Notes under the pieces: generated by a model
What the model was told of the DNA's origin: nothing
The model's database searches: none
Seen by the model: the letters and a program-made list of their open reading frames with translations, nothing else
Position numbers and translations under genes: made by a program
In this document: positions 1-64,000 of the stretch, piece after piece
How the letters are laid out: every line of letters begins with the position of its first letter
Position numbering within the stretch: the first letter of the stretch is position 1
NCBI GenBank assembly: GCA_015068845.1
Contig: SVJR01000003.1
Coordinates: forward strand, 1 to 64,000
Source of the DNA: Oscillospiraceae bacterium
GTDB lineage: Bacteria; Bacillota; Clostridia; Monoglobales; Monoglobaceae
Direction: 5' to 3'
Length of the DNA stretch: 64,000 nt

Positions 1-31
1 ACAAGTTTTTTCTAAAATAGAGGAATAAAAT

Positions 32-1216
32 ATGAGCAAAATAGTTTTCTTTTGTATTCCTGCACACGGACACACTAACCCAACTTTGGGTGTTGTCAAG
101 GAACTCGTTTCTCGTGGGCACAAGGTATGGTATTATTCATATAACATTATGCGCGAAAAAATCGAGTCGGCAGGAGCAACATTTATATCCTGCGACGATT
201 ATGATACGGAGCAAAACTTAAGCGCCAAAGACGCTACCCGTGTAGGAAAAGACTTAGCATTTTCTACAAAGATATTGGTAGATACTACATTGGCTCTTGA
301 TGACAAGGTTTGCAGGGAAATGACAGAGCTTAGGCCTGATTGTATCGTGGCAGATTCTATGGCATTATGGGGAAAAGCCGTTGCATTAAAGCTTGGTATT
401 CCTTTTGTTTCATCAACAACAACCTTTGCATTTAATCAGCATTCGGCAAAGATTATGAAACAAGGTCTTGGAGATTTGTTGAAGATGCTTTTCGCTATGT
501 CAAAAACATCTAAACAAGTCAAAAGACTAAAGGATAAGGGGTATCCCGTAAATAGTATTCTTGATATTATCGGCAATGATGATAACACCCACACGATTGT
601 CTATACATCTCCTGGGTTTCAACCTTGTTCAGAGACTTTTTCGGAAAAGTACGCATTTGTTGGACCTTCAATTCGCCTTGCAAGCGAAAAGGTTGAGAAA
701 AGAAAAGATAAACTGATTTATATCTCTATGGGAACTGTAAATAATGATATGATGCCTTTTTACAAAGCTTGTATGTCTGCTTTGGCAAATACAGATTATC
801 AGGTAATTATGTCAGTTGGTAATTTGGTAGCTATCGAGGATTTTGGAGAGCTACCGGAAAACATATCAATTTATTCACATGTTGACCAAATTTCTGTTTT
901 GGAAAAAGCTGATGTGTTTGTATCACACTGCGGAATGAACAGTGTCAGTGAAAGTTTATATTTTGAAGTTCCACTCGTTATGCTACCACAAACATCAGAG
1001 CAAAAAGGTGTTGCCGAGCGAGTTTCACAGCTTGGTGCGGGAGTAAAACTTGATAAATCGAACGGGGCATCCGTTTTGAGTGCAATAAATAAAATATTAA
1101 GTGTTGACACCTATAAGCAAAATGCCAAGAAAATTGCTGAGGGGTTTAAGAACAGTTCAGGTGCTAAAGGCGCTGCAGACAAAATTATACAGGTTTGCAA
1201 TGACATTAAACTTTAA
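32..1216 (+). CDS. MGT-family (macrolide-type) glycosyltransferase
   Basis: Predicted 394-residue GT-B fold UDP-sugar glycosyltransferase of the macrolide glycosyltransferase (MGT/UGT) family, which moves a sugar from a nucleotide donor to a small hydrophobic acceptor in the cytoplasm. The N-terminal acceptor lobe starts with the family pattern PAHGHTNPTLG (about residues 9-19). The donor-binding lobe has the UGT-like signature HVDQISVLEKADVFVSHCG followed by NSVSESLYFEVPLVMLPQ (about residues 282-320), including the HCG motif. Length is usual for the family. A GAGG ribosome site lies just upstream of the ATG. The next gene, a cyclase-family hydrolase, starts 21 bp downstream, so the two are probably co-transcribed. 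The acceptor cannot be read from sequence; such enzymes can inactivate macrolides or decorate natural products. Confidence 0.85.
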   Translation: MSKIVFFCIPAHGHTNPTLGVVKELVSRGHKVWYYSYNIMREKIESAGATFISCDDYDTEQNLSAKDATRVGKDLAFSTKILVDTTLALDDKVCREMTELRPDCIVADSMALWGKAVALKLGIPFVSSTTTFAFNQHSAKIMKQGLGDLLKMLFAMSKTSKQVKRLKDKGYPVNSILDIIGNDDNTHTIVYTSPGFQPCSETFSEKYAFVGPSIRLASEKVEKRKDKLIYISMGTVNNDMMPFYKACMSALANTDYQVIMSVGNLVAIEDFGELPENISIYSHVDQISVLEKADVFVSHCGMNSVSESLYFEVPLVMLPQTSEQKGVAERVSQLGAGVKLDKSNGASVLSAINKILSVDTYKQNAKKIAEGFKNSSGAKGAADKIIQVCNDIKL

Positions 1217-1237
1217 TTTGTAGTGAGGAATTAAGCA

Positions 1238-1834
1238 ATGAAAATTTACGATATTTCACAAGAAGTTTTCGGTTGTCAGGTGTATCCCGACGATCCTCTC
1301 CCTGAGAAAAAGATACTTAAATCAATGGACAAAGGTGAAGTGTATAATTTGACAGCATTTGATATGTGTGCACATAACGGTACACATATAGATGCACCAT
1401 TTCATTTTATAAAAGACGGAAAAACTGTAGATGAGATATGCTTAGAGACATTTGTGGGAATGTCTTATGTGGCAGAACATAATGGTATTGTCACCGGTGA
1501 TGATGCGGCAGGAATAATTGAAAAAGCGAAAAAACAGAACATTGAAGCGGCAAAAAGAATTCTAATTAAAGGTGATGCCGAAGTGTCACTTGAGGCAGCA
1601 AAGGTATTTGCATCTTCAGATGTTTTGATTTTAGGAAATGAATCCCAGACAATCGGTCCGCAAAATGCCCCAATGGCAGTACATCTTGTACTTTTGAGTG
1701 CTAATGTTATCTTGCTTGAGGGAATTCGTTTATCAGAAGTGCCTGAAGGTGTTTATTTTTTAAATGCTGCACCGCTGAATTTATCAGGTGCGGACGGTTC
1801 GCCATGTAGAGCTGTATTGATAGCTTTCAAATGA
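1238..1834 (+). CDS. Cyclase family protein (kynurenine formamidase-like metal hydrolase)
   Basis: Predicted 198-residue member of the cyclase family (PF04199), metal-dependent hydrolases that include bacterial kynurenine formamidase and isatin hydrolase. The diagnostic metal-binding stretch HNGTHIDAP is at residues 46-54 (family pattern HxGTHxDxP), followed by PFHF. The N-terminal DISQEVFGCQVYPDDP is also typical. Length fits the family. It lies 21 bp after the glycosyltransferase and is probably co-transcribed with it. No tryptophan catabolism genes are nearby, so a kynurenine role is not supported; the substrate is unknown. A 138-bp gap with no clear feature separates it from the next gene. 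Confidence 0.85.
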   Translation: MKIYDISQEVFGCQVYPDDPLPEKKILKSMDKGEVYNLTAFDMCAHNGTHIDAPFHFIKDGKTVDEICLETFVGMSYVAEHNGIVTGDDAAGIIEKAKKQNIEAAKRILIKGDAEVSLEAAKVFASSDVLILGNESQTIGPQNAPMAVHLVLLSANVILLEGIRLSEVPEGVYFLNAAPLNLSGADGSPCRAVLIAFK

Positions 1835-1972
1835 TAAATTCCAATATGTCGAACAGTTCAACAAATAAGAATTTCACGTACTCAACTAATCGTTTGGTTC
1901 TCCTCTCAACGGTTGGTATGTGTACTTCTGCAATATTTTTGATTACAATAAGTGCGAAAGGAGGATGAACTA

Positions 1973-2581
1973 ATGAATCAAATCAAGATTGGCGAATTTA
2001 TTTCATCACAAAGAAGAAAGAACAATTTAACACAAGCAGCTCTTGCTGAAAAACTCGGAATTACAGATAGAGCTGTTTCGAAATGGGAGCGTGGGAAAGG
2101 GTTGCCTGACGCCTCTCTTATGCTTGATTTGTGCGAAATCCTTGGTATTACAGTAAACGAATTATTAAATGGGGAGAAAATCAGTATGGAAAACAACAAT
2201 CAAAAAAACGAACAGCTTTTGCTTGAAATGGCAAAAGAATTAGAGAAGAAGAATAAAATAATCTGGTCTTCAATGTGGGTAATTATGACCGTAAGTATTA
2301 CGGCGCTGATTGCAGGTCTCTTTATTACTACATTCTTGATACCCGAAGGAGTGTGGCAACTTGTCACGATTCTTAGTGTTTGCGTTGTGTTTTTGATACC
2401 GTGCTTCTATGCATTAAAGCTTGAAGTCAGTGTGGGTGCCTATAAATGCAAAAATTGCGGTCACGAGATTGTGCCTACCTATACGCAGGCACTTAATGCG
2501 ATACATATGGGAACTACCCGTTATTTAAAGTGTCCCAAGTGCAACAAACGCACGTGGTGCAAGAAAGTAATAAAGAAATAA
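1973..2581 (+). CDS. XRE-family regulator with two membrane helices and a C-terminal zinc ribbon
   Basis: Predicted 202-residue membrane-tethered DNA-binding protein. Residues 5-65 form a Cro/C1-type helix-turn-helix (pattern TQAALAEKLGITDRAVSKWERG). Residues about 99-121 and 127-147 are hydrophobic and should cross the membrane. The C-terminus has two CxxC pairs (C159/C162 and C187/C190) forming a probable zinc ribbon. The ATG at 1973 is chosen over an in-frame GTG at 1952 because an AAAGGAGG ribosome site (1957-1964) sits at correct spacing before it. HTH proteins of this build are widespread in Clostridia but their ligands are mostly unknown. It precedes two small membrane protein genes and a second HTH gene of different C-terminal type. 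Confidence 0.8.
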   Translation: MNQIKIGEFISSQRRKNNLTQAALAEKLGITDRAVSKWERGKGLPDASLMLDLCEILGITVNELLNGEKISMENNNQKNEQLLLEMAKELEKKNKIIWSSMWVIMTVSITALIAGLFITTFLIPEGVWQLVTILSVCVVFLIPCFYALKLEVSVGAYKCKNCGHEIVPTYTQALNAIHMGTTRYLKCPKCNKRTWCKKVIKK

Positions 2582-2632
2582 GATTTCAAATTGTGAGAGC
2601 ATTAAATTCCAATTTGACAAAGGAGTGATTGT

Positions 2633-2881
2633 ATGAAAAATCTAAAACTAATTTTCTCGGCATTAACAGTAGCATTTGCAATTTTGGGCTTAACAAGGGC
2701 TCTTTCAACAGATATTACAATGCCGATAACATTTGTTTGTTTAGCAACCACAATGTTTATAACCTCTAAAGAGTACAAGGATAAACAGCAAAAGAACTCA
2801 GCAAATTATTTCTTGTTGCTGGGAGTGTTCTTGTTACTTGTAACCTTGTATAATGTTGCCTCAATTATTTGGGGTATATAA
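2633..2881 (+). CDS. Small two-helix membrane protein, function unknown
   Basis: 82-residue protein of unknown function. Hydrophobic stretches at about residues 4-42 (interrupted by a short polar turn) and 57-80 suggest two or three membrane helices around a charged loop (KEYKDKQQKN). A GGAG-type ribosome site (AAAGGAGTG) stands before the ATG. It lies between a membrane-tethered HTH regulator and a methyltransferase-like membrane protein on the same strand with short gaps, so it is probably in the same transcript. I recognise no family. Confidence 0.6.
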   Translation: MKNLKLIFSALTVAFAILGLTRALSTDITMPITFVCLATTMFITSKEYKDKQQKNSANYFLLLGVFLLLVTLYNVASIIWGI

Positions 2882-2935
2882 CAGGTAAATAAGAATTTGT
2901 TATCACGATTCTGTTGTTTTGGAAAGAGAGATATT

Positions 2936-3412
2936 ATGACAATAAAATTATTCATACACGCAGTAGCTAAAATGTTTTTCGGAATGGCTTTGACCGGGCT
3001 TATGATATTTATTCCTGCCGGTACGCTTTCTTTCTTCAATGGTTGGCTATTTATGGGAATTTTGTTTGTTCCAATGTTTTTTGCAGGAATTGTAATGATG
3101 TTTAAAAATCCTGAATTACTAAAAAAGCGACTTAATGCAAAAGAAAAACAGTCAAAGCAGAAATTGGTTGTAATTCTAAGCGGAATTATGTTTTTGGCAG
3201 GGTTTATTGTTGCCGGACTAGGAGTTCGATTTCAGTGGTATTCCTTGCCAAAAGGAGTAGTGTTTGGCGCAGTAGCCGTGTTTTTGCTTGCATATCCTCT
3301 TATCATTTCGATGAGAATTAAGAGTGAAGAAGAGTTTCTTGAAAAGGAACTGGATGGATATCGTGAGTATAAGCAAAAAGTCAAATATCGTTTGATACCT
3401 TTTGTTTGGTAA
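2936..3412 (+). CDS. Isoprenylcysteine carboxyl methyltransferase-like membrane protein
   Basis: Predicted 158-residue integral membrane protein of the ICMT/PEMT methyltransferase superfamily. It has about four hydrophobic helices and a C-terminal segment typical of the superfamily: an RIKSEEEFLEKELDGYREY stretch followed by KVKYRLIPFVW, in which the EE pair, the GYxxY and the Arg/Pro are family hallmarks involved in S-adenosylmethionine binding. The ATG at 2936 follows a GGAAAGAGAG ribosome site; an in-frame upstream codon at 2897 has none. Bacterial members methylate unknown lipids or small molecules; no prenylated protein substrate is implied. Confidence 0.7.
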   Translation: MTIKLFIHAVAKMFFGMALTGLMIFIPAGTLSFFNGWLFMGILFVPMFFAGIVMMFKNPELLKKRLNAKEKQSKQKLVVILSGIMFLAGFIVAGLGVRFQWYSLPKGVVFGAVAVFLLAYPLIISMRIKSEEEFLEKELDGYREYKQKVKYRLIPFVW

Positions 3413-3486
3413 TATTGAATGTGTACGGATAGTGGATTGTTTTTATTCTATTACTGCTTTATACTTAAATTGTGGAGGTTATGAAA

Positions 3487-4089
3487 ATGGATTTAAATAA
3501 AAACGGAAAACTCCTTTGCGATTTAAGAAAAGCCAAAGGAATGACTCAAAAAGAGGTTGCAGATATTCTTGGCGTTGTGCCGAAAACAGTTTCAAAATGG
3601 GAGACGGGACACGGATTCCCTGATGTATCAACAGTATCAGCTTTGGCTGATATTCTTGGAGTGAGCGAGAAAACCATTCTGTCAGGCGATCTCAAACAAA
3701 ATTTGGAGGAAGCGGGTAATATGAAAAGGACAAAATTCTATGTGTGTCCGTGTTGTGGGAGCTTTATGCAAGGAACAGGCAACAGTCAGGTTGTGTGTTG
3801 CGGAAAACAGCTTGAAGCTTTAAAGGCAGTTTCGGCAGATGATGAGCACACAATCAACATTTCTGAAATCGAGGACGATTATTATATTGAATTTAATCAC
3901 GAAATGACAAAGGAGCATTATATAAGCTTTGTGTCATATGTAAGGTTTGACAGGGTGCTTACGATAAAACTATATCCCGAACAGGACTCGGCTGTGCGTT
4001 TCCCGAAAATGTACGGCGGTAAAATTTGTTTTTATTGTAGCAAACATGGTTTATTTGAATATCAGATGAAATCACACCGAAAAGATTGA
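3487..4089 (+). CDS. XRE helix-turn-helix regulator fused to a desulfoferrodoxin/superoxide-reductase-like module
   Basis: Predicted 200-residue fusion. Residues 8-65 are a Cro/C1-type HTH (TQKEVADILGVVPKTVSKWE). Residues 83-110 match the desulforedoxin fold: C87xxC90 and the C104-C105 pair, next to the family stretch VVCCGKQLEAL. Residues 118-192 match a superoxide reductase iron centre: H121, H138 and H144 (HEMTKEHYISF, compare HPMEEEHYIEW), then C184xxH187 (CSKHGLF). Spacings 138-144, 144-184 and 184-187 equal those of desulfoferrodoxin (6, 40, 3). The residue before the first His is Glu, where active enzymes carry Lys, so a sensor role seems likelier than catalysis (inference). GGAGG at 3474-3478 favours ATG 3487 over in-frame 3472 and 3481. 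Last gene of the accessory block; a terminator follows at 4257. Confidence 0.8.
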   Translation: MDLNKNGKLLCDLRKAKGMTQKEVADILGVVPKTVSKWETGHGFPDVSTVSALADILGVSEKTILSGDLKQNLEEAGNMKRTKFYVCPCCGSFMQGTGNSQVVCCGKQLEALKAVSADDEHTINISEIEDDYYIEFNHEMTKEHYISFVSYVRFDRVLTIKLYPEQDSAVRFPKMYGGKICFYCSKHGLFEYQMKSHRKD

Positions 4090-4256
4090 TTTAATAGAAT
4101 TATTAAAATGGAACGATAGAAGCCTGTTTTTAAGGTTCTGAACATAAAACCCTTACCTCGCAAGTTTCAGCCTTTGAAAACCGCATAGCTAAACCGTTTT
4201 TGCCTATTTGTAAATAAAAATGACAACGATTTGGCAACATTAAATATTAAAAAATT

Positions 4257-4293
4257 AAGAGCTAACTGATTTTGATTTCAGTTAGCTCTTTTA
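4257..4293 (+). terminator. Rho-independent terminator after the HTH-desulfoferrodoxin gene
   Basis: Stem AAGAGCTAACTGA (4257-4269) pairs with TCAGTTAGCTCTT (4278-4290), 13 bp with an 8-nt loop, followed by a short T-run. It lies 170 bp beyond the stop codon of the last accessory gene. Confidence 0.75.
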
Positions 4294-4393
4294 GTGTGCA
4301 CAAAAAATTTGTTATTAGTTTAGAAATTTTATTTAACTGAGTCGCTGAGAAAATTTAATTTAGGTGATTTACATAAAAAGCTTTAAACAAAAA

Positions 4394-4481
4394 TGTCATC
4401 CTGAGAGGGTGAAAGGAAGCGAGGGAGCTTTATTCCTGTAAGATTCTTCTACTTCGCTTTAAGTCTTCACTCAGAATGGCA
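4394..4481. repeat. Degenerate REP-like palindromic element
   Basis: TGTCATCCTGAG (4394-4405) and CTCAGAATGGCA (4470-4481) form imperfect inverted ends enclosing AGATTCTTCTACTTCGCTTT. This resembles the dispersed 'GTCATTCTGAGCGAAG...AGATTCTTC' palindromes found between genes in many bacterial genomes. Assignment is by motif memory only; copy number cannot be tested here. Confidence 0.5.
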
Positions 4482-4513
4482 TCTTGCGACATCGTTTCCT
4501 GTAAACTTCTTTT

Positions 4514-5053
4514 TTATTCCATTGTTTTTCCTAAGAAGCCTGCGGCAACTTCGGCAAGCTTTGATTCAACATCGCCAAAGTCCTTTTTGCCGTCAGGTGA
4601 GATAATCATAACCGAGCCGATACTGTCGCCCTCGAAAACAATGGGGGCAATAACGCCGGCTTTGTAATTTTCGTTACCGTCAACGATTGTAACATCGGTG
4701 CTTGACTGGGTTGACAGGAAACCGGTCTTTTTGTGCATTATCTTTTCCGCCTCAGATGACAACTTTTTGTCGGCAAGCTCCTTTTTGGGTGCGCCTGAAA
4801 CAGCAATAATGGTATCTTTGTCTGAAATAACACAGGCAAGTCCGGTTGTTTTTGCCAGCGACTCGGCATACTGATGAGCAAACTCGCCAAGCTCACCTAT
4901 GGGTGAGTATTTTTTAAATATTACTGTACCGTCACTCTCGGTATAAATTTCAAGCGGGTCCCCCTCGCGAATCCGCATAGTACGGCGGATTTCCTTGGGA
5001 ATGACAATTCTACCCAGATCATCTATGCGTCTTACAATTCCTGTTGCTTTCAT
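4514..5053 (-). CDS. spoVT: Stage V sporulation protein T, AbrB-family regulator
   Basis: Predicted 179-residue forespore transcription regulator SpoVT. Residues 1-50 are an AbrB swapped-hairpin DNA-binding domain with the hallmark TGIVRRIDDLGRIVIPKEIRR. Residues about 55-178 form the C-terminal GAF-like ligand domain specific to SpoVT (ending FGDVESKLAEVAAGFLGK). Length matches Bacillus SpoVT (178). In Bacillus it tunes sigma-G-dependent genes late in sporulation. A GGAGA ribosome site lies upstream of the ATG. It is monocistronic here, divergent from the DUF975 gene. This is direct evidence that the organism forms endospores or descends from a spore former. Confidence 0.95.
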   Translation of the reverse strand: MKATGIVRRIDDLGRIVIPKEIRRTMRIREGDPLEIYTESDGTVIFKKYSPIGELGEFAHQYAESLAKTTGLACVISDKDTIIAVSGAPKKELADKKLSSEAEKIMHKKTGFLSTQSSTDVTIVDGNENYKAGVIAPIVFEGDSIGSVMIISPDGKKDFGDVESKLAEVAAGFLGKTME

Positions 5054-5125
5054 ATATTAGTCTCCTTTAAATCAATTTTACATTGCTATTATCTGTATAT
5101 TGCGAAAATTTATCCAAAGAAATAT

Positions 5126-5154
5126 TTGACAAACAAATTAAACGCATTTATAAT
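5126..5154 (+). promoter_or_regulatory. Consensus sigma-A promoter for the DUF975 gene
   Basis: Perfect -35 TTGACA (5126-5131) and -10 TATAAT (5149-5154) separated by 17 bp, 35 bp before the start codon at 5190. Confidence 0.85.
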
Positions 5155-5189
5155 TATATAATAAAAACAGTACTAAAGGGGGAATAAAT

Positions 5190-5792
5190 ATGTTTGCAAA
5201 AGATTTTAGAAATGTTGCGTGGAATGCTTTGTCGGGTAAGTGGGGAAGGTTTGCCCTCGTAACATTAGTTTATGAGCTTATTCTTGGTGCTTGTGCACCG
5301 GTTTCCAATATAGCAACGCTGGTAATTGGCGGTCCCTTTCTTTTGGGTATGGCCGGTATTGCGTTTAATGTTTTGGACGATGTCAACTTTGATGTCAATA
5401 ATCTGTTTGACGGCTTCAAGAGATTCTCTGATGCTCTTGTTTTATATGTAGTAAATAATCTTTTTATATTTTTGTGGTCGCTTTTGTTTATTATTCCGGG
5501 AATTATCAAGTATTATGAATACAGTATGAGCTACTACATACTGCTTGAAAATCCGGACATGAAGCACCGCGAAGCCCGTCTTGCCTCAATGAAGCTTATG
5601 GAGGGCAATAAGGGCAGGCTGTTCTGTCTGCATCTGAGCTTTATTGGTTGGTTTATCCTGAGTGCATTTACATTCGGAATTTTACTTTTATGGGTTGTTC
5701 CGTATATGGAAACTGCACAGGCGGCGTTTTACCGTGAAATCTGCCGTGAAAAGACAGGTAAAATCAGCGCACAGGCAAGCGTGGAATGTTAA
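5190..5792 (+). CDS. DUF975 family membrane protein
   Basis: Predicted 200-residue polytopic membrane protein of family DUF975 (PF06161). The N-terminal ALSGKWGRFALVTLVYELI, the central LFIIPGIIKYYEYSMSYYIL and the following NPDMKHREARLASMKLMEGNKGRLFCLHLSFIGW are hallmarks of the family. About four to five membrane helices. It has its own consensus promoter and a GGGGG-type ribosome site. The function of the family is not established; it is common and often multicopy in Firmicutes. Confidence 0.85.
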   Translation: MFAKDFRNVAWNALSGKWGRFALVTLVYELILGACAPVSNIATLVIGGPFLLGMAGIAFNVLDDVNFDVNNLFDGFKRFSDALVLYVVNNLFIFLWSLLFIIPGIIKYYEYSMSYYILLENPDMKHREARLASMKLMEGNKGRLFCLHLSFIGWFILSAFTFGILLLWVVPYMETAQAAFYREICREKTGKISAQASVEC

Positions 5793-5959
5793 GCAAAGAA
5801 CAAAGGCGGAAAACTTGGTTCATAATTAATATTTTTTCATATATTTGTTAAAATAATATAGATTTTTTCAAAAACCTGTGATACAATACAATGTGGAGCG
5901 CAAATCTGGGTTTTTCCATTGCTGCGCTTGCAAAAAAAGAATTTGGAGCAGTGCTACAG

Positions 5960-6412
5960 ATGAGTGAGTTGAAGAAGGTTGAAATTTTTACCGACGGTGC
6001 GTGCAGCGGCAACCCCGGCCCTGGCGGCTATGGTGTTGTGCTGAGATACGGCACGGCTGAAAAGGAGCTTTCCGGCGGCGCAAAGGAGACTACCAATAAC
6101 CGTATGGAGCTTACCGCGGCAATAGTCGGACTGGAAGCCCTTAAGGAGCGGTGCGATGTCACACTTTACAGCGATTCAAAGTATCTGATTGATGCAATCA
6201 ATTGCGGCTGGGCTGAAAAGTGGCGACAAAACGGCTGGATGCGTACCAAAAAGGAAAAGGCTCTCAACCCTGACCTTTGGGAAAGACTGCTGAACCTTCT
6301 TGAAAACCACAGCGTTGAGCTGGTCTGGGTAAAGGGTCACGCAGGCCACCCCGAAAACGAGCGGTGTGACAAAATGGCAGTTGCCGAGACCGAAAAATAC
6401 AAAAACGCATAG
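5960..6412 (+). CDS. rnhA: Ribonuclease HI
   Basis: Predicted 150-residue RNase HI that cleaves the RNA strand of RNA-DNA hybrids. The family signature [14 protein letters not shown] begins at D12; catalytic carboxylates are D12, E50 (NNRMELTAA), D72 (SDSKY) and D137 (ERCDKMA), and the loop His is H127 ([14 protein letters not shown]). The basic protrusion [17 protein letters not shown] is present, as in E. coli RNase HI. The ATG at 5960 gives the standard length; an in-frame start at 5891 would add 23 unconserved residues. It precedes the iscS gene by 116 bp. Confidence 0.95.
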
Positions 6413-6528
6413 CAGTGCTTTAAATTTAAGATTTACATAAACGGAGAGGTCTACTTTTCATAGATTATTCGCAAAATGCGATACTCCGCAATCGGCAGAA
6501 AAAATCTGCCCGGAAAGGTAGGATAAAA

Positions 6529-7704
6529 ATGGATAATAGGATTTATGTTGACCATTCGGCAACCACGCCCTTAAAGCGCGAGGTTCTGGATGCAATGCTT
6601 CCGTACCTGACCGAGAACTTCGGTAACGCTTCAACGGTATACGCTGAAGGCAGGGAAGCAAAAAAGGCAATTAACATTGCCCGCGAACAGGTGGCAAAGG
6701 CCATCGGTGCGCAGGAAAAGGAAATCTTCTTTACCGGCTCGGGAACCGAGGCGGACAACTGGGCTATCCGCGGCGTGGCTATGGCAAATCGCCAGAAGGG
6801 TAACCATATTATTACATCAGCTGTTGAACACCACGCGGTACTTCATACTTGTATGGCTCTTGAAAAGGAAGGGTTTGAGGTGACATACCTGCCCGTTGAC
6901 GAATATGGTATGGTATCTCCCGAATCGGTGAAAAATGCAATAACCGATAAAACAATCCTTGTTACAATTATGACAGCCAACAACGAGATAGGAACAATTA
7001 TGCCGATTGAAGAAATTGGAAAAATCACAAAAGAAGCAGGTGTTTTGTTTCACACCGACGCAGTTCAGGCAATCGGAATGATGGATATAGATGTAAATAA
7101 ACTGAATGTTGACCTGCTTTCACTTACCGGTCACAAGTTCTATGGCCCCAAGGGCTCAGGTGCGCTGTATATCAGACAGGGCGCCAAAATCTCTACATTT
7201 ATAACCGGCGGCGGTCAGGAACGAAACCGCAGAGCCGGAACCGAAAATGTGGCGGCTATTGTGGGACTTGGCAAGGCAATCGAGCTTGCAACGGCTGATA
7301 TACCGGCACATACGACCAAGCTTATGGCAATGCGCGACAGATTTATCGACAGAGTTCTGGCTGAAATCCCGTATACGAGACTTAACGGTCATCGTACAGA
7401 GAGAATGGCAAGTAATGCAAATATTTCGTTTGAGTTCATTGAGGGCGAGTCGCTTCTCCTTATGCTTGATATGAAGGGCATTTCGGCGTCGAGCGGCAGC
7501 GCCTGCACATCGGGTTCTTTAGACCCGTCACATGTGCTGCTTGCAATCGGCTTAAAGCACGAGGTTGCTCACGGCTCGCTGAGAGTTACATTTGGCGAGA
7601 GCAACAAGGTGGAAGATGCAGACCGGATTGTAGACGAGCTGAAAACAATAGTTGCAAGACTCAGAGATATGTCTCCTCTTTATGAGACGGTTAAGAATAA
7701 TTAG
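6529..7704 (+). CDS. iscS: Cysteine desulfurase (IscS/NifS)
   Basis: Predicted 391-residue PLP-dependent cysteine desulfurase that takes sulfur from cysteine and hands it to IscU and MnmA. The PLP lysine is K203 in LSLTGHKFYGPKG; HTDAVQAIG (residues 175-183) binds the cofactor; the persulfide-forming Cys is C326 in SGSACTSGS. Length and C326 loop fit the NifS/IscS group rather than SufS. An AAAGGTAGG ribosome site precedes the ATG. It starts the iscS-iscU-mnmA run, with iscU 19 bp downstream, a common clostridial arrangement. No IscR-type regulator gene is adjacent. Confidence 0.95.
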   Translation: MDNRIYVDHSATTPLKREVLDAMLPYLTENFGNASTVYAEGREAKKAINIAREQVAKAIGAQEKEIFFTGSGTEADNWAIRGVAMANRQKGNHIITSAVEHHAVLHTCMALEKEGFEVTYLPVDEYGMVSPESVKNAITDKTILVTIMTANNEIGTIMPIEEIGKITKEAGVLFHTDAVQAIGMMDIDVNKLNVDLLSLTGHKFYGPKGSGALYIRQGAKISTFITGGGQERNRRAGTENVAAIVGLGKAIELATADIPAHTTKLMAMRDRFIDRVLAEIPYTRLNGHRTERMASNANISFEFIEGESLLLMLDMKGISASSGSACTSGSLDPSHVLLAIGLKHEVAHGSLRVTFGESNKVEDADRIVDELKTIVARLRDMSPLYETVKNN

Positions 7705-7723
7705 TTTACAAAGGAGAAATATT

Positions 7724-8176
7724 ATGTATAGCGAAAAGGTAATGGACCACTTCTCAAATCCGAGAAATGTGGGTGAAATAGAAGATGCAAATGCCGTAGG
7801 TCAGGTAGGAAACCCCAAGTGCGGCGATATAATGAAGATTTATATGAAGATAAACGACGAGACCAAACAGATTGAAGAAGTAAAGTTCAAGACCTTTGGT
7901 TGCGGTGCGGCTGTTGCAACATCGAGTATGGCGACAGAAATGGTAAAGGGCAAGACCATTGACGAGGCTCTTGCAATCACCAATGTCGCAGTTGCCGAGG
8001 CCCTTGACGGTCTTCCTCCGGTAAAGATGCACTGTTCAAACCTTGCACAGGAGGCAATCCATTCTGCAATTGCCGACTACTACAACCGTCAGGGAATCGA
8101 CCCGACAGGGATTGTTGGTTGCAATGGTGATTGCTCGTGCTGCCACGGCCATCACGAAGACGGAGAAGAAAACTAA
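7724..8176 (+). CDS. iscU: Fe-S cluster assembly scaffold IscU/NifU-like
   Basis: Predicted 150-residue scaffold on which Fe-S clusters are built from IscS-derived sulfur. The three conserved cysteines are C33 (NPKCGD), C60 (TFGCGAAVATSS) and C104 (KMHCSNLA). The C-terminal tail has extra cysteines and histidines (CNGDCSCCHGHH), seen in many clostridial NifU-type scaffolds. The ATG at 7724 follows AAAGGAG (7710-7716). It is the second gene of the sulfur-transfer cluster; a terminator hairpin follows. Confidence 0.93.
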   Translation: MYSEKVMDHFSNPRNVGEIEDANAVGQVGNPKCGDIMKIYMKINDETKQIEEVKFKTFGCGAAVATSSMATEMVKGKTIDEALAITNVAVAEALDGLPPVKMHCSNLAQEAIHSAIADYYNRQGIDPTGIVGCNGDCSCCHGHHEDGEEN

Positions 8177-8190
8177 ACCATTGAAAGGGA

Positions 8191-8219
8191 AAAGGCTGAC
8201 GGGTTATGTCAGCCTTTTT
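8191..8219 (+). terminator. Rho-independent terminator between iscU and mnmA
   Basis: Stem AAAGGCTGAC (8191-8200) pairs with GTCAGCCTTT (8208-8217) with a 7-nt loop and a T-run. mnmA starts only 15 bp later, so this may attenuate rather than fully stop transcription. Confidence 0.8.
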
Positions 8220-8233
8220 GAAAATATCAGTAT

Positions 8234-9298
8234 ATGAACAAAAAGAAAGTAGTTATAGGTATGTCGGGCGGCGTTGACTCAAGCGTTGCGGCGGCACTTC
8301 TATTGAAAGAGGGCTACGAGGTAATCGGGCTTACTATGCGTCTGTGGGACGATAAGGTGGCAGAGGGCGAATGCTCAGCGGTTGCCGATGCAAAAGCGGT
8401 CTGCGACAAGCTTGGGATTGAGCACATTGTTGCGGATTTCCGTGAAAGCTTTCGTGAAAATGTAATTGAGTACTTTGTAAGCGAATACCAAAACGGAAGA
8501 ACCCCGAACCCTTGTATAGTCTGCAATAAATTTCTCAAATTTGACGAAATGCTGAAATGTGCCGAATCCCTTGGTGCAGACTATATCGCAACGGGTCACT
8601 ACGCAAAAATTGAATATAATGAAGAATTGGGCAGATACCTGCTTAAAAATGCTGAGTCCGCACAAAAAGACCAGACCTATGTTCTGTACTCGTTGACTCA
8701 AAATCAGCTTTCAAAAACACTTATGCCGCTGGGCGGGCTTGAAAGCAAGGACGAAACCCGTAAAATTGCAGAAGAACTGGGACTTCTGACCGCTCATAAG
8801 TCCGACAGTATGGAAATATGCTTTATTCCCGATCAGGACTATGCGGCGTTTATAGAAAAACATACCGGAACAGTTATGCCCGAGGGTGAGTTTGTGGACG
8901 CTGAGGGAAATGTTCTTGGCAGACATAAGGGAATTATCCACTACACAATCGGCCAACGCAAAGGCCTTGGCGTTACCTTCGGTAAGCCCATGTTTGTGAC
9001 AAAAATCAACCCCGAAACCAACGAGGTTGTTCTGGGCGAAAAAGGCACCGAATTCTCAAAGGAACTGCTTGCTGATAAGCTGAACTTTATCAGTATTGAA
9101 GAGCTTACAGAGCCAATTTCGGTTCTTGCCAAGGTGCGTTACAGCGCAAAACCGGCAAAAGCAACCGTTTCCCCGATGAGTGACGGCACAGCCAAAGTAG
9201 AATTTGATGAACCGCAACGGGCGGTAACCCCCGGACAGGCGGTTGTGTTCTATGAGTTGTGCGGAAACGGAGTTGTCGGCGGCGGAATTATCCGTTAA
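8234..9298 (+). CDS. mnmA: tRNA-specific 2-thiouridylase MnmA
   Basis: Predicted 354-residue enzyme that makes 2-thiouridine at tRNA wobble position 34 using ATP and a persulfide relayed from IscS. PP-loop SGGVDSS at residues 11-17; catalytic Cys pair C97 (NPCIVCNKFLKF) and C196 (SMEICFIPD), equivalent to E. coli C102/C199; C-terminal GQRKGLG and PGQAVVFY motifs. Length is usual. The start has only a weak ribosome site. Location right after iscS-iscU links it to its sulfur donor. pcrA follows 26 bp downstream. Confidence 0.95.
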   Translation: MNKKKVVIGMSGGVDSSVAAALLLKEGYEVIGLTMRLWDDKVAEGECSAVADAKAVCDKLGIEHIVADFRESFRENVIEYFVSEYQNGRTPNPCIVCNKFLKFDEMLKCAESLGADYIATGHYAKIEYNEELGRYLLKNAESAQKDQTYVLYSLTQNQLSKTLMPLGGLESKDETRKIAEELGLLTAHKSDSMEICFIPDQDYAAFIEKHTGTVMPEGEFVDAEGNVLGRHKGIIHYTIGQRKGLGVTFGKPMFVTKINPETNEVVLGEKGTEFSKELLADKLNFISIEELTEPISVLAKVRYSAKPAKATVSPMSDGTAKVEFDEPQRAVTPGQAVVFYELCGNGVVGGGIIR

Positions 9299-9324
9299 AT
9301 GGAGAAATAAAGGAAGAACACAAA

Positions 9325-11685
9325 ATGAATTTTTTAGATATACGAAAAAAAATAATAGCAAACAGCTGGTCTAATCTGAATAACAAACAGCTTGAGGCAG
9401 TTGTGAATACCGAGGGCCCGCTCCTTGTAATTGCAGGAGCAGGCTCAGGCAAGACGACTGTAATTATACATAAGATTGCACACCTGATGCTCTATGGCCA
9501 GGCGTACTTTGACACAGCTGTCCCCAATATATCAGACGAAGAACTCGAGATACTCCAGTGGTTTTCGGAGGGCGAAATTGACGAGCTTCCGCCGGAGCTG
9601 CGCAGATATCTTTCTGTTGACCCCGTGAACCCGTATAACATTCTTGCGATAACCTTTACCAATAAGGCAGCGGCAGAACTGAAGGCAAGACTTTCGGCAA
9701 AGCTGGGCGCTGTGGGCGAGGGAGTTTGGGCTTCAACCTTCCACTCGTCCTGCGTGAAGTTTCTGCGCCGTGATATTGACCGACTGGGCTACGACAAAAG
9801 CTTTGTTATCTTTGACACGGCAGACCGTCAGACCCTTATCAAGGACTGTATGAAGGAGCTTAACCTTGATACCAAGCAGTATCCGCCAAAGTCCATTGAT
9901 GCGGCAATCAGTCAGGCTAAAAACGAGCTGATTTATCCCAAGGACTATGCCGAAATATTCAAAACGGATTACTATAAGACGGTAGTTGCCAGAGTCTATA
10001 AAATCTATCAGGAAAAGCTGGCAAAGTACAATGCCTTAGATTTTGATGACCTGATTATGTGCACGGTACGGCTTTTTGAGGAAAACCCCGATGTTTTGGA
10101 ATACTATCAGAATAAGTTCAAATATATCCTGGTTGACGAGTATCAGGATACCAACCACGCCCAGTACAGGCTGGTCAGCCTTCTTGCGGCAAAACGCAAA
10201 AATATTTGTGTTGTGGGCGATGATGACCAGAGTATCTATAAGTTCAGAGGTGCGGATATTACAAATATCTTAGGCTTTGAGGACGAGTTTGAAAACGCAA
10301 AGACCATCAAACTGGAGGAAAACTACCGAAGCACTCAAAATATTTTAAGCGCCGCAAACGGCGTAATTGACAACAACCGCGGCAGAAAATCAAAAAAATT
10401 GTGGACGCAGAACGGTGCGGGCGACCTTGTCACGGTTTACAACGCCGGCAACGAGCACGACGAGGCGCGGTATATCGCCGAAAAGATAAATGAAATTCAT
10501 TCACAAGGCGGCAGCTACAACGATTTTGCGATACTCTACCGTATGAATGCCGAATCACGAGTAGTCGAGGACACGCTCCTGCGTAACGCTATTCCCTACA
10601 GGGTGTTTGGCGGTCTCAGGTTCTATGACCGCAAGGAAATCAAGGATTTGACCTCGTACTTAAGACTTATCCAGAACCACACCGACAATGTGGCTTTTGC
10701 CCGCATTGTAAACGAGCCAAAGCGTGGAATCGGCGACACAACAGTAGATAAGATAATGACAATTTCTGCGGAAACGGGACGTAGTGCTCTTGAAATTTCC
10801 CGTCACGCCGACGAGTATACAGAGCTAAAACGAGGTGCTACAAAGCTTGGCGAATTTTCAAAGCTTATCTTGGGCTTGTCTGCAAAACGAAACAGCGAGG
10901 AAGGCCTCGAGGCGTTTGTTCGTGGTGTGATGTACGATACCGGAATGATGTCCGCATTGGAAGCAGAGGATACTGTGGAAAGCCGGACAAGAGTGGAAAA
11001 CCTGAAGGAATTCTTGTCAATGGTTCAGGAAACCGTTCGCCAGAACCCTGAAACACGGCTTGAGGATTTGCTTGAAAACATCTCACTTGTGGCAGATGTT
11101 GATAATTATGACGAGGCTCAGGAGACGGTAACGCTTATGACCCTTCATAGCGCCAAGGGGCTGGAATTCAAAAATGTGTTCCTTGTCGGTATGGAGGAGG
11201 GGTTGTTTCCCGGTGTCCGCTCAATGAATACCGAGGAAGAGATGGAAGAGGAACGCCGTCTTTGCTATGTGGGCATAACCCGTGCAAAGCAGCGATTGTT
11301 CCTGACCCATACAGATTCGAGAACATTGTTTGGTATGACTAAATATAATATGAAATCAAGATTTCTCAAGGAAATTCCCAAGGAATTTGTTAACGAGGAA
11401 AAACACCGCACAGCAAGCGATGAACTGTTTGATTTCGGATTTGCCAAAAGACCTACAATGGACAAGTCCTCATTCAAAACCGAGGCTGTTCCCAAAACCG
11501 CAACCGCTGCTCCGTCTGCAGAGCTTGATTTTGCACCGGGCGACAGAGTGATGCACCGCAAGTTCGGTGAAGGAACGGTAATCGAAGCAAAGGCTCTTGG
11601 TGCGGATATGTTCCTGAGAGTGAAATTTGATTCAGTTGGTGAGAAGAACTTAATGGCGGCATATGTTAAGCTGGAAAAGCTGTAG
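9325..11685 (+). CDS. pcrA: ATP-dependent DNA helicase PcrA/UvrD
   Basis: Predicted 786-residue superfamily 1A 3'-5' helicase. Motif I GAGSGKTT (residues 38-45), motif Ia ITFTNKAA, motif II VDEYQDTN, motif III GDDDQSIYKFRGA, motif IV EENYRS, motif V TLHSAKGLEF and motif VI VGITRAKQ are all present. An insertion of about 40 residues sits between Walker A and motif Ia (about residues 58-100, acidic). The C-terminus ends in a Tudor-like domain (GDRVMHRKFGEGTV) typical of PcrA, which binds RNA polymerase. The ATG at 9325 follows AAAGGAAG; an in-frame start at 9259 would overlap mnmA. It acts in replication, repair and removal of RecA or stalled polymerase. Confidence 0.95.
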   Translation: MNFLDIRKKIIANSWSNLNNKQLEAVVNTEGPLLVIAGAGSGKTTVIIHKIAHLMLYGQAYFDTAVPNISDEELEILQWFSEGEIDELPPELRRYLSVDPVNPYNILAITFTNKAAAELKARLSAKLGAVGEGVWASTFHSSCVKFLRRDIDRLGYDKSFVIFDTADRQTLIKDCMKELNLDTKQYPPKSIDAAISQAKNELIYPKDYAEIFKTDYYKTVVARVYKIYQEKLAKYNALDFDDLIMCTVRLFEENPDVLEYYQNKFKYILVDEYQDTNHAQYRLVSLLAAKRKNICVVGDDDQSIYKFRGADITNILGFEDEFENAKTIKLEENYRSTQNILSAANGVIDNNRGRKSKKLWTQNGAGDLVTVYNAGNEHDEARYIAEKINEIHSQGGSYNDFAILYRMNAESRVVEDTLLRNAIPYRVFGGLRFYDRKEIKDLTSYLRLIQNHTDNVAFARIVNEPKRGIGDTTVDKIMTISAETGRSALEISRHADEYTELKRGATKLGEFSKLILGLSAKRNSEEGLEAFVRGVMYDTGMMSALEAEDTVESRTRVENLKEFLSMVQETVRQNPETRLEDLLENISLVADVDNYDEAQETVTLMTLHSAKGLEFKNVFLVGMEEGLFPGVRSMNTEEEMEEERRLCYVGITRAKQRLFLTHTDSRTLFGMTKYNMKSRFLKEIPKEFVNEEKHRTASDELFDFGFAKRPTMDKSSFKTEAVPKTATAAPSAELDFAPGDRVMHRKFGEGTVIEAKALGADMFLRVKFDSVGEKNLMAAYVKLEKL

Positions 11686-11829
11686 GCTGAGTAAAATTGC
11701 CCATATCGCCCGTTTGACCTCCCTTATGTACCACACAGTACACCGCGGTCGGTCGAACAAACAATCTGAACAATTTTCTTTCAGCCTTAGAAGTAGTATA
11801 CCCTTTTTAATTATGAAAGGTGTGATTAT

Positions 11830-12573
11830 ATGTATAACGATTTTGCAGAGGTCTACGACAAACTTCAGGATGTTGATTATAATGCGTTTGTGGACTACTA
11901 CGAAAGAATATTTGAAAAGTTTGGCAAAAAACCAAAGCTTATTTTAGACCTTGCCTGCGGCACGGGAAATATAACAATTCCTATGGCAAAGCGTGGCTAT
12001 GATATGATTGGGCTTGACCTTTCCTGTGAAATGCTGAATATTGCCCGTGAAAAGGCGGCGGCAGAGGGGCTTGATATACTGTTCCTCAATCAGGATATGA
12101 CTGAGATGGAGCTTTACGGCACGGTTGACGCCATAGTTTGCGCTCTTGACGGACTTAACTACATAACCGACCCCGATGACCTTAAACAGGTGTTCAAACT
12201 GGTTAAGAACTATCTTAATCCTGACGGAATTATGATTTTTGACATCAACAGTGAACATAAGCTGCGTGAGATTTTAGGCGGTAATACCTTTGTCAATGAG
12301 GAACAGGGAATTTATTATGTATGGCAAAGCGAGTTTGACGAGGAAACGGGGATATGCGATTTTGAACTGAATTTCTTTTGCGAGCAGCCCGACGGAAGCT
12401 ATATCCGGTTTGACGAATTTCAATCCGAGAAGGCATATAAAGTTGAAGAAATAACCGATATTTCAGCGAGTACAGACCTTGATGTAATAGGAATTTACAA
12501 GCCTTTTGAGTTTTCGACACCCGACGACAAAGAAGAACGGATTTTTTTTGTTATTTCCCCAAAAATATGTTGA
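11830..12573 (+). CDS. Class I SAM-dependent methyltransferase
   Basis: Predicted 247-residue soluble methyltransferase. Motif I LDLACGTGNIT (about residues 39-49) and the motif II acidic end IGLDLS bind S-adenosylmethionine; a post-motif AIVCALDGLNYI follows. The N-terminal MYNDFAEVYDKLQD is typical of a small family found next to various genes in Clostridia. Substrate unknown. An AAAGGTG ribosome site precedes it. The 144-bp gap from pcrA contains a short GTAC-cacaca-GTAC repeat and no obvious promoter. Confidence 0.85.
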   Translation: MYNDFAEVYDKLQDVDYNAFVDYYERIFEKFGKKPKLILDLACGTGNITIPMAKRGYDMIGLDLSCEMLNIAREKAAAEGLDILFLNQDMTEMELYGTVDAIVCALDGLNYITDPDDLKQVFKLVKNYLNPDGIMIFDINSEHKLREILGGNTFVNEEQGIYYVWQSEFDEETGICDFELNFFCEQPDGSYIRFDEFQSEKAYKVEEITDISASTDLDVIGIYKPFEFSTPDDKEERIFFVISPKIC

Positions 12574-12598
12574 CATAAATTGGGCGAAGTGATATACT
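12570..12598 (+). promoter_or_regulatory. Sigma-A promoter for the cold shock gene
   Basis: -35 TTGACA (12570-12575), 17-bp spacer and -10 TATACT (12593-12598). The -35 overlaps the stop codon of the methyltransferase. The start codon is at 12645, leaving a leader of roughly 40 nt. Confidence 0.85.
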
Positions 12599-12644
12599 AA
12601 GCGGGTGGTCAACAAAGAAGTGACCGAAAATGGAGGGACGAATT

Positions 12645-12845
12645 ATGCAAAAAGGTAAGGTAAAGTGGTTTAACGCCGAGAAGGGATTTGGTTTCATCGA
12701 AACTGAAGAAGGAACAGATGTTTTTGTTCATTTTTCAGCAATCGCTATGGACGGTTACAAAACCCTTGAAGAAGGCGCAGAAGTTGAATTTGAGGTTGTA
12801 GAAGGTGCAAAGGGTCCGCAGGCGGCAAATGTTACCCGCGTTTAA
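12645..12845 (+). CDS. cspA: Cold shock protein (CspA/CspB family)
   Basis: Predicted 66-residue cold-shock-domain protein, an RNA chaperone that melts structured mRNA. RNP1 is KGFGFIE (about residues 13-19) and RNP2 is VFVHFSAI (about 26-33). Length is exactly that of the family. The ATG at 12645 follows GGAGGG; an in-frame ATG at 12630 lies before that ribosome site. It has its own promoter and a terminator, so it is monocistronic. Confidence 0.95.
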
Positions 12846-12892
12846 TCCTTTTGATAATATATTCTTATATTAGACGATCACAAAAAGACTTG

Positions 12893-12926
12893 AAATCAGC
12901 TCATTTATAAAAATGAGCTGATTTTT
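12893..12926 (+). terminator. Rho-independent terminator after the cold shock gene
   Basis: Stem AAATCAGCTCAT (12893-12904) pairs with ATGAGCTGATTT after a short AT loop, followed by a T-run. It lies 47 bp past the stop codon. Confidence 0.85.
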
Positions 12927-12960
12927 TCTCCCGAAATTTTTTATAGTGAGGTTTATTAAT

Positions 12961-13842
12961 ATGGCAGATAAGCTTACAAAAGCCGTAACGAAAAACGGAC
13001 TTATCCGTATCTATGCGGTAAATTCAAAGAATATTGCAGAGGCGGCACGGAAGTTCCACAGCACAATGCCGCTCGGCACTGCTGCACTTGGCAGACTTCT
13101 GACAGGTGCAGTTCTTATGGGTAATATGCAAAAGGACGAGGACATCTCGTTGACCCTCCAGCTGCACGGTGACGGGCCATTGGGCAGAGTCCTTGCGGTT
13201 GCCAACTCCAAAGGTGAGGTAAAAGGTTATATCGAACATCCGCTGGCAGATCTTCCGCTGAACCGTTTTGGCAAGCTCGATGTGGGCGGAGGTATAGGCA
13301 AGGGCTATCTTAGTGTGGTTAAGGATATGAATATGAAGGAGCCGTACATCGGTCAGGTTCCTATCCAGACCGGCGAGATAGGCGATGATATTGCGTTCTA
13401 TTTTGCACAATCCGAGCAGATTGCAAGCCTTGTTGCCCTTGGTGTTTTGGTTGACCGTGACTATTCGGTTAAGCAGGCGGGCGGATTTATTGTTCAGATT
13501 ATGCCCGATTGTGATGAATTCAATCTCAAAAAGTTTGAAAAAAGTGCGGAAAGCATCACAAGTGTAACTCAAATGCTTGAAAAGGGTCTTTCCAACGAGG
13601 AGCTTATCCGTGAAGTAATGAAGGAATTCGAGGTGGAAATCCTTGAGGAAACTGATGTTTACTATCATTGCGACTGCTCCGATGACCGTATGCAGCGTGC
13701 AATAATCAGCCTTGGCAAAAAGGAAATTCAGGATATAATTGACGAGCAGGGCGAGGCGGAAATTGTGTGCCAGTTCTGTAACAAAGCGTATACCTACGGC
13801 GAGGAAAGCCTTGAAGAAATGCGCGATAAGGCAAACAGATAA
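12961..13842 (+). CDS. hslO: Redox-regulated chaperone Hsp33
   Basis: Predicted 293-residue Hsp33 holdase, activated in the cytoplasm when oxidants strip zinc from its C-terminal switch. The four zinc cysteines are C237 and C239 (HCDCS) and C270 and C273 (VCQFC). The N-terminal domain carries family stretches LGRLLTGAVLMG and LTLQLHGDGPLG. The ATG at 12961 gives the standard N-terminus after a GTGAGGT ribosome site. The CPBP protease gene starts 4 bp after its stop, so the two are co-transcribed. Confidence 0.95.
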   Translation: MADKLTKAVTKNGLIRIYAVNSKNIAEAARKFHSTMPLGTAALGRLLTGAVLMGNMQKDEDISLTLQLHGDGPLGRVLAVANSKGEVKGYIEHPLADLPLNRFGKLDVGGGIGKGYLSVVKDMNMKEPYIGQVPIQTGEIGDDIAFYFAQSEQIASLVALGVLVDRDYSVKQAGGFIVQIMPDCDEFNLKKFEKSAESITSVTQMLEKGLSNEELIREVMKEFEVEILEETDVYYHCDCSDDRMQRAIISLGKKEIQDIIDEQGEAEIVCQFCNKAYTYGEESLEEMRDKANR

Positions 13843-13846
13843 CGGC

Positions 13847-14515
13847 ATGAAGAAAAGAGCATATTCAATCATAATCACCGTAATTGCGGCGTGTCTGGCA
13901 ATGGGCATTGTAGATGCGGTCATTCAGCCGGGGTATGCGGTGAAGTCACTTGTTAAGATTTTGCTGTTTCTGCTGATTCCCTTTGTATATTCTGTTTTCG
14001 ATAAAAAATGCAACCTGAAGGCCTTGTTAAAGCCCGACAAAAAGGGGATAACGCTGGCGCTCCTTGCAGGGTTTGCGGTCTTTGGTGTTGTTCTGGGTGC
14101 GTATCTTTTGTTTAAAGATGTGTTTGACTTTTCGGCACTTACCAAAAGCCTGACCAAAACAACCGGCGTGAACGGACAGAACTTCGTCTGGGTGGCAATT
14201 TATATTTCCTTTGCGAATTCTCTGCTTGAAGAATTTTTCTTCCGTGGCTTTGCGTTTCTCACATTAAAGCGTGTTTCTACACGGAAATTTGCATATGTTT
14301 TCAGTGCGCTTTGCTTTGCGCTTTATCATATCGCAATGATGATTGGTTGGTTTGGTATTCCGGTAATCCTTATTTCCCTTATCGGACTTTTTGTCGGCGG
14401 AATAATATTTAATGCATTTGATGAAAAATACGGTAACATCTACATATCCTGGCTTATCCATATGTTTGCCAACTTTGCAACAAATGCAATTGGGTTAATA
14501 TTGTTTTCTAAATAA
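13847..14515 (+). CDS. CPBP-family intramembrane metalloprotease
   Basis: Predicted 222-residue polytopic protein of the CPBP/ABI (CaaX protease and bacteriocin-processing) family. Motif 1 is LLEEFFFRG (E128, E129, R133) and motif 2 has FALYHIA (H161); a later IHMFANFATN gives the third conserved histidine region. About six to seven membrane helices. It begins 4 bp after hslO and ends before a bidirectional terminator. Bacterial members process peptides or give immunity to bacteriocins; the substrate here is unknown. Confidence 0.88.
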   Translation: MKKRAYSIIITVIAACLAMGIVDAVIQPGYAVKSLVKILLFLLIPFVYSVFDKKCNLKALLKPDKKGITLALLAGFAVFGVVLGAYLLFKDVFDFSALTKSLTKTTGVNGQNFVWVAIYISFANSLLEEFFFRGFAFLTLKRVSTRKFAYVFSALCFALYHIAMMIGWFGIPVILISLIGLFVGGIIFNAFDEKYGNIYISWLIHMFANFATNAIGLILFSK

Positions 14516-14541
14516 ACGGGGTAACTTTTCATATCCCCTAG

Positions 14542-14584
14542 AAAACGGGCTGTTTAAAAGCTATGCTTTTAAACAGCCCGTTTT
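14542..14584. terminator. Bidirectional rho-independent terminator
   Basis: Perfect 19-bp stem AAAACGGGCTGTTTAAAAG (14542-14560) with its complement at 14566-14584 and a 5-nt loop. It has A-tract and T-tract flanks on both strands and separates the convergent CPBP protease and small XRE genes. Confidence 0.92.
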
Positions 14585-14590
14585 AATGAA

Positions 14591-14815
14591 TTATTTTTGA
14601 TTGTTTCGTGGGTATGGCTTTTTGTCATCCGTTAAGCCTGCAAGATAATCCATACTTGTATCAAGTGCTAATGCAAGTTTTCGGCATTGTTCAAATGTGA
14701 AGTACCTTTTACCGCTCTCTATTTTTGAGTAGTCGCTCTGGTCGATTCCGGTCATAATCTGGATTTTTATCTGAGTATATCCTTTTTCTTTTCTAAGTTC
14801 TTTTAATCTGTTCAT
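14591..14815 (-). CDS. Small XRE-family transcriptional regulator
   Basis: Predicted 74-residue protein that is essentially a single Cro/C1-type helix-turn-helix (residues 3-60: RLKELRKEKGYTQIKIQ...GIDQSDYSKIESGKRYF). It lacks a ligand domain, like small autorepressors of phage or toxin-antitoxin type. It is divergent from a zinc-ribbon membrane protein, with an 82-bp intergenic region holding inverted half-sites (14841-14858), so it may repress both (inference). Confidence 0.85.
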   Translation of the reverse strand: MNRLKELRKEKGYTQIKIQIMTGIDQSDYSKIESGKRYFTFEQCRKLALALDTSMDYLAGLTDDKKPYPRNNQK

Positions 14816-14840
14816 AGTATCACCTAAGAATATTATGTCA

Positions 14841-14858
14841 AATTTCCCTATTGAAATT
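14841..14858. promoter_or_regulatory. Inverted repeat, candidate operator of the small XRE regulator
   Basis: AATTTC (14841-14846) and GAAATT (14853-14858) form a perfect inverted repeat with a 6-bp centre; a third GAAATT half-site follows at 14863-14868. It overlaps the -35 of the promoter for the zinc-ribbon gene. Operator role is inferred from position. Confidence 0.5.
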
Positions 14859-14879
14859 ATGGTGAAATTGACCTATAAT
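14851..14879 (+). promoter_or_regulatory. Sigma-A promoter for the zinc-ribbon membrane gene
   Basis: -35 TTGAAA (14851-14856), 17-bp spacer and perfect -10 TATAAT (14874-14879). The start codon at 14898 is only 18 bp beyond the -10. Confidence 0.75.
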
Positions 14880-14897
14880 ATAATTGAGGTGATAAAT

Positions 14898-15182
14898 ATG
14901 GCAGAGTTTTGCCTGAAATGTTGGAATGAACTTAATGGAACGGAACATCCCGAAAGCAAATATATAATGTCGGATGATGAGTGGCTATGTGAAAGGTGTG
15001 GAAAATGGAAAAAAGTAATTGTTATTGAGCGAAAAAGTTATTATTTATATAAATTTCGTTTTTTCGCAATTTTGTTTAAATATATAAGAATTACGCTGTT
15101 TGTTTTGTGGAGACTGCTAATCTTACCGTATTTGATATTTAAATACAGAAAAAGTTATAAGGAAATCAGCGCAAAGCATTAA
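14898..15182 (+). CDS. Zinc-ribbon membrane protein, function unknown
   Basis: Predicted 94-residue protein. An N-terminal zinc ribbon has C5xxC8 (FCLKCWNEL) and C31xxC34 (WLCERCGKW); a hydrophobic span at about residues 55-80 should anchor it in the membrane, followed by a basic tail. The ATG at 14898 follows a GAGGTG ribosome site and replaces a longer in-frame start at 14835 that has none. It is divergent from the small XRE regulator. Its 3' end overlaps the convergent membrane protein gene by 17 bp. No function is known to me. Confidence 0.7.
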   Translation: MAEFCLKCWNELNGTEHPESKYIMSDDEWLCERCGKWKKVIVIERKSYYLYKFRFFAILFKYIRITLFVLWRLLILPYLIFKYRKSYKEISAKH

Positions 15183-16503
15183 CGATCAAATCCTTGTTCC
15201 CGCTGACGGTGCGGACAATCCCCATAACTCCCCAGTCAGAGCCGACCATACTTTTGATATGGTCGCCGAATACAGCGTTCTGTGGCAGATAGGCAGGCGT
15301 GGTTATTTTGACGGAAAGCTCCCTGGTGTCAGATGTTATATTTTCTGAAATTTTTTGTGCAAGGGCAACATCGTGGCGGGCGGTTTTATCGTAGTCGACT
15401 GTCTCAGACACGGCGGCAACCGAAAAAACAATCAGGCAGACGCTTGCAAAGATTGGAGTAAAGCTTCTGAACAAAAACGGCACAATCCCGTCAAGAACAA
15501 TAGCAACGCCCAAAAGACAGGGGACAAGGTTGCGCAGTGAAAAAGTGTTGTTTGTTACAAAAAAAGGGAGCAGAGGCGCAAGAGCGAGTATAAGGCCGCA
15601 GAATATTTTGGTTTTAGAGAACTTGTTTTGGTATGCACTGGTAAGAATAACGGCACAGACCGATAGTAAACCGATTACGGCAAACCATAGATGGGAAGAG
15701 TTTTCAAAGATAATATTTACACTACGCACGAATCCGTTTGCGGTAAGTCGAAAGGTGACGGGGATAAAAGCCGTACCAATATCCGAGAGTGTATCGAGTG
15801 TATGGGGAAACAATTCTGAAAAACGAACTGATGAAAAACGGTGGGCGTTATCACCGGACGAGCCGAATAACAGATAAAATGCAGCAAGTACCCCAAAGCT
15901 CAAAATCGGGATAAGGATTTCAAGACGCTTTTTCGACAGTACAAAAAAGATTGTTGCAATGCAGAAAGACAGAATAGCTGTTTGTTCATAAAACCACATA
16001 CTTAAAAAGCTAAAGACCGCAAAAAGGGCGGTTTTTTCTTTTGTGGCAAATATAAGGGATACCGAGATTAAAAACAGGGAAACAACAATTCGACTTGATG
16101 CAGACAACCAGTAAGTTCCTTCGGTGTTGGAGGGGAGAAACAGATAAAACACAAAAAACACCGGCCCAAGCTCAATCCCCACGCGACGGAAGGCCTTGTG
16201 GAAGAATACGGCAGATAACCCGTACAGCACCGAGATTATGGCGACGGCAATGCCAAGATGGTTAGCAAATCGGCTCCACAGAAAGTAGTCTAAAAGTCCG
16301 GCAAGTGGTCTTGTGGCGAGAATACGCGCACCGCCGACAAGAATATTCTCCCAGCCGTTGTCCAGGGACGGATAAAAAATGTACTGGATGTGGTCGTCAA
16401 GATACGGTGTGTACCTGAAACCGAGATATGAAAAACGCAAGAACGAGAGAGTAACCAGAACGGTAAAACAAAAAACATCCCTGCGGTATTCAGTTCTTAA
16501 CAT
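15166..16503 (-). CDS. Polytopic membrane protein, possible GT-C-type glycosyltransferase
   Basis: 445-residue protein with about ten to eleven predicted membrane helices. After the first helix there is a YLDDHIQYIFY stretch; an acidic pair at this place is characteristic of GT-C fold (GtrII/mannosyltransferase-like) enzymes that use lipid-linked sugar donors. The later WLSASSRIV stretch fits the second periplasmic loop of such proteins. The family call is tentative. It lies 42 bp downstream of the spoVB-like flippase on the same strand, so a role in envelope or spore polysaccharide is plausible (inference). The alternative is simply an unknown membrane protein. Confidence 0.6.
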   Translation of the reverse strand: MLRTEYRRDVFCFTVLVTLSFLRFSYLGFRYTPYLDDHIQYIFYPSLDNGWENILVGGARILATRPLAGLLDYFLWSRFANHLGIAVAIISVLYGLSAVFFHKAFRRVGIELGPVFFVFYLFLPSNTEGTYWLSASSRIVVSLFLISVSLIFATKEKTALFAVFSFLSMWFYEQTAILSFCIATIFFVLSKKRLEILIPILSFGVLAAFYLLFGSSGDNAHRFSSVRFSELFPHTLDTLSDIGTAFIPVTFRLTANGFVRSVNIIFENSSHLWFAVIGLLSVCAVILTSAYQNKFSKTKIFCGLILALAPLLPFFVTNNTFSLRNLVPCLLGVAIVLDGIVPFLFRSFTPIFASVCLIVFSVAAVSETVDYDKTARHDVALAQKISENITSDTRELSVKITTPAYLPQNAVFGDHIKSMVGSDWGVMGIVRTVSGNKDLIVNALR

Positions 16504-16545
16504 AAAGGGTTCTCCTTTTGCGTTGAGGCTGTAAATAGTTTGAAC

Positions 16546-18075
16546 TTATGCGTTAAAAAACATACGCCGCACCAGCCAGGAGAAATCTTCTCTCGAAGTC
16601 GGGCTTATGGCATAGCCTGTTGTAAAATATAAAACTGCAGAAAACAAAATTGCGCATACTACCGGAGTTGTGTTTGCAGAAGGTGATAGCGTTGTAAAAA
16701 AGCAGCCTGCAACAAAACAGGTAACAGCGGCACTTGTGATGTGCCGGAAAAGCCAGCCCGATAGTTCAAAGTGGAGTTTTGTCTCTTTTGTAACTTTTCT
16801 GACAGTTTTGGCTGCGGTGAAAATATTACTTACAAAAATCACTGCGATTAGTGCGTTGATACCGTGTTTTGGTATCAATGCAAGTATCAGTATAATCCTT
16901 ATTACCGAATCGGAAATACTGTAAAAAAGCAACGCGCCCTGTTTGCCTATGCCGTTTAAAATTCGGCACGATACCGTGTCCATAAACATAACCGGAGTGA
17001 GGATACATATTGCACGCAAGGGAGACGCAATCTCAAAATTTCGGTAAACCAGTACCGAAAGGTTATCGGCAAAAGAAAAAAGAATTGCTGCGATAAGGAA
17101 ACCGAAGAATGCTGCGAAACGGTAAATGCGCCCGACAAGGGTTTTGAGGCGTACGGTGCATTTCATAGTATTCGCGCGTGAAATTTCGGGGACAAGAAGT
17201 GTAAAGCAGGAGGAAAGCAGGGTAAGCGGAAATACAATGAGCGGTATAATCATTCCATATATGTTTCCGTATTGGCTTAAAGCTGCGGCCTGGGTAAGAC
17301 CCGATTGTCTGAGTGCCGAAACTGTCAGAACTTCTTCCTGCATACGAAGGAATGAGCCAGCAATGGATGTTGTCATAACCGGCAGCGAAACCTTGAAGAT
17401 GGCAGGGATTATCCGCCTTTCTGTGGGTATTCCCGTTAAATTGCGGCAGTCCCAAAGATACACAACCGTAAGATACAAACAGGACGAAAGCTCGCCAATA
17501 CTTATGCCGAGAAACACTGCTTCGCACCCGTGTTCAATCCCTGAGGGCAACATTTTGTTAAGCAGAAATCTGATTACGGTGATTTTTACAGCCTGTTCAA
17601 GAAATTCCGACGATGCCGGGAAAAATATCTTGCGTGAGGCGTAAAAATAGCCTTTTATGCAATATGAGATACCCATAAACAGAATACTTGGCGAGAGGTA
17701 AACGATGCTTGTGCGGCAACGGGGTTCTTTAAGGAAATATACCGAAATCTGCTGCGAGAATATAAATGTTACACCGATGACTGCAAGGCTTAGAATTAAA
17801 ACGGCAAAGAGAGCGATACGCATTGTCTTTCGGATGTCGCCCGTGTGCCGTGCGGCGTACTGCTCGGAGACAATTTTTGAAACAGCGACCCCAAGCCCGC
17901 CGGTGGCAATGTTCAGCATGATTGAGTGAACGGAAAAAACAAGCGAAAAAATGCCTAACCCCTCACTGCCAAGCCGCTGTGAGTAGTAGGCACGGAAAAC
18001 AAAGTCTATTGTTTTGGCGAGTATCCCTGAAAGGGTAAGCGCTGCTGTACTTCTGAGAATATTAATGCTCTTCAA
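16546..18075 (-). CDS. spoVB: SpoVB/MurJ-like polysaccharide flippase (MOP superfamily)
   Basis: Predicted 509-residue lipid-linked oligosaccharide flippase with about 14 membrane helices. The N-terminus has the SpoVB/RfbX-type pattern TAALTLSGILAKTIDFVFRAYYSQRLG split over helix 1 and its loop, and the central RMQEEVLTVSALRQSGLTQ region is typical of SpoVB. In spore formers SpoVB is needed for the cortex. The start is TTG at 18075, supported by a strong AGGAGGGGTG site ending about 5 bp upstream. That ribosome site lies in the descending arm of a terminator-like hairpin. The neighbours are a cytidylate-kinase-like gene and spoIID. Confidence 0.8.
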   Translation of the reverse strand: MKSINILRSTAALTLSGILAKTIDFVFRAYYSQRLGSEGLGIFSLVFSVHSIMLNIATGGLGVAVSKIVSEQYAARHTGDIRKTMRIALFAVLILSLAVIGVTFIFSQQISVYFLKEPRCRTSIVYLSPSILFMGISYCIKGYFYASRKIFFPASSEFLEQAVKITVIRFLLNKMLPSGIEHGCEAVFLGISIGELSSCLYLTVVYLWDCRNLTGIPTERRIIPAIFKVSLPVMTTSIAGSFLRMQEEVLTVSALRQSGLTQAAALSQYGNIYGMIIPLIVFPLTLLSSCFTLLVPEISRANTMKCTVRLKTLVGRIYRFAAFFGFLIAAILFSFADNLSVLVYRNFEIASPLRAICILTPVMFMDTVSCRILNGIGKQGALLFYSISDSVIRIILILALIPKHGINALIAVIFVSNIFTAAKTVRKVTKETKLHFELSGWLFRHITSAAVTCFVAGCFFTTLSPSANTTPVVCAILFSAVLYFTTGYAISPTSREDFSWLVRRMFFNA

Positions 18076-18118
18076 AAAAACACACCCCTCCTTGAATGTA
18101 TATCAAAGAGGGGTTGTG
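18074..18118 (-). terminator. Terminator-like hairpin overlapping the spoVB ribosome site and start
   Basis: On the minus strand CACAACCCCTC (18118-18108) pairs with GAGGGGTGTG (18090-18081) with one bulge, followed by seven T residues (18080-18074). The descending arm contains the spoVB ribosome site, and the last two T residues are part of its TTG start codon. Confidence 0.75.
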
Positions 18119-18133
18119 ATTATGAATACAAAA

Positions 18134-18763
18134 TTAATCGTTAAAGGATTTTTCCCGTTCCTTTACATAGGAGTAGAGGAAGTCTACGCACTCGTCCTGA
18201 GTAAGCGATGCTGTGTCGAGGCACAGATGATAGTTATTGACATTGCCCCAGGAGTTGTTGGTGTAAAAGTTGTAGTAGTTGGAGCGGCGCTTATCTGCTT
18301 TGTTTACGGCACTACGGGCTTCCTTTTCGGTCATATTGTCACGAGCCATAAGGGTTTTAACCCTCTCTTCGGGGCTTGCATAAAGGAAAAGCTTGATAAG
18401 GTTAGGATTGTTGCGGAGAATATAGTCAGCACACCTTCCCACGATAATGCAGGGGCCTTCCTCTGCAATTGATTTGATAACATCCGCCTGAAGCCGGAAC
18501 AGGCTGTCGCCATTTAACATATCGTTATACTGGTAGTAAAGACCTTTGCTGGACTGCACACCCATAACAAGTGAATATAAAAGGCTGCTGGTGGGCTTTT
18601 CGTTCATTTCGTCAAAAAGGTTTTCGCTGAGACCGCTTTCCTTTGCCACCCGTGCAATCAGGTCCTTATCGTAGAATTTATAGCCAAGCTTTTCTGCAAG
18701 GGCTTGACCTATCAATTTGCCGTTTGAACCAAGCTGACGGCCGAGAGTAATAACTGTTTTCAT
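18134..18763 (-). CDS. Cytidylate kinase-like family protein
   Basis: Predicted 209-residue P-loop protein of the cytidylate-kinase-like family (PF13189). The N-terminal TLGRQLGSNGKLIGQALAEK is a modified Walker A typical of this group; YKFYDKDLIARVAKESGL follows, and IIVGRCADYILR and the NMTEKEA lid region are conserved. It is not the essential Cmk proper, and the substrate is unknown. The ATG at 18763 is used because the extra N-terminal residues of a longer frame are not family-like; an AAAGGCAGG ribosome site precedes it. It sits between spoIID and the spoVB-like gene. Confidence 0.8.
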   Translation of the reverse strand: MKTVITLGRQLGSNGKLIGQALAEKLGYKFYDKDLIARVAKESGLSENLFDEMNEKPTSSLLYSLVMGVQSSKGLYYQYNDMLNGDSLFRLQADVIKSIAEEGPCIIVGRCADYILRNNPNLIKLFLYASPEERVKTLMARDNMTEKEARSAVNKADKRRSNYYNFYTNNSWGNVNNYHLCLDTASLTQDECVDFLYSYVKEREKSFND

Positions 18764-18855
18764 AAATGTTCCTGCCTTTCTCTGTGAGATGAACCGGGGA
18801 AACACTCCCCTGATTATTTTAACATAAAATTTGCCGTTAGGAAAGAAAAAATATA

Positions 18856-19842
18856 TCAAATTTTCATAATTTGTATGTTTGTATAATAATGTGAGAGAAT
18901 TTCTGTGTATTTTTTTCCGTTTTTAGCCATTTCATTGGCTCCCGACTGGCTCATTCCCACTCCGTGACCGTAACCGATAACCGAAAAAACGACCGAATTT
19001 TCAGAAAGCGAAATTGTAAAGTTGGCAGACTTCAGCTCAAAAAGCGTGCGGATTTCCTTGCCGCTGAAGGGGATGTTGTCAACCGTAAGTGACTTAACGC
19101 TCTGCCCTTGGGTTCTGACTGTTTCGCCGATTACGGGTGCGGATGAATTTACAGCGATTTTTGGGTTTTGGGTGCTCAGTATCTTGCGGAATTCGCGGAA
19201 TGTTACCTCTTTGGCGGATGTGAAGTCTGCTGAGGTGAGGTTTTCGGGACTTTCAACCGATTTCAGGTAAGGCCGGCTTTCCCCCCATACATCTTCGGAG
19301 TTTTCGGTTCGGCCTCCGCTTTGCGCAAAAAAGAATGCTTCAACCACTTCGTCATCGCATACCATATACTCACCCTTGGTTGAACTTACGGCGTCAACAA
19401 TTTTCTTCCAGTAACGGTCAGCCTCCGTCCCGGCCCATTTCTTTCTGGCTTCTGCCTCGGTTATGTGTGCCTTGCAATGATTGGGGTTATCGCAAACCGC
19501 GGCGTCGGGATGTTCGGGAGATACGATGTCAAGCTTATAAAAAATATAGCTTCGCGCCGCAACGGCCTGGGCCTTGAGGGCTTCCGGCTCGTATGATGCG
19601 GGCATTTCGGCTGCAATAACGCCGGGGAGATATTCTTCGATATTCACATATTCGGTTTTTTTGCGTGAAGTGTTGTATACCTGAAGATAAACGGCTCCGC
19701 TTTGGATTTTGGAATGCAGGGAGCGTGGAAATTCGGTCGGCGAGTAAGCCCAAAGAGCCGGAATTACGGCAATGGAAACAACAAACAACAGCAATATAAT
19801 CAGCATAAAGAAAGGTTTTCTCACAACAATCATCCTTTGCAC
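18856..19842 (-). CDS. spoIID: Stage II sporulation protein D (lytic transglycosylase)
   Basis: Predicted 328-residue SpoIID, which with SpoIIM and SpoIIP degrades septal peptidoglycan during engulfment. A single N-terminal membrane anchor (about residues 12-30) precedes the SpoIID domain. Family motifs are EYLPGVIAAEMPASYEPEALKAQAVAARSY, read in pieces, then AFFFAQSGGRTE and GYGHGVGMSQSGANEMA near the C-terminus. The start is a GTG at 19842 with a poor ribosome site; the ATG three codons later is equally possible. Neither spoIIM nor spoIIP is in this window. Confidence 0.9.
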   Translation of the reverse strand: MQRMIVVRKPFFMLIILLLFVVSIAVIPALWAYSPTEFPRSLHSKIQSGAVYLQVYNTSRKKTEYVNIEEYLPGVIAAEMPASYEPEALKAQAVAARSYIFYKLDIVSPEHPDAAVCDNPNHCKAHITEAEARKKWAGTEADRYWKKIVDAVSSTKGEYMVCDDEVVEAFFFAQSGGRTENSEDVWGESRPYLKSVESPENLTSADFTSAKEVTFREFRKILSTQNPKIAVNSSAPVIGETVRTQGQSVKSLTVDNIPFSGKEIRTLFELKSANFTISLSENSVVFSVIGYGHGVGMSQSGANEMAKNGKKYTEILSHYYTNIQIMKI

Positions 19843-19903
19843 AGTTATTATAAAAGTATATTTGCGGCAAAAGCGTGTTATGCAAAAAATATGAAAAATT
19901 TGC

Positions 19904-19932
19904 TTGACAAGTCAGAAAGAATGTATTATAAT
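19904..19932 (+). promoter_or_regulatory. Perfect sigma-A promoter for rpsF-ssb-rpsR
   Basis: -35 TTGACA (19904-19909), 17-bp spacer and -10 TATAAT (19927-19932), both perfect consensus, as expected for a ribosomal protein operon. Confidence 0.92.
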
Positions 19933-19953
19933 TACTTGGTTAGAAAATTCCTT

Positions 19954-19974
19954 ACTTTCGGTATGTCCGAAAGT
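19954..19974 (+). promoter_or_regulatory. Leader hairpin upstream of rpsF, candidate S6:S18 autoregulatory element
   Basis: ACTTTCGG (19954-19961) pairs perfectly with CCGAAAGT (19967-19974) around a 5-nt loop, ending 10 bp before the AAGGAGG ribosome site. rpsF leaders in many bacteria bind the S6:S18 complex through a structure with a conserved CCG; this hairpin contains CCG but the match to that motif is only suggestive. Confidence 0.4.
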
Positions 19975-19999
19975 CAAAGTCCATAAGGAGGTGAAAGAA

Positions 20000-20299
20000 A
20001 TGGTTGAAGTTATTAACAAGTATGAGACATTGTTTGTTATCAGCGCTGAAAAGAGCGAGGAGGAAACAACTGCTCTCGTTGATAAGTTCAAGGCATTGAT
20101 AGAATCTAACGGCACAATTGAAAGCGTTGACGAATGGGGACGCAGAAGATTGGCTTATCCTATCAATGATGTGGCTGAAGGCTACTATGTTCTCGTGAAC
20201 TATGCTGCAAAGGCTGACTTCCCCGCTGAACTCGAGCGTGTATTCGGCATCACAGACGGCATTCTGAGAAATATGACTATCAAAAAAGACGAGAAATAA
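20000..20299 (+). CDS. rpsF: 30S ribosomal protein S6
   Basis: Predicted 99-residue ribosomal protein S6, which pairs with S18 on the platform of the small subunit. Hallmarks are YETLFVISAEKSEEE at the start and the central DEWGRRRLAYPINDVAEGYYVLVNY. Length fits. The ATG at 20000 follows a full AAGGAGGTG ribosome site. It is first in the rpsF-ssb-rpsR operon; rplI is not in this operon. Confidence 0.97.
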   Translation: MVEVINKYETLFVISAEKSEEETTALVDKFKALIESNGTIESVDEWGRRRLAYPINDVAEGYYVLVNYAAKADFPAELERVFGITDGILRNMTIKKDEK

Positions 20300-20334
20300 T
20301 TTATGCACAGGGTGCATAGAAAGCGAGATTGCTT

Positions 20335-20772
20335 ATGATTAACAAAGCGATTTTGATGGGCAGACTCACCAGAGACCCCGAACTTCGTCATACAGGTAAC
20401 GGTACAGCTGTTTGCAGCTTTACGATTGCCGTTGACAACGGTTACGGTGACAACCGCTCAACCGACTTCATCAATTGCGTTGCATGGAACAAGACTGCTG
20501 AATTTGTTGAAAAGTATTTTTCAAAGGGCAGACTTATTATCGTGGTGGGTAGAATCCAGACCAGAACCTGGGAAGGTCAGGACGGTAAGAAGAACTATGT
20601 GACAGAGGTTGTTGCAAACGAGGTTGCATTTGGCGAGTCAAAGAGAAGTGCTGATGAAAACGGCTTTTCTGCTTCACCGAAGCAGGCGGACGCTGCCAGC
20701 ATTCCCGAAATGCCTGCCGACACAGAGGACGATTTTGTTGCTCTGGAAACCAATGATGATTTGCCGTTCTAA
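20335..20772 (+). CDS. ssb: Single-stranded DNA-binding protein
   Basis: Predicted 145-residue SSB. The OB fold (residues 1-105) begins INKAILMGRLTRDPELRHT and contains FINCVAWNKTAEFVEKYFSKG and RIQTRTWEGQDGKK. A disordered linker leads to an acidic C-terminal tip NDDLPF, the peptide that recruits partner proteins such as helicases and exonucleases. The ATG at 20335 is preferred over a TTG two codons earlier; the ribosome site is weak, so translation may be coupled to rpsF. The operon position between rpsF and rpsR is classical. Confidence 0.96.
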   Translation: MINKAILMGRLTRDPELRHTGNGTAVCSFTIAVDNGYGDNRSTDFINCVAWNKTAEFVEKYFSKGRLIIVVGRIQTRTWEGQDGKKNYVTEVVANEVAFGESKRSADENGFSASPKQADAASIPEMPADTEDDFVALETNDDLPF

Positions 20773-20816
20773 GTACGGCTTTTAGTCGCGATTATTGAAG
20801 ATAGGAGGAAAGACAA

Positions 20817-21065
20817 ATGCCTGAAAAGGAAAGAAACGATAAGGCAAGAGGCAGAAGACCTAAGAGAAAGGTTTGCGCTTTTTGCGTTGATAAAGTAGAT
20901 TTCATTGATTACAAGGATGTTGCAAAGCTTCGCCGCTATATCACTGAAAGAGCGAAGATTCTTCCCAGAAGAATCAGCGGATGCTGCGCAAAGCATCAGA
21001 GAGAACTTACAGTTTCAATTAAGAGAGCAAGATATATGGCGCTTCTGCCCTATTCTGCTGACTAA
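20817..21065 (+). CDS. rpsR: 30S ribosomal protein S18
   Basis: Predicted 82-residue ribosomal protein S18. The core [22 protein letters not shown] and the end [11 protein letters not shown] are diagnostic. It keeps a cysteine set (CAFC near residue 20 and CCAKHQ near 60), which suggests the zinc-binding (C+) form of S18. An AGGAGG ribosome site stands before the ATG. It is last in the operon, followed by a terminator at 21085. Confidence 0.97.
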
Positions 21066-21084
21066 TCGGTAATTGAACAAGATT

Positions 21085-21115
21085 AAAACCGCACCTTAAG
21101 GTGCGGTTTTTTTTG
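21085..21115 (+). terminator. Rho-independent terminator after rpsR
   Basis: Stem AAAACCGCACC (21085-21095) and GGTGCGGTTTT (21100-21110) with a TTAA loop and a following T-run. Confidence 0.92.
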
Positions 21116-21251
21116 TGTGGAAGCTCCTTGAAGTTTCTATTATACAGATATGAAACATAAAGGTAACACATCTGTAACAAACTTTGGCAAATTTGTAGGA
21201 TAAATAACCTTTAATTTCTACATTTTTCAAGAAAGAAAATGCAGATTTCTA

Positions 21252-21280
21252 TTGAAATAACACAACTTTCGTTGTATAAT
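21252..21280 (+). promoter_or_regulatory. Sigma-A promoter for the SLH amidase
   Basis: -35 TTGAAA (21252-21257), 17-bp spacer and perfect -10 TATAAT (21275-21280), 64 bp before the ATG at 21345. Confidence 0.8.
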
Positions 21281-21344
21281 GGATATGTATAAATGGGAAA
21301 GTGTCCGTTTGTATAAATTCAAAAGGAGAGCAGATAAAACACTT

Positions 21345-22742
21345 ATGAAGAGAAAACTGGTAAAAGTAATTGCGTATATTATGGTGTTGACTGCTTCCTT
21401 AATTTTTACGGGATGGACAGAGGCGCTTGCATCGGACTTTCCGGATGTCGAAAAAAGTCACCTCCATTACGATGCGGTGACATATCTGACAGAGCTTGGC
21501 GTTATTGCAGGCTATGACGACGGAACCTTTAGGCCCGAGCGTGAGATTACACGGACAGAATTCTGTGCCTTGATGGCACGGACCCTCGGCTATAAAAAAG
21601 AGACCTATGTTATGGTTGATATTCCCTTTTCGGATGTCAGCGAGGGGTACTGGGGCGAACCGTTCATTTCGTTCTGCTACGAGAGCGGGCTGATTAACGG
21701 TATGGGCGACGGAACCTTTGCTCCTGCGGCAAAGGTCACTCTGGAACAGGCCGTTAAAATGTCAGTATGTGCGATAGGTAAGCAAGACGAGGCACTCCGT
21801 GTCAACGGTGACAAGTGGTACACTGGCTACGCCCAGGTTGCGGGACGATATGGTTTGCTAACAATGGTGAATCAGGATTTTGGTGAGAACGCAGGGCGTG
21901 GAAATGTTGCTCAGATTGTGTTTAATATGGTAGAAACCGGACTTGCAAAAATGCCGGCAGAAGATGACAATACGGAAACTGAACCTGAGGAAGACCCGGA
22001 CAATAAACCGTCAGATGAGACGGAAGAGCCGGTTGGCGAGAATGTGGAAAAACCGTCAATTCCTCCGGAGATTGTTGCGGCATACAGGGAAAAGGATTTT
22101 TCCGATGTCAAGACTATTCTTGTGGATGCCGGGCATAACTATTCCGGCAAGGATATCGGTGCAGAGAACCTAAAGTATGATGCCAAGGAAGAAATAATCA
22201 CATGGCAGATTGCGGACAGGCTCCGTGATGAACTGGAATATTGGGGCTATAATGTAATTATGACCCGCGAGAAAATGACCGACAGTATAGCAAATACTTC
22301 GGTTAACGAAAGCCTTCAGGCGAGAGTTGATATGGCCCATGAGGCTTTGGCGGATTTGTTCATATCAATCCATTGCAATGCAGGCGGCGGCTCAGGTGTT
22401 GAAACCTACTGTTTTGCAAAATCCGGATATTCGGGACGGCTTGCCGAACTCATTCAGGATAGCATTGCAGACGGCAGCGACCTTTATGACCGTGGTGTTA
22501 AAACTTCAAACTTCTTTGTGATAAAGAATACGCTGATGCCGGCGATTCTGATTGAAACAGGCTTTATCGATAGCGAAAAGGATATTCGGATTTTGATGTC
22601 GGAGGAAGGGCAAAACCAGATTGCCGGGGCAATTGCCTCCGCAATCCGCGAATTTGATTTGATGGATCCTATTGTGGAAGAGGTGCAGACGGCCAACGAG
22701 CTTTCTGCTGAAGCCGAGAAAGAACAACTATCAGAGGAATAG
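21345..22742 (+). CDS. SLH-domain N-acetylmuramoyl-L-alanine amidase
   Basis: Predicted 465-residue secreted wall hydrolase. A signal peptide (about residues 1-27) is followed by SLH repeats: FPDVEKSHLHYDAVTYLTELG with GYDDGTFRPEREITRTEF, FSDVSEGYWGEPFISFCYESG with GMGDGTFAPAAKVT, and a weaker third repeat. They should bind pyruvylated wall polymer. An acidic Glu/Asp/Pro linker leads to an Amidase_3 catalytic domain with zinc ligands in VDAGHNYSG, ISIHCNAGG and the terminal Glu in ILIETGFID. It cuts the lactoyl-peptide amide bond of peptidoglycan. AAAGGAG lies about 16 bp before the ATG, a long spacing. The U32 peptidase gene starts 5 bp downstream. Confidence 0.9.
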   Translation: MKRKLVKVIAYIMVLTASLIFTGWTEALASDFPDVEKSHLHYDAVTYLTELGVIAGYDDGTFRPEREITRTEFCALMARTLGYKKETYVMVDIPFSDVSEGYWGEPFISFCYESGLINGMGDGTFAPAAKVTLEQAVKMSVCAIGKQDEALRVNGDKWYTGYAQVAGRYGLLTMVNQDFGENAGRGNVAQIVFNMVETGLAKMPAEDDNTETEPEEDPDNKPSDETEEPVGENVEKPSIPPEIVAAYREKDFSDVKTILVDAGHNYSGKDIGAENLKYDAKEEIITWQIADRLRDELEYWGYNVIMTREKMTDSIANTSVNESLQARVDMAHEALADLFISIHCNAGGGSGVETYCFAKSGYSGRLAELIQDSIADGSDLYDRGVKTSNFFVIKNTLMPAILIETGFIDSEKDIRILMSEEGQNQIAGAIASAIREFDLMDPIVEEVQTANELSAEAEKEQLSEE

Positions 22743-22747
22743 ATTAT

Positions 22748-23980
22748 ATGATAAAAAAACCGGAATTGCTTGCTCCGGCAGGCAGTTTAAACAAACTTAA
22801 AATTGCAATAACCTACGGCGCCGATGCAGTATATGTCGGCGGAGAAGAGTTTTCACTCCGTGTTGCGGCTGAAAACTTCAGCCCCGAGGAGCTTGCCGAA
22901 GGTGTAAGATTTGCCCACGACCGCGGCAAAAAGGTTTACCTTACGGCAAACATAATCCCGCATAATGCTGATATCGAAGAATACGAGGAATTCCTCAAAA
23001 GATATTCAACAGCAGGCTTTGATGCGGTAATCCTTTCGGATTTGGGAATGTTTCAGTTGACAAGGGAGCTTGCCCCCGAGCTTGAAATCCATATCAGCAC
23101 TCAGGCGAACAATGTTAACTTCAAAAGTGCTGAAAGCTGGTATAAGATGGGTGCAAAAAGAGTTATTCTTGCACGCGAAATGTCCTTTGACGAGATTGCG
23201 GAAATTCGCAGCAAAACACCGCAAGACCTCGAACTGGAGGCGTTTGTTCACGGTGCGATGTGTATTTCATATTCCGGCAGATGCCTGCTCAGCAACTATA
23301 TGACAAATCGTGACAGCAATCTCGGTGCCTGCTCGCATCCTTGCCGTTGGAAGTACTATTTGATGGAAGAAACCCGACCCGGTGAGTATATGCCGGTATT
23401 TGAAAATGAGAGGGGAACGTTCATATACAACTCAAAGGATTTGTGTATGATTGAACATATCGACAAGCTGATTAAAAGCGGCCTTGACAGCTTTAAAATT
23501 GAGGGTAGAGTCAAAACCGAGTACTATCTTGCAACTGTGGTAAAGGCGTATAGGGAAGCAATTGACAGCTATTTTGAAAACCCCGATGGATTCAAGTTCG
23601 ATTCAAAATGGCTTGACGAGCTTAAAAAAGTCAGTCATCGTGACTACACAACGGGATTTTTCTTTGGTAAGCCCGGCGGTGACGAGCAGAACTACAAAAC
23701 CAGCTCTTACATCCGTGAATACGAGCTTCTGGGAATAGTTTCGGGCTATGATCCTAATAAAAGAATGGTTTCGGTTGTGCAGAAAAACAGATTTTTCAAA
23801 GGCTCAGAGGTGGAGTTTTTAAGACCTGAGGGTGACTTTGTAAAACACAAAATTGAATATATGGAGGACGAGTCGGGCTGCGAACTTGAGATTGCAAACA
23901 AGCCTCAGTCCATTGCCAGAATCCGTATAGATACACCACTCGAGGAAAACGCAATGATGCGTGCACCAAGAGAAAACTAA
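22748..23980 (+). CDS. Peptidase U32 family protein (TrhP/RlhA type)
   Basis: Predicted 410-residue U32-family protein. The signature is split here as EAFVHGAMCISYSGRC and LSNYMTNRDSNLGACSHPCRW, with the conserved Cys and His residues, and the C-terminus has the collagenase-like TSSYIREYELLGIV domain. E. coli relatives TrhP and RlhA hydroxylate tRNA and 23S rRNA using prephenate and an Fe-S cluster, so an RNA-hydroxylation role is likelier than proteolysis (family knowledge). It is 5 bp after the SLH amidase, so it shares its transcript, although the functions seem unrelated. Confidence 0.88.
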   Translation: MIKKPELLAPAGSLNKLKIAITYGADAVYVGGEEFSLRVAAENFSPEELAEGVRFAHDRGKKVYLTANIIPHNADIEEYEEFLKRYSTAGFDAVILSDLGMFQLTRELAPELEIHISTQANNVNFKSAESWYKMGAKRVILAREMSFDEIAEIRSKTPQDLELEAFVHGAMCISYSGRCLLSNYMTNRDSNLGACSHPCRWKYYLMEETRPGEYMPVFENERGTFIYNSKDLCMIEHIDKLIKSGLDSFKIEGRVKTEYYLATVVKAYREAIDSYFENPDGFKFDSKWLDELKKVSHRDYTTGFFFGKPGGDEQNYKTSSYIREYELLGIVSGYDPNKRMVSVVQKNRFFKGSEVEFLRPEGDFVKHKIEYMEDESGCELEIANKPQSIARIRIDTPLEENAMMRAPREN

Positions 23981-24034
23981 TCTATGAAAAATTATTAAAA
24001 ACTTATATATTCCCAAAAATTGGAGGTATGAAAG

Positions 24035-26875
24035 ATGAAAGTTTCAAAAAGATTTCTGTGCACATTACTTGCAGTAGTTTTCACTCTTGTAAACATTGCA
24101 GTTGTGCCGGCATTTGCTGACTTCACAGATGTGGCAACAGACCACGCAGCATTTGATGCGGTAAATGTTCTCAACAAGTTAGGCGTTATCAACGGCTATA
24201 ATGACGGTAGCTTCAAGCCTGATAACAATGTTACCCGTGCTGAGTTCACAGCTATGCTGCTCAGAACCCGCGGAATGGGTGCTGTTGGCTCGACCAGCCT
24301 TGAAAACCCCCCGTTCCCCGATGTTACAACACCTGATGTATCATGGGCTATCGCTAATATTAGAACAGCTCGCGAGCTTGGAATCATCAACGGCTATGAT
24401 GACGGAACATTCAAGCCCAACAACAATGTTTCTTATGAAGAAGCAGTTAAGATGATTGTTTGTGCTTTGGGTTACGGCGAAATGGGGGCAGAGGGTGCTT
24501 TCTGGTATTCAAAGTACCTTATGACAGCAAAATCGCTTGGCTTCCTTGATGGTGCAGGCGGTGCAGTTGCAACTCCTGCAACCCGTGCAACCATTGCAAG
24601 TATGCTTTATAACTGCCTTGAGGTAAAGCTTGCAGAAAACAATGCTATTACTGACAAGACAATCCTTGAAGATGATTTAAAGCTTACAAAGAATGTTGGT
24701 TATATTTCATCAAATCCTGAAATCAGCCTTTCTAAGCCTGACGCAAATCTTCGTGATGACGAGGTGGAAATTACCGTTAATGGCGTTGCATCTACATATA
24801 AGGTAGAAGATGCTTCAAAGTATAATGATATGCTTGGTGCGCAGATTGAATTCTACTATCAGAATGATTTCAACACCGGTCTTAAAACACTTCTTCTTGC
24901 TACTGTTAAAAACAGTACCACAATCAAGATTGATGCAAGCCTTATCCAAGGTGCAACAACTTCAAGCATAAGGTATTTTAAGGATGAAGAAGCACAGCGC
25001 GAGTTAACAGCAGGCATTGCATCAGACAGTGTGGTTGTATATAACGGTAAGCTTTACGGAACAGCAAATGATACAAGCAGCACATTTGCAACATATTATA
25101 CCAACGAAGGGGTTCCGGAAATTGGTAGCGTTGAGCTTCTTGACCGTGACGGCGACAACTCATACGATGTTATTTTTGTAAATGACTATGATGTATTCTT
25201 TGTATCTTCTGTAACATCTTCGGACTATAAAGTTACAGACAATGCATTGAGAAAGGGTCTTTCTTCATCAGAAAATCAGGTTGTTTTGAATTACAAGTCA
25301 GATGATATTGAGTTCTATACTCCTGATGGTAAGACAACAACATTCAGTGCAATTAAAAAGGGAAGCATTATATTTGTTGCAAAGAGCAAGCATGTAAACA
25401 GTGTTACAAAGGTAATTGTTTGTAACGATACAGTATCTGGTAAAATCACAGCAACAAGCTCTTCAAAGGGTATTACAATTAACGGCAAGAACTATAAGTT
25501 CTCAGCCTTTGCTCCGTGGGAGAAAACTATCGGTTCTGCGACACCTGATTTGACCACAGCTCCTGCAATGGGAGATACAGCAAAATTCTATCTTGATATG
25601 GAAGGTAATATTATCTGGTACGACAAGACAGAAGCTGCATCAAATCAGCAGTATGGATATGTTGACGGGGCTGAAGTTAACAATGATAACTTTGAACAGA
25701 ATGCCTATGTAAATATCATTACAAAGTCAAGCACATCAGGTACTATATACACAATAACAAATAAAACCAAATTAAATGGCAGCACCTGTGCAAGTCTTGA
25801 TGAATTTATTGAAGAACTTGATAAGGCAAGTGACCGCAGCGGTACTGCTGACGATGATTTCGAACAGCTTGTAAAGTTCACTGTTTCAAAGGGAACTGAG
25901 CTTGAAGAGATTATAACCTACGAACCCAAAGCTACAGGCGGAGATATTATTACAGAAAAGCTTTACCTTTATAGCGGTATAAGCAAAACAGATGGATGTT
26001 CATACAGCTCTACCTCAAAACAGTTGTCCAAAGGCTCAACAAAGATTTATGTAGGAAGCGCTTTGATTTTAAGTACACCAAGCAACAGCGGAACATCTGG
26101 AAAGTATAAGGTTATGAGCCTAAACGATTTAGATAACAGTGCAACATACAAGGTTGAGTGCTTTGATGTTACAGGAACAAATTCGGCAAAGGTTGTTGTA
26201 GTGTATGACGGCGCTGCAAGCGTAGGTGAGGTGAAAGGAAATTCACCTGTAGTTGTAATAACAGAAATTGAAGATACTGTTATTGGCGGTGAAAACAGAT
26301 GTGTACTTCGCGGTTATGAAGGCAAGACTGAAAAAGAGTGGACCCTCTCAATAACAGACAGCAGTACTGTATCAACAGCTTCAACTCTTGAAATTGGTGA
26401 TGTAATCAGAGTTGGTACTGATTCTGATGGTTACTACACCGTAAAACCTGAACATATCATATTTAGTATGAGAAACAATTATCGTAATACTGCAATCGGC
26501 TATGGTGACAATTCCGGAGCTTATCCAAAGAAAGAATCTGTAGATGGAAACATTGCATACAGAGTAATATGGGGTTCTGCGTACCAGTATGATGGTGATG
26601 ACGGAGACCGTTTCATAGTATCAACTGATATTCTGGGAGCAAATGAAGAGACTTCAAACACGTATGCTTTGGAAAAGAGCAAGTTCAGCGGAGCACAGAT
26701 TTTCATGTTTAACGCAAACGAATCCGACCTTATAAAGGATATTACAGCGGACGGATATGAAAATATTCTTGCAGGATTGACTCTTGGAAACACAGATGAT
26801 GTTCCTTCAGAACTCTTTATTCATATGACAGGAAATACCGATACAGTAAAAACAATGATTATTGTTAAAAGATAA
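24035..26875 (+). CDS. SLH-domain surface protein, probable S-layer component
   Basis: Predicted 946-residue exported protein. A signal peptide (about residues 1-29, ending PAFA) is followed by three SLH repeats: FTDVATDHAAFDAVNVLNKLG with GYNDGSFKPDNNVTRAEF, FPDVTTPDVSWAIANIRTARE with GYDDGTFKPNNNVSYEEA, and a third degenerate one to about residue 210. The remaining ~730 residues are rich in Thr, Ser, Asp and Lys, with few cysteines and no catalytic motif I can recognise, as expected for a beta-rich surface array protein. A strong GGAGGT ribosome site precedes the ATG, and a terminator follows. It could be the main S-layer protein or a minor wall protein. Confidence 0.8.
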   Translation: MKVSKRFLCTLLAVVFTLVNIAVVPAFADFTDVATDHAAFDAVNVLNKLGVINGYNDGSFKPDNNVTRAEFTAMLLRTRGMGAVGSTSLENPPFPDVTTPDVSWAIANIRTARELGIINGYDDGTFKPNNNVSYEEAVKMIVCALGYGEMGAEGAFWYSKYLMTAKSLGFLDGAGGAVATPATRATIASMLYNCLEVKLAENNAITDKTILEDDLKLTKNVGYISSNPEISLSKPDANLRDDEVEITVNGVASTYKVEDASKYNDMLGAQIEFYYQNDFNTGLKTLLLATVKNSTTIKIDASLIQGATTSSIRYFKDEEAQRELTAGIASDSVVVYNGKLYGTANDTSSTFATYYTNEGVPEIGSVELLDRDGDNSYDVIFVNDYDVFFVSSVTSSDYKVTDNALRKGLSSSENQVVLNYKSDDIEFYTPDGKTTTFSAIKKGSIIFVAKSKHVNSVTKVIVCNDTVSGKITATSSSKGITINGKNYKFSAFAPWEKTIGSATPDLTTAPAMGDTAKFYLDMEGNIIWYDKTEAASNQQYGYVDGAEVNNDNFEQNAYVNIITKSSTSGTIYTITNKTKLNGSTCASLDEFIEELDKASDRSGTADDDFEQLVKFTVSKGTELEEIITYEPKATGGDIITEKLYLYSGISKTDGCSYSSTSKQLSKGSTKIYVGSALILSTPSNSGTSGKYKVMSLNDLDNSATYKVECFDVTGTNSAKVVVVYDGAASVGEVKGNSPVVVITEIEDTVIGGENRCVLRGYEGKTEKEWTLSITDSSTVSTASTLEIGDVIRVGTDSDGYYTVKPEHIIFSMRNNYRNTAIGYGDNSGAYPKKESVDGNIAYRVIWGSAYQYDGDDGDRFIVSTDILGANEETSNTYALEKSKFSGAQIFMFNANESDLIKDITADGYENILAGLTLGNTDDVPSELFIHMTGNTDTVKTMIIVKR

Positions 26876-26890
26876 CTTGTCAAACAAAAA

Positions 26891-26920
26891 AAATCACACG
26901 GTTATACCGTGTGATTTTTT
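26891..26920 (+). terminator. Rho-independent terminator after the SLH surface protein
   Basis: Stem AAATCACACGG (26891-26901) pairs with CCGTGTGATTT (26907-26917) with a 5-nt loop and a T-run. Confidence 0.92.
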
Positions 26921-26955
26921 TGCTGTATATCGCTATAGCGTGGTGCTCGGTGCAC

Positions 26956-26995
26956 ACAAAAAAGAGCCTGTGGGTACTCATCCCACAAGCTCCTG
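26956..26995 (-). terminator. Rho-independent terminator of the arginine operon
   Basis: On the minus strand GAGCTTGTGGG pairs with CCCACAGGCTC (26992-26964) with one mismatch and a 7-nt loop, followed by six T residues (26963-26958). It lies just after the argF stop. Confidence 0.88.
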
Positions 26996-27010
26996 TTTTT
27001 TGCCTTTTAC

Positions 27011-27916
27011 TTAGTCTTTCATAAGTGTAACCATAACGGCCTTCTGTGCGTGAAGTCTGTTTTCTGCTTCGTCAAAAATTTCAGCAGCGTGCGCTTCAAA
27101 TACTTCGGCTGTTATTTCCTCTTCACGGTGCGCCGGCAGACAGTGTAGAACCATAGCGTCAGACTTTGCAACTGACATAAGCTTTGAATTTATCTGGTAT
27201 CCTGCAAAAATCTTTTTGCGCTCGTTGGCTTCGCCTTCCTGACCCATTGATGCCCACACATCGGTAACAAGGATGTCTGCGTCCTTTGCAGCCTCCTCAA
27301 CAGATTCGGTGCAGGTGAAGGTTCCGTTTTCACTTGCCCATTTCATAAGGTCGCTGTCCGGTTCGTAGCCCTTGGGGCACGCAATGGCAAATTCCATACC
27401 CATCTTGATCGCGCCAACCATTAATGAGTTTGCCATATTGTTGCCGTCACCGATAAAGCACATTTTAAGGTTCTTGAAGGTTCCCTTGTGTTCACGGATG
27501 GTCATAAGGTCAGCAAGCACCTGACAGGGATGACAGTAGTCGGTAAGGCCGTTGATAATCGGGATAGAGCCGTATTTTGCAAGGTCCTCAACTTCCTTTT
27601 GCTCAAAGGTTCTTATCATAATTCCGTCAAGATATCTTGAAAGAACTCTTGCGGTATCTTCTACGGGCTCGCCGCGGCCAATCTGAAGGTCAGCGGAGCT
27701 TAAAAAGAGGGGATTGCCGCCAAGCTCATACATACCAACCTCAAAGGAAACACGGGTTCTGGTAGATGATTTTTCAAAAATCATACCAAGTGATTTGCCT
27801 TCAAGATGCTTATGAGGAATACCGTTTTTCTTTTCGTATTTCAGCTGGTCAGCCATATCCAGAACCGCTGTTATTTCTTCTGCGGACCAGTCTGAAAGTT
27901 TAAGTAAATGCTTCAT
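27011..27916 (-). CDS. argF: Ornithine carbamoyltransferase
   Basis: Predicted 301-residue enzyme joining carbamoyl phosphate and ornithine to give citrulline. The carbamoyl-phosphate motif is FEKSSTRTRVSFEVG (S-T-R-T-R), with HPCQVLADLMTI for ornithine binding and the late HCLPAHREEEI. It is the last gene of the argCJBRDF operon, 26 bp after argD. argG and argH, needed to finish arginine, are not in this window. The biosynthetic rather than catabolic role follows from the operon. A terminator lies at 26956-26995. Confidence 0.96.
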   Translation of the reverse strand: MKHLLKLSDWSAEEITAVLDMADQLKYEKKNGIPHKHLEGKSLGMIFEKSSTRTRVSFEVGMYELGGNPLFLSSADLQIGRGEPVEDTARVLSRYLDGIMIRTFEQKEVEDLAKYGSIPIINGLTDYCHPCQVLADLMTIREHKGTFKNLKMCFIGDGNNMANSLMVGAIKMGMEFAIACPKGYEPDSDLMKWASENGTFTCTESVEEAAKDADILVTDVWASMGQEGEANERKKIFAGYQINSKLMSVAKSDAMVLHCLPAHREEEITAEVFEAHAAEIFDEAENRLHAQKAVMVTLMKD

Positions 27917-27942
27917 TTTAATTTATCCTTTCCGATTTATGT

Positions 27943-29103
27943 TTAAAGTGTTTCAATTGCATTTTTGAGAATTTCAAGGCCGCAATCAATTTCCTCACGG
28001 GTAATGTTAAGCGGGGGAAGAAGTCTTACCTTATCCTTTGCGGTGAGAACCAGAAGTCCGTCCTTCAGGCACTTTTTAAGGATTTCCTTTGCGTCCTTTT
28101 CGGTTTCAATACCAAGCATAAAGCCCATACCGGAGATTGCGGTTACACCGTCAATCTTCATTATTTTTTCAATCATATACTCGCTGTTTTTGCGGACGGT
28201 GTCAAGCAGAGCCTCGTCAATCCGGCTCAGTATGCTCAGCGCACCGGCAGCTGCAATGGGGTTGCCGCCAAAAGTGGAGCCGTGCGTTCCGGGAGTGAGA
28301 ATATTTTCTACTTTCTCTGAGAACATTGTAGCCCCCAAAGGCAGACCGCCTGCCAGACCCTTTGCGGTAGATACAATATCCGGTTTTAGCCCGAACTGCT
28401 CATATGCGTAAAGTGTACCTGTCCTGCCGTTTCCGGTCTGAACCTCGTCCACAACCAGAAGTGCATCGTATTTTGCTGCCATTTCCTCAGCGGTTTTTAT
28501 GAATTCAGCGGTCAGAGGCAGTACGCCGCCCTCGCCCTGAATGATTTCAAACATTATACCGCAAACCTTTTCGGACATAGCTCCTTTAAGGGCATCGCAG
28601 TCGTTGGCTTCAACATATACAAAGCCTTCGGTAAAGGGGGTAAAGCTTGTGTGGAACACATCCTGACCGGTTGCCGAAAGTGTTGTGACGGTTCTACCGT
28701 GAAAGCTGTTTTTAAGTGTAATGATAATGTTTTTGTCGGGATTTTTGTCTGTTCCGTACTTTCTTGCACCCTTGATTGCACATTCGTTTGCCTCTGCGCC
28801 AGAGTTTGAGAAGAATACCTTGCTCATACCTGTCTTTTCGCAGAGCATCTCGGCAAGGTCGGCGCAGGGCTTGGTGTAGTAGTAGTTGGAAGCGTGCTGA
28901 AGCTTTGCAAGCTGGTCAGATACCGCCTTGACCCATTCGGGGTCGCAAGCGCCAAATGTATTAACCGCAATACCGCTGCCAAAGTCAATATATTTTTTTC
29001 CGTCAGCATCAAAAAGTGTGCTGCCGCAGCCGTGGTCAAGCTCTAAATCTAGTCGTCCGTAGGTGCCCATTATATATTTTGAGTCTTTTTCTTTTGTGTT
29101 CAT
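27943..29103 (-). CDS. argD: Acetylornithine aminotransferase
   Basis: Predicted 386-residue class III PLP aminotransferase converting N-acetylglutamate semialdehyde to N-acetylornithine. Motifs are FSNSGAEANECAIKGARKYG (PLP phosphate), LVVDEVQTGNGRTG with the conserved Asp, and STAKGLAGGLPLGA carrying the Schiff-base Lys. A GAGGT ribosome site precedes the ATG. It lies between argR and argF in the operon. Confidence 0.96.
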   Translation of the reverse strand: MNTKEKDSKYIMGTYGRLDLELDHGCGSTLFDADGKKYIDFGSGIAVNTFGACDPEWVKAVSDQLAKLQHASNYYYTKPCADLAEMLCEKTGMSKVFFSNSGAEANECAIKGARKYGTDKNPDKNIIITLKNSFHGRTVTTLSATGQDVFHTSFTPFTEGFVYVEANDCDALKGAMSEKVCGIMFEIIQGEGGVLPLTAEFIKTAEEMAAKYDALLVVDEVQTGNGRTGTLYAYEQFGLKPDIVSTAKGLAGGLPLGATMFSEKVENILTPGTHGSTFGGNPIAAAGALSILSRIDEALLDTVRKNSEYMIEKIMKIDGVTAISGMGFMLGIETEKDAKEILKKCLKDGLLVLTAKDKVRLLPPLNITREEIDCGLEILKNAIETL

Positions 29104-29122
29104 AATGTCTACCTCTTTAATA

Positions 29123-29602
29123 TTAGTTTATAACATTCATAAGTGTCTTACAGAAGTCGGCGGCATCTTTTTCGCTGTTCATTGCGATGAATACGGTATC
29201 GTCGCCGGCAATAACGCCCACAACCTTGTCAAATCCGAGTGTTTCAATCGCCATGGCACAGCCCTGAGCAGAGCCAGGAATGGTTTTAACAACCACCAGA
29301 TTTGAAGCGTTCTGGATAGTTATAACTGCGTGGGTAAGAACGGCGGTGTAACGGGACCGGATATCCATATCGGTCTCCTTGCCGGGCAGAGCATAACGGT
29401 ATTTGTCGCCACGGTCCGCAATTTTGATAAGGCGCAGTTCCTTTATATCTCTTGAGACGGTTGCCTGAGTTACATCAAAGCCTTCGGCAATCAGCAGCTT
29501 TGTCAACTGCCCCTGTGTTTCAACCGCTTTTTCGGAGATAATTCTGACAATCGTATTATGTCGTTGTTTTTTTGAGTTTTTTATGCAATCCTTTTCCTGC
29601 AT
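29123..29602 (-). CDS. argR: Arginine repressor ArgR/AhrC
   Basis: Predicted 159-residue hexameric arginine-responsive regulator. The N-terminal winged helix (residues about 8-75) has IAEGFDVTQATVSRDIKELRL. The C-terminal domain has the arginine-binding and oligomerisation motif GVIAGDDTVFIA, close to the family GTIAGDDT. The ATG at 29602 follows AAAGGTGG; the longer in-frame start would run into argB. Finding argR inside the operon it should control, between argB and argD, implies autoregulation through the boxes at 32696-32772. Confidence 0.95.
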   Translation of the reverse strand: MQEKDCIKNSKKQRHNTIVRIISEKAVETQGQLTKLLIAEGFDVTQATVSRDIKELRLIKIADRGDKYRYALPGKETDMDIRSRYTAVLTHAVITIQNASNLVVVKTIPGSAQGCAMAIETLGFDKVVGVIAGDDTVFIAMNSEKDAADFCKTLMNVIN

Positions 29603-29618
29603 AATTCTTCCCACCTTT

Positions 29619-30488
29619 CTAAACGACCATAGTTCCGATACCTTCGTCGGTGAGAATTTCAATCAATATTGCGTGAGGAACTCTGCCGTCAAGGATAAAT
29701 ACCTTTTGCACACCCTGACGGATGGAATCAATGCAACATTCGATTTTGGGTATCATTCCGCCGGAGATAACTCCCTCGTTCATAAGCTCGGGAACCTCGC
29801 TTGTTTTAACTATGGGGATAAGTGTGGATTCATCGTCCTTATCACGGAGCAGACCACGGATATCCGTCATTGAAATAAGACTCTCTGCTTTGAGGACTCC
29901 TGCAATTTTTGCAGCCGCTGTGTCTGCGTTGATGTTGTATACATTACCCTCTGCGTCGCAACCGACAGTTGCAATAACGGGAATATATCCTTTGTCCAGA
30001 ATATCCAGTATGGGTGTCGGGTCAATGTCGGTGATATTACCCACATAGCCGTGAACCTCGTCAAGCTTTTCGGACTGAATCATATGTCCGTCAATTCCGC
30101 AAAGACCCATAGCGTTGCCGCCCATGGTATGGATAAGGTTTACAAGGCTCTTGTTGATTTTTCCGGCAAGCACCATCTGAACAATGTCAACGGATTCCTT
30201 GTCGGTAACGCGAAGCCCGTCAATAAATTCGGATTTTGCACCGACTTTGCCAAGCATCTCGGAAATTTCAGGGCCGCCGCCGTGAACAAGAACCACCTTT
30301 ATTCCGATGAGGGACAAGAGGAGTATGTCGCCCATAACAGCCTGCTTGAGCTCCTCGCTTTGCATTGCGTTGCCGCCATATTTGATAACAACAATTTTGT
30401 TGTAGTAGTCCTGAATGTAGGGGAGTGCCTCAATCAGTATCTCGGCACGGGTTTCTATTGGAATTTTCTTTAATAATTCGTTGTTCAT
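29619..30488 (-). CDS. argB: Acetylglutamate kinase
   Basis: Predicted 289-residue amino acid kinase phosphorylating N-acetylglutamate. Hallmarks are VIKYGGNAMQ near the N-terminus, VLVHGGGPEIS, the NINADTAAAKIAGVLKAE nucleotide-binding region and the late SGGMIPKIECC. Together with the N-terminal LIEALPYIQDYYNK extension this is the arginine-sensitive hexameric type (inference from family). It follows argJ by 21 bp and precedes argR by 16 bp. Confidence 0.96.
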   Translation of the reverse strand: MNNELLKKIPIETRAEILIEALPYIQDYYNKIVVIKYGGNAMQSEELKQAVMGDILLLSLIGIKVVLVHGGGPEISEMLGKVGAKSEFIDGLRVTDKESVDIVQMVLAGKINKSLVNLIHTMGGNAMGLCGIDGHMIQSEKLDEVHGYVGNITDIDPTPILDILDKGYIPVIATVGCDAEGNVYNINADTAAAKIAGVLKAESLISMTDIRGLLRDKDDESTLIPIVKTSEVPELMNEGVISGGMIPKIECCIDSIRQGVQKVFILDGRVPHAILIEILTDEGIGTMVV

Positions 30489-30509
30489 TTTATTCTACCT
30501 CAATTCGGT

Positions 30510-31724
30510 TTAGGTTCTGTAATCACCATTAATTTTTACATAATCGTATGTCAGGTCGCAGCCCCAGGCAACAGCCTCGCCGTCACCATCGCCAAGAGTA
30601 ATGTCGATAATGATTTCATCTTCACTGAGAATGGTCTTTGCGGTGTCCTCGTCAAAATCAACACCGCTTCCGTTCTTGCATACAAGAATTTCACCGGCGG
30701 TTGATGCCAGGCTTACTGAAACCTTATTTACATCGCACTCTGCACCGCTGTAGCCGATTGCGCAGAGAATTCTGCCCCAGTTGGCGTCAGCACCGAACAT
30801 TGCAGCCTTAAAGAGTGAGGAACAAACAACACTTTTTGCAACCACTTTTGCATTCTTTGTGTCCTTTGCGCCGTGAACACGGCCTTCCAGAAGCTTTGTC
30901 GCACCTTCGCCGTCTTTAGCAATCTGGCGGCAGAGGTAGGTGGTAACTGCGGAAAGAGCCTCGCAGAACGCAGCGTAGTCTTCGCCCTCGCTGTCGATTA
31001 TGGCGTTTTCAGCCATACCGTTTGCAAGAACCGAAACCATATCATTTGTCGAGGTATCGCCGTCAACTGAAATCATATTGAAGGAATCCTGAATATCAGC
31101 ACTGAGTGCGTTTTGAAGTATTGAGGGGGTAATTGCCGCGTCGGTGGTAACAAATACAAGCATTGTTGCCATATTAGGGTGAATCATACCCGAGCCCTTT
31201 GCAATACCGCCGATGTGGCAAGTCTTGCCGCCAATTTCGAACTCAAACGCGATTTCCTTTTTAGCAAGGTCTGTTGTCATAATGGCTTCGGCTGCATCGT
31301 TGCTACCGTCTTCGTTCAAAAGTGCCACAAGTCCTTCCATAGCGTTTGCCATAGGAGTAAGGTCGAGAGGCTGGCCGATAACGCCGGTGGATGCAACCAC
31401 AACATCGTTTTTCGAAATACCGGTATGCTTTTCAACAAGCTCGCACATACCCTCGGCAATTTCAATGCCGTTTGCATTGCAGGTGTTGGCATTGCCGCTG
31501 TTACAGATAATAGCCGCTGCATATCCGTCCTCAATGTTTGCCTTTGTGACATAGATAGGTGCACCCTTAACCAGATTCTGTGTGTATGTACTTGCTGCAG
31601 CAGCTCGTGTTTCGCTTATAATCAAAGCAAAATCCTTTTTTTCTTTGTTCTTACGGATGCCTGCGTGAATGCCTGCGGCTTTAAATCCTTTTGCGGCGCA
31701 AACACCGCCGTTTATCTGTTTCAT
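30510..31724 (-). CDS. argJ: Bifunctional ornithine acetyltransferase/N-acetylglutamate synthase
   Basis: Predicted 404-residue Ntn-hydrolase that recycles acetyl from N-acetylornithine to glutamate. The self-cleavage site is in KGSGMIHPNMATML, with T187 as the nucleophile that starts the beta chain. The ATG at 31724 follows an AAAGG ribosome site; a longer in-frame start overlaps argC. Having argJ explains the lack of argA or argE in the operon, since the cyclic route needs neither. It begins 19 bp after argC. Confidence 0.96.
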   Translation of the reverse strand: MKQINGGVCAAKGFKAAGIHAGIRKNKEKKDFALIISETRAAAASTYTQNLVKGAPIYVTKANIEDGYAAAIICNSGNANTCNANGIEIAEGMCELVEKHTGISKNDVVVASTGVIGQPLDLTPMANAMEGLVALLNEDGSNDAAEAIMTTDLAKKEIAFEFEIGGKTCHIGGIAKGSGMIHPNMATMLVFVTTDAAITPSILQNALSADIQDSFNMISVDGDTSTNDMVSVLANGMAENAIIDSEGEDYAAFCEALSAVTTYLCRQIAKDGEGATKLLEGRVHGAKDTKNAKVVAKSVVCSSLFKAAMFGADANWGRILCAIGYSGAECDVNKVSVSLASTAGEILVCKNGSGVDFDEDTAKTILSEDEIIIDITLGDGDGEAVAWGCDLTYDYVKINGDYRT

Positions 31725-31743
31725 AATAGTTTTCCTTTCTGTA

Positions 31744-32679
31744 TTAAAGAACAAGTCCTGTTATTTCGTCTGTTCCCGTAATTAAGTTAAAGCACTGAAT
31801 TGCTGCACCGGATGCGCCTTTGCCGAGGTTATCAAAGGTGGAGGCGATGAGAATTCTGTCGTCATTGCCTGAAACAATAATTTCCATACTGTCCTTGCCG
31901 GACATCTCGTTCGTGCCCAGCATTCCCTCTTGACCGAAGGGGCGTACCGAAATCATTTTCTGACCGGCATAATGCTCAGCAAAAATACCGTGGATATCTT
32001 CTGCGGTAACTTTTTTTGAAAGAAGTCTTGCTGCAAGCGGAACCGAAACGGTCATGCCGCTGTAGAAGTCTGCAACAATGGGTGAGAAGCACGGCTCAAA
32101 ATCCAGACCGCATACAGCCTTCATTTCGGGAAGGTGTTTGTGCTTTTGCGTAAGACCGTACTGCCTGGGGCTATCGAAGATTTCGCTTCGGCTATCTTGC
32201 TCGTATTCTGCAATCATCTTTTTGCCGCCGCCGCTGTAACCGGTAACCGAGGTGCAGACTACCGGGTAGTCTGCCGGAATAATTCCGTTATCTATAAGCG
32301 GTTTCACAATTGAACAAAAGCCGCTGGCGTGACATCCGGGAACGGCAATTCTGTTCGAGGAAAGGAGCTTTTCCTTAAACTCCTTTGAAAGCTCCGGAAA
32401 GCCGTATGCCCAGGCTGGGTTGGTTCGGTGTGCGGTAGAAGTATCAAGAACCTTAACCGGTGCATCACCTATTGCTTCAATTATCTCAATGGAGGCTGTG
32501 TCGGGGAGACACAAAAATGCAGCGTCGGCCGATAGAATGGCTTCTTTTCTGGCAGCCAGCTCCTTACGGTTTTCTTCTGCGATTGTGATAAGCTCAATGT
32601 CGGGGCGTGCAGACAGTCTCTCGTGAATTCTGAGTCCTGTTGTACCTACGCTGCCGTCAATAAATACTTTGATTGCCAT
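31744..32679 (-). CDS. argC: N-acetyl-gamma-glutamyl-phosphate reductase (short type)
   Basis: Predicted 311-residue NADPH-dependent reductase of N-acetylglutamyl phosphate. Catalytic Cys is C116 in VPGCHASGF. The N-terminal FIDGSVGTTGLRIHERL binds NADPH. At about 310 residues it belongs to the shorter ArgC class rather than the ~345-residue class of Bacillus. It is first in the operon, with an AGGAGGAA ribosome site and a promoter flanked by ArgR-box-like sequences. Confidence 0.94.
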   Translation of the reverse strand: MAIKVFIDGSVGTTGLRIHERLSARPDIELITIAEENRKELAARKEAILSADAAFLCLPDTASIEIIEAIGDAPVKVLDTSTAHRTNPAWAYGFPELSKEFKEKLLSSNRIAVPGCHASGFCSIVKPLIDNGIIPADYPVVCTSVTGYSGGGKKMIAEYEQDSRSEIFDSPRQYGLTQKHKHLPEMKAVCGLDFEPCFSPIVADFYSGMTVSVPLAARLLSKKVTAEDIHGIFAEHYAGQKMISVRPFGQEGMLGTNEMSGKDSMEIIVSGNDDRILIASTFDNLGKGASGAAIQCFNLITGTDEITGLVL

Positions 32680-32695
32680 TTTTAGCTATTCCTCC

Positions 32696-32772
32696 TGTAT
32701 AAATATTCAAAATATATTATTTATTAAACTATATTTATGCAGAAAAGTCAATAGTTTTTGCATAAATATTCA
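32696..32772 (-). promoter_or_regulatory. Three ArgR-box-like operators at the arg promoter
   Basis: Read on the minus strand, TGAATATTTATACA (32709-32696) and TGAATATTTATGCA (32772-32759) match the ARG-box pattern TGAATWWWWATTCA in all but two or three positions. A weaker third copy, TGCATAAATATAG, lies at 32741-32729, inside the promoter spacer. The outer sites flank the promoter, suggesting ArgR bridging or blocking of polymerase. Confidence 0.75.
32723..32751 (-). promoter_or_regulatory. Sigma-A promoter of the arginine operon
   Basis: On the minus strand -35 TTGACT (32751-32746), 17-bp spacer and -10 TTTAAT (32728-32723), 44 bp upstream of the argC ATG. Confidence 0.8.
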
Positions 32773-32773
32773 G

Positions 32774-32823
32774 AAAATATGTAACAAATATACGGTTGTT
32801 TTTAGGGGAAAATATGTAACAAA
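32774..32823. repeat. 15-bp perfect direct repeat between argC and jag
   Basis: AAAATATGTAACAAA occurs at 32774-32788 and again at 32809-32823, 35 bp from start to start. It lies beyond the jag stop codon and upstream of the arg promoter. No role is evident. Confidence 0.6.
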
Positions 32824-32828
32824 GATAT

Positions 32829-32856
32829 AGCCGCCGACAAATTAATGTCAGCGGCT
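32829..32856 (-). terminator. Weak hairpin after jag
   Basis: AGCCGCCGACA (32829-32839) pairs with TGTCAGCGGCT (32846-32856) with one mismatch. The T-run that follows on the minus strand is poor, so termination may be partial. It overlaps no gene. Confidence 0.45.
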
Positions 32857-32861
32857 GTGGA

Positions 32862-33644
32862 TTACTCCTGTGTTTCATCGGGCTTGTTGAGGGCTACAAC
32901 TATTCTGCGGTTGGGCTCTTCGCCGATGCTGTAAGTCTTAATCTTGGGGTTATTCTGGAGTGCTGAGTGTATAATGCGTCTTTCGTTAGCGGTCATAGGC
33001 TCAAGAGTAATTGCCTTTTTCTCTTTAAGAACATTGCGCTCAAGGCCGTGTGCAAGTCTAACGAGAGTTGCTTCTCTCTTTGAACGGTAGTTTTCGGTAT
33101 CAAGATTAACCTTTACATAGGGCATATTCTTGTTTCTGTTTACATAAAGAACAGTCAGCATCTGCACTGCATCAATCGTGTCGCCGCGCTTACCGATGAG
33201 AAGACCCATCTTTTCGCCTGAGATATCAATATTGATAACATTTCGTTCAAGCTTGATGTGAAGGTCAAAGGTAAGACCTATTTTTGTGAGAAGCTCTGAT
33301 ACAAAGTATTTTGCATCGTCAACTGCTGATTTAGGGATAACAAAATCCTCGTCGGGCTCGTTCTTTGCCTTTGCGGGTTTTTCTAGTTTTTCGGGTGCAG
33401 GAGCCTTGTCAGCTTTGGGTGTCTTTGCAGGCTTTGCAGGCTTTTCTGCGGGTTCTTCGTCCGCTTTTCTCCAGGCAACAATTTCGACCTCAGAGCCGAG
33501 CGAGCCTAAGATGAATTTCATCAGACCCTTGCTGCCCTGACGGGTTACTTCGTATGCGACTTCGTCTTTTGAAACGCCAAGCTCCTGAGCCGCAAGCTCA
33601 ATTGCTTCATCGAGATTTTTTGCGCTTTTTTCTACTTTTAACAT
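32862..33644 (-). CDS. jag: RNA-binding protein Jag/KhpB (SpoIIIJ-associated)
   Basis: Predicted 260-residue RNA-binding protein. Residues 1-50 are a Jag_N domain (KNLDEAIELAAQELG). A Lys/Ala/Pro/Glu-rich linker (about 65-103) follows. Then come a KH domain with GLLIGKRGDTIDAVQML and a C-terminal R3H domain with MTANERRIIHSAL. In Firmicutes it pairs with KhpA to bind RNA and affects envelope growth. The start at 33644 follows AAGGAGA and overlaps the 3' end of yidC by 38 bp, the standard yidC-jag arrangement. Confidence 0.95.
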   Translation of the reverse strand: MLKVEKSAKNLDEAIELAAQELGVSKDEVAYEVTRQGSKGLMKFILGSLGSEVEIVAWRKADEEPAEKPAKPAKTPKADKAPAPEKLEKPAKAKNEPDEDFVIPKSAVDDAKYFVSELLTKIGLTFDLHIKLERNVINIDISGEKMGLLIGKRGDTIDAVQMLTVLYVNRNKNMPYVKVNLDTENYRSKREATLVRLAHGLERNVLKEKKAITLEPMTANERRIIHSALQNNPKIKTYSIGEEPNRRIVVALNKPDETQE

Positions 33645-34668
33645 TTTTTATATCTCCTTCTAACTCTTCAAGACTTACATCCTGTGTGAAGTATTTTGTA
33701 ACAAATATATGCTGAACAATCTGGATGATGTTGCTCACTATCCAGTAAAGACCGACAGCTGCCGGAAGTGTGAAAGCGAACCATGCCGAAAAGATAGGCA
33801 TAATCATAGTCATCGAGCTCATAGTACTGTTTGTAGCACTTGCAGTTTTTTCCTGAGCCTTCTTTTCTTCTTCAGAAAGAATAGCTTTCTTTTCTGCTTT
33901 GGTCTTCTTGGGTGTAGGTGAAACGATTCTGCTCGAGATAAACGAGCTGAGACCCGAAAGGATAGGTATAATCCAAAGTGTAACAGTTTCGCGGGTCAGT
34001 GCCGAGAACCTGCCAAGGAACATACCGAAGAATGCGTTAAGGTTAGGAATTTCGGAAAGGTCCATACCGAAAAAGCCGAAGTTAACCGGACGGATTACCT
34101 TGTCCCAGCTTGCGATTGCCGAATACTCAAGAATTTCGGGGTGCTTGTAGATAAGCTGAGCAATCTGGATTTCGTGCATACCGAAGGTGTTGTTACGCAT
34201 TTCCTTAAGATAAGTAACGGGAACAGCATCTTTAAGAGCCGCAGGCAGCAAATCGGGATTTGCTGCAGCCCAGGCATTGAATGCTTCGGCGATACGCCAG
34301 ATTTCCGAATCGTCAACACCCATCATATAGAAGATAGGCTTTCTTACAACCCAGTAAAGGGCAATTATGATAGGAAACTGTAAAAGCATAGGCAGACAGC
34401 CGCTTGTGGGACTGATGCCGTACTTCTGGTACAGCTTCATTGTTTCCTGGTTAAGTTTGTCTTTGTCGTTTGCGTACTTTTTCTGTACCTCCATCAAAAG
34501 AGGCTGAATTTTCTGGGTCTTTGCCATGGAGCGTCTTTGTTTCAGGTCAAGCGGGAACAATGCCAGTTTCACAAAAACAGTAAATGCGATAATTGCAAAA
34601 CCGTAGTTACCGATAAGCCTGTAAAAAAGGTCCAGAATCCAACCCAGGGCAATCATAATATAGGTCAC
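33607..34668 (-). CDS. yidC: Membrane protein insertase YidC (SpoIIIJ type)
   Basis: Predicted 353-residue Oxa1/YidC insertase. Five to six membrane helices; the conserved insertase core includes NYGFAIIAFTVFVKLALFPLDLKQRRSM, in part, and GCLPMLLQFPIIIALYWVV. The GTG at 34668 is chosen because GGAGGA lies at ideal spacing. A lipobox, usual in Bacillus SpoIIIJ, is not seen. An unusually long loop of about 100 residues separates helices 2 and 3. The C-terminus is a basic tail (SRKKRKKSR). It follows yidD by 47 bp. Confidence 0.94.
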   Translation of the reverse strand: MTYIMIALGWILDLFYRLIGNYGFAIIAFTVFVKLALFPLDLKQRRSMAKTQKIQPLLMEVQKKYANDKDKLNQETMKLYQKYGISPTSGCLPMLLQFPIIIALYWVVRKPIFYMMGVDDSEIWRIAEAFNAWAAANPDLLPAALKDAVPVTYLKEMRNNTFGMHEIQIAQLIYKHPEILEYSAIASWDKVIRPVNFGFFGMDLSEIPNLNAFFGMFLGRFSALTRETVTLWIIPILSGLSSFISSRIVSPTPKKTKAEKKAILSEEEKKAQEKTASATNSTMSSMTMIMPIFSAWFAFTLPAAVGLYWIVSNIIQIVQHIFVTKYFTQDVSLEELEGDIKNVKSRKKRKKSR

Positions 34669-34715
34669 GATCTTGTCCTCCAATTTTATCAAGTGTTGAG
34701 ATGCGTAAAATGTAT

Positions 34716-34934
34716 TTACGGGTAGTCGATGCCACCTTTCGAAAATGGGTTGCATCTGAGAATCCGCAGAATTGCTTTAAGTCCGCCCTTGAATGCACCG
34801 TACTTTTTTATGGCAAGGATTGCATATTCCGAGCAAGTGGGATAAAACCGGCACGAGGCTGGTGTATGAGGCGAGATAAAGCGTTTGTAAAAATTAATCA
34901 GTCCTATTAATATAAAGGAAGCAATTTTATTCAC
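34716..34934 (-). CDS. yidD: Membrane protein insertion efficiency factor YidD
   Basis: Predicted 72-residue YidD, a membrane-peripheral amphipathic protein that aids YidC-dependent insertion. The diagnostic pattern is [14 protein letters not shown] with the conserved cysteines, followed by [23 protein letters not shown]. The GTG at 34934 is preferred to an ATG at 34964 because an AGGAG site sits 9 bp before it and the length then fits the family. It overlaps rnpA by 8 bp, so translation is probably coupled. Confidence 0.92.
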
Positions 34935-35280
34935 CTTGCAGGACTCCTGTTTCTTTTGCAGCATTTAAAAAGTCATTCTGCAACACGGAAAAGTCCGTGA
35001 ATGCTGTGCGTCCCCGAGCGACAAGAATAAAGTCATAACCACATTTAAGCTTCGGGGAATTCAATCTGAAGACTTCGCGCAATCTGCGTTTTGCACGGTT
35101 TCTGACCGTGGCTTTGCCAATTTTTTTGCTGACAGTAATTCCGCTGCGGTTGTATGAAAGCCCGTTAGGCTTTGCATAGACCACAATGGAAGACCGAACC
35201 GAGGAGCTGCCTTTGGAATAAATTCTGCGGAATTGAGTGTTGAGATTAAGTGTCTCAAGCTTTCGGGCAGTTCGCTTCAT
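34927..35280 (-). CDS. rnpA: Ribonuclease P protein component
   Basis: Predicted 117-residue protein subunit of RNase P, which assists the RNA subunit in trimming tRNA 5' leaders. The RNR motif is in [20 protein letters not shown], and the N-terminal [14 protein letters not shown] and late [12 protein letters not shown] are conserved. It lies between rpmH and yidD in the classical order. The RNA subunit gene was not seen in this window. Confidence 0.96.
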
Positions 35281-35365
35281 AAAATCCTCCGTTCTTACAT
35301 AGCAAAACAGGACAAAACCGGCATTTTGTATGCAGTTTTCCCCTGAAAAAAGGCCGTATAGTCAA

Positions 35366-35387
35366 AAAGACGCACAAAGGCGTCTTT
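35366..35387 (-). terminator. Hairpin at the rpmH stop, possible attenuator
   Basis: AAAGACGC (35366-35373) and GCGTCTTT (35380-35387) form a perfect 8-bp stem with a 6-nt loop, followed by T residues on the minus strand. It overlaps the rpmH stop codon and precedes rnpA, so it may set the rpmH:rnpA ratio by partial termination (inference). Confidence 0.55.
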
Positions 35388-35520
35388 AGGCTGACAATTT
35401 CTTTCTGCCTTTAAGTCTTCTTCTTGCTAAAACCTTGCGACCGTTGCTGGTAGACATTCTTTTTCTGAAACCATGCTCTTTGGCTCTGTGTCTTTTCTTA
35501 GGCTGAAATGTTCTAAGCAT
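35386..35520 (-). CDS. rpmH: 50S ribosomal protein L34
   Basis: Predicted 44-residue ribosomal protein L34, the standard length. The sequence [19 protein letters not shown] and the following [15 protein letters not shown] are near-universal for L34. It has a GGAGGG ribosome site and a consensus promoter at 35600-35628. First gene of the leftward rpmH-rnpA-yidD-yidC-jag block, divergent from dnaA. Confidence 0.98.
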
Positions 35521-35599
35521 CAAAATCCCTCCAAACCGATTGATAATCTGATTGTATAAATAACTTAATTTAATACTAATCTGCAAAACAGCATTACCT

Positions 35600-35628
35600 A
35601 TTTTAGCATAAGAAACAAATATTGTCAA
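35600..35628 (-). promoter_or_regulatory. Sigma-A promoter for rpmH
   Basis: On the minus strand perfect -35 TTGACA (35628-35623), 17-bp spacer and -10 TAAAAT (35605-35600). Confidence 0.85.
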
Positions 35629-35722
35629 TAGTTTAAGGACGGAAAATTTTTCAAAAAATTTTTTTTGCGAAGAAAACCGAATATATGGTAATTAAAGCTA
35701 AAAATAAAGACAACATTTTGTA

Positions 35723-35790
35723 TTTTTAGTAGTTAAATAGAAGAAAAACACAAAATTTTGAAACTTTTAGCAGTTGAAAAAAGAACAAAA
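35723..35790. repeat. Imperfect direct repeat upstream of dnaA
   Basis: TTTTTAGTAGTTAAA (from 35723) followed by an A-rich run ending ACAAAA is echoed by CTTTTAGCAGTTGAAA (from 35764), also followed by an A-rich run ending ACAAAA. The second copy contains the -35 of the dnaA promoter. Confidence 0.5.
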
Positions 35791-35802
35791 GTCTGCTATT
35801 AT
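35774..35802 (+). promoter_or_regulatory. Sigma-A promoter for dnaA
   Basis: -35 TTGAAA (35774-35779), 17-bp spacer and -10 TATTAT (35797-35802); leader of about 90 nt to the start at 35895. Confidence 0.75.
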
Positions 35803-35894
35803 ATATGTGTATGTTCAAAAGTAGAGCTTAAATAGTGTGTTATACATATATTTGATTTTTTACAGTAGTTTTGATTGAGAAAGGAAGTATTAAA

Positions 35895-37211
35895 TTGCAG
35901 GAGTTAGAGCGGATATGGAAAAAAGTTGCCCAGGAGCTTTCCAAAGAGATTTCGGCGGTTTCATATGATTCGTGGATAAAGCCGATTACCCCCGAAGGTA
36001 TTGATGAGACAAAGATTACCCTTAAAGTACCCTTCTCGGTGAATAAGAATATGATAATGACCAAATATTTTTCTCTTATCGAAAGCTGTCTCGAAGCTGT
36101 AACCTCGCATAAATTTGAAATTGAGGTTGTGGTTGATGATGAGGGAAGTGAGCATTCTGAAGTTGACCCGATTACGGTGGAAAATACCCTCAATCCCAAA
36201 TACACATTTTCGTCGTTTGTCGTTGGTAATAACAACAATCTGGCGTATGTGGCATCACTTGCAGTTGCCGAAAGACCTGCAAAAACCTACAATCCTCTGT
36301 TTTTGTACGGCGGCAGCGGTCTCGGCAAAACCCATCTTATGCAGGCGATAGGCAACTATTATCGCGAGAACTACCCTAAAAAGAAGGTTCTTTATACAAC
36401 AAGTGAAAAGTTTACTTACGAACTGGTTACTGCTATCCGTGAAAAAACAAACCAGGCGTTCCGTAATAAGTACCGTAAGGTAGACCTTTTGCTGATTGAC
36501 GATGTTCAGTTCTTTGCCAATAAGGAGCTTGCCCAGGAGGAATTTTTCCATACCTTCAATGCACTTTTTGAAAAGGACAAGCAGATAGTTCTGACATCCG
36601 ATAGATTACCGTCGGAAATACCCCAGCTTGAGGTTCGTCTCAAGACCCGCTTTAACAGCGGACTCCTGGCAGATGTTCAGCCGCCGGATTACGAAACCCG
36701 TATGGCTATTCTCAAGAGCAAAATTCAAAGTGAATATCTGTCTGTTGATGATGAAATTGTGGAATTTATTGCAGACAGTATAAAATCCAATGTCCGTGAC
36801 CTTGAGGGTGCGGTTAAGAGAATTCTGGTTTATGCCGGAATAAAAAGAACCACAGAGATTTCAATGGACCTTGCGACAGCAGCGCTCCGCGACATACTTG
36901 CAACTCAGCCGCAAAGAGCGATCACTGCATCACTGATTATCGGCGAGGTTGAAAAGTATTTCAGACTTACAAAAGGTTCGCTTGTTTCTAAAAAGCGCTC
37001 CAAGGACATCGCTCTTCCAAGACAGGTGGGTATGTATATCTGTCGTGAACTTCTTGATGACCCGTCATTCCCCAAAATCGGAGAGGAATTCGGCGGGCGT
37101 GACCACACAACGGCTATGCATAATGTAAAAAAGATATCCGAGGATATCGAAACCGATCAGGAACTTGCAAATATCGTAAGGGAAATTATATCCAATATAA
37201 AAAAGGGTTAG
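35895..37211 (+). CDS. dnaA: Chromosomal replication initiator DnaA
   Basis: Predicted 438-residue initiator ATPase. Domain I spans about residues 1-75. The AAA+ domain has Walker A YGGSGLGKTHLMQ (about 138-150), Walker B LLLIDDVQFF and the arginine-bearing SRLKTRF-like stretch RLKTRFNSGLL. The C-terminal DNA-binding domain has GGRDHTTAMHNVKKI. TTG at 35895 is chosen because AAAGGA precedes it by 9 bp; an in-frame TTG at 35871 has no ribosome site. Unusually, the next gene is mnmE, 45 bp downstream, instead of dnaN. Confidence 0.96.
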   Translation: MQELERIWKKVAQELSKEISAVSYDSWIKPITPEGIDETKITLKVPFSVNKNMIMTKYFSLIESCLEAVTSHKFEIEVVVDDEGSEHSEVDPITVENTLNPKYTFSSFVVGNNNNLAYVASLAVAERPAKTYNPLFLYGGSGLGKTHLMQAIGNYYRENYPKKKVLYTTSEKFTYELVTAIREKTNQAFRNKYRKVDLLLIDDVQFFANKELAQEEFFHTFNALFEKDKQIVLTSDRLPSEIPQLEVRLKTRFNSGLLADVQPPDYETRMAILKSKIQSEYLSVDDEIVEFIADSIKSNVRDLEGAVKRILVYAGIKRTTEISMDLATAALRDILATQPQRAITASLIIGEVEKYFRLTKGSLVSKKRSKDIALPRQVGMYICRELLDDPSFPKIGEEFGGRDHTTAMHNVKKISEDIETDQELANIVREIISNIKKG

Positions 37212-37256
37212 CTTTCCCTTGTTGTCCTTTAAATAAGGAAAGGAAATGTTAAAAGA

Positions 37257-38651
37257 ATGAAGATGTTTGACACAATTACTGCCATTGCCACTCCCGTGGG
37301 CGTTGGTGGCATTGCCATTATTAGGCTCAGTGGTGAAGAATCTGTAAAGTGTGCGGAAAAGATAATTTTCCCCAAAAACAAAAAGCAGCTGTCAGAGCTT
37401 GAAAGTCACAAGCTGACACTTTCTGATATTCGCCGGGTATCTGACGGCGCTGTGATTGATGAGGCGCTTGCAGTTGTTATGAAAGGCCCTCACTCGTACA
37501 CGGGTGAGGATGTGGTGGAAGTAAACTGCCACGGCGGCTACCTTGTGGCAGAATCCGTTCTGGAAGAACTTCTTCTGGCAGGGGCAAGGCTTGCCGAGCC
37601 GGGCGAGTTCACACGCCGTGCTCTTATGAACGGCAAAACCGATCTTCTCAAAGCTGAAGCAACAATTGACCTTATCCACTCAACATCTGCTCTGGGTCGC
37701 GATAACGCGGCGCGGACGCTTACCGGTGTTCTTTCTGAAAAAGTAGAAGCAATCCGCACCGAGGCGGTTGAGTTTGCGGCGAATATTTCCGCAGTTGCCG
37801 ATTATCCCGATGAAATTGACGAGATTCCCGAAGATATTCTTTCAGTAAAGGTCGACAGCATTTCTCAAAAGATAGAAGAACTGCTTTCGGGCTTCGGCAA
37901 AGGCAAAATTATGCGTGACGGAATAAAAACCGTTATTGCAGGTCGGCCGAATGTGGGGAAGTCCTCGCTGCTTAATGCGATAAGCCGCACCGACAGAGCA
38001 ATTGTCACCGATATACCGGGAACAACCCGTGACACGGTTGAGGAGTATGTGACAGTCAACGGCATAGCACTCAGATTGATTGACACGGCCGGAATTCGTG
38101 AAAGCGAAAATTCAGTTGAAAGAATAGGCATTGAAAAAGCCAAAGAAAACATCGAAAAATCCGAGCTTTGCCTGTTTGTGATAGATGCGTCGGAAGGTAT
38201 TTCAGACGAGGATTTGAAAATTTTTGAGTATACAAAAGGCAAAACCGTAATAGTTATATTAAATAAAACAGACAAGTCTATGTCACAGCCAATAGAGGAT
38301 TTCGCTAAGCAGTTAAAGCTTGACCCGAAAGAAATTGTCGCAACCGCAACGCCTTTGGACGAAGAGCCGTCAGGTATAGACGAACTGGAACAGAAGATAT
38401 GCGGCAAATTCCTTGCCGGCGGAATTTCCAAAGACGATGTGTTTATATCAAACGACAGACAAAAGGACGCACTCATAAAAGCAAAGCAGATTGCTGAGGG
38501 AATGAAACAATGCATAAAAAATCAAATGCCAACAGATGTTCTCTATGTAGATTTAGAGGAGTTGATAGCGGCATTGGGTGAAGTTACGGGTGTTACGGTG
38601 CAGGATGAAATTATTGAGGAAGTATTTGCGCGTTTCTGTGTAGGTAAGTAA
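37257..38651 (+). CDS. mnmE: tRNA uridine-5-carboxymethylaminomethyl modification GTPase MnmE
   Basis: Predicted 464-residue GTPase that, with MnmG, modifies wobble uridine 34 of tRNA using methylene-tetrahydrofolate. The N-terminal folate domain starts DTITAIATPVGVGGIAIIR. The G domain (about residues 220-385) has GRPNVGKSS, DIPGTTRD, DTAG and NKTD. The C-terminal catalytic motif is FCVGK with C461. Normally it follows jag; here it lies on the other side of the rpmH promoter, downstream of dnaA, and mnmG is not adjacent. Confidence 0.96.
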   Translation: MKMFDTITAIATPVGVGGIAIIRLSGEESVKCAEKIIFPKNKKQLSELESHKLTLSDIRRVSDGAVIDEALAVVMKGPHSYTGEDVVEVNCHGGYLVAESVLEELLLAGARLAEPGEFTRRALMNGKTDLLKAEATIDLIHSTSALGRDNAARTLTGVLSEKVEAIRTEAVEFAANISAVADYPDEIDEIPEDILSVKVDSISQKIEELLSGFGKGKIMRDGIKTVIAGRPNVGKSSLLNAISRTDRAIVTDIPGTTRDTVEEYVTVNGIALRLIDTAGIRESENSVERIGIEKAKENIEKSELCLFVIDASEGISDEDLKIFEYTKGKTVIVILNKTDKSMSQPIEDFAKQLKLDPKEIVATATPLDEEPSGIDELEQKICGKFLAGGISKDDVFISNDRQKDALIKAKQIAEGMKQCIKNQMPTDVLYVDLEELIAALGEVTGVTVQDEIIEEVFARFCVGK

Positions 38652-38735
38652 AACTGAAAATCACATAATATCGTCCGTCCTGCATTTGAAATGATATATG
38701 TCCGTTTTTACGGGCGAAAGGAAACGAAAAGAAAA

Positions 38736-39740
38736 ATGTCAGAAGTATTTGAAATCAGGTTTGATTTTGTGGAAAAATGGGGTAGATTTGCAAAGCCCGA
38801 GTATCTGCAAATCTATCTATATATATTGAGCCAGTACAAAAAGACCGGCAAGATGCCAAAACCTGCAGCGGTAGCAAAAAAACTGGAGAAGGAGCTTGAT
38901 ACTATTGAAGCCGCCCTCGAGTTCTGGGCGACAGCCGGAGAAATGGTTGAAACGGACGGCGGCTTTGTTTTTGCAGAGGACGCTCCAAAACCAAAACTGA
39001 AGGCAAAAACGGAGAGTATCGAAAAAGATACGGCAAGCAAATTCCGTACAAGGCCGTCATACGCATCGGCAGAAATTGATGCGGCAGCGTCTGTTAATAA
39101 AGAGGTGGATTATCTTTTCCGTGAGGCCGAGAGAATACTGGAGAAGATACTCAGCCCATCGGATTTTGAGATGCTGTATTCCTTTGTAGATTGGCTGGGG
39201 CTTCCGGTTGAAGTGGTAATTATGCTTCTTCGGTTTGCGGCAGGTCGGGGTAAAACCGGCAAGAGGTATCTTGAAACTGTTGCCATTGACTGGGCGGATA
39301 AGGGTATTGACACCTACGAGAGTGCCGAGGAATATATAAGAGAGATTGAAGTCAAGCTTTCCAACGAGGGTAAGGTTCGTGGAATTCTTGGAATATATGA
39401 CAGAGCACTTACCCAGACCGAAAAGAAGTATATTAAGCTTTGGACATTTGAGAAAAATGTTCCGACCGAGCTTGTGGCAGAGGCGTATGACAGAACGGTT
39501 GCCGCAACCGGTAAACTCAGCTGGGCGTATATGAACAAAATTCTTATGAGCTGGGTGGAGGAAGGTATCTCCACGGTGGACGGCGTCCGCGAAAAGGAAG
39601 CTTTGTTCAAGCTCAAGTCTGCACCGACTAAGGAAAAGTCGGGTGGCAAAAAGAGCAAATTTGACAATTACACTGATACAAACAAGCCCGATTATTCAGA
39701 CTTTGCGGAAAAAATATTAGAAGATATGCTGGAAGGGTGA
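38736..39740 (+). CDS. DnaD/DnaB_2-domain replication protein
   Basis: Predicted 334-residue protein with DnaD-type architecture. The N-terminal winged-helix region (about residues 1-75, FEIRFDFVEKWGRFAKPEYLQ) is followed by a charged linker. Two helical repeats resembling the DnaB_2/DnaD domain follow: one around 125-205 (LGLPVEVVIMLLRFAAGRGK) and one around 230-300 ending YMNKILMSWVEEGI, the YxxxIxxxW signature. Such proteins remodel DNA and help load the replicative helicase. It sits directly before a DnaC-like loader (7 bp gap), consistent with a primosome pair. The ATG at 38736 follows AAAGGA. Confidence 0.85.
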   Translation: MSEVFEIRFDFVEKWGRFAKPEYLQIYLYILSQYKKTGKMPKPAAVAKKLEKELDTIEAALEFWATAGEMVETDGGFVFAEDAPKPKLKAKTESIEKDTASKFRTRPSYASAEIDAAASVNKEVDYLFREAERILEKILSPSDFEMLYSFVDWLGLPVEVVIMLLRFAAGRGKTGKRYLETVAIDWADKGIDTYESAEEYIREIEVKLSNEGKVRGILGIYDRALTQTEKKYIKLWTFEKNVPTELVAEAYDRTVAATGKLSWAYMNKILMSWVEEGISTVDGVREKEALFKLKSAPTKEKSGGKKSKFDNYTDTNKPDYSDFAEKILEDMLEG

Positions 39741-39747
39741 AAAACTT

Positions 39748-40716
39748 ATGGAATCAGCTTATGTTCTTGCAAACCGAGAACTTGAAGAAATTCGTCAAAA
39801 AAATCGTGAGAAACAAAGCGTTCGCCGTGCCGAGGTTATGCTGAAGGCTCCGGAGCTTACGGAAATTGAAGTCGAGCTTATGCGTCAGGGCTCGCGACTG
39901 CTTGGCTGTGTACTTAACAAAAGTGAGGACTTTGAACAGGTAAAAGGAAAAATTCAGAGCCTGCAAAAAGACAAGGCAGACCTTTTGAAAAAGGGCGGCT
40001 TTGCTGAGGATTATATTGACGATATATACTCCTGTAAGGAATGTCGCGACACCGGCTTTGTTGAAGGTCATCGTTGCACCTGCCTCAAAAACCTCATAGT
40101 GAAGCACATCGGCGCAAATGCAAACCTGACTGACAGTATGCGTGAGCAAAGGTTTGAAAACTTCGACCTTTCGCTGTTTGCTAACCAGGGCGACAACAGC
40201 GCAAAAACCCTCAAGGTTATGCAGGTTATTTGTGATAAGGCAATCGACTTTGCGGAGAACTTTGACCGGACCGGTGAGAACTTTTTGATTATGGGCAATG
40301 CAGGCACGGGCAAAACCTTTGTTACAAGCTGTATTGCAAACCGCGCCCTCGAGCGTGGAAAAACTGTATATTACCAGACAGCGTTCAAGCTGTTTGAATT
40401 GTTTGAAAATGCCAAATTCGGCAAGGGCGACGAGGATGCGTCAGAAACGGTAAAGTATGTATATAATGTTGATTTGCTTATAATCGACGATTTGGGAACT
40501 GAATTCCAGACCCAGTACACAGCGGCGGTGCTGTTTGATATAATCAACTCCAGAAGCATTGCAGGTAAGAGCACGATTATTTCATCAAACCTTGGCTTTG
40601 AGGAGCTTTCAAACAATTACAGCCAGCGTGTTGTGTCAAGATTTATGGGCGACTACCAAATATTCCAGACCCTTGGCAAGGACTTGAGGGCGTTGAAACG
40701 AACAAGAAACCAATAA
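39748..40716 (+). CDS. DnaC-like helicase loader ATPase
   Basis: Predicted 322-residue AAA+ protein of the DnaC/DnaI type that loads the replicative helicase. An N-terminal helical region is followed by a Cys cluster SCKECRDTGFVEGHRCTCLK (about residues 95-114), a likely zinc site as in Bacillus DnaI. Walker A is GNAGTGKTF (about 190), Walker B is LLIIDDLGTE, and an arginine finger region SQRVVSRF lies near the C-terminus. It follows the DnaD-like gene by 7 bp and precedes rnfC by 12 bp. Confidence 0.9.
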   Translation: MESAYVLANRELEEIRQKNREKQSVRRAEVMLKAPELTEIEVELMRQGSRLLGCVLNKSEDFEQVKGKIQSLQKDKADLLKKGGFAEDYIDDIYSCKECRDTGFVEGHRCTCLKNLIVKHIGANANLTDSMREQRFENFDLSLFANQGDNSAKTLKVMQVICDKAIDFAENFDRTGENFLIMGNAGTGKTFVTSCIANRALERGKTVYYQTAFKLFELFENAKFGKGDEDASETVKYVYNVDLLIIDDLGTEFQTQYTAAVLFDIINSRSIAGKSTIISSNLGFEELSNNYSQRVVSRFMGDYQIFQTLGKDLRALKRTRNQ

Positions 40717-40728
40717 AAGGAGGCAACA

Positions 40729-42093
40729 ATGATTAACCTCAACACATTAAGAAAGTTAATGGGCAAGACGAAAATCTATACCTTCAGTGGCGGTATCCAC
40801 CCCCACGATATGAAGGCTGCAACAAAGGATAAACCGATAATAGACCTTGAAGCACCGGGCGAACTGGTGTTTCCGCTCCAGCAAAGCATAGGTGCACCGG
40901 CGAATCCTTGCGTTGAAGTTGGCGAAAGAGTTCTTATGGGTCAGAAAATAGCGGAAGCCGGAGGCTTTGTTTCGGCTAATATACATTCGTCGGTTTCGGG
41001 TACGGTTAAGGCAATTGAAGACCGGATTCATCCCAACGGCGTAAAAATGAAAGCTATTATAATCGAAAACGACAGACTTGAGGAAGTAGCAGATGAACTT
41101 ACACCTCTGGACGAAAAAACCGTTACAGCGGCCGAGATAGTTGAACGGGTAAGGGCGGCAGGTATTGTAGGTATGGGCGGTGCAACCTTCCCGACCCATG
41201 TAAAGCTCAGCCCGCCTGAGGACAAAAAAATTGAATATGCAATTGTGAACGGCGCCGAGTGCGAGCCTTACCTCACCTCTGACCACAGAGCAATGCTCGA
41301 GACAGCCGACGAGGTGATTGCAGGGCTTAAGCTTATTATGAAGGCTCTTGGCCTTAATAAAGGCTATATCGCTGTTGAAACCAACAAGCTTGACGCAATA
41401 GCAAAGCTTAAGGAATATGCGGCAAAAGAATCAGATGTTGAGATTAACATTGTGGGCGTTAAAACCAAGTACCCACAGGGCTCTGAAAAGCATCTTATCA
41501 AGGCACTTACCGGCAGATGCGTACCTCCGGGAAAGCTTCCTATGGATGTGGGAGCGGTGGTTAACAATATCGACACCTGCGCCGCAATTGCAAGAGCGGT
41601 ACTTAAAGGTCAGCCATTAATCAGACGAATTGTTACGGTCAGCGGCGATTGTATCACAGAGCCCCTTAACTTCCGTGTCCCTATCGGAACATCCTTCCAG
41701 TATCTTGCTGAAAAGTGTGGTGGTTTTACAAAGCCTGCAGCAAAGATTATTATGGGTGGACCTATGATGGGTATGGCACTGACCGAGTTGGATGTGCCTG
41801 TGGTTAAAGGCTCATCCGGGATGCTTGCGTTCAGTGAGGAGATGGCATTGCCGCAGCCAACGGCAAACTGTCTCAGATGCGGCAGATGCGTCACCGGCTG
41901 CCCGATGAACCTTATCCCTAATGTAATTAAGGAAGCAGTTTGCGCAAACGATTTTGAAAAATTGGCCAAGTTGAATTTAAACGATTGCATACAATGCGGC
42001 TCGTGCACCTATGTGTGCCCTGCCGAGCAGCATCCGCTTCAGTATGTAAGAACAGGCAAAGCAAAGCTCAGCCGTCGGGAGGTGAAGGCATAA
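40729..42093 (+). CDS. rnfC: Rnf complex subunit RnfC
   Basis: Predicted 454-residue peripheral subunit of the Rnf ferredoxin:NAD+ oxidoreductase, which couples electron transfer to Na+ or H+ export. The NADH/flavin-binding region includes GMGGATFPTHVK and NGAECEPYLTSDHR. Near the C-terminus are two 4Fe-4S motifs: LRCGRCVTGCPMNL and IQCGSCTYVCPAE. An AGGAGG ribosome site precedes the ATG. First gene of rnfCDGEAB; its stop overlaps the rnfD start by 1 bp. Confidence 0.96.
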   Translation: MINLNTLRKLMGKTKIYTFSGGIHPHDMKAATKDKPIIDLEAPGELVFPLQQSIGAPANPCVEVGERVLMGQKIAEAGGFVSANIHSSVSGTVKAIEDRIHPNGVKMKAIIIENDRLEEVADELTPLDEKTVTAAEIVERVRAAGIVGMGGATFPTHVKLSPPEDKKIEYAIVNGAECEPYLTSDHRAMLETADEVIAGLKLIMKALGLNKGYIAVETNKLDAIAKLKEYAAKESDVEINIVGVKTKYPQGSEKHLIKALTGRCVPPGKLPMDVGAVVNNIDTCAAIARAVLKGQPLIRRIVTVSGDCITEPLNFRVPIGTSFQYLAEKCGGFTKPAAKIIMGGPMMGMALTELDVPVVKGSSGMLAFSEEMALPQPTANCLRCGRCVTGCPMNLIPNVIKEAVCANDFEKLAKLNLNDCIQCGSCTYVCPAEQHPLQYVRTGKAKLSRREVKA

Positions 42094-43121
42094 TGGAAAA
42101 TTTGAATGAAAAGCTTATTGTTACCGAATCCCCACATATACGGTCGGGTAACACTACTTCGGGAATAATGCTCGATGTCATTATTGCCTTGATGCCTGCA
42201 CTTATTGCCGGTGTGGTTATTTTCGGCTACCGTGCGGCAACATTGGCGGTTGTATGCGTTTCTGCATCGGTGTTCTTTGAGTGGCTCTGGTGCAAAATTG
42301 TAAAAAAACCATCATCTATCGGTGATTACAGTGCAGCCGTTACCGGACTTCTGCTTGCTATGAATCTTCCGGTTACGATGCCATTCTGGATGGCAATTAT
42401 CGGTGCATTTTTTGCAATTGTTATTGTTAAGCAGTTTTTTGGCGGTATCGGTCATAACTTTATGAACCCTGCCCTTGCTGCAAGAGCGTTTTTGCTTACT
42501 TCGTGGGCGCAGGCTATGACCACCTGGGTTGCACCTTTTTCAAAGGTGGGTGCAGATGCGGTTACTCAGGCAACACCTCTGGCTCAGCTTGCCCAGTCTG
42601 TTGATGCAGTATCAACAGCTACTTCAGTATCAGCCGAGACGGTTCAGCTCCCTTCGTATCTTGATTTGTTTTTCGGAACAACCGGCGGCTGTATAGGCGA
42701 GACCTGTGCTTTTGCACTTCTTATCGGAGCTATATACCTTCTCGCAAAAAAGGTAATCAGCATAAAAATCCCTGCAACCTACATAATCACAGTTGCAGCT
42801 TTGACTTTTGTGTTCGGTGGTAAAGACGGACTCTTTACCGGCGACGCACTTTATCACATTCTGTCCGGCGGTCTTATGCTTGGTGCATTCTTTATGGCAA
42901 CCGACTATGTTACTACTCCGTATACTCCCAAGGGTCAGATTGTGTTTGGTATCGGCTGCGGTGTTTTAACTGCGGTTATCCGTCTTTGGGGCGGTTACCC
43001 TGAGGGCGTTTCGTACTCGATTCTCCTTATGAATGTTGCATCACCGCTGATTGACAGATACACAGCCCCCAAGCGGTTTGGAGCGTTTAAAGAAATGAAG
43101 GAGGGCGGAAAAAATGCTTAA
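42093..43121 (+). CDS. rnfD: Rnf complex subunit RnfD
   Basis: Predicted 342-residue membrane subunit with about nine to ten helices. It carries a covalently bound FMN in the family; the attachment threonine is T161 in DAVTQATPLAQ (family pattern SGATPL, here QATPL). SPHIRSGNTT near the N-terminus and GGIGHNFMNPALAARAFLL are conserved. The ATG overlaps the rnfC stop; the longer in-frame start lies within rnfC. Confidence 0.95.
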   Translation: MENLNEKLIVTESPHIRSGNTTSGIMLDVIIALMPALIAGVVIFGYRAATLAVVCVSASVFFEWLWCKIVKKPSSIGDYSAAVTGLLLAMNLPVTMPFWMAIIGAFFAIVIVKQFFGGIGHNFMNPALAARAFLLTSWAQAMTTWVAPFSKVGADAVTQATPLAQLAQSVDAVSTATSVSAETVQLPSYLDLFFGTTGGCIGETCAFALLIGAIYLLAKKVISIKIPATYIITVAALTFVFGGKDGLFTGDALYHILSGGLMLGAFFMATDYVTTPYTPKGQIVFGIGCGVLTAVIRLWGGYPEGVSYSILLMNVASPLIDRYTAPKRFGAFKEMKEGGKNA

Positions 43122-43773
43122 TAAAGAAACATTGATTACTTCCCTCAAGCTTTTTATAATCACGGCAGTTGCGGCATTTTGCCTTGCTGCTGTAAATAAA
43201 ATTACAACCCCTATTATTGCCGACAACAATGCTGCGGCCGAAATCAAAGCCCAGCAGGAGGTTCTCCCTTCGGCGCTGGAATTTATACCGGGCGAGGTTG
43301 AGCAACCTGAGGACAGCACGGTTACTATTGAAAAAATGACAGTAGGTCTTTCAATGAACGGTGACGGCAGAGTTGCAGGCTATGTGGTAACTGCAGTTTC
43401 AAATGCAGGCTACGGCGGCGATATCAAGGTTATGGTCGGCGTTGATAAGAACCTTGAGGTTACCCGTATAAAGATTATGGAATCGTCGGAAACTGCAGGC
43501 CTTGGTGCCAATGCCTCAAAGCCGGAATTTGCTGACCAGTTTATAGGTGCAAGGGAAAGCCTTTCTGTTGTAAAGGGCGAAGCCGGTAAAAATGAGATTT
43601 CAGCAATTGCCAGCGCAACAATTACCTCAAAAGCGGTTACAAGCTGTGTTAATGCGGCAATAGAGGCGGCACAGGCAAAGGCTGCGGATAACAAGGTTGA
43701 GGAAACGGTTCAGAAGCTTGAAGAAATTAAGCAGGAAACTGCGGCACAGATTTCAGAGGAGGTGGAACAGTAA
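43114..43773 (+). CDS. rnfG: Rnf complex subunit RnfG
   Basis: Predicted 219-residue subunit with one N-terminal membrane helix and an extracytoplasmic FMN-binding domain. The flavinylation motif is ASATITSKAV with T169 as the expected FMN anchor (family SGATxTS). It overlaps rnfD by 8 bp and rnfE by 1 bp. A GGAGGG ribosome site lies inside rnfD. The C-terminal tail is Glu- and Ala-rich. Confidence 0.95.
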   Translation: MLNKETLITSLKLFIITAVAAFCLAAVNKITTPIIADNNAAAEIKAQQEVLPSALEFIPGEVEQPEDSTVTIEKMTVGLSMNGDGRVAGYVVTAVSNAGYGGDIKVMVGVDKNLEVTRIKIMESSETAGLGANASKPEFADQFIGARESLSVVKGEAGKNEISAIASATITSKAVTSCVNAAIEAAQAKAADNKVEETVQKLEEIKQETAAQISEEVEQ

Positions 43774-44381
43774 TGAAAAAAATATTCTCAAACGGTATTT
43801 TTAAAGAAAACCCCACATTTGTCCTTTTCCTGGGAATGTGTCCTACTCTCGCTGTTACAACAAGTGCCTTCAATGCGGTTGGTATGGGCGTTTCCACAAT
43901 GGTGGTTCTTATCTTTTCGAATATATTTATATCATTGCTCCGTAAGTTTATTCCCGACAAGGTTCGTATTGCGGCGTATGTGGTAGTTATCGCAAGCTTT
44001 GTTACAATTATAGAAATGGTTCTTAAGGCGTATGCTCAGGCGGTTTCTGCATCACTTGGCATATATATTCCGCTGATTGTTGTAAACTGTATAATTCTTG
44101 GCCGTGCCGAGGCCTTTGCGTCAAAGAACGGTGCGATTAAGGCGGCGATTGACGGTTTGGGAATGGGCGTAGGCTTTACTCTTGCCCTGTTTATTATCGG
44201 CAGTATCCGTGAAATTCTGGGTGCAGGAACATTTTTTGGGGTGTCACTCTTTGGTGAGGCATTCCAACCTGTTTCTATTATGATTTTGCCCCCCGGTGCG
44301 TTTCTGACCCTTGGCCTTGTGGTTATGGCTATCAACCTGATTTCAAACAGAAAAAAGAAAGGGGAGAAGGAAGTTGCTTAA
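43773..44381 (+). CDS. rnfE: Rnf complex subunit RnfE
   Basis: Predicted 202-residue membrane subunit with six helices, paralogous to RnfA. Hallmarks are NPTFVLFLGMCPTLAVTTSAFNA, in pieces, and the second-half IPLIVVNCIILGRAEAFASKN. With RnfA it forms the inner core holding an Fe-S cluster at the conserved cysteines (here in GMCPTL and VNCIIL). It overlaps the preceding and following genes. Confidence 0.95.
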   Translation: MKKIFSNGIFKENPTFVLFLGMCPTLAVTTSAFNAVGMGVSTMVVLIFSNIFISLLRKFIPDKVRIAAYVVVIASFVTIIEMVLKAYAQAVSASLGIYIPLIVVNCIILGRAEAFASKNGAIKAAIDGLGMGVGFTLALFIIGSIREILGAGTFFGVSLFGEAFQPVSIMILPPGAFLTLGLVVMAINLISNRKKKGEKEVA

Positions 44382-44964
44382 AGACTTACTAATCATCAGT
44401 ATCGGTGCAATTTTTATACAGAACTTTGTACTTGTCCAGTTTCTGGGTATCTGCCCCTTTTTAGGTGTATCAAAAAAGGTTGAAACTGCTCTTGGTATGG
44501 GCTTTGCCGTTGTTTTTGTAATGGCGTGTGCGTCGGCTATAACCTGGGCGGTTCAGAAGCTTTTGGTACTGTTTGGTATTGAATACCTGCAGACAATAGC
44601 GTTTATTCTGGTAATTGCGGTGCTTGTTCAGTTCGTTGAAATGTTTCTGCAAAAGTCAGTACCGTCCCTTTATAGCTCTCTTGGTATATACCTGCCGCTG
44701 ATAACCACAAACTGTGCGGTTCTGGGCGTTGCGATTGTGAATATAACCAAGTTCGGCGCAGTTGATTTCAGCTTCATCAAGTCGGTGGTTTACGGTGCAA
44801 CAGCAGGTATTGGATTTACCTTTGCAATTGTGCTTTTTGCAGGGGTAAGGGAACGCCTTGAAAGCTCGGATATCCCCGAATTTCTTAAGGGAATGCCTAT
44901 AACGCTTATTACAGCAAGCTTACTCTCCATTGCGTTTATGGGATTTTCGGGACTTAGCTTTTAA
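44374..44964 (+). CDS. rnfA: Rnf complex subunit RnfA
   Basis: Predicted 196-residue membrane subunit with six helices. The N-terminal IQNFVLVQFLGICPFLGVSKK and later YLPLITTNCAVLGVA carry the conserved cysteines that bind the shared Fe-S cluster with RnfE. The start is TTG at 44374 within the end of rnfE, preceded by GGGGAGAAGG, so translation is likely coupled to rnfE. Confidence 0.95.
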   Translation: MLKDLLIISIGAIFIQNFVLVQFLGICPFLGVSKKVETALGMGFAVVFVMACASAITWAVQKLLVLFGIEYLQTIAFILVIAVLVQFVEMFLQKSVPSLYSSLGIYLPLITTNCAVLGVAIVNITKFGAVDFSFIKSVVYGATAGIGFTFAIVLFAGVRERLESSDIPEFLKGMPITLITASLLSIAFMGFSGLSF

Positions 44965-44985
44965 TCGGAAAGGGAGGACAAAAAT

Positions 44986-45798
44986 ATGGAAATTTTATTC
45001 CCGGTTATTGTGATTGGCGGTATGGGCCTTATATTTGGTGCCCTGCTTGCCGTTGCGGCAAAGATTTTTGCTGTTGAAAAGGACGAACGCATCCCAAGAA
45101 TTACCGAGGTTCTTCCCGGTGCAAACTGCGGCGGCTGCGGTTATGCCGGATGTTCGGCTTATGCGGAGGCGGTTTGCAAAGGCGAAGCAGCGGCAAATTG
45201 TTGTCCTGTTGGCGGAAGCGATGCGGCGGTTAAGATTGCAGAGATTATGGGTATTGAGGCAGGTACTGTTGAAAAGCGCACAGCGTTTGTAATGTGTACT
45301 GGAAACTCTGCAGTTGCCCCGAACAGATATATAAACAATGAGGATATTGACTGTTATACGGCTCACCGTCTTGGCGGTGGTATGAAAGGCTGTCAGTATG
45401 GCTGTCTCGGTCTTGGTTCTTGCGTGGAAAAGTGCGTATTTGGTGCTATAAGTATAGTTGACGGTGTTGCTGTTATCGACCGCGACAAGTGTACTCACTG
45501 CGGAACTTGTATTGCAGAATGTCCGCGCGGGCTTATCAAAAGTCTGCCCTATGACGCAAAGGTTGTTACCGCCTGCAACTCAAAGGCTCACGGCAAGGAA
45601 ACCCGTGCGGTATGCGGTGTTGGTTGTATCGGTTGCGGACTTTGTGCAAAGGTCTGCGAGACGGGCGCAATTACTGTTGAAAACAATCTTGCCTTGGTTG
45701 ATACAGAAAGGTGTATCGGTTGCGGTAAATGTATTGAGAAATGTCCGCGTAATGCGTTGGTTGCATTAGTGCCAATGCTTGAACCTGCTGAAAATTAA
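44986..45798 (+). CDS. rnfB: Rnf complex subunit RnfB
   Basis: Predicted 270-residue ferredoxin-accepting subunit. An N-terminal membrane helix is followed by a 4Fe-4S domain (LPGANCGGCGYAGC and a later Cys). Three further CxxCxxC(x)nC clusters follow: one bearing CTHCGTCIAECPRG, one CIGCGLCAKVCETG and one CIGCGKCIEKCPRN. It is the entry point for electrons from ferredoxin. Last gene of the operon, with a GGGAGG ribosome site and a terminator 42 bp after its stop. Confidence 0.95.
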   Translation: MEILFPVIVIGGMGLIFGALLAVAAKIFAVEKDERIPRITEVLPGANCGGCGYAGCSAYAEAVCKGEAAANCCPVGGSDAAVKIAEIMGIEAGTVEKRTAFVMCTGNSAVAPNRYINNEDIDCYTAHRLGGGMKGCQYGCLGLGSCVEKCVFGAISIVDGVAVIDRDKCTHCGTCIAECPRGLIKSLPYDAKVVTACNSKAHGKETRAVCGVGCIGCGLCAKVCETGAITVENNLALVDTERCIGCGKCIEKCPRNALVALVPMLEPAEN

Positions 45799-45840
45799 AG
45801 TTTTGAGTTTAATATGAATATGCTGGCTCTTTAAAATTAA

Positions 45841-45873
45841 AAAAGAAGGTTGATAATATCAACCTTCTTTTTT
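45841..45873. terminator. Bidirectional terminator after rnfB
   Basis: AAAAGAAGGTTGAT (45841-45854) pairs with ATCAACCTTCTTTT (45858-45871) around a 3-nt loop, with T-runs on both strands. It serves rnfB and the convergent DUF6472 gene, whose stop codon it touches. Confidence 0.92.
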
Positions 45874-46048
45874 AATTTTGTTTTCTTACCACGGCGTATT
45901 CGTCGCCGTTTTGCCAGAATGCACAGTCAAAACTTGCTCCGCTCAAGAACTTTTGCATATCGTCCTCATCAAGATTGACGGCACATACAAAGCAATCCAT
46001 ATATTCGTCGTATTCGTAATTCGCACAGGTTTCGCAATTTGTTGCCAT
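45872..46048 (-). CDS. DUF6472-like small Cys-rich protein
   Basis: 58-residue protein. The N-terminus reads MATNCETCANYEYDEYMDC with a CxxC and further cysteines (FVCAVNLDEDD), then an acidic stretch, a DCAFWQNGDEYAVVRKQ end and a stop in the terminator. This matches my memory of the DUF6472 family of small proteins in Clostridia; function unknown, metal binding plausible. Support as a real gene: AAGGCGGTG ribosome site before the ATG at 46048, a consensus promoter at 46073-46101 and the shared terminator. It forms a complete small transcription unit convergent to the Rnf operon. Confidence 0.8.
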   Translation of the reverse strand: MATNCETCANYEYDEYMDCFVCAVNLDEDDMQKFLSGASFDCAFWQNGDEYAVVRKQN

Positions 46049-46072
46049 AATTTCACCGCCTTTATTATTTTT

Positions 46073-46101
46073 ATTTTACAGAAATATAAAATAAAAGTCA
46101 A
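46073..46101 (-). promoter_or_regulatory. Sigma-A promoter for the DUF6472 gene
   Basis: On the minus strand -35 TTGACT (46101-46096), 17-bp spacer and -10 TAAAAT (46078-46073), 24 bp before the start codon. Confidence 0.75.
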
Positions 46102-46146
46102 GATTAAAAGGTTCACTTATGCGAAGAGCAGCTATCTGTACAATAA

Positions 46147-46174
46147 AAGAGGGCTACCGATTGGTAACCCTCTT
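46147..46174 (-). terminator. Terminator after ppdK
   Basis: AAGAGGGCTACC (46147-46158) pairs with GGTAACCCTCTT (46163-46174) with one mismatch and a 4-nt loop; on the minus strand it is followed by TTTTATT. Confidence 0.75.
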
Positions 46175-46193
46175 AACTTATCGTAAGTGGATA

Positions 46194-48824
46194 CTATTTC
46201 ATATCCTTGATAGCTGCCTGAGCCGCTGCAAGTCTTGCAATCGGAACACGGAAAGGTGAACATGACACATAGTCAAGACCAATCTTGTGGCAGAACTCAA
46301 CAGATACGGGGTCGCCACCGTGCTCACCGCAGATACCGCAGTGAATTTCGGGTCTAACCTTTGTACCCTTTTCAACAGCCATTTCCATAAGCTGACCAAC
46401 TCCTGTCTGGTCAAGCTTTGCAAACGGGTCGTTCTCGAAGATTTTTGCATCATAGTAAGCATCGAGGAACTTACCAGCATCGTCACGCGAGAAGCCGTAT
46501 GTCATCTGTGTAAGGTCGTTTGTACCAAAGCAGAAGAATTCAGCCTCTGTTGCGATAGCGTCAGCTGTCAAGCATGCTCTGGGGATTTCCATCATTGTAC
46601 CAACTTCATAGTGGAGGTCAGCACCTGCAGCTGCGATTTCAGCATCTGCTGTTGCAACTACATCGTTCTTAACGAACTTGAATTCCTTAAGGTCGCCGGG
46701 GAGAGGAATCATAATTTCAGGAACTACATTCCAATCGGGGTGAGCCTTCTTAACATTGATAGCAGCGCGGATAACAGCCTTTGTCTGCATCTTTGCGATT
46801 TCGGGGTAAGTTACAGCCAGACGGCAACCACGGTGACCCATCATGGGGTTGAATTCGTGGAGTGATGCAATGATTGCCTTGATGTCTTCAACTGACTTGC
46901 CCTGTGCGTCTGCAAGAGCCTTGATGTCAGCTTCTTCTGTGGGAACAAATTCGTGGAGAGGCGGGTCAAGGAATCTGATTGTTACGGGGTTACCTTCGAG
47001 AGCTTCGTAAAGCTTTTCAAAGTCGCCCTGCTGATAAGGAAGAATCTTTTCGAGAGCTGCTTCTCTTTCTTCAGCTGTGTCTGAACAAATCATTTCACGG
47101 AATGCAGCGATTCTTTCTGCTTCAAAGAACATATGCTCTGTACGGCAAAGACCAATACCTTCAGCACCGAGTTCCTTTGCTTTCTTAGCGTCAGCAGGAG
47201 TATCAGCGTTTGTTCTTACTTTCAGTGTTCTGAACTCGTCAGCCCATTCCATAATTCTGCCAAATTCGCCTGCGATTTCAGCATCTACTGTAGGAATAAT
47301 GCCGTCGTAGATGTTACCGGTTGAACCATCAATTGAAATTTCGCTGCCTTCTGTAAATGTTTTGCCAGCGAGAGTGAACTTCTTGTTTTCTTCGTCCATA
47401 TTGATATCGCCGCAGCCTGATACGCAGCAAGTACCCATACCACGAGCAACAACGGCTGCGTGAGATGTCATACCACCACGAACGGTGAGGATACCCTGTG
47501 ATGCCTTCATACCTGTAATATCTTCAGGTGATGTTTCAAGACGAACAAGGATAACCTTTTCGCCTCTCTGGTTCCAAGCTTCTGCGTCTTCAGCTGTGAA
47601 TACAACCTTACCGCAAGCAGCACCGGGAGATGCACCAAGACCTCTTCCCATAGGTGTTGCAGCCTTAAGAGCCTTTGCATCAAACTGGGGATGGAGGAGT
47701 GTATCAAGGTTTCTGGGGTCGATCATAGCAACAGCCTGCTTCTTGTCGATCATACCCTCGTCAACGAGGTCACAAGCGATCTTGAGGGCAGCCTTTGCTG
47801 TTCTCTTACCGTTTCTTGTCTGGAGCATATAGAGCTTCTTGTTTTCAACGGTGAACTCCATATCCTGCATATCTCTGTAATGGTCTTCAAGGATAGCACA
47901 TACCTTGTTGAATTCTTCAAATGCTTCGGGGAACTTTGCAGCCATCTCAGCGATAGGCATAGGTGTACGAACACCTGCAACAACGTCTTCGCCCTGTGCG
48001 TTAACAAGGAATTCACCCATAAGTCCGGGTTCGCCTGTAGCAGGGTCACGGGTGAATGCAACACCTGTACCGCAATCGTCGCCCATATTACCGAATGCCA
48101 TCATCTGTACGTTAACAGCTGTACCCCATGAATAAGGAATATCATTGTCACGACGGTAAACGTTTGCTCTGGGGTTATCCCATGAACGGAATACGGCTTC
48201 AACAGCACCCATAAGCTGTTCCTTCGGATCAGCGGGGAAATCCTTACCAATCTTGTTCTTGTATTCTTCTTTGAACTGACCAGCAAGAACCTTGAGGTCT
48301 TCAGCTGTAAGCTCGATATCCTGAGTTACACCCTTAGCTTCCTTCATTTCGTCGATAAGCTGTTCAAAGTACTTCTTACCAACTTCCATAACTACATCAG
48401 AATACATCTGGATAAATCTTCTGTAGCAGTCCCAAGCCCAACGGGGGTTGCCTGATTTAGCAGACATAGCTTCAACAACATCTTCGTTAAGACCGAGGTT
48501 GAGGATTGTATCCATCATACCGGGCATTGATGCTCTTGCACCAGAGCGAACTGAAACGAGGAGAGGATTCTCCTTGTCACCAAACTTCTTGCCGCAGATA
48601 GCTTCCATCTTGGTGATGTTTTCCATGATTTCAGCCTGGATTGCGTCATTAATCTTTCTGCCGTCCTCATAATACTGAGTACAAGCTTCTGTTGAAACCG
48701 TGAAACCCTGGGGAACAGGGAGACCGATTTTGGTCATTTCAGCAAGGTTTGCGCCTTTACCGCCGAGAAGTTCTCTCATTGAAGCGTCGCCTTCGCTGAA
48801 AAGATAAACGAATTTTTTGCTCAT
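46194..48824 (-). CDS. ppdK: Pyruvate, phosphate dikinase
   Basis: Predicted 876-residue enzyme interconverting pyruvate, ATP and Pi with phosphoenolpyruvate, AMP and PPi. The N-terminal ATP-grasp domain starts GGKGANLAEMTKIGLPVPQGF and has SVRSGARASMPGMMDTILNLG. The phosphohistidine domain has the catalytic His in GGMTSHAAVVARGMG. The C-terminal PEP-binding barrel carries the catalytic Cys region HCGICGEHGGDP. Length is standard. In anaerobes it often works glycolytically with PPi. AAGGAGG precedes the ATG. The gene lies 36 bp after tadA on the same strand. Confidence 0.97.
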   Translation of the reverse strand: MSKKFVYLFSEGDASMRELLGGKGANLAEMTKIGLPVPQGFTVSTEACTQYYEDGRKINDAIQAEIMENITKMEAICGKKFGDKENPLLVSVRSGARASMPGMMDTILNLGLNEDVVEAMSAKSGNPRWAWDCYRRFIQMYSDVVMEVGKKYFEQLIDEMKEAKGVTQDIELTAEDLKVLAGQFKEEYKNKIGKDFPADPKEQLMGAVEAVFRSWDNPRANVYRRDNDIPYSWGTAVNVQMMAFGNMGDDCGTGVAFTRDPATGEPGLMGEFLVNAQGEDVVAGVRTPMPIAEMAAKFPEAFEEFNKVCAILEDHYRDMQDMEFTVENKKLYMLQTRNGKRTAKAALKIACDLVDEGMIDKKQAVAMIDPRNLDTLLHPQFDAKALKAATPMGRGLGASPGAACGKVVFTAEDAEAWNQRGEKVILVRLETSPEDITGMKASQGILTVRGGMTSHAAVVARGMGTCCVSGCGDINMDEENKKFTLAGKTFTEGSEISIDGSTGNIYDGIIPTVDAEIAGEFGRIMEWADEFRTLKVRTNADTPADAKKAKELGAEGIGLCRTEHMFFEAERIAAFREMICSDTAEEREAALEKILPYQQGDFEKLYEALEGNPVTIRFLDPPLHEFVPTEEADIKALADAQGKSVEDIKAIIASLHEFNPMMGHRGCRLAVTYPEIAKMQTKAVIRAAINVKKAHPDWNVVPEIMIPLPGDLKEFKFVKNDVVATADAEIAAAGADLHYEVGTMMEIPRACLTADAIATEAEFFCFGTNDLTQMTYGFSRDDAGKFLDAYYDAKIFENDPFAKLDQTGVGQLMEMAVEKGTKVRPEIHCGICGEHGGDPVSVEFCHKIGLDYVSCSPFRVPIARLAAAQAAIKDMK

Positions 48825-48860
48825 TACAAAAATTCCTCCTTGAGTAGTATATTTAATTAA

Positions 48861-49334
48861 TTATTTATCAGTGTTAATTTTGCCCGAGCGCAGGTCTTTG
48901 AAAAACCGCTTCAGAATCCCGGAGCACTCTTCAAGTAATATTCCGCCCTCACAGTTTGTGTTGCAGAATAGCGTGTCCGCCGTGGGGGCGTTAAGTGCCG
49001 AAAGAACAGCACCACCTTTGGGGTCAGGCGCACCGAAGTAAAGATTTTTTATCCGGGCATGATGGATTGCTCCGCTGCACATAATGCAAGGCTCCAGTGT
49101 GACATAAAGGTCACATTGGTGAAGCCGCCAACCACCCAAAAGTTTGCAGGCTGCATCTATTGCAATCAGCTCTGCGTGGTAAAGGGCGTTTTTGCCGGTT
49201 TCGCGCAGATTGTGCGCTGCGGCAATTATCTCGCCGTCCTTGACAATAACGGCACCGATTGGAGTTTCGCCGAGGGCGTAAGCCTTTTCGGCCTCCTTCA
49301 AGGCCTCTGCCATAAAAAATTCTTTACTGTTCAT
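48861..49334 (-). CDS. tadA: tRNA adenosine(34) deaminase TadA
   Basis: Predicted 157-residue zinc deaminase making inosine at wobble position 34 of tRNA-Arg. Zinc and catalytic motifs are HAE (residues 53-55) and PCIMC (C83, C86). Family features TPIGAVIV, FGAPDPKGGA and the C-terminal CSGILKRFFKDLR are present. The ATG at 49334 gives the normal N-terminus, but no strong ribosome site precedes it. It is between the HPr-like gene and ppdK on the same strand. Confidence 0.94.
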   Translation of the reverse strand: MNSKEFFMAEALKEAEKAYALGETPIGAVIVKDGEIIAAAHNLRETGKNALYHAELIAIDAACKLLGGWRLHQCDLYVTLEPCIMCSGAIHHARIKNLYFGAPDPKGGAVLSALNAPTADTLFCNTNCEGGILLEECSGILKRFFKDLRSGKINTDK

Positions 49335-49448
49335 AGTACAATCCGTTAAACGCACAAAAGGGCACAAAAAACCGCGATCAAATTCCGTTTATTAAAAACA
49401 GAAGACCGAAGTGTTTTGCCTGTGCAGGGGTTTTAGATTTTGTGTTGA

Positions 49449-49676
49449 TTACTGGATGTAGGGCTTGAGGTCTTCAAGAACCTTATCGCAGTCATCGCTC
49501 TGAATTTCAACTGTAATGGGCTTGCTGAGGTCAAGGCTGAAGATACCCATAATTGACTTTGCGTCAACAACATATCTGCCTGATGCCAGATCGATATCGC
49601 AGTCGTACTTACTTACGATATTAACAAAGCTCTTTACATCGTTGATTGAACTGAGAAGTACACTACATGTTTTCAA
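49449..49676 (-). CDS. HPr-like protein lacking the catalytic histidine
   Basis: Predicted 75-residue protein with the HPr fold pattern. The conserved regulatory-serine region is KSIMGIFSLDLSK (compare KSIMGVMSLG), followed by the usual ITVEIQSDD and a C-terminal helix. The active-site GLHARPA of true HPr is absent, replaced by SSINDVKSF, so it cannot carry phosphate through His15. TTG at 49676 is chosen because GGAGGTG lies 6 bp before it. It has its own promoter overlapping that of mtaB. A regulatory role is likely by analogy with Crh, but Crh changes only the His; the target is unknown. Confidence 0.75.
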   Translation of the reverse strand: MKTCSVLLSSINDVKSFVNIVSKYDCDIDLASGRYVVDAKSIMGIFSLDLSKPITVEIQSDDCDKVLEDLKPYIQ

Positions 49677-49751
49677 TAAAAACACCTCCAAAAATTTTTC
49701 TTAGTCAAGAAGAAACAGGAAAATATAGAAATGTTTCACTCTGCCTACATT

Positions 49752-49780
49752 ATTATATATTTTTTTCTTGCAATAGTCAA
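49752..49780 (-). promoter_or_regulatory. Sigma-A promoter for the HPr-like gene
   Basis: On the minus strand -35 TTGACT (49780-49775), 17-bp spacer and perfect -10 TATAAT (49757-49752). It overlaps the divergent mtaB promoter. Confidence 0.8.
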
Positions 49781-49796
49781 TAAAAAAGTGTATAAT
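49768..49796 (+). promoter_or_regulatory. Sigma-A promoter for mtaB
   Basis: -35 TTGCAA (49768-49773), 17-bp spacer and perfect -10 TATAAT (49791-49796). Its spacer contains the -35 of the opposing promoter. Confidence 0.75.
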
Positions 49797-49847
49797 TTTA
49801 TCACAAAATTTTTTTCAAAATACTAAACAGAATTGGACGATTTAAAT

Positions 49848-51101
49848 ATGCGAGTAAAATTTATAACTTTAGGCTGCAAAACCAACTTTTACGAGAGTCA
49901 GGCTCTGGCAGAAATGTTCAGAGCAGAAGGATATACTGTTGTTGAAAAGGGCCTTGCAGACATATATATCGTGAATACCTGCGCTGTTACAAGTATGGGT
50001 GCGCAAAAATCCCGCCAGCAAATCCACCGGATAAAAAAGCAAAACCCCGATGCGGTTGTGGCAGTGATGGGGTGCTACGCTCAGACCGAGCCTGAAAAGC
50101 TCAAGGGTTCACCGGATGTGGATGTTCTGATTGGAACGGCAAACCGCAGCCGGATTGTGGAACTTGTAAAAAATGCGACGGAGGGGGAAAGAACCGTTCT
50201 CCACACGGATATTATGAAGGAGCGCACCTTTGAGGAGCTATGCCTTGCGACCGACCAGAGCCGTATCCGTGCAACGGTTAAAATCGAGGACGGCTGCAGT
50301 AATTTTTGTGCTTACTGCATCATTCCCTATGCCCGAGGCCCCGTCCGGTCGAGAGATATTGAGAAGATAGTGGAGGAAGTCGAGCTCCTTGCAAAAAACA
50401 ACTATGTTGAGGTTGTGCTGACAGGTATTCATATCGGCTCCTACGGCAAGGATTTGAAAGACGGCACAGGCTTGATAGATGTTATTGAAAGGGTATGTGC
50501 TGTACCCGGAATAAAGCGTGTCCGCCTTGGCTCGGTTGAGCCGGTGGTTATTACCGAGGCGTTTGTAAGTCGTGCGAAAAAACTCAAAAACCTTTGTCCG
50601 CAGTTCCATTTGTCACTTCAAAGCGGCTGCACAGAGACCCTTGCCAGAATGAAAAGACGATACACCGCAGAAGAGTATATGTCGGCGGTAAAGCTTATGC
50701 GTGAGAACTTGGAGGATGTTTCGATTACTACCGATGTGATGGTAGGATTCCCGGGCGAAACCGATGAGGAGTTTCAAAAATCCTATGAATTTTGCAAAGA
50801 AGTTGGATTTATGCAGATGCATATATTCAAATATTCGCCGCGAAAGGGCACGGTAGCTGCGGAAATGAAGAACCAGATTCCCGAACCGGTGAAGGAGGAA
50901 CGGAGCCAGAAACTCATTGCACTTGGTGAGAAAATGAAGCAGGCGTTTTACGATTCGTACCGCGGAAAATGCGTAGAGGTTCTGGCAGAGACCCGTACGA
51001 AGGACGGCAGATTTCACGCAACTTTGGCAAACTATATGGATGTTTATATTGAAAGTGATGAAGATATAAGCGGCAAGATAGTAAAATATACAGTAAAGTA
51101 A
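49848..51101 (+). CDS. mtaB: tRNA (N6-threonylcarbamoyladenosine-37) methylthiotransferase MtaB
   Basis: Predicted 417-residue radical-SAM methylthiotransferase that converts t6A37 to ms2t6A37. The N-terminal UPF0004 domain has FITLGCKTN, VNTCAVTSMGAQKSRQQIHR and GCYAQTEP with the three cluster cysteines. The radical-SAM motif is CSNFCAYCIIPYARG. A C-terminal TRAM-like domain follows. The start of the protein and the NTCAVT pattern fit MtaB (YqeV) better than MiaB. The ATG at 49848 is preferred over an in-frame TTG at 49833, although its ribosome site is weak. Confidence 0.93.
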   Translation: MRVKFITLGCKTNFYESQALAEMFRAEGYTVVEKGLADIYIVNTCAVTSMGAQKSRQQIHRIKKQNPDAVVAVMGCYAQTEPEKLKGSPDVDVLIGTANRSRIVELVKNATEGERTVLHTDIMKERTFEELCLATDQSRIRATVKIEDGCSNFCAYCIIPYARGPVRSRDIEKIVEEVELLAKNNYVEVVLTGIHIGSYGKDLKDGTGLIDVIERVCAVPGIKRVRLGSVEPVVITEAFVSRAKKLKNLCPQFHLSLQSGCTETLARMKRRYTAEEYMSAVKLMRENLEDVSITTDVMVGFPGETDEEFQKSYEFCKEVGFMQMHIFKYSPRKGTVAAEMKNQIPEPVKEERSQKLIALGEKMKQAFYDSYRGKCVEVLAETRTKDGRFHATLANYMDVYIESDEDISGKIVKYTVK

Positions 51102-51119
51102 TATGTCAGGGCATCGGCG

Positions 51120-51290
51120 CTAAACGCCGGCGCCCTTTATAAATGTCCATACCATTGCCACAACGGATAACAATGCGGTTATCCCGCCGGCGGGTCTTTT
51201 TGTCCTGAACTCGTTTACGGCAAAGCTTATGGCGTAAACTGCACTCCAAATTGCTGCAATTCCTGCAATTATACTGAAAATCGTGCTCAA
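51120..51290 (-). CDS. Small two-helix membrane protein in the ger operon, candidate D subunit
   Basis: 56-residue protein with two predicted membrane helices (about residues 3-22 and 35-53) around a basic loop (NEFRTKRPAGG). TTG at 51290 is chosen because an AGGAGG ribosome site spans the gerC stop 9 bp upstream; an in-frame ATG lies inside gerC and has no such site. It is the fourth gene of gerA-gerB-gerC. In Bacillus, small two-helix 'D' proteins are encoded with germinant receptor operons and modulate germination. Equivalence is inferred from size, topology and position only, not sequence. Confidence 0.6.
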   Translation of the reverse strand: MSTIFSIIAGIAAIWSAVYAISFAVNEFRTKRPAGGITALLSVVAMVWTFIKGAGV

Positions 51291-51303
51291 TTTGCGTAAC
51301 CTC

Positions 51304-52497
51304 CTACTTAATATCCACATCAAATTCTGCTGTTTCATAAATTTTACTCCAGTTTGCATCTTCCCATTGCTGTTGGGTGATAAAGTTTCGCTTAAAATGG
51401 TCGCCGATTTTTAGAATATCGGCTTGTTTACTGTGTGAAATATCTGCAAAAAAATCTGTCATTTCCGATTCAACAATGCTTCGTACAAAGGCGAGAAGCT
51501 GTTCGGTGCTTTCAAAGCCGGCGGGGACACGACTGCCTAAAAATTCAATATCGAGTTCCTGTGATACCGAGATTCGGCAAGGCGTGGTTGAATTATTAAT
51601 CGTATACGCTGCAGGGTCATTGACGGAAATCCTGAAGCTGAATGTATCTGCCTGATTGAAGGGGCTTCTGACCGTTACGATAGTATTACGGATATTCTTG
51701 GCTAAAATGTTATAGAGCATTACCGAGTCGCCATCCATTGTTCCGCACATAACCCCGTCTTTGAAAATTGCCATACCGCGAAAGTCGGATTGTTTAGCGG
51801 CGAGAACGGCGCTTTCCGAGTCCACCCAAAGCCCTTTGTCGGTGTTTGGCTCGGCTTGTGAACGATCCTTTTCTGCGACAGAGGCAAGAGGCAATGCTGA
51901 GGCTTTGCCGTGAGTATTGATCTCGTCAACAAAGTCGGAGAGAGTCTTGTCCGGTGCATAAATATTATTTGAACGAAGCGCCATCAACTCGTAGTATTTG
52001 GCGGTATTTGCTTCAAGCTCGGGGTTGACACTCTCCATATATTCCTTAGCTGTTTGCGTTGCAACCGCAACGGCGGTGTGCGGACGGATTTCCCGTTCCC
52101 TCAGCAAAAACTGTGAATGTCGGGAAAGTCCGCTGGGGTCAATATCCTTTGCAAAAACAATCAGCTTAAGATGCGACATATCAATGTTCTTTGCCAGAAA
52201 ATTATTGGTCATATTCTTTGCGATATAGAAGTCCGGAGCGGTTACCGTGATATTTGTGACACTTTTATTTGCGGACTGGCCCTCACCACCGCCGCTGGAT
52301 TCTCCACCTTCCGGCGAGCCGCCGGAAACAGGCTTTGAAAACTGAAAGGTGTAGGAATAGTCGCTTTTGTCACCACGGTCAATGCCGATGGCTATGATGT
52401 AGGCGGTTTCGTCAATCTCGCGGTTATCAAAGCAACCTCCGAGGAGGAACGGTAAAAGCATACAAGCTGTCAGCGTTACAAGTTTAAGTTTTTTCAT
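51304..52497 (-). CDS. gerC: Ger(x)C family spore germination lipoprotein
   Basis: Predicted 397-residue lipoprotein subunit of a GerA-type germinant receptor. The lipobox LLGGC (Cys at about residue 22) is followed by FDNREIDETAYIIAIGID, the family's start. The Ger(x)C C-terminal domain includes SRVPAGFESTEQLLAFVRSI, read in part. A Gly/Ser-rich linker lies at about residues 60-75. It overlaps the gerB 3' end by 14 bp. In spores it sits at the inner membrane. Which nutrient triggers the receptor cannot be told. Confidence 0.93.
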   Translation of the reverse strand: MKKLKLVTLTACMLLPFLLGGCFDNREIDETAYIIAIGIDRGDKSDYSYTFQFSKPVSGGSPEGGESSGGGEGQSANKSVTNITVTAPDFYIAKNMTNNFLAKNIDMSHLKLIVFAKDIDPSGLSRHSQFLLREREIRPHTAVAVATQTAKEYMESVNPELEANTAKYYELMALRSNNIYAPDKTLSDFVDEINTHGKASALPLASVAEKDRSQAEPNTDKGLWVDSESAVLAAKQSDFRGMAIFKDGVMCGTMDGDSVMLYNILAKNIRNTIVTVRSPFNQADTFSFRISVNDPAAYTINNSTTPCRISVSQELDIEFLGSRVPAGFESTEQLLAFVRSIVESEMTDFFADISHSKQADILKIGDHFKRNFITQQQWEDANWSKIYETAEFDVDIK

Positions 52498-53578
52498 TAA
52501 GCTGTTTTCGCCCCACTTTCATAAACAGAATAACTAGTAGAAAAACACCCCAAAGTGCAAAGCCACTGCAAAACAAAAGTACTTCCAGAAATTCTGCCGG
52601 AATAAACTTCACACCGGCGGACGAGAAAAAGATGGTTAGTGCAACGGGTAGTATACACGGCCTTGCGTCCGATACCCCGAAATCACTTTTGAGAATATCT
52701 GTAAAGAAAAACAGATTAAAGGCAAGATACAGCATTCCGCAAAGGGTAGCTACGATAAGAAGTATCGCATCAATTCGCTGAAAAAATCTGCCGTAGTGGA
52801 TTTCCTTGAGCAAAAGATAGATAGGGAACTGCCCCTCGGCGGAGACCGGATACGGAATTCTTACGGTGAATGCAAAAATAACGGCAACTACCGTAAAAAG
52901 CCCAAAAAGAACAGGAACTAAAACAGTATTTTTACTTTTGTGACTGCGTTTGTCAGATGGTGTGATAAGGAATAAAAGCAAAATATCGGTATGCATAATT
53001 ATTCCTGAAATACCTTTGCCAAAAACACTTTCCGCACCGCGCCCCAGCACCGGGAACAGATTTGAAAAGTCGGCATTCCAAAGTGTGGAAATGACTATTA
53101 CAAAAAGCACCAAAGCCGTTGCCGGAACAAAAAGCCGATGCAGTCGTGAAATTGCGGAAAAGCCGCCGAATACACCAACCGTTGCGGCAATTGTGAAAAA
53201 TAACGCACAAAATGCAATCGGGGCGGTTGGAAATGAAATCAGCTTTGTAAGCTCTGAAAATTCCCCCAAAGTGACAATGGCGGAAGTGAAAAGATACAGC
53301 AAAATAAGCAGTGCGAAAATCTTTCTCCCCAAAACCCCAAAAGCCGACTCCGCTACATCAAGAATGTTAATCCGAGGAATGCGGAGGAATACGGCAACTA
53401 TCAGAAAAATCATTACAAACGCTAAAATGGCGGAAAAGCCTGCTGATAAGGCGGCAGCAGTGCCGGCGGTTTTGGGGAACAAGGTGGGGATACGGGTGAA
53501 TAACCGGTATATTAAAAGATTTACAATGATACAGGCGGCATCAAAGTTTTTATAGGATAAGGTGGGCTTTTTTACCAC
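52484..53578 (-). CDS. gerB: GerB-type endospore germination permease
   Basis: Predicted 364-residue APC-superfamily permease with ten helices, the germinant-sensing B subunit of a GerA-type receptor. Features are the N-terminal LIYRLFTRIPTLFPKTAGTAA, in pieces, and the central GKGISGIIMHTDILLLFLI. The start is GTG at 53578 with a GGAGAT ribosome site in the end of gerA. It lies between gerA and gerC in the standard order. Confidence 0.92.
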   Translation of the reverse strand: MVKKPTLSYKNFDAACIIVNLLIYRLFTRIPTLFPKTAGTAAALSAGFSAILAFVMIFLIVAVFLRIPRINILDVAESAFGVLGRKIFALLILLYLFTSAIVTLGEFSELTKLISFPTAPIAFCALFFTIAATVGVFGGFSAISRLHRLFVPATALVLFVIVISTLWNADFSNLFPVLGRGAESVFGKGISGIIMHTDILLLFLITPSDKRSHKSKNTVLVPVLFGLFTVVAVIFAFTVRIPYPVSAEGQFPIYLLLKEIHYGRFFQRIDAILLIVATLCGMLYLAFNLFFFTDILKSDFGVSDARPCILPVALTIFFSSAGVKFIPAEFLEVLLFCSGFALWGVFLLVILFMKVGRKQLNEKT

Positions 53579-53581
53579 GAG

Positions 53582-55222
53582 CTATTCATCTCCCTTCCAT
53601 TTTCTGCTGATATGCGGCTGCTTTGAGACGCTTTGCGGATAGAGTGCTCTCGGTCGGCTTTCACGCTTCCAGATGGGCGGAACAAAAAACGGACTGTCTG
53701 AGCCGTTGGATGCGGGAATATACGGAACTCCAAAAGGATGTGACGCGGCAAGGCATACTGAAAGAACAAATACCCCTGTTGCAATGCCGGTAAACCCGGC
53801 GGTTGCGCCAAGAAAAATAAAAATAAACTGCATAACCGAAAGTGCTCGCGAAATTGAAACCGACGGCGCGGCAAATGAGCCAAGTGCGGTAATTGAAACA
53901 ATTATTATCAGCAAAGGGCTTGCAATGCCGGCGGAAACCGCTGATTGTCCTAAAATCAGACCGCCTACAATTCCTAATGTCGAGCCGATGGGGTCGGGAA
54001 CACGGGTTGATGCTTCTTTGATAAGTTCAAAGGAAAGCACCATTATTATAAGCTCCAGAACAATGGGGAAGGGCATTTTCTCACGAGTTGCTTCAATTGC
54101 AAACAAAAGGTCGGTGGGTATGCTTTCGTGGTGGTAAAGCACTACACTGATGAAAATTCCCGGCAGAAACAAAGCTAAAAAACAACCGGCAAGCCGGACT
54201 GCACGCATAAAATTTGCCTCGGCAATCCGTACATAGTTATCTTCTGAGGATTCGGCAAGGTCTGCTGCTGTTGCGGGCAGAATAAGCACAAACGGACTCC
54301 CCTGAACAATTATAATAACCTTCCCGTCGGCAAGCTGTGCCGCTGCACGGTCGGGGCGTTCGGTTTTCAGAAGCTGGGGGAAGGGGAAAACGGTGCTTTC
54401 TTCAATCATCATTTCTATATCTGCTGATGAAAAAATGTATTCGGTTTCAATTGCTTTAAGTCTGTCACGGGCTTCCTTGACCAAAGAAATGTTGGTGATT
54501 CCATTCAGATACATAAGTGCACAAGGGGTTTTACTTTTTGTGCCTACCGGAATGTTTTCGGCAATGAGATTGGGGTCTTTAAGGATTTTCCGGATAAGCG
54601 CAATGTTGGTCATAACAGTCTCGGTAAATGCCTCTTGAGGTCCGGATAAAACCGCCTCGGAAATGGGCTTGCCCACATTTCGGGTGCCCCAGCCCTTTAC
54701 ATCTGCAACAAAGGCACAGCTGCAGCCGTCAACAAAAACGGCACAATTGCCAAACCCCACAAGCTCAATAATTGATTGCATATCTTCATTTTTTGAGTTG
54801 GGAGCCTGGGTCAGCATTATTTTATAAACCGCGTCTTCCGGACTTTCGCTGTTTTTAGTGCTTGCGGTATTTGTCATAAGCGGCCGCATAATGTCACGAT
54901 TTATAAAATTCTTGTTGACAAGTCCGTCATAAAAAATCAGAAAGGCATCAACCGCCTTGCCGCTATTTTGTATTTTAAACTGCCGTACCATTAAGTCAAA
55001 GTTCTTTCCACATTCAAATGCATCGTGTATAAAGTCAAGATTTTCTGCAAGCTGCGAGCTGACTTTTCCCGTGCGGTAAACAGAGCTGTCTTTGTTTTTG
55101 ATGTTATTTTTTATATAGTTATTCAGCCCGGGGTTATTTTCAAGACCATCAGCCGAGGGTGTAAGCTGCTGCGCCTCGGTTTTTTCTGCCGGATTGTAAA
55201 GAAACAGATTCTTAATCTTCAT
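53582..55222 (-). CDS. gerA: GerA-type spore germination protein
   Basis: Predicted 546-residue A subunit of a germinant receptor. The hydrophilic N-terminal domain (to about residue 290) includes FVDGCSCAFVADVKGW and RDRLKAIETEYIFSSADIEMMIEE in parts. The membrane domain has four to five helices with LFLPGIFISVVLYHHESIP and the family's ELIKEASTRVPDPIGSTLGIVGG region. The ATG at 55222 follows a strong AAGGAGGTGA site. First gene of the receptor operon gerA-gerB-gerC-small protein. Confidence 0.95.
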   Translation of the reverse strand: MKIKNLFLYNPAEKTEAQQLTPSADGLENNPGLNNYIKNNIKNKDSSVYRTGKVSSQLAENLDFIHDAFECGKNFDLMVRQFKIQNSGKAVDAFLIFYDGLVNKNFINRDIMRPLMTNTASTKNSESPEDAVYKIMLTQAPNSKNEDMQSIIELVGFGNCAVFVDGCSCAFVADVKGWGTRNVGKPISEAVLSGPQEAFTETVMTNIALIRKILKDPNLIAENIPVGTKSKTPCALMYLNGITNISLVKEARDRLKAIETEYIFSSADIEMMIEESTVFPFPQLLKTERPDRAAAQLADGKVIIIVQGSPFVLILPATAADLAESSEDNYVRIAEANFMRAVRLAGCFLALFLPGIFISVVLYHHESIPTDLLFAIEATREKMPFPIVLELIIMVLSFELIKEASTRVPDPIGSTLGIVGGLILGQSAVSAGIASPLLIIIVSITALGSFAAPSVSISRALSVMQFIFIFLGATAGFTGIATGVFVLSVCLAASHPFGVPYIPASNGSDSPFFVPPIWKRESRPRALYPQSVSKQPHISRKWKGDE

Positions 55223-55264
55223 TCCTGTGTCACCTCCTTTTAAGTATTTCCGCAAACTGACAAA

Positions 55265-55273
55265 TTATCCACA
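55265..55273 (+). other. Isolated perfect DnaA box
   Basis: TTATCCACA, the consensus DnaA binding site, in the intergenic region between gerA and the VanW gene. It is a single copy; no cluster surrounds it. Confidence 0.45.
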
Positions 55274-55295
55274 AATTAAAAAGTTTAAAAAGCTA

Positions 55296-55323
55296 TTGAC
55301 ATTTTATGTGCTTGTGATAAAAT
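55296..55323 (+). promoter_or_regulatory. Sigma-A promoter for the VanW-family gene
   Basis: Perfect -35 TTGACA (55296-55301), 16-bp spacer and -10 TAAAAT (55318-55323); the start codon is at 55404. Confidence 0.75.
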
Positions 55324-55403
55324 CAAGGTATACAAGGCGTTTGAGCCAAATACATATTAATAAAGTTGGATAATTTACCGAATTATGGAGCGTGAAAAAC
55401 TTT

Positions 55404-57182
55404 ATGGGAAAAGCTTTTGCTAAACTTAAAACTCTATTAAAGGGGTCAAAATATACAGTAGCCGTAGTGGCACTGTGCTGTGCAGCTGTTGTTCTGGCAG
55501 GCTGTTTTTTTGCGTATGCCGCCTCGTATGAGAAGATTTTGCCGAATGTTGAGGTCGAAGGCTTTGGTATCGGGGGAATGGAAAAGCTTGATGCCGCAAA
55601 AGAACTTCACACGGCGTTTGTTGCAGGTGAATCCGGCAAATCGGTTGTGTTTGAATGTGACGGCAACGAAAAAGAGGTTGCGTTTGAAGAACTTAAGATT
55701 GTTATTGATGAAAATAAAACAGCAGAAAAAGCCTTTGAGGTAGGCAGACAGGGCGGCGTGTTCAAAAAGACCGCAAGACTCCTGCTTGCAGCATTCAAAA
55801 AAACAGAGGTTCCGCTTGAAGTTTCGGTTGATGAAGCAAAGCTGGAAGAACTTATCTCGGAGCTTGCAGCAGGAAAGGAGATTGAGCCGGAACCGGCAGG
55901 TTATTCTATAGACGGCAAACAGCTGACCTTGAAAAAAGGTCACGGTGGCAAAAAGGTTGACCGCCAAAAGGCGTTGGCGACGGTCAAAAAGTCCGTTGCA
56001 TCCGGCGGAGCGGCAAAGGTATCACTTGTTGTTGAAGAAATCAAGGCGGAAAAAGTAGATGCCGACAAGCTCTATGACGAACTGACTGCTCCTGCAAAAA
56101 ATGCGGAGTATAAATACGAGGACGGCGAGGTAAAGGTAGTTGACGAAACGGTAAGGGTGATAGTAGATAAGCAGAAGATAAAGCAGGCGCTTGACTCCGA
56201 TACCGAGGGCGTAACCCTTACGGTTGAAACCGAGGCTCCGGAGGTTACAGCAGCACAGCTTCGCGGAATGCTGTTTCGTGACACCTTGGGTACATACTCA
56301 TCGAACTTTGCAACCAGTACCGCTGCAAGAGCAAGTAATGTTACGCTGACAGCCCAAAGAATTAACGGATATATTCTTATGCCCGGTGATGTGTTCTCGT
56401 ACGATAAAACAATCGGTAGGCGCACAGTGGCAAATGGCTTTCGTGAAGCCGGTGTTTATGTAGGCAACAAGGTTGAAAGCGGTATCGGTGGCGGAATTTG
56501 CCAGACCTCGTCAACACTTTATTCTGCGGCGTTATATGCAAATCTCGAGATTGTCAGCAGAACCTCGCATTCTCTTCCGGTTTCATATATGCCGGCAGGA
56601 ATGGATGCAACGATTGCCGAGGGCTACATAGATTTAAAAATACGAAACAATACGGAGTATCCGGTGAAAATTGTGGCAACGGTGAATGGCAGAAAAATTA
56701 CCTGTTCAATTTTGGGCGTTTCGGTGCCCGGTCAGACGGTTGAGCTTGCTCACAGCACGGTTTCAACTTCTCAGCCACAGACCGAGCGCACGGTTGATGA
56801 AGCAATCCCGAAGGGCTACAAGCAGATTATCAACAAGGGTGCCCCCGGCTATACCGTGGCGTCAAACCGTATAGTTAAAATGAACGGTGAGGTGGTCAAA
56901 ACTGAGAAACTGACCCGAAGCGTATACCGTGCAGCACCGGTTGAAGAAGTGGTTAATCCTGCAGATAAGGAAACCCCGACCGAAAACCTGAAAATATATA
57001 CACCGGGTATGAAGATTCCTGAACCGGTCGAAGAGCCCGAACCGCAGCCGGAAGTAAATGATGCACCGGCAGAAGAAGTGGTGACTCCGCCGACAGAGCC
57101 GGAGCCGGAAGTGTCTGCTGAGCCGGAACCGGAAGTGCAACCCGAAATTCCGGAGCAGGCGGAACAAACTGTAACTGAATAA
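55404..57182 (+). CDS. VanW-family cell wall protein with G5 domain
   Basis: Predicted 592-residue membrane-anchored or exported protein. An N-terminal membrane helix (about residues 18-40) precedes two peptidoglycan-binding-like YoaR domains (about 50-270). A VanW domain follows, with FATSTAARASNV, YILMPGDVFSYDKTIG, GGGICQTSSTLYSAAL and YPVKIVATVNGR. A G5 domain comes next (about 450-520). The C-terminus is a Pro/Glu-rich repetitive tail (PEPEVSAEPEPEVQPE). Despite the name, VanW proteins are not by themselves a sign of vancomycin resistance. ATG 55404 is chosen over GTG 55392 because the GGAG site is too close to the latter. Confidence 0.9.
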   Translation: MGKAFAKLKTLLKGSKYTVAVVALCCAAVVLAGCFFAYAASYEKILPNVEVEGFGIGGMEKLDAAKELHTAFVAGESGKSVVFECDGNEKEVAFEELKIVIDENKTAEKAFEVGRQGGVFKKTARLLLAAFKKTEVPLEVSVDEAKLEELISELAAGKEIEPEPAGYSIDGKQLTLKKGHGGKKVDRQKALATVKKSVASGGAAKVSLVVEEIKAEKVDADKLYDELTAPAKNAEYKYEDGEVKVVDETVRVIVDKQKIKQALDSDTEGVTLTVETEAPEVTAAQLRGMLFRDTLGTYSSNFATSTAARASNVTLTAQRINGYILMPGDVFSYDKTIGRRTVANGFREAGVYVGNKVESGIGGGICQTSSTLYSAALYANLEIVSRTSHSLPVSYMPAGMDATIAEGYIDLKIRNNTEYPVKIVATVNGRKITCSILGVSVPGQTVELAHSTVSTSQPQTERTVDEAIPKGYKQIINKGAPGYTVASNRIVKMNGEVVKTEKLTRSVYRAAPVEEVVNPADKETPTENLKIYTPGMKIPEPVEEPEPQPEVNDAPAEEVVTPPTEPEPEVSAEPEPEVQPEIPEQAEQTVTE

Positions 57183-57184
57183 CT

Positions 57185-57217
57185 AAAAACCTCCTTTTGT
57201 AACAAAAGGAGGTTTTT
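57185..57217 (+). terminator. Rho-independent terminator after the VanW-family gene
   Basis: AAAAACCTCCTTTTGT (57185-57200) and its exact complement (57202-57217) form a 16-bp inverted repeat ending in a T-run. Confidence 0.92.
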
Positions 57218-57220
57218 TAT

Positions 57221-57250
57221 ATAATAGGAAATTGTGCAATTTCCTATTAT
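57221..57250. repeat. Perfect 14-bp inverted repeat
   Basis: ATAATAGGAAATTG (57221-57234) and CAATTTCCTATTAT (57237-57250) with a 2-bp centre, directly after the VanW terminator. Confidence 0.7.
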
Positions 57251-57270
57251 ATAAAAAATATAAAATTAAT

Positions 57271-57310
57271 GCCCGTGCAAAATTTTCGGCTTTGCCGAAA
57301 TGCACATGGG
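57271..57310. repeat. Nested hairpin with TTTCGGC-GCCGAAA core
   Basis: TTTCGGC (57284-57290) and GCCGAAA (57294-57300) pair perfectly; outside them GCCCGTGCA (57271-57279) pairs with TGCACATGGGC (57301-57311) with small bulges. Confidence 0.6.
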
Positions 57311-57313
57311 CAA

Positions 57314-57360
57314 ACAAAGCGGCTTCGTCCGCCGCAAGGCGAACGGCGAAGCCGCTTTGT
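57314..57360 (-). terminator. Long GC-rich hairpin after the CwlD-like gene
   Basis: ACAAAGCGGCTTCG (57314-57327) and CGAAGCCGCTTTGT (57347-57360) form a perfect 14-bp stem with an inner GCC-GCAA-GGC mini-stem. On the minus strand it directly follows the amidase stop codon. The T-run is weak, so it may be a terminator or mRNA end protector. Confidence 0.65.
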
Positions 57361-57363
57361 TCT

Positions 57364-57921
57364 TTAGTCGGGGAATCCTATATAGTTCACAATCCCCCGG
57401 AATATTGCATCTGCCACCGCCCGTTGCCATGCAGGGCTGTTCAGATTAAGAGCTTCTGTTGAATTGGTAAGATACCCCAGCTCAACCAGAACTGCAGGCA
57501 TATTTGTTCGCCTGAGTACTGCAAAATTAGCTTGCATAACGCCTCGGTTAACCGAACCCAGCTCGCTTGCAACCGAATCAACTATGGACTGGCCAAGCCG
57601 CTCTGCAGTTGTGCCGAGTCGGTAAACATATGCCTCTACACCCTGAACTGCGGGATTTACCGAGCTGTTTGTGTGGATACTGATAAAGTAATCGGCATCC
57701 CATTGATTTGCTTGTGCGGCGCGGTTTCTGAGATCTGCGTTTTTGTCGTCCAGAACACCGCCGTCCGATGTGGTGCGGTAAAGTCTCACATCAAAGCCTG
57801 CATCGCGAAGCAGACGGGCAAGCTCCAGCGAAACATTAAGATTTACAAATTCCTCGGTCACACCGTTACCCACAGCGCCGGGGTCAGGGCCGCCGTGGCC
57901 GGGGTCGATGAATATTTTCAT
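57364..57921 (-). CDS. N-acetylmuramoyl-L-alanine amidase, CwlD/CwlC-like
   Basis: Predicted 185-residue single-domain Amidase_3 enzyme. Zinc ligands lie in IDPGHGGPDPGA (His), the following VTEEFVNLNVSLELA (Glu) and ISIHTNSS (His); the catalytic Glu is in AVLVELGYLTN. There is no signal peptide or membrane helix, unlike CwlD, so it resembles cytoplasmically held autolysins such as CwlC that act in the mother cell at lysis. The AAGGAGG ribosome site is followed by its own complement, just before the ATG. Spore cortex or lysis role is inferred. Confidence 0.88.
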   Translation of the reverse strand: MKIFIDPGHGGPDPGAVGNGVTEEFVNLNVSLELARLLRDAGFDVRLYRTTSDGGVLDDKNADLRNRAAQANQWDADYFISIHTNSSVNPAVQGVEAYVYRLGTTAERLGQSIVDSVASELGSVNRGVMQANFAVLRRTNMPAVLVELGYLTNSTEALNLNSPAWQRAVADAIFRGIVNYIGFPD

Positions 57922-57936
57922 AAGGAGGACCTCCTT
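57922..57936 (-). promoter_or_regulatory. Ribosome site facing its own complement
   Basis: On the minus strand AAGGAGG (57936-57930) is followed after one base by CCTCCTT (57928-57922) and then the ATG. The spacer between ribosome site and start codon can pair with the ribosome site (at least AAGGA with TCCTT), so the site could hide itself. Confidence 0.55.
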
Positions 57937-58038
57937 CTTTAAAAATGCTGTTCATTTCATAATATGTATGATATGGCTGATGGGTTAAAATGTTTTAGAA
58001 AAATGTAATGCGGCTGTAATGGCTTTGTAACAATAGTA

Positions 58039-58047
58039 TGTTATACT
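58039..58047 (+). promoter_or_regulatory. Extended -10 promoter candidate for the secreted protein
   Basis: TG-T-TATACT (58039-58047) is an extended -10 with no good -35 at 17 bp. The start codon is 59 bp downstream. Confidence 0.45.
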
Positions 58048-58106
58048 GTGTTTACGAAAGTGAAAAACTCTCTGTTTTTTGAGTATAGATAAAGGAGTAG
58101 ATTGAT

Positions 58107-58589
58107 ATGAGAAAGGTAATTACAGCTATACTGCTGACAGCGATTCTGGTTATGAGCCAGCTTGCTGTTTTTGCATCGCCCGACACTATTGCAGCGGATA
58201 GCGCGGGCAATTCAAACGGATTGGTTGTTGTTACCAGACCGAAGAACCAGAAGGATTCAACCTTTGACAATGCCTATATAATTTCCGGCTACGGCAAGGA
58301 AGGCACAACTGTTACATTATACAGCTTTTCAGCGGTGGATGGAATTTATAAAAAGATTTACAATGAAACCCAGTTTGTTGACGAAAACGGCGTAGCTCAG
58401 AAGGTAAGTGTTGCATCCGAGGTCAAGATTGGAGCATCGGGGCTCTTTATGAACACAATTCCACTCAGCCAGGGTGTGAATGATGTTCTTGTCCGTGCTG
58501 AAAACGGTGACAAAATTCAGCTTATGAAGCTGTCACTTACAAAGTACAGCTACAATCTGTTTGACATAATCAAATCCCTGACAGACTAA
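58107..58589 (+). CDS. Secreted protein of unknown function
   Basis: 160-residue protein with a clear signal peptide (KVITAILLTAILVMSQLAVFA, about residues 3-23). The mature part has a beta-rich look: VVVTRPKNQKDSTFDNAYI near the start, then GYGKEGTTVTLYSF, a short Ig/CarboxypepD-like pattern, and PLSQGVNDVLVRAENGDK. This suggests a small Ig-like surface domain; I recognise no named family. An AAAGGAG ribosome site precedes the ATG. It ends before a terminator and is upstream of the yycH-like gene. Confidence 0.7.
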   Translation: MRKVITAILLTAILVMSQLAVFASPDTIAADSAGNSNGLVVVTRPKNQKDSTFDNAYIISGYGKEGTTVTLYSFSAVDGIYKKIYNETQFVDENGVAQKVSVASEVKIGASGLFMNTIPLSQGVNDVLVRAENGDKIQLMKLSLTKYSYNLFDIIKSLTD

Positions 58590-58645
58590 GCGATGGTTTT
58601 AGATACAGCGGTTGAGGTTGTGTAAAAAGTAAAATGCTTACATTG

Positions 58646-58674
58646 AGGACGACCCAAGCGGGTTGTCCTTTTTC
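58646..58674 (+). terminator. Terminator after the secreted protein gene
   Basis: AGGACGACCC (58646-58655) pairs with GGGTTGTCCT (58660-58669) with one mismatch and a 4-nt loop, followed by a T-rich run. The yycH-like gene starts 37 bp later. Confidence 0.8.
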
Positions 58675-58710
58675 TTTTGTATTATAGAAAAGCGGAAAGG
58701 AGCGGAAACA

Positions 58711-60156
58711 GTGCAAAAGCTGACACGAAACGAAAAGATTAAAATTACCGAACGGGCAAAAACTATTCTGATAGTTTTACTTGCCTGCAGCTGTCTTGCC
58801 TCGGGCTACTATGTCTTTGATATGTATCGTGATCTGGATGCTGTCCGCTCGTTCTGGCAAAGCTCTGACCCGGTTACGGCATTTGACGGCGGCCAGGCGA
58901 CTCCGGCGTCCCAGAATGCTCTCAGGTCGTTTTTGGAGCTGTCCGAGCCGGAGCTGATACTGGTTAACAAAGGGGATGCCAGAGGCGAAATCCCGACGGA
59001 CGATGATGCGTTTTCTGAAATCTCAGAGCTTGTGAACACGGCGGTAAAGGAGGCGTATTCAAGACCTGAATCGGAAATCGTTGTAACAGATATGGATGAA
59101 TGGAAAGCCTCGGTTGCGACCGATTCAATGTATGTCAGGTATGCCGGAGTACGCTCGACATCTTTTGAAGGCGAATTTTATAAGGCACCCCAAAATGCGC
59201 TTGCGTCCGTTGTTGATGTATACAACGAGGTGTCGATAGTTCCCAATGCAAAAAACGGGCAGTTGACGCTATACCTTCCCGACAAGGATTATAAGAATAT
59301 TGTTAAAATGAAATTTACAACTGCTGTGGCTGAAAAACTGGATTCGGTGATAAAAAACCGTCCCGGCATCAGTTCAAAGTCATATGTGTTTGCGTTCGAG
59401 ATTGGCCTTGATACCCGTCCTGAAAACGACGGGAAGCTTGCGCCGATGCTGGCGATTCCCACGACAGAAAAATCTATTAGGAACATCGTTGCAGAAGTGC
59501 CGAGAGTATACAAAACCGGACTCAATTTTATAAAAACAACAGACTTCACGATGGGGCTTATTGAGATATTCGGTTATAATCAGAACACCGTAAGACAGTA
59601 TGTAAACAGCGAAGATGTCCTGATATTTGTTGGTGAGACAGGGACTCTCAGCGTGTATCCTGAAGGCTATATTGAATATCGTGCCCTTGGTACAAACGAG
59701 GGTGTTGCACTTGAAAGTCAATCGGGCGCCGGGGTATACGGCGCAACTGCAGGACTTATAAATATGATTGATAGGATAAATGCGGTCAGCGGAGTGCTTC
59801 CGGAACTCAATGACGGCAAGCTTCGGATCGCCGCATTGCCGGTGATGGACGGTCAGACTTCGGCAATCAGAGTGGAATTTGACTATTATGTAGATGACTG
59901 CAGGGTAAACTTTTTAAATAGCCCTGCAATTACCGCAATAATCAATGATGGAGTTCTCACCGAACTTAAAATGCAGATTAAAACAGTTAAAAAGACCGAA
60001 AATGACACACATATGACAGCGTTGCTTGATGAGATAGACGAATTTGTTGGCAAAAATCCTCAGACAAAGCTTATAGATTATGCTAAAACAACATATAAGT
60101 TCAGCCAAAGCGGTGACGAACTTTCAGTAGAATGGGATATCCGGAAGGGAAATTAG
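58711..60156 (+). CDS. YycH-like two-component system accessory protein
   Basis: Predicted 481-residue protein with one N-terminal membrane helix (about residues 18-38) and a large extracellular part, the build of YycH (WalH), which modulates the WalK sensor kinase. Support comes from topology, length and the YycI-like gene beginning 1 bp after its stop. Sequence hallmarks are weak, so the call rests partly on the partner. GTG at 58711 is chosen because AAAGGAG lies 8 bp upstream. No walR or walK gene is in the neighbourhood. Confidence 0.65.
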   Translation: MQKLTRNEKIKITERAKTILIVLLACSCLASGYYVFDMYRDLDAVRSFWQSSDPVTAFDGGQATPASQNALRSFLELSEPELILVNKGDARGEIPTDDDAFSEISELVNTAVKEAYSRPESEIVVTDMDEWKASVATDSMYVRYAGVRSTSFEGEFYKAPQNALASVVDVYNEVSIVPNAKNGQLTLYLPDKDYKNIVKMKFTTAVAEKLDSVIKNRPGISSKSYVFAFEIGLDTRPENDGKLAPMLAIPTTEKSIRNIVAEVPRVYKTGLNFIKTTDFTMGLIEIFGYNQNTVRQYVNSEDVLIFVGETGTLSVYPEGYIEYRALGTNEGVALESQSGAGVYGATAGLINMIDRINAVSGVLPELNDGKLRIAALPVMDGQTSAIRVEFDYYVDDCRVNFLNSPAITAIINDGVLTELKMQIKTVKKTENDTHMTALLDEIDEFVGKNPQTKLIDYAKTTYKFSQSGDELSVEWDIRKGN

Positions 60157-60157
60157 A

Positions 60158-61000
60158 ATGGATTTAAGGCGTTTAAAGACAATTTTTATATTTGTTCTTG
60201 TTGCAATAAACATTATGTTTTTTGCGCTCATTAACAATGCCCTGAATTACGAGAAGGAAGAACGAAGAACAATGACCGAAAGCCTGACGGCGCTGCTGGC
60301 GAAGAATATGGTATATCTTCCGCAAAAACTTGAATTACCGGACTCTCCGGAAATTTCAGGATTTTATATTGAAAAAATGTTCGGCAGCAATGAGGAACTT
60401 GTCTCAAGATTTTTAGGCAGAAGTTATGAGGAGACTGAGCAGTATGTGTATACCGCATCCGCAGGTACACTTTATATAGAAGGTGACGAATTCAGATTTC
60501 ATAATGCCAATCCACAAACCCCTGTATCGGATTTCTCCGAGGAAAATATTCAGAAGGTCTGCCATAGTGAGATGAAGAGGCTCGGTATTCCCGATGCCCC
60601 GTATATATTCGGTGGAGTAAACTTCGTTGACGAGGGAATCCGTGCGATTTTTACAATGCAGCATCGTGATGATGTGTTCTTTGATGCGTATGTATCATTT
60701 GATATATCCGAAAAAGGTGTAACGGCAGTATCCGGCAGAAATCTTGTATCGGAGCTGACCGAAACAAACAGCAACGAAAAGTTTTATAGCATTATAAGCG
60801 TGCTTCCAGACCTTGTCCGGAATGACAGACTTGAAAAAAATGTTGCACACACGGTTGTGAGTATAAAATCGGGATACTATATCGGCAGTACGGCTGAAAG
60901 CTACCGTAATATTCTTGCGATACCGGTGTGGCAGATTGCAACCGACTCGGGGCATATACTCTATTATGACGCCCGTAACGGACAGTTTATTGATGAATAG
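60158..61000 (+). CDS. YycI-like two-component system accessory protein
   Basis: Predicted 280-residue protein beginning MDLRRLKTIFIFVLVAIN, the typical YycI (WalI) start: a short basic cytoplasmic tip and one membrane helix (about residues 7-27). The extracellular part includes the family-like FRFHNANPQTP and a C-terminal PVWQIATDSGHILYYDARNG stretch. YycI with YycH forms a complex that controls WalK. It starts 1 bp after the YycH-like gene. A bidirectional terminator follows. Confidence 0.78.
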   Translation: MDLRRLKTIFIFVLVAINIMFFALINNALNYEKEERRTMTESLTALLAKNMVYLPQKLELPDSPEISGFYIEKMFGSNEELVSRFLGRSYEETEQYVYTASAGTLYIEGDEFRFHNANPQTPVSDFSEENIQKVCHSEMKRLGIPDAPYIFGGVNFVDEGIRAIFTMQHRDDVFFDAYVSFDISEKGVTAVSGRNLVSELTETNSNEKFYSIISVLPDLVRNDRLEKNVAHTVVSIKSGYYIGSTAESYRNILAIPVWQIATDSGHILYYDARNGQFIDE

Positions 61001-61006
61001 AAAAAG

Positions 61007-61046
61007 GACCGACACTCCGCTTTTGGCGGAGCTGCCGGTCATTTTT
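61007..61046. terminator. Bidirectional terminator after the YycI-like gene
   Basis: GACCG (61007-61011) with CGGTC (61036-61040) and CTCCGC (61015-61020) with GCGGAG (61026-61031) build a two-part stem around a short loop. A T-run follows on the plus strand and the preceding A-run gives a T-run on the minus strand. Confidence 0.8.
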
Positions 61047-61182
61047 GATGCTTGTTTTTCCGCTTTCTTGCGGTTTCCAGGTATGATGGGATTTTTCGGG
61101 GTTTTCCGGTATCATTGTCCCGCGGTGTATCTTCAAAAAAATCGTAATCATCGTGTTTGTCGCCCAGTGGAATAAATTTCAC
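61039..61182 (-). CDS. Possible small basic protein, function unknown
   Basis: 47-residue reading frame: an acidic N-terminal half (KHDDYDFFEDTPRDND) and a basic C-terminal half (SYLETARKRKNKHQK). GTG start at 61182 with a GAAAGGTGAT ribosome site about 7 bp upstream; the stop codon is TGA in the shared terminator. It resembles small conserved hypothetical proteins but I recognise no family. It fills an otherwise gene-free 300-bp gap, convergent to the YycI-like gene and divergent from the TPR gene. Confidence 0.45.
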   Translation of the reverse strand: MKFIPLGDKHDDYDFFEDTPRDNDTGKPRKIPSYLETARKRKNKHQK

Positions 61183-61234
61183 GGTTTACATCACCTTTCT
61201 CAGAGGATAAAATGATTTATATTACATATTATGG

Positions 61235-61263
61235 TTGATTTTATAAAAAATATTCTGTATAAT
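61235..61263 (+). promoter_or_regulatory. Sigma-A promoter for the TPR protein gene
   Basis: -35 TTGATT (61235-61240), 17-bp spacer and perfect -10 TATAAT (61258-61263), 37 bp before the start codon. Confidence 0.75.
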
Positions 61264-61300
61264 ATATACAGGTTATTTCAAATGAGAAAGGACGATTTAA

Positions 61301-62032
61301 ATGCTTGCTTATATAACATTCATTGCATTGATTATTGTAATTTATCTGAGACGGGCTGAAATTCCGGCGTTTTATGCGAGAATTCAGTTTGGCAGAGGCA
61401 ATACAGACAAAGCGGTAAAATGGTTTTCAATTGCCAACCGTCTGGGTTCGCTCAAACCGGCGAGTATGATGTACTACGGCTATATTCTTCTACGCACCGG
61501 TGATATCAATACTGCCGAGCAGCTTCTCACCCATGCGTCTCTCAAAGCAAAAAAAGACCCTCTCAAAAAGCGTATCAAGGCGCTGCTTTCCCTTGCTGTG
61601 TGGAAGCGTGGCGACTTGGACAGTGCGATTGAGATGATGGAGGATGCCATCTATTCGGTAAAAGTAACAAGCTTTTATCAGAACCTCGGTCTTATGTATA
61701 ACCTCAAGGGCGACAGAAAAAAGGCCCTTGAATTCAATCTTGAAGCGTATGACTACAATTCGGACGATATGGTTATTATGGACAACCTTGCAGAAGCATA
61801 TGCACTTTGCGGCGAGACTGAAAAGGCAAAGGCCCAGTACGAAGCACTTCTCAAAAAAGAACCGCACTTCCCCGAACCCTACTACAATTACGGTTTACTT
61901 TTGATTGAAAAGGGTCAGAAGGAAAAAGGTCTTGATTTAATCCGTCAGTCGCTTGATAAGCGTTTTACATTTCTCAGCGTAAAGACCAAGGAAGAGGTCG
62001 AGGAACTTCTTGAAGAAAAAATGGCAGAATGA
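61301..62032 (+). CDS. Membrane-anchored TPR-repeat protein
   Basis: Predicted 243-residue protein. A hydrophobic N-terminal helix (about residues 3-20, AYITFIALIIVIYL) is followed by tetratricopeptide repeats across about residues 35-220. Examples are YYGYILLRTGDINTAEQLL, YQNLGLMYNLKGDRKKAL, MDNLAEAYALCGETEKAK and YNYGLLLIEKGQKEKGL. TPR arrays mediate protein-protein contacts; the partner is unknown. An AAAGGA ribosome site precedes the ATG. Its stop codon lies in a perfect 20-bp inverted repeat shared with the convergent DUF5662 gene. Confidence 0.85.
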   Translation: MLAYITFIALIIVIYLRRAEIPAFYARIQFGRGNTDKAVKWFSIANRLGSLKPASMMYYGYILLRTGDINTAEQLLTHASLKAKKDPLKKRIKALLSLAVWKRGDLDSAIEMMEDAIYSVKVTSFYQNLGLMYNLKGDRKKALEFNLEAYDYNSDDMVIMDNLAEAYALCGETEKAKAQYEALLKKEPHFPEPYYNYGLLLIEKGQKEKGLDLIRQSLDKRFTFLSVKTKEEVEELLEEKMAE

Positions 62033-62078
62033 ATAGCAATAACCCTCAGGCATATATTCCTGAGGGTTATTGCTATTC
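62031..62078. terminator. 20-bp perfect inverted repeat spanning both stop codons
   Basis: GAATAGCAATAACCCTCAGG (62031-62050) and its exact complement (62059-62078) with an 8-nt loop. It contains the last two bases of the TPR stop codon and the entire DUF5662 stop codon. There is no T-run on either side, so it may end or stabilise both mRNAs in an unusual way. Confidence 0.75.
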
Positions 62079-62603
62079 ATAGTCCTTGATTTTTCTGATA
62101 TGCCGGAATGCGGCGTTTTCCCCTTGCTCGGCAAGTATTATAAGCCAGCTTTCCAGAAGTGCCGAGGTTTCAGGGTGGATGGAGCGGTTTGCCATACCGC
62201 GCTGAAAGTATTCAAGCGGGTGTTGGTGTGTGTAATTTTTCCCTTGATAGATTTTGCTTGCCGCCATTCGGTCGCAGAACATTTCTTTTACAAATTTTAC
62301 AGGCATCCTGACAGGGCCGACCCGTTTTGTTTGGGGGTTGTAGTCAGTCCAGTATTCAAAATGATGGCGGTTTCTGCCCTTGTGGTGCATCCACGCCGAC
62401 GAGTAGCCATAGTTTTCACGCTCGGCTTCGTTAGGACTGCTTGTTCCTTTATAGAACCGTGCTCCGGGAACAAACTCGGCCATTGAATACTTTGAAAGGT
62501 CGTGAAGCAGACCCCGGAGCGGAATTCCTGCTTTCAGGCAATGAATAAAAACCTTGTGTTTGTGCCGTGTTATTGTGTAAAAATGACCGAATGCGTTTGA
62601 CAT
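62073..62603 (-). CDS. DUF5662 family protein
   Basis: Predicted 176-residue protein of family DUF5662. Hallmarks are the HC-GI-GLLHDLSKYS stretch (with the HDLSK motif), YKGTSSPNEAE and SSAWMHHKGRNRHHFEYW. The many conserved His and Asp residues, including HD and HH pairs, suggest a metal-dependent HD-like phosphohydrolase; this is inference, as the family function is unknown. The ATG at 62603 follows a GAGGA ribosome site and is preferred to two upstream in-frame starts without one. Confidence 0.85.
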   Translation of the reverse strand: MSNAFGHFYTITRHKHKVFIHCLKAGIPLRGLLHDLSKYSMAEFVPGARFYKGTSSPNEAERENYGYSSAWMHHKGRNRHHFEYWTDYNPQTKRVGPVRMPVKFVKEMFCDRMAASKIYQGKNYTHQHPLEYFQRGMANRSIHPETSALLESWLIILAEQGENAAFRHIRKIKDYE

Positions 62604-62671
62604 ATCTATATCCTCAATTCGAATTAAATTCATTTTGTGTTTATAGTATATCACAGATGTAAATAAAAATC

Positions 62672-62706
62672 AAACAACGGCTCAAAATTTTTTTGAGCCG
62701 TTGTTT
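62672..62706. terminator. Terminator between DUF5662 and the Cys-rich genes
   Basis: AAACAACGGCTCAAAA (62672-62687) and its exact complement (62691-62706) form a 16-bp stem with a 3-nt loop, with T-rich flanks. It ends leftward transcription from the Cys-rich microprotein genes. Confidence 0.88.
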
Positions 62707-62719
62707 TTGAATTCAGGAA

Positions 62720-62821
62720 TTAGCAGCCACAGCCACAGCCTGAGTTACCGTTATCACAGCAGCAACTGATGATGAGAATTAAAACGATTATCCAGAGACA
62801 GCTATTGTTACCGAAACACAT
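62720..62821 (-). CDS. Cys-rich microprotein B
   Basis: 33-residue protein: a short N-terminal tip (MCFGNNSC), one hydrophobic helix LWIIVLILIIS, then CCCDNGNSGCGCGC. Eight cysteines in 33 residues. A GGAGGTG ribosome site lies 8 bp before the ATG at 62821. It is a shorter paralogue of the next gene upstream, sharing the same order of parts and almost the same leader. Topology recalls YjcZ/spore-coat-type small proteins, but no family is certain. Confidence 0.65.
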   Translation of the reverse strand: MCFGNNSCLWIIVLILIISCCCDNGNSGCGCGC

Positions 62822-62862
62822 ACCGTGGGCACCTCCTTTCAAAACAAAATGGATGAAAGTCC

Positions 62863-63003
62863 TTAGTCGCAGCAGCAGTTGTTGTCGCGAGACGAAACAG
62901 TGTTGTAACCGTTGTCGCCGCCGCAACCGCAGCAACTGATAAGGAGAATGAGGATAATAATCCACCAGCAGTTATTACTTCCGCATCCACCGAAGCATCC
63001 CAT
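62863..63003 (-). CDS. Cys-rich microprotein A
   Basis: 46-residue protein: Gly/Cys-rich tip MGCFGGCGSNNC, a hydrophobic helix WWIIILILLIS, then CCGCGGDNG and a tail ending DNNCCCD. Nine cysteines. A GGAGGTG ribosome site lies 7 bp before the ATG at 63003. It is paralogous to microprotein B 41 bp downstream, with which it is probably co-transcribed; the terminator at 62672 follows. Function unknown; membrane or coat-associated metal binding is possible (inference). Confidence 0.68.
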   Translation of the reverse strand: MGCFGGCGSNNCWWIIILILLISCCGCGGDNGYNTVSSRDNNCCCD

Positions 63004-63081
63004 ACCTTAGCACCTCCCGATGAAATATTGATTCTTGAATTCATATTTATCCCGTGTTTCTTTCGAGCTTTTAATTTGTAA

Positions 63082-63097
63082 GTATAATGTATTATAC
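63082..63097. promoter_or_regulatory. Palindrome between the Cys-rich genes and tmk
   Basis: GTATAAT-GT-ATTATAC is a perfect 7+7 palindrome upstream of the Cys-rich genes. It contains TATAAT on both strands, so it could be a -10 element or an operator. Confidence 0.4.
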
Positions 63098-63158
63098 GGA
63101 GAATTTGAAAAGCTGTGATTTGTCCGCCCGGATATTTTTAAAATAAAATAACAATTTA

Positions 63159-63187
63159 TTGACGAAGTGGATATAATTTGCTAAAAT
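63159..63187 (+). promoter_or_regulatory. Sigma-A promoter for tmk
   Basis: -35 TTGACG (63159-63164), 17-bp spacer and -10 TAAAAT (63182-63187), 33 bp before the start codon. Confidence 0.75.
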
Positions 63188-63220
63188 GATTGTATTGAAA
63201 AATGCAAGGAGAAACTTAAA

Positions 63221-63844
63221 ATGCAAAGAGGTAAATTTATCGTATTTGAAGGTATAGATGGTAGCGGCAAAAGCACGCAGCTTAAGATGCTTGCCGATGT
63301 TTTGAGGGAAAAAGGTGTGAAATGCGTTGAAACACTTGAACCGACTTACGGCACGGTAGGCACGGTTCTTCACGATATACTTTCCGGCAAGGTCAAAGCC
63401 GACCCGAAGGTTACTGCGGCGCTCTTTGTGGCAGACAGGCTTGACCATCTGACCAATTCTGAAAAAGGCGTCCTTAAACTGCTGAACGAGGGCACTACTG
63501 TTATATGCGACCGATATTACTTTTCATCGTATGCGTATCAGAGTGTTGAGGTTCCGTCAGAGTGGGTAATCGATGCCAACAGACTGGCGGCAGAGACGCT
63601 CCGCCCGGACTGCACGATTTTCATAGATGTCAGCCCGAAGGTTGCAATGACGAGGATTTCCCAAAACCGTGAAACAACCGAGCTTTACGAGACAGAAGAG
63701 CGCCTGACTGCCGTTCGTGAAGGGTATATTAAGGCGTTTGAAAAGATGAAAAATGAAGAAAAAATCAAGATTTTTGACGGCGACAAAGCGATTGATGAGA
63801 TAGCGGAAGAAATTAAAGAATTTGTGGTTTCGGAGTTTTTTTAG
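63221..63844 (+). CDS. tmk: Thymidylate kinase
   Basis: Predicted 207-residue dTMP kinase making dTDP for DNA synthesis. Walker A is FEGIDGSGKSTQ (G11-S18 region). The DRY-like motif is VICDRYYFSSYAYQS, with TIFIDVSPKVAMTRI before the lid. An AAGGAGA ribosome site precedes the ATG. It carries its own promoter. Another promoter and gene start follow. Confidence 0.95.
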   Translation: MQRGKFIVFEGIDGSGKSTQLKMLADVLREKGVKCVETLEPTYGTVGTVLHDILSGKVKADPKVTAALFVADRLDHLTNSEKGVLKLLNEGTTVICDRYYFSSYAYQSVEVPSEWVIDANRLAAETLRPDCTIFIDVSPKVAMTRISQNRETTELYETEERLTAVREGYIKAFEKMKNEEKIKIFDGDKAIDEIAEEIKEFVVSEFF

Positions 63845-63893
63845 TTAATAGTTAAATTTATGACAAAAACCTCAAAAGAACGGCTGAAATTTC

Positions 63894-63923
63894 TTGACAA
63901 AAATACGGTTTTTGTGTTAGAAT
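63894..63923 (+). promoter_or_regulatory. Sigma-A promoter near the right edge
   Basis: Perfect -35 TTGACA (63894-63899), 18-bp spacer and -10 TAGAAT (63918-63923), preceding the partial gene at 63965. Confidence 0.65.
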
Positions 63924-63964
63924 ATATAGGTAGATTTACAGATGCTGCAGAGGGGCATTCTGGA

Positions 63965-64000
63965 ATGAAAGTTAAGAGTTTTTTGCGACTGACGGATAAA
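63965..64000 (+). CDS. Partial gene cut by the window edge
   Basis: The first 12 codons (MKVKSFLRLTDK) of a possible gene after a promoter and an AGAGGGG-type site. Too short to identify. Confidence 0.4.
   Translation, partial: MKVKSFLRLTDK

Follow-up and report, generated by a model that had tools for sequence, protein, structure and literature searches.

HTH-Dx-SOR proteins: a desulfoferrodoxin-derived module in putative autoregulated transcription factors with a conserved candidate operator

The closest described relatives of the protein discussed here form the class HTH-Dx-SOR, which was defined with 19 proteins in SORGOdb (Lucchetti-Miganeh et al. 2011; PMC3116461). In the description of the class given there, an N-terminal helix-turn-helix (HTH) is followed by a Dx-SOR module with the cysteine pattern CXXCX15CC, and the proteins are curated as superoxide reductases (SOR), with no operator, target or role assigned (PMC3116461). 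A full-text search of the open-access literature returned no functional work on the class.

Two further systems are relevant for comparison—the desulfoferrodoxins (TIGR00320; e.g., 1dfx and 2ji1) and the XRE/HTH_3 one-component regulators. With the former, the protein discussed here shares the (predicted) fold, the Cys4 Dx site and the four-His, one-Cys centre II; with the latter, HTH-Dx-SOR proteins have in common the HTH_3 domain and a putative dyad operator before their own promoter, whereas their effector domain is a SOR-derived metalloprotein module.

In this report, we are discussing a member of this class encoded in a stretch of 64,000 nucleotides from an Oscillospiraceae bacterium (GCA_015068845.1, contig SVJR01000003.1, positions 1 to 64,000; "the window"). 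The gene product combines an XRE helix-turn-helix with a complete but divergent Dx-SOR module, and this fusion is real. It is not new, however; the protein belongs to the class named in 2011, so that the novelty implied by the original prediction, which had been made from the DNA letters, does not hold. What is new here is the conserved operator of HTH-Dx-SOR genes, as deduced from sequence comparison. A further difference from the SORGOdb class, curated as SOR, is that the catalytic Lys is nearly always absent.

Domain architecture and spread of the family

The features of the locus are compiled in Table 1. The HTH_3 match reaches 50 bits, over the curated cut-off of 23 bits. For the C-terminal part, TIGR00320 (dfx_rbo) matches residues 81-192 (E 9e-10), at 38.8 bits being far from its equivalog cut-off of 146.9 bits, and PDB Dfx chains match with E-values from 7e-7 to 8e-6. 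The TIGR00320 and PDB matches are significant and support homology to desulfoferrodoxin; of the two Pfam families named in the original prediction, PF01880 remained sub-threshold (E 0.015; 16.3 vs 22.2 bits) and PF06397 was absent from the profile matches. The anticipated fold was also recovered in the predicted structure, which was built from 52 aligned family members (mean pLDDT 91): Dfx/SOR structures rank first in Foldseek (best E 1.8e-9), with E-values of about 1e-9 to 1e-8 and a target TM of 0.72-0.74 against 2ji2, 2ji1 and 1dfx. For the ligands coming together in space, this match and the aligned ligand positions provide indirect evidence.

Table 1. Features of the HTH-Dx-SOR locus; nucleotide positions refer to the window, residues to the protein encoded at 3487-4089.
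Feature	Position	Strand	Remarks
Putative operator TGTACGGATAGTGGA	3422..3436	+	Imperfect dyad, centre 3429; family consensus TCTACGnnnCGTwGA
Putative -35 hexamer TTGTTT	3437..3442	+	Abuts operator
Putative -10 hexamer TATACT	3460..3465	+	17-nt spacer
Ribosome-binding site GGAGG	3474..3478	+	8 nt ahead of ATG 3487
HTH-Dx-SOR gene	3487..4089	+	200 aa, ATG at 3487
XRE/HTH_3 domain	residues 13-61		Profile match E 3e-13
Dx module	residues 83-109		C87 C90 C104 C105
SOR-like centre II	residues 117-193		H121 H138 H144 C184 H187; E120 at Lys position

All nine metal ligands are located where they had been predicted. The Dx module is intact, with 13 residues separating CxxC from CC where SORGOdb writes 15, and the four His and one Cys of centre II are complete. 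The Glu previously assigned to the catalytic Lys position is confirmed, the protein reading D119-E120-H121 where the Glu-Lys-His motif, found as EKH in stand-alone Clostridia Dx-SORs, would be expected. The ligand spacings of the iron site had been overstated as equal to those of desulfoferrodoxin in three of four cases; given 17, 6, 40 and 3 in this protein versus 20, 6, 41-43 and 3 in the stand-alone Clostridia Dx-SORs (where the Cys-to-His value of 3 comes in part from the search motif), two of four agree. Thus, apart from the HTH fusion, this protein differs from desulfoferrodoxin in having Glu for Lys and a first spacing of 17 rather than 20, and the family as a whole in forming a separate tree branch and in the partial erosion of centre II.

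HTH-Dx-SOR proteins are common in anaerobes. A survey of the co-occurrence of both parts, as suggested earlier, detected them in 77/392 Clostridia genomes (E 1e-25 threshold); Bacilli, Actinomycetota and Spirochaetota are represented among the best 80 loci from a species-level genome collection. No relatives were found among viral contigs. Family members are encoded at MT835563.1 21715-22296, a record from human faeces named Bacteriophage sp., and at NZ_OY725727.1 48189-48761 on a Monoglobus plasmid. One locus (L114/L288; G316:C15:65544-66122 and downstream) encodes HTH-Dx-SOR with a C-terminal LCM-type methyltransferase in a 485-aa open frame.

For the comparison of the family, 121 HTH-fused members were extracted, 87 of which are representatives at <75% identity. 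In a tree on the Dx-SOR columns, the HTH-fused members and two HTH-less relatives (L014 and L015) are split from all 18 stand-alone Dx-SORs by a branch with 100% SH-aLRT. Within the family, the four Dx cysteines are kept in 120-121 of the 121 members. The ligands of centre II are retained to different degrees (H138 in 121, H144 in 119, C184 in 119, H121 in 94 and H187 in 100 members), and the catalytic Lys is kept in only five. Among the 87 representatives, H121 is missing in 23 and H187 in 17. On the tree (trait columns excluded), H121 requires five changes and H187 14. Two members, L124 and L125, have H138 as the sole remaining centre II ligand and retain the HTH, the Dx cysteines and the operator; they could serve as natural test cases for the relative importance of the two metal sites.

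Since the Lys has been lost almost everywhere and centre II ligands many times, efficient superoxide reduction is probably not the conserved task of the family. With M140, Y163 and G188 never varying and K142 and E165 hardly ever, the Dx-SOR domain is under selection, although not clearly for reductase chemistry. On the other hand, seven of the nine ligands are >97% conserved; centre II may therefore still react with superoxide.

A candidate operator and its linked genes

When 106 non-redundant upstream regions were scanned for dyads, CTACGnnnCGTAG was revealed in seven of them, while shuffled sequences gave at most four for any 5-mer dyad. A motif model yielded ACTCTACGGAGCGTTGATT with a log-likelihood of 1010, whereas none of 20 shuffled sets exceeded 95. 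In 115/121 members (~95%), a site with a score of 11 or more is present within 1 kb upstream, in 110 of them within about 300 nt; at the same score, the background is 9/687 windows of 330 nt. The site is closely tied to the promoter, with TTG following it directly in 89/96 cases and the best -10 hexamer lying 17 nt further on in 77/96, versus 8% at control positions. The resulting pattern—operator, then TTG-17 nt-TATAAT—is held in its spacing across phyla. No operator was found before the two HTH-less relatives (best scores -0.4 and 0.3) or before 16 stand-alone SOR genes (best score 5.4). The regulatory role of HTH-Dx-SOR proteins, as read from these sequences, is strongly supported because this promoter-linked operator precedes ~95% of the genes and is absent from the two HTH-less relatives; this part of the original prediction stands.

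Residue 32 of the HTH covaries with operator bases 3-5, TCT occurring in 51/57 cases with Asp and in 8/25 without (Fisher p 3e-7, a statistic that ignores relatedness). In APC-corrected mutual information, this covariation is not at the top, and the recognition helix is not singled out.

In the window, transcription would start at about 3472, placing the operator centre at about -43. The dyad is imperfect, with 3/6 half-site positions being symmetric. In a pattern scan of the 79%-complete source assembly, this is the only site with three or fewer mismatches, hence no target besides the own gene is visible there. In a close relative (L021), the block of operator, promoter and gene is retained despite a different upstream gene. 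The window contains a second XRE gene (1985-2581, +), the C-terminal part of whose product carries CxxC pairs, and upstream of it a palindrome related to the operator, ACTCAACTAATCGTTTGGT (1880-1898; score 14.1); a similar operator type may therefore serve other XRE regulators. Further upstream, a UDPGT/EryCIII-like glycosyltransferase is encoded (32-1216, +), a close homologue of which overlaps the gene of an HTH-less Dx-SOR family member in a same-family genome (L287, 4152-5721).

Gene clustering around 80 named loci yielded no general partner; two of the neighbour clusters, CatA-like acetyltransferases in five loci and a small-protein gene in four, were later tied in by the operator. Exact sites lie directly before three CatA-like genes (L187/L213, L193/L235 and L209/L216), and in five more genomes a CatA-like gene is located downstream of HTH-Dx-SOR with a site within 1.5 kb (L215, L217, L218, L219 and L231). 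Examples of such neighbours come from Anaerotignum neopropionicum, Anaerobacterium chartisolvens and Acetobacterium dehalogenans. At the CAT-search loci of genomes devoid of HTH-Dx-SOR, none of 17 had a site scoring >12.5; the contrast of 8/30 vs 0/17 is modest (p = 0.04).

The small-protein gene is preceded by an exact site in L210 and by sites with one mismatch in L261 and L280. Its product has no Pfam family over cut-off and no PDB relative; one of its two forms gives a sub-threshold match to TIGR01453 (group I intron, GIY-YIG-type endonuclease; 25 vs 56 bits), and it looks GIY-YIG-like only by eye. Furthermore, an exact site is found before a DUF2087 gene (L189). In L272 (G147), a one-mismatch site precedes a flavodoxin/FMN-reductase-type gene with the HTH-Dx-SOR gene behind it. 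Some sites of the class scan sit within unrelated genes and look like chance. Since a reversed-pattern control hit six times in 75 genomes, compared with 29 sites, candidates seen in a single case (a Dabb protein, a CBAH-type hydrolase and an ABC permease region) are not claimed as targets.

Proposed mechanism and alternative readings

On balance, we consider HTH-Dx-SOR to be an autoregulated one-component transcription factor, probably an activator, which uses its SOR-derived module as a sensor and not as an enzyme, and assign this reading a probability of about 70%. DNA binding, activation, metal content and signal are what we infer from the comparisons described above. A protein dimer, suggested by the dyad nature of the site, would bind TCTACGnnnCGTwGA, the centre of which lies ~8 bp ahead of the -35 hexamer (near -43). 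It would control the sigma-A-type promoter of its own gene and, in other species, also a small number of further genes, either unlinked or operonic (CatA-like acetyltransferase, small protein, DUF2087-type). The C-terminal module would have changed from a Dx-SOR into a signal-receiving domain, with the Dx Cys4 metal centre as the likeliest redox- or metal-responsive element; the Dx centre is favoured over centre II since its cysteines are retained almost without exception.

Lambda CI at OR2 is an example of a class II activator site. Positive autoregulation is favoured over repression because the HTH-Dx-SOR site resembles such sites, lying upstream of the core promoter at a fixed spacing; we prefer activation with moderate confidence. 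Many XRE regulators are autorepressors, and it is possible, if rather unlikely, that the protein instead keeps its own promoter shut until oxidation or metal loss releases it from the DNA. The operator abuts the -35 hexamer, and an upstream site can serve repression, too; however, the dyad, at about -50 to -36, leaves the -35 and -10 elements free, and repression would not require a spacing held across phyla.

Less probable still is that the metal sites are structural only (e.g., Zn in Dx) and that a small molecule acts as the signal, perhaps one of aromatic or antibiotic-like nature which is modified by the CatA-like enzyme. This would be in line with operator-linked genes encoding modification and redox enzymes (CatA-like; an FMN-reductase-type flavoprotein in one operon), with the fusion of one member to an LCM-type methyltransferase, and with the site occurring on no SOR gene tested. 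Against it, C184, H138 and H144 are jointly ~98% conserved, which is more than a structural Dx Zn alone would account for.

It is unlikely that the protein is mainly an enzyme, i.e., a functional 2Fe superoxide reductase with an additional role in repressing or controlling its own gene: while the ligand set is complete, the rest of the 79%-complete assembly yielded no PF01880 gene, so that it could be the organism's only SOR-like protein, and active SORs without Lys or Glu have been reported for archaea, this is opposed by the rarity of the Lys in the family vs EKH in the stand-alone enzymes, the repeated losses of H121 and H187, the state of L124 and L125, and a separate SOR in 27 genomes with HTH-Dx-SOR (from two genome samples overlapping only in part).

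Returning to the activator reading, that HTH-Dx-SOR itself senses superoxide, oxygen or iron, as proposed originally, is conceivable by inference only. Its simplest form, a superoxide sensor built from an intact SOR, is argued against by the losses of the Lys and of the outer His ligands, the near-invariant Dx cysteines and targets other than SOR genes. These points leave room for a Dx-centred redox or metal sensor, or for a purely structural metal site. Tentatively, and at somewhat less than even odds, HTH-Dx-SOR proteins might be factors of multiple phyla in which the Dx iron-cysteine centre, not the reductase iron, reads redox state or metal supply, the protein activating its own gene along with CatA-like genes for detoxification via a cross-phyla operator.

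These proteins merit attention for their family-wide operator, for the erosion of their SOR site and for their CatA-like targets; a direct experimental handle on the class is offered by the operator with its promoter geometry and by the CatA-like target. Should the Dx centre be the sensor, an enzyme would have been co-opted as a redox switch in Bacillota, Actinomycetota and Spirochaetota alike.
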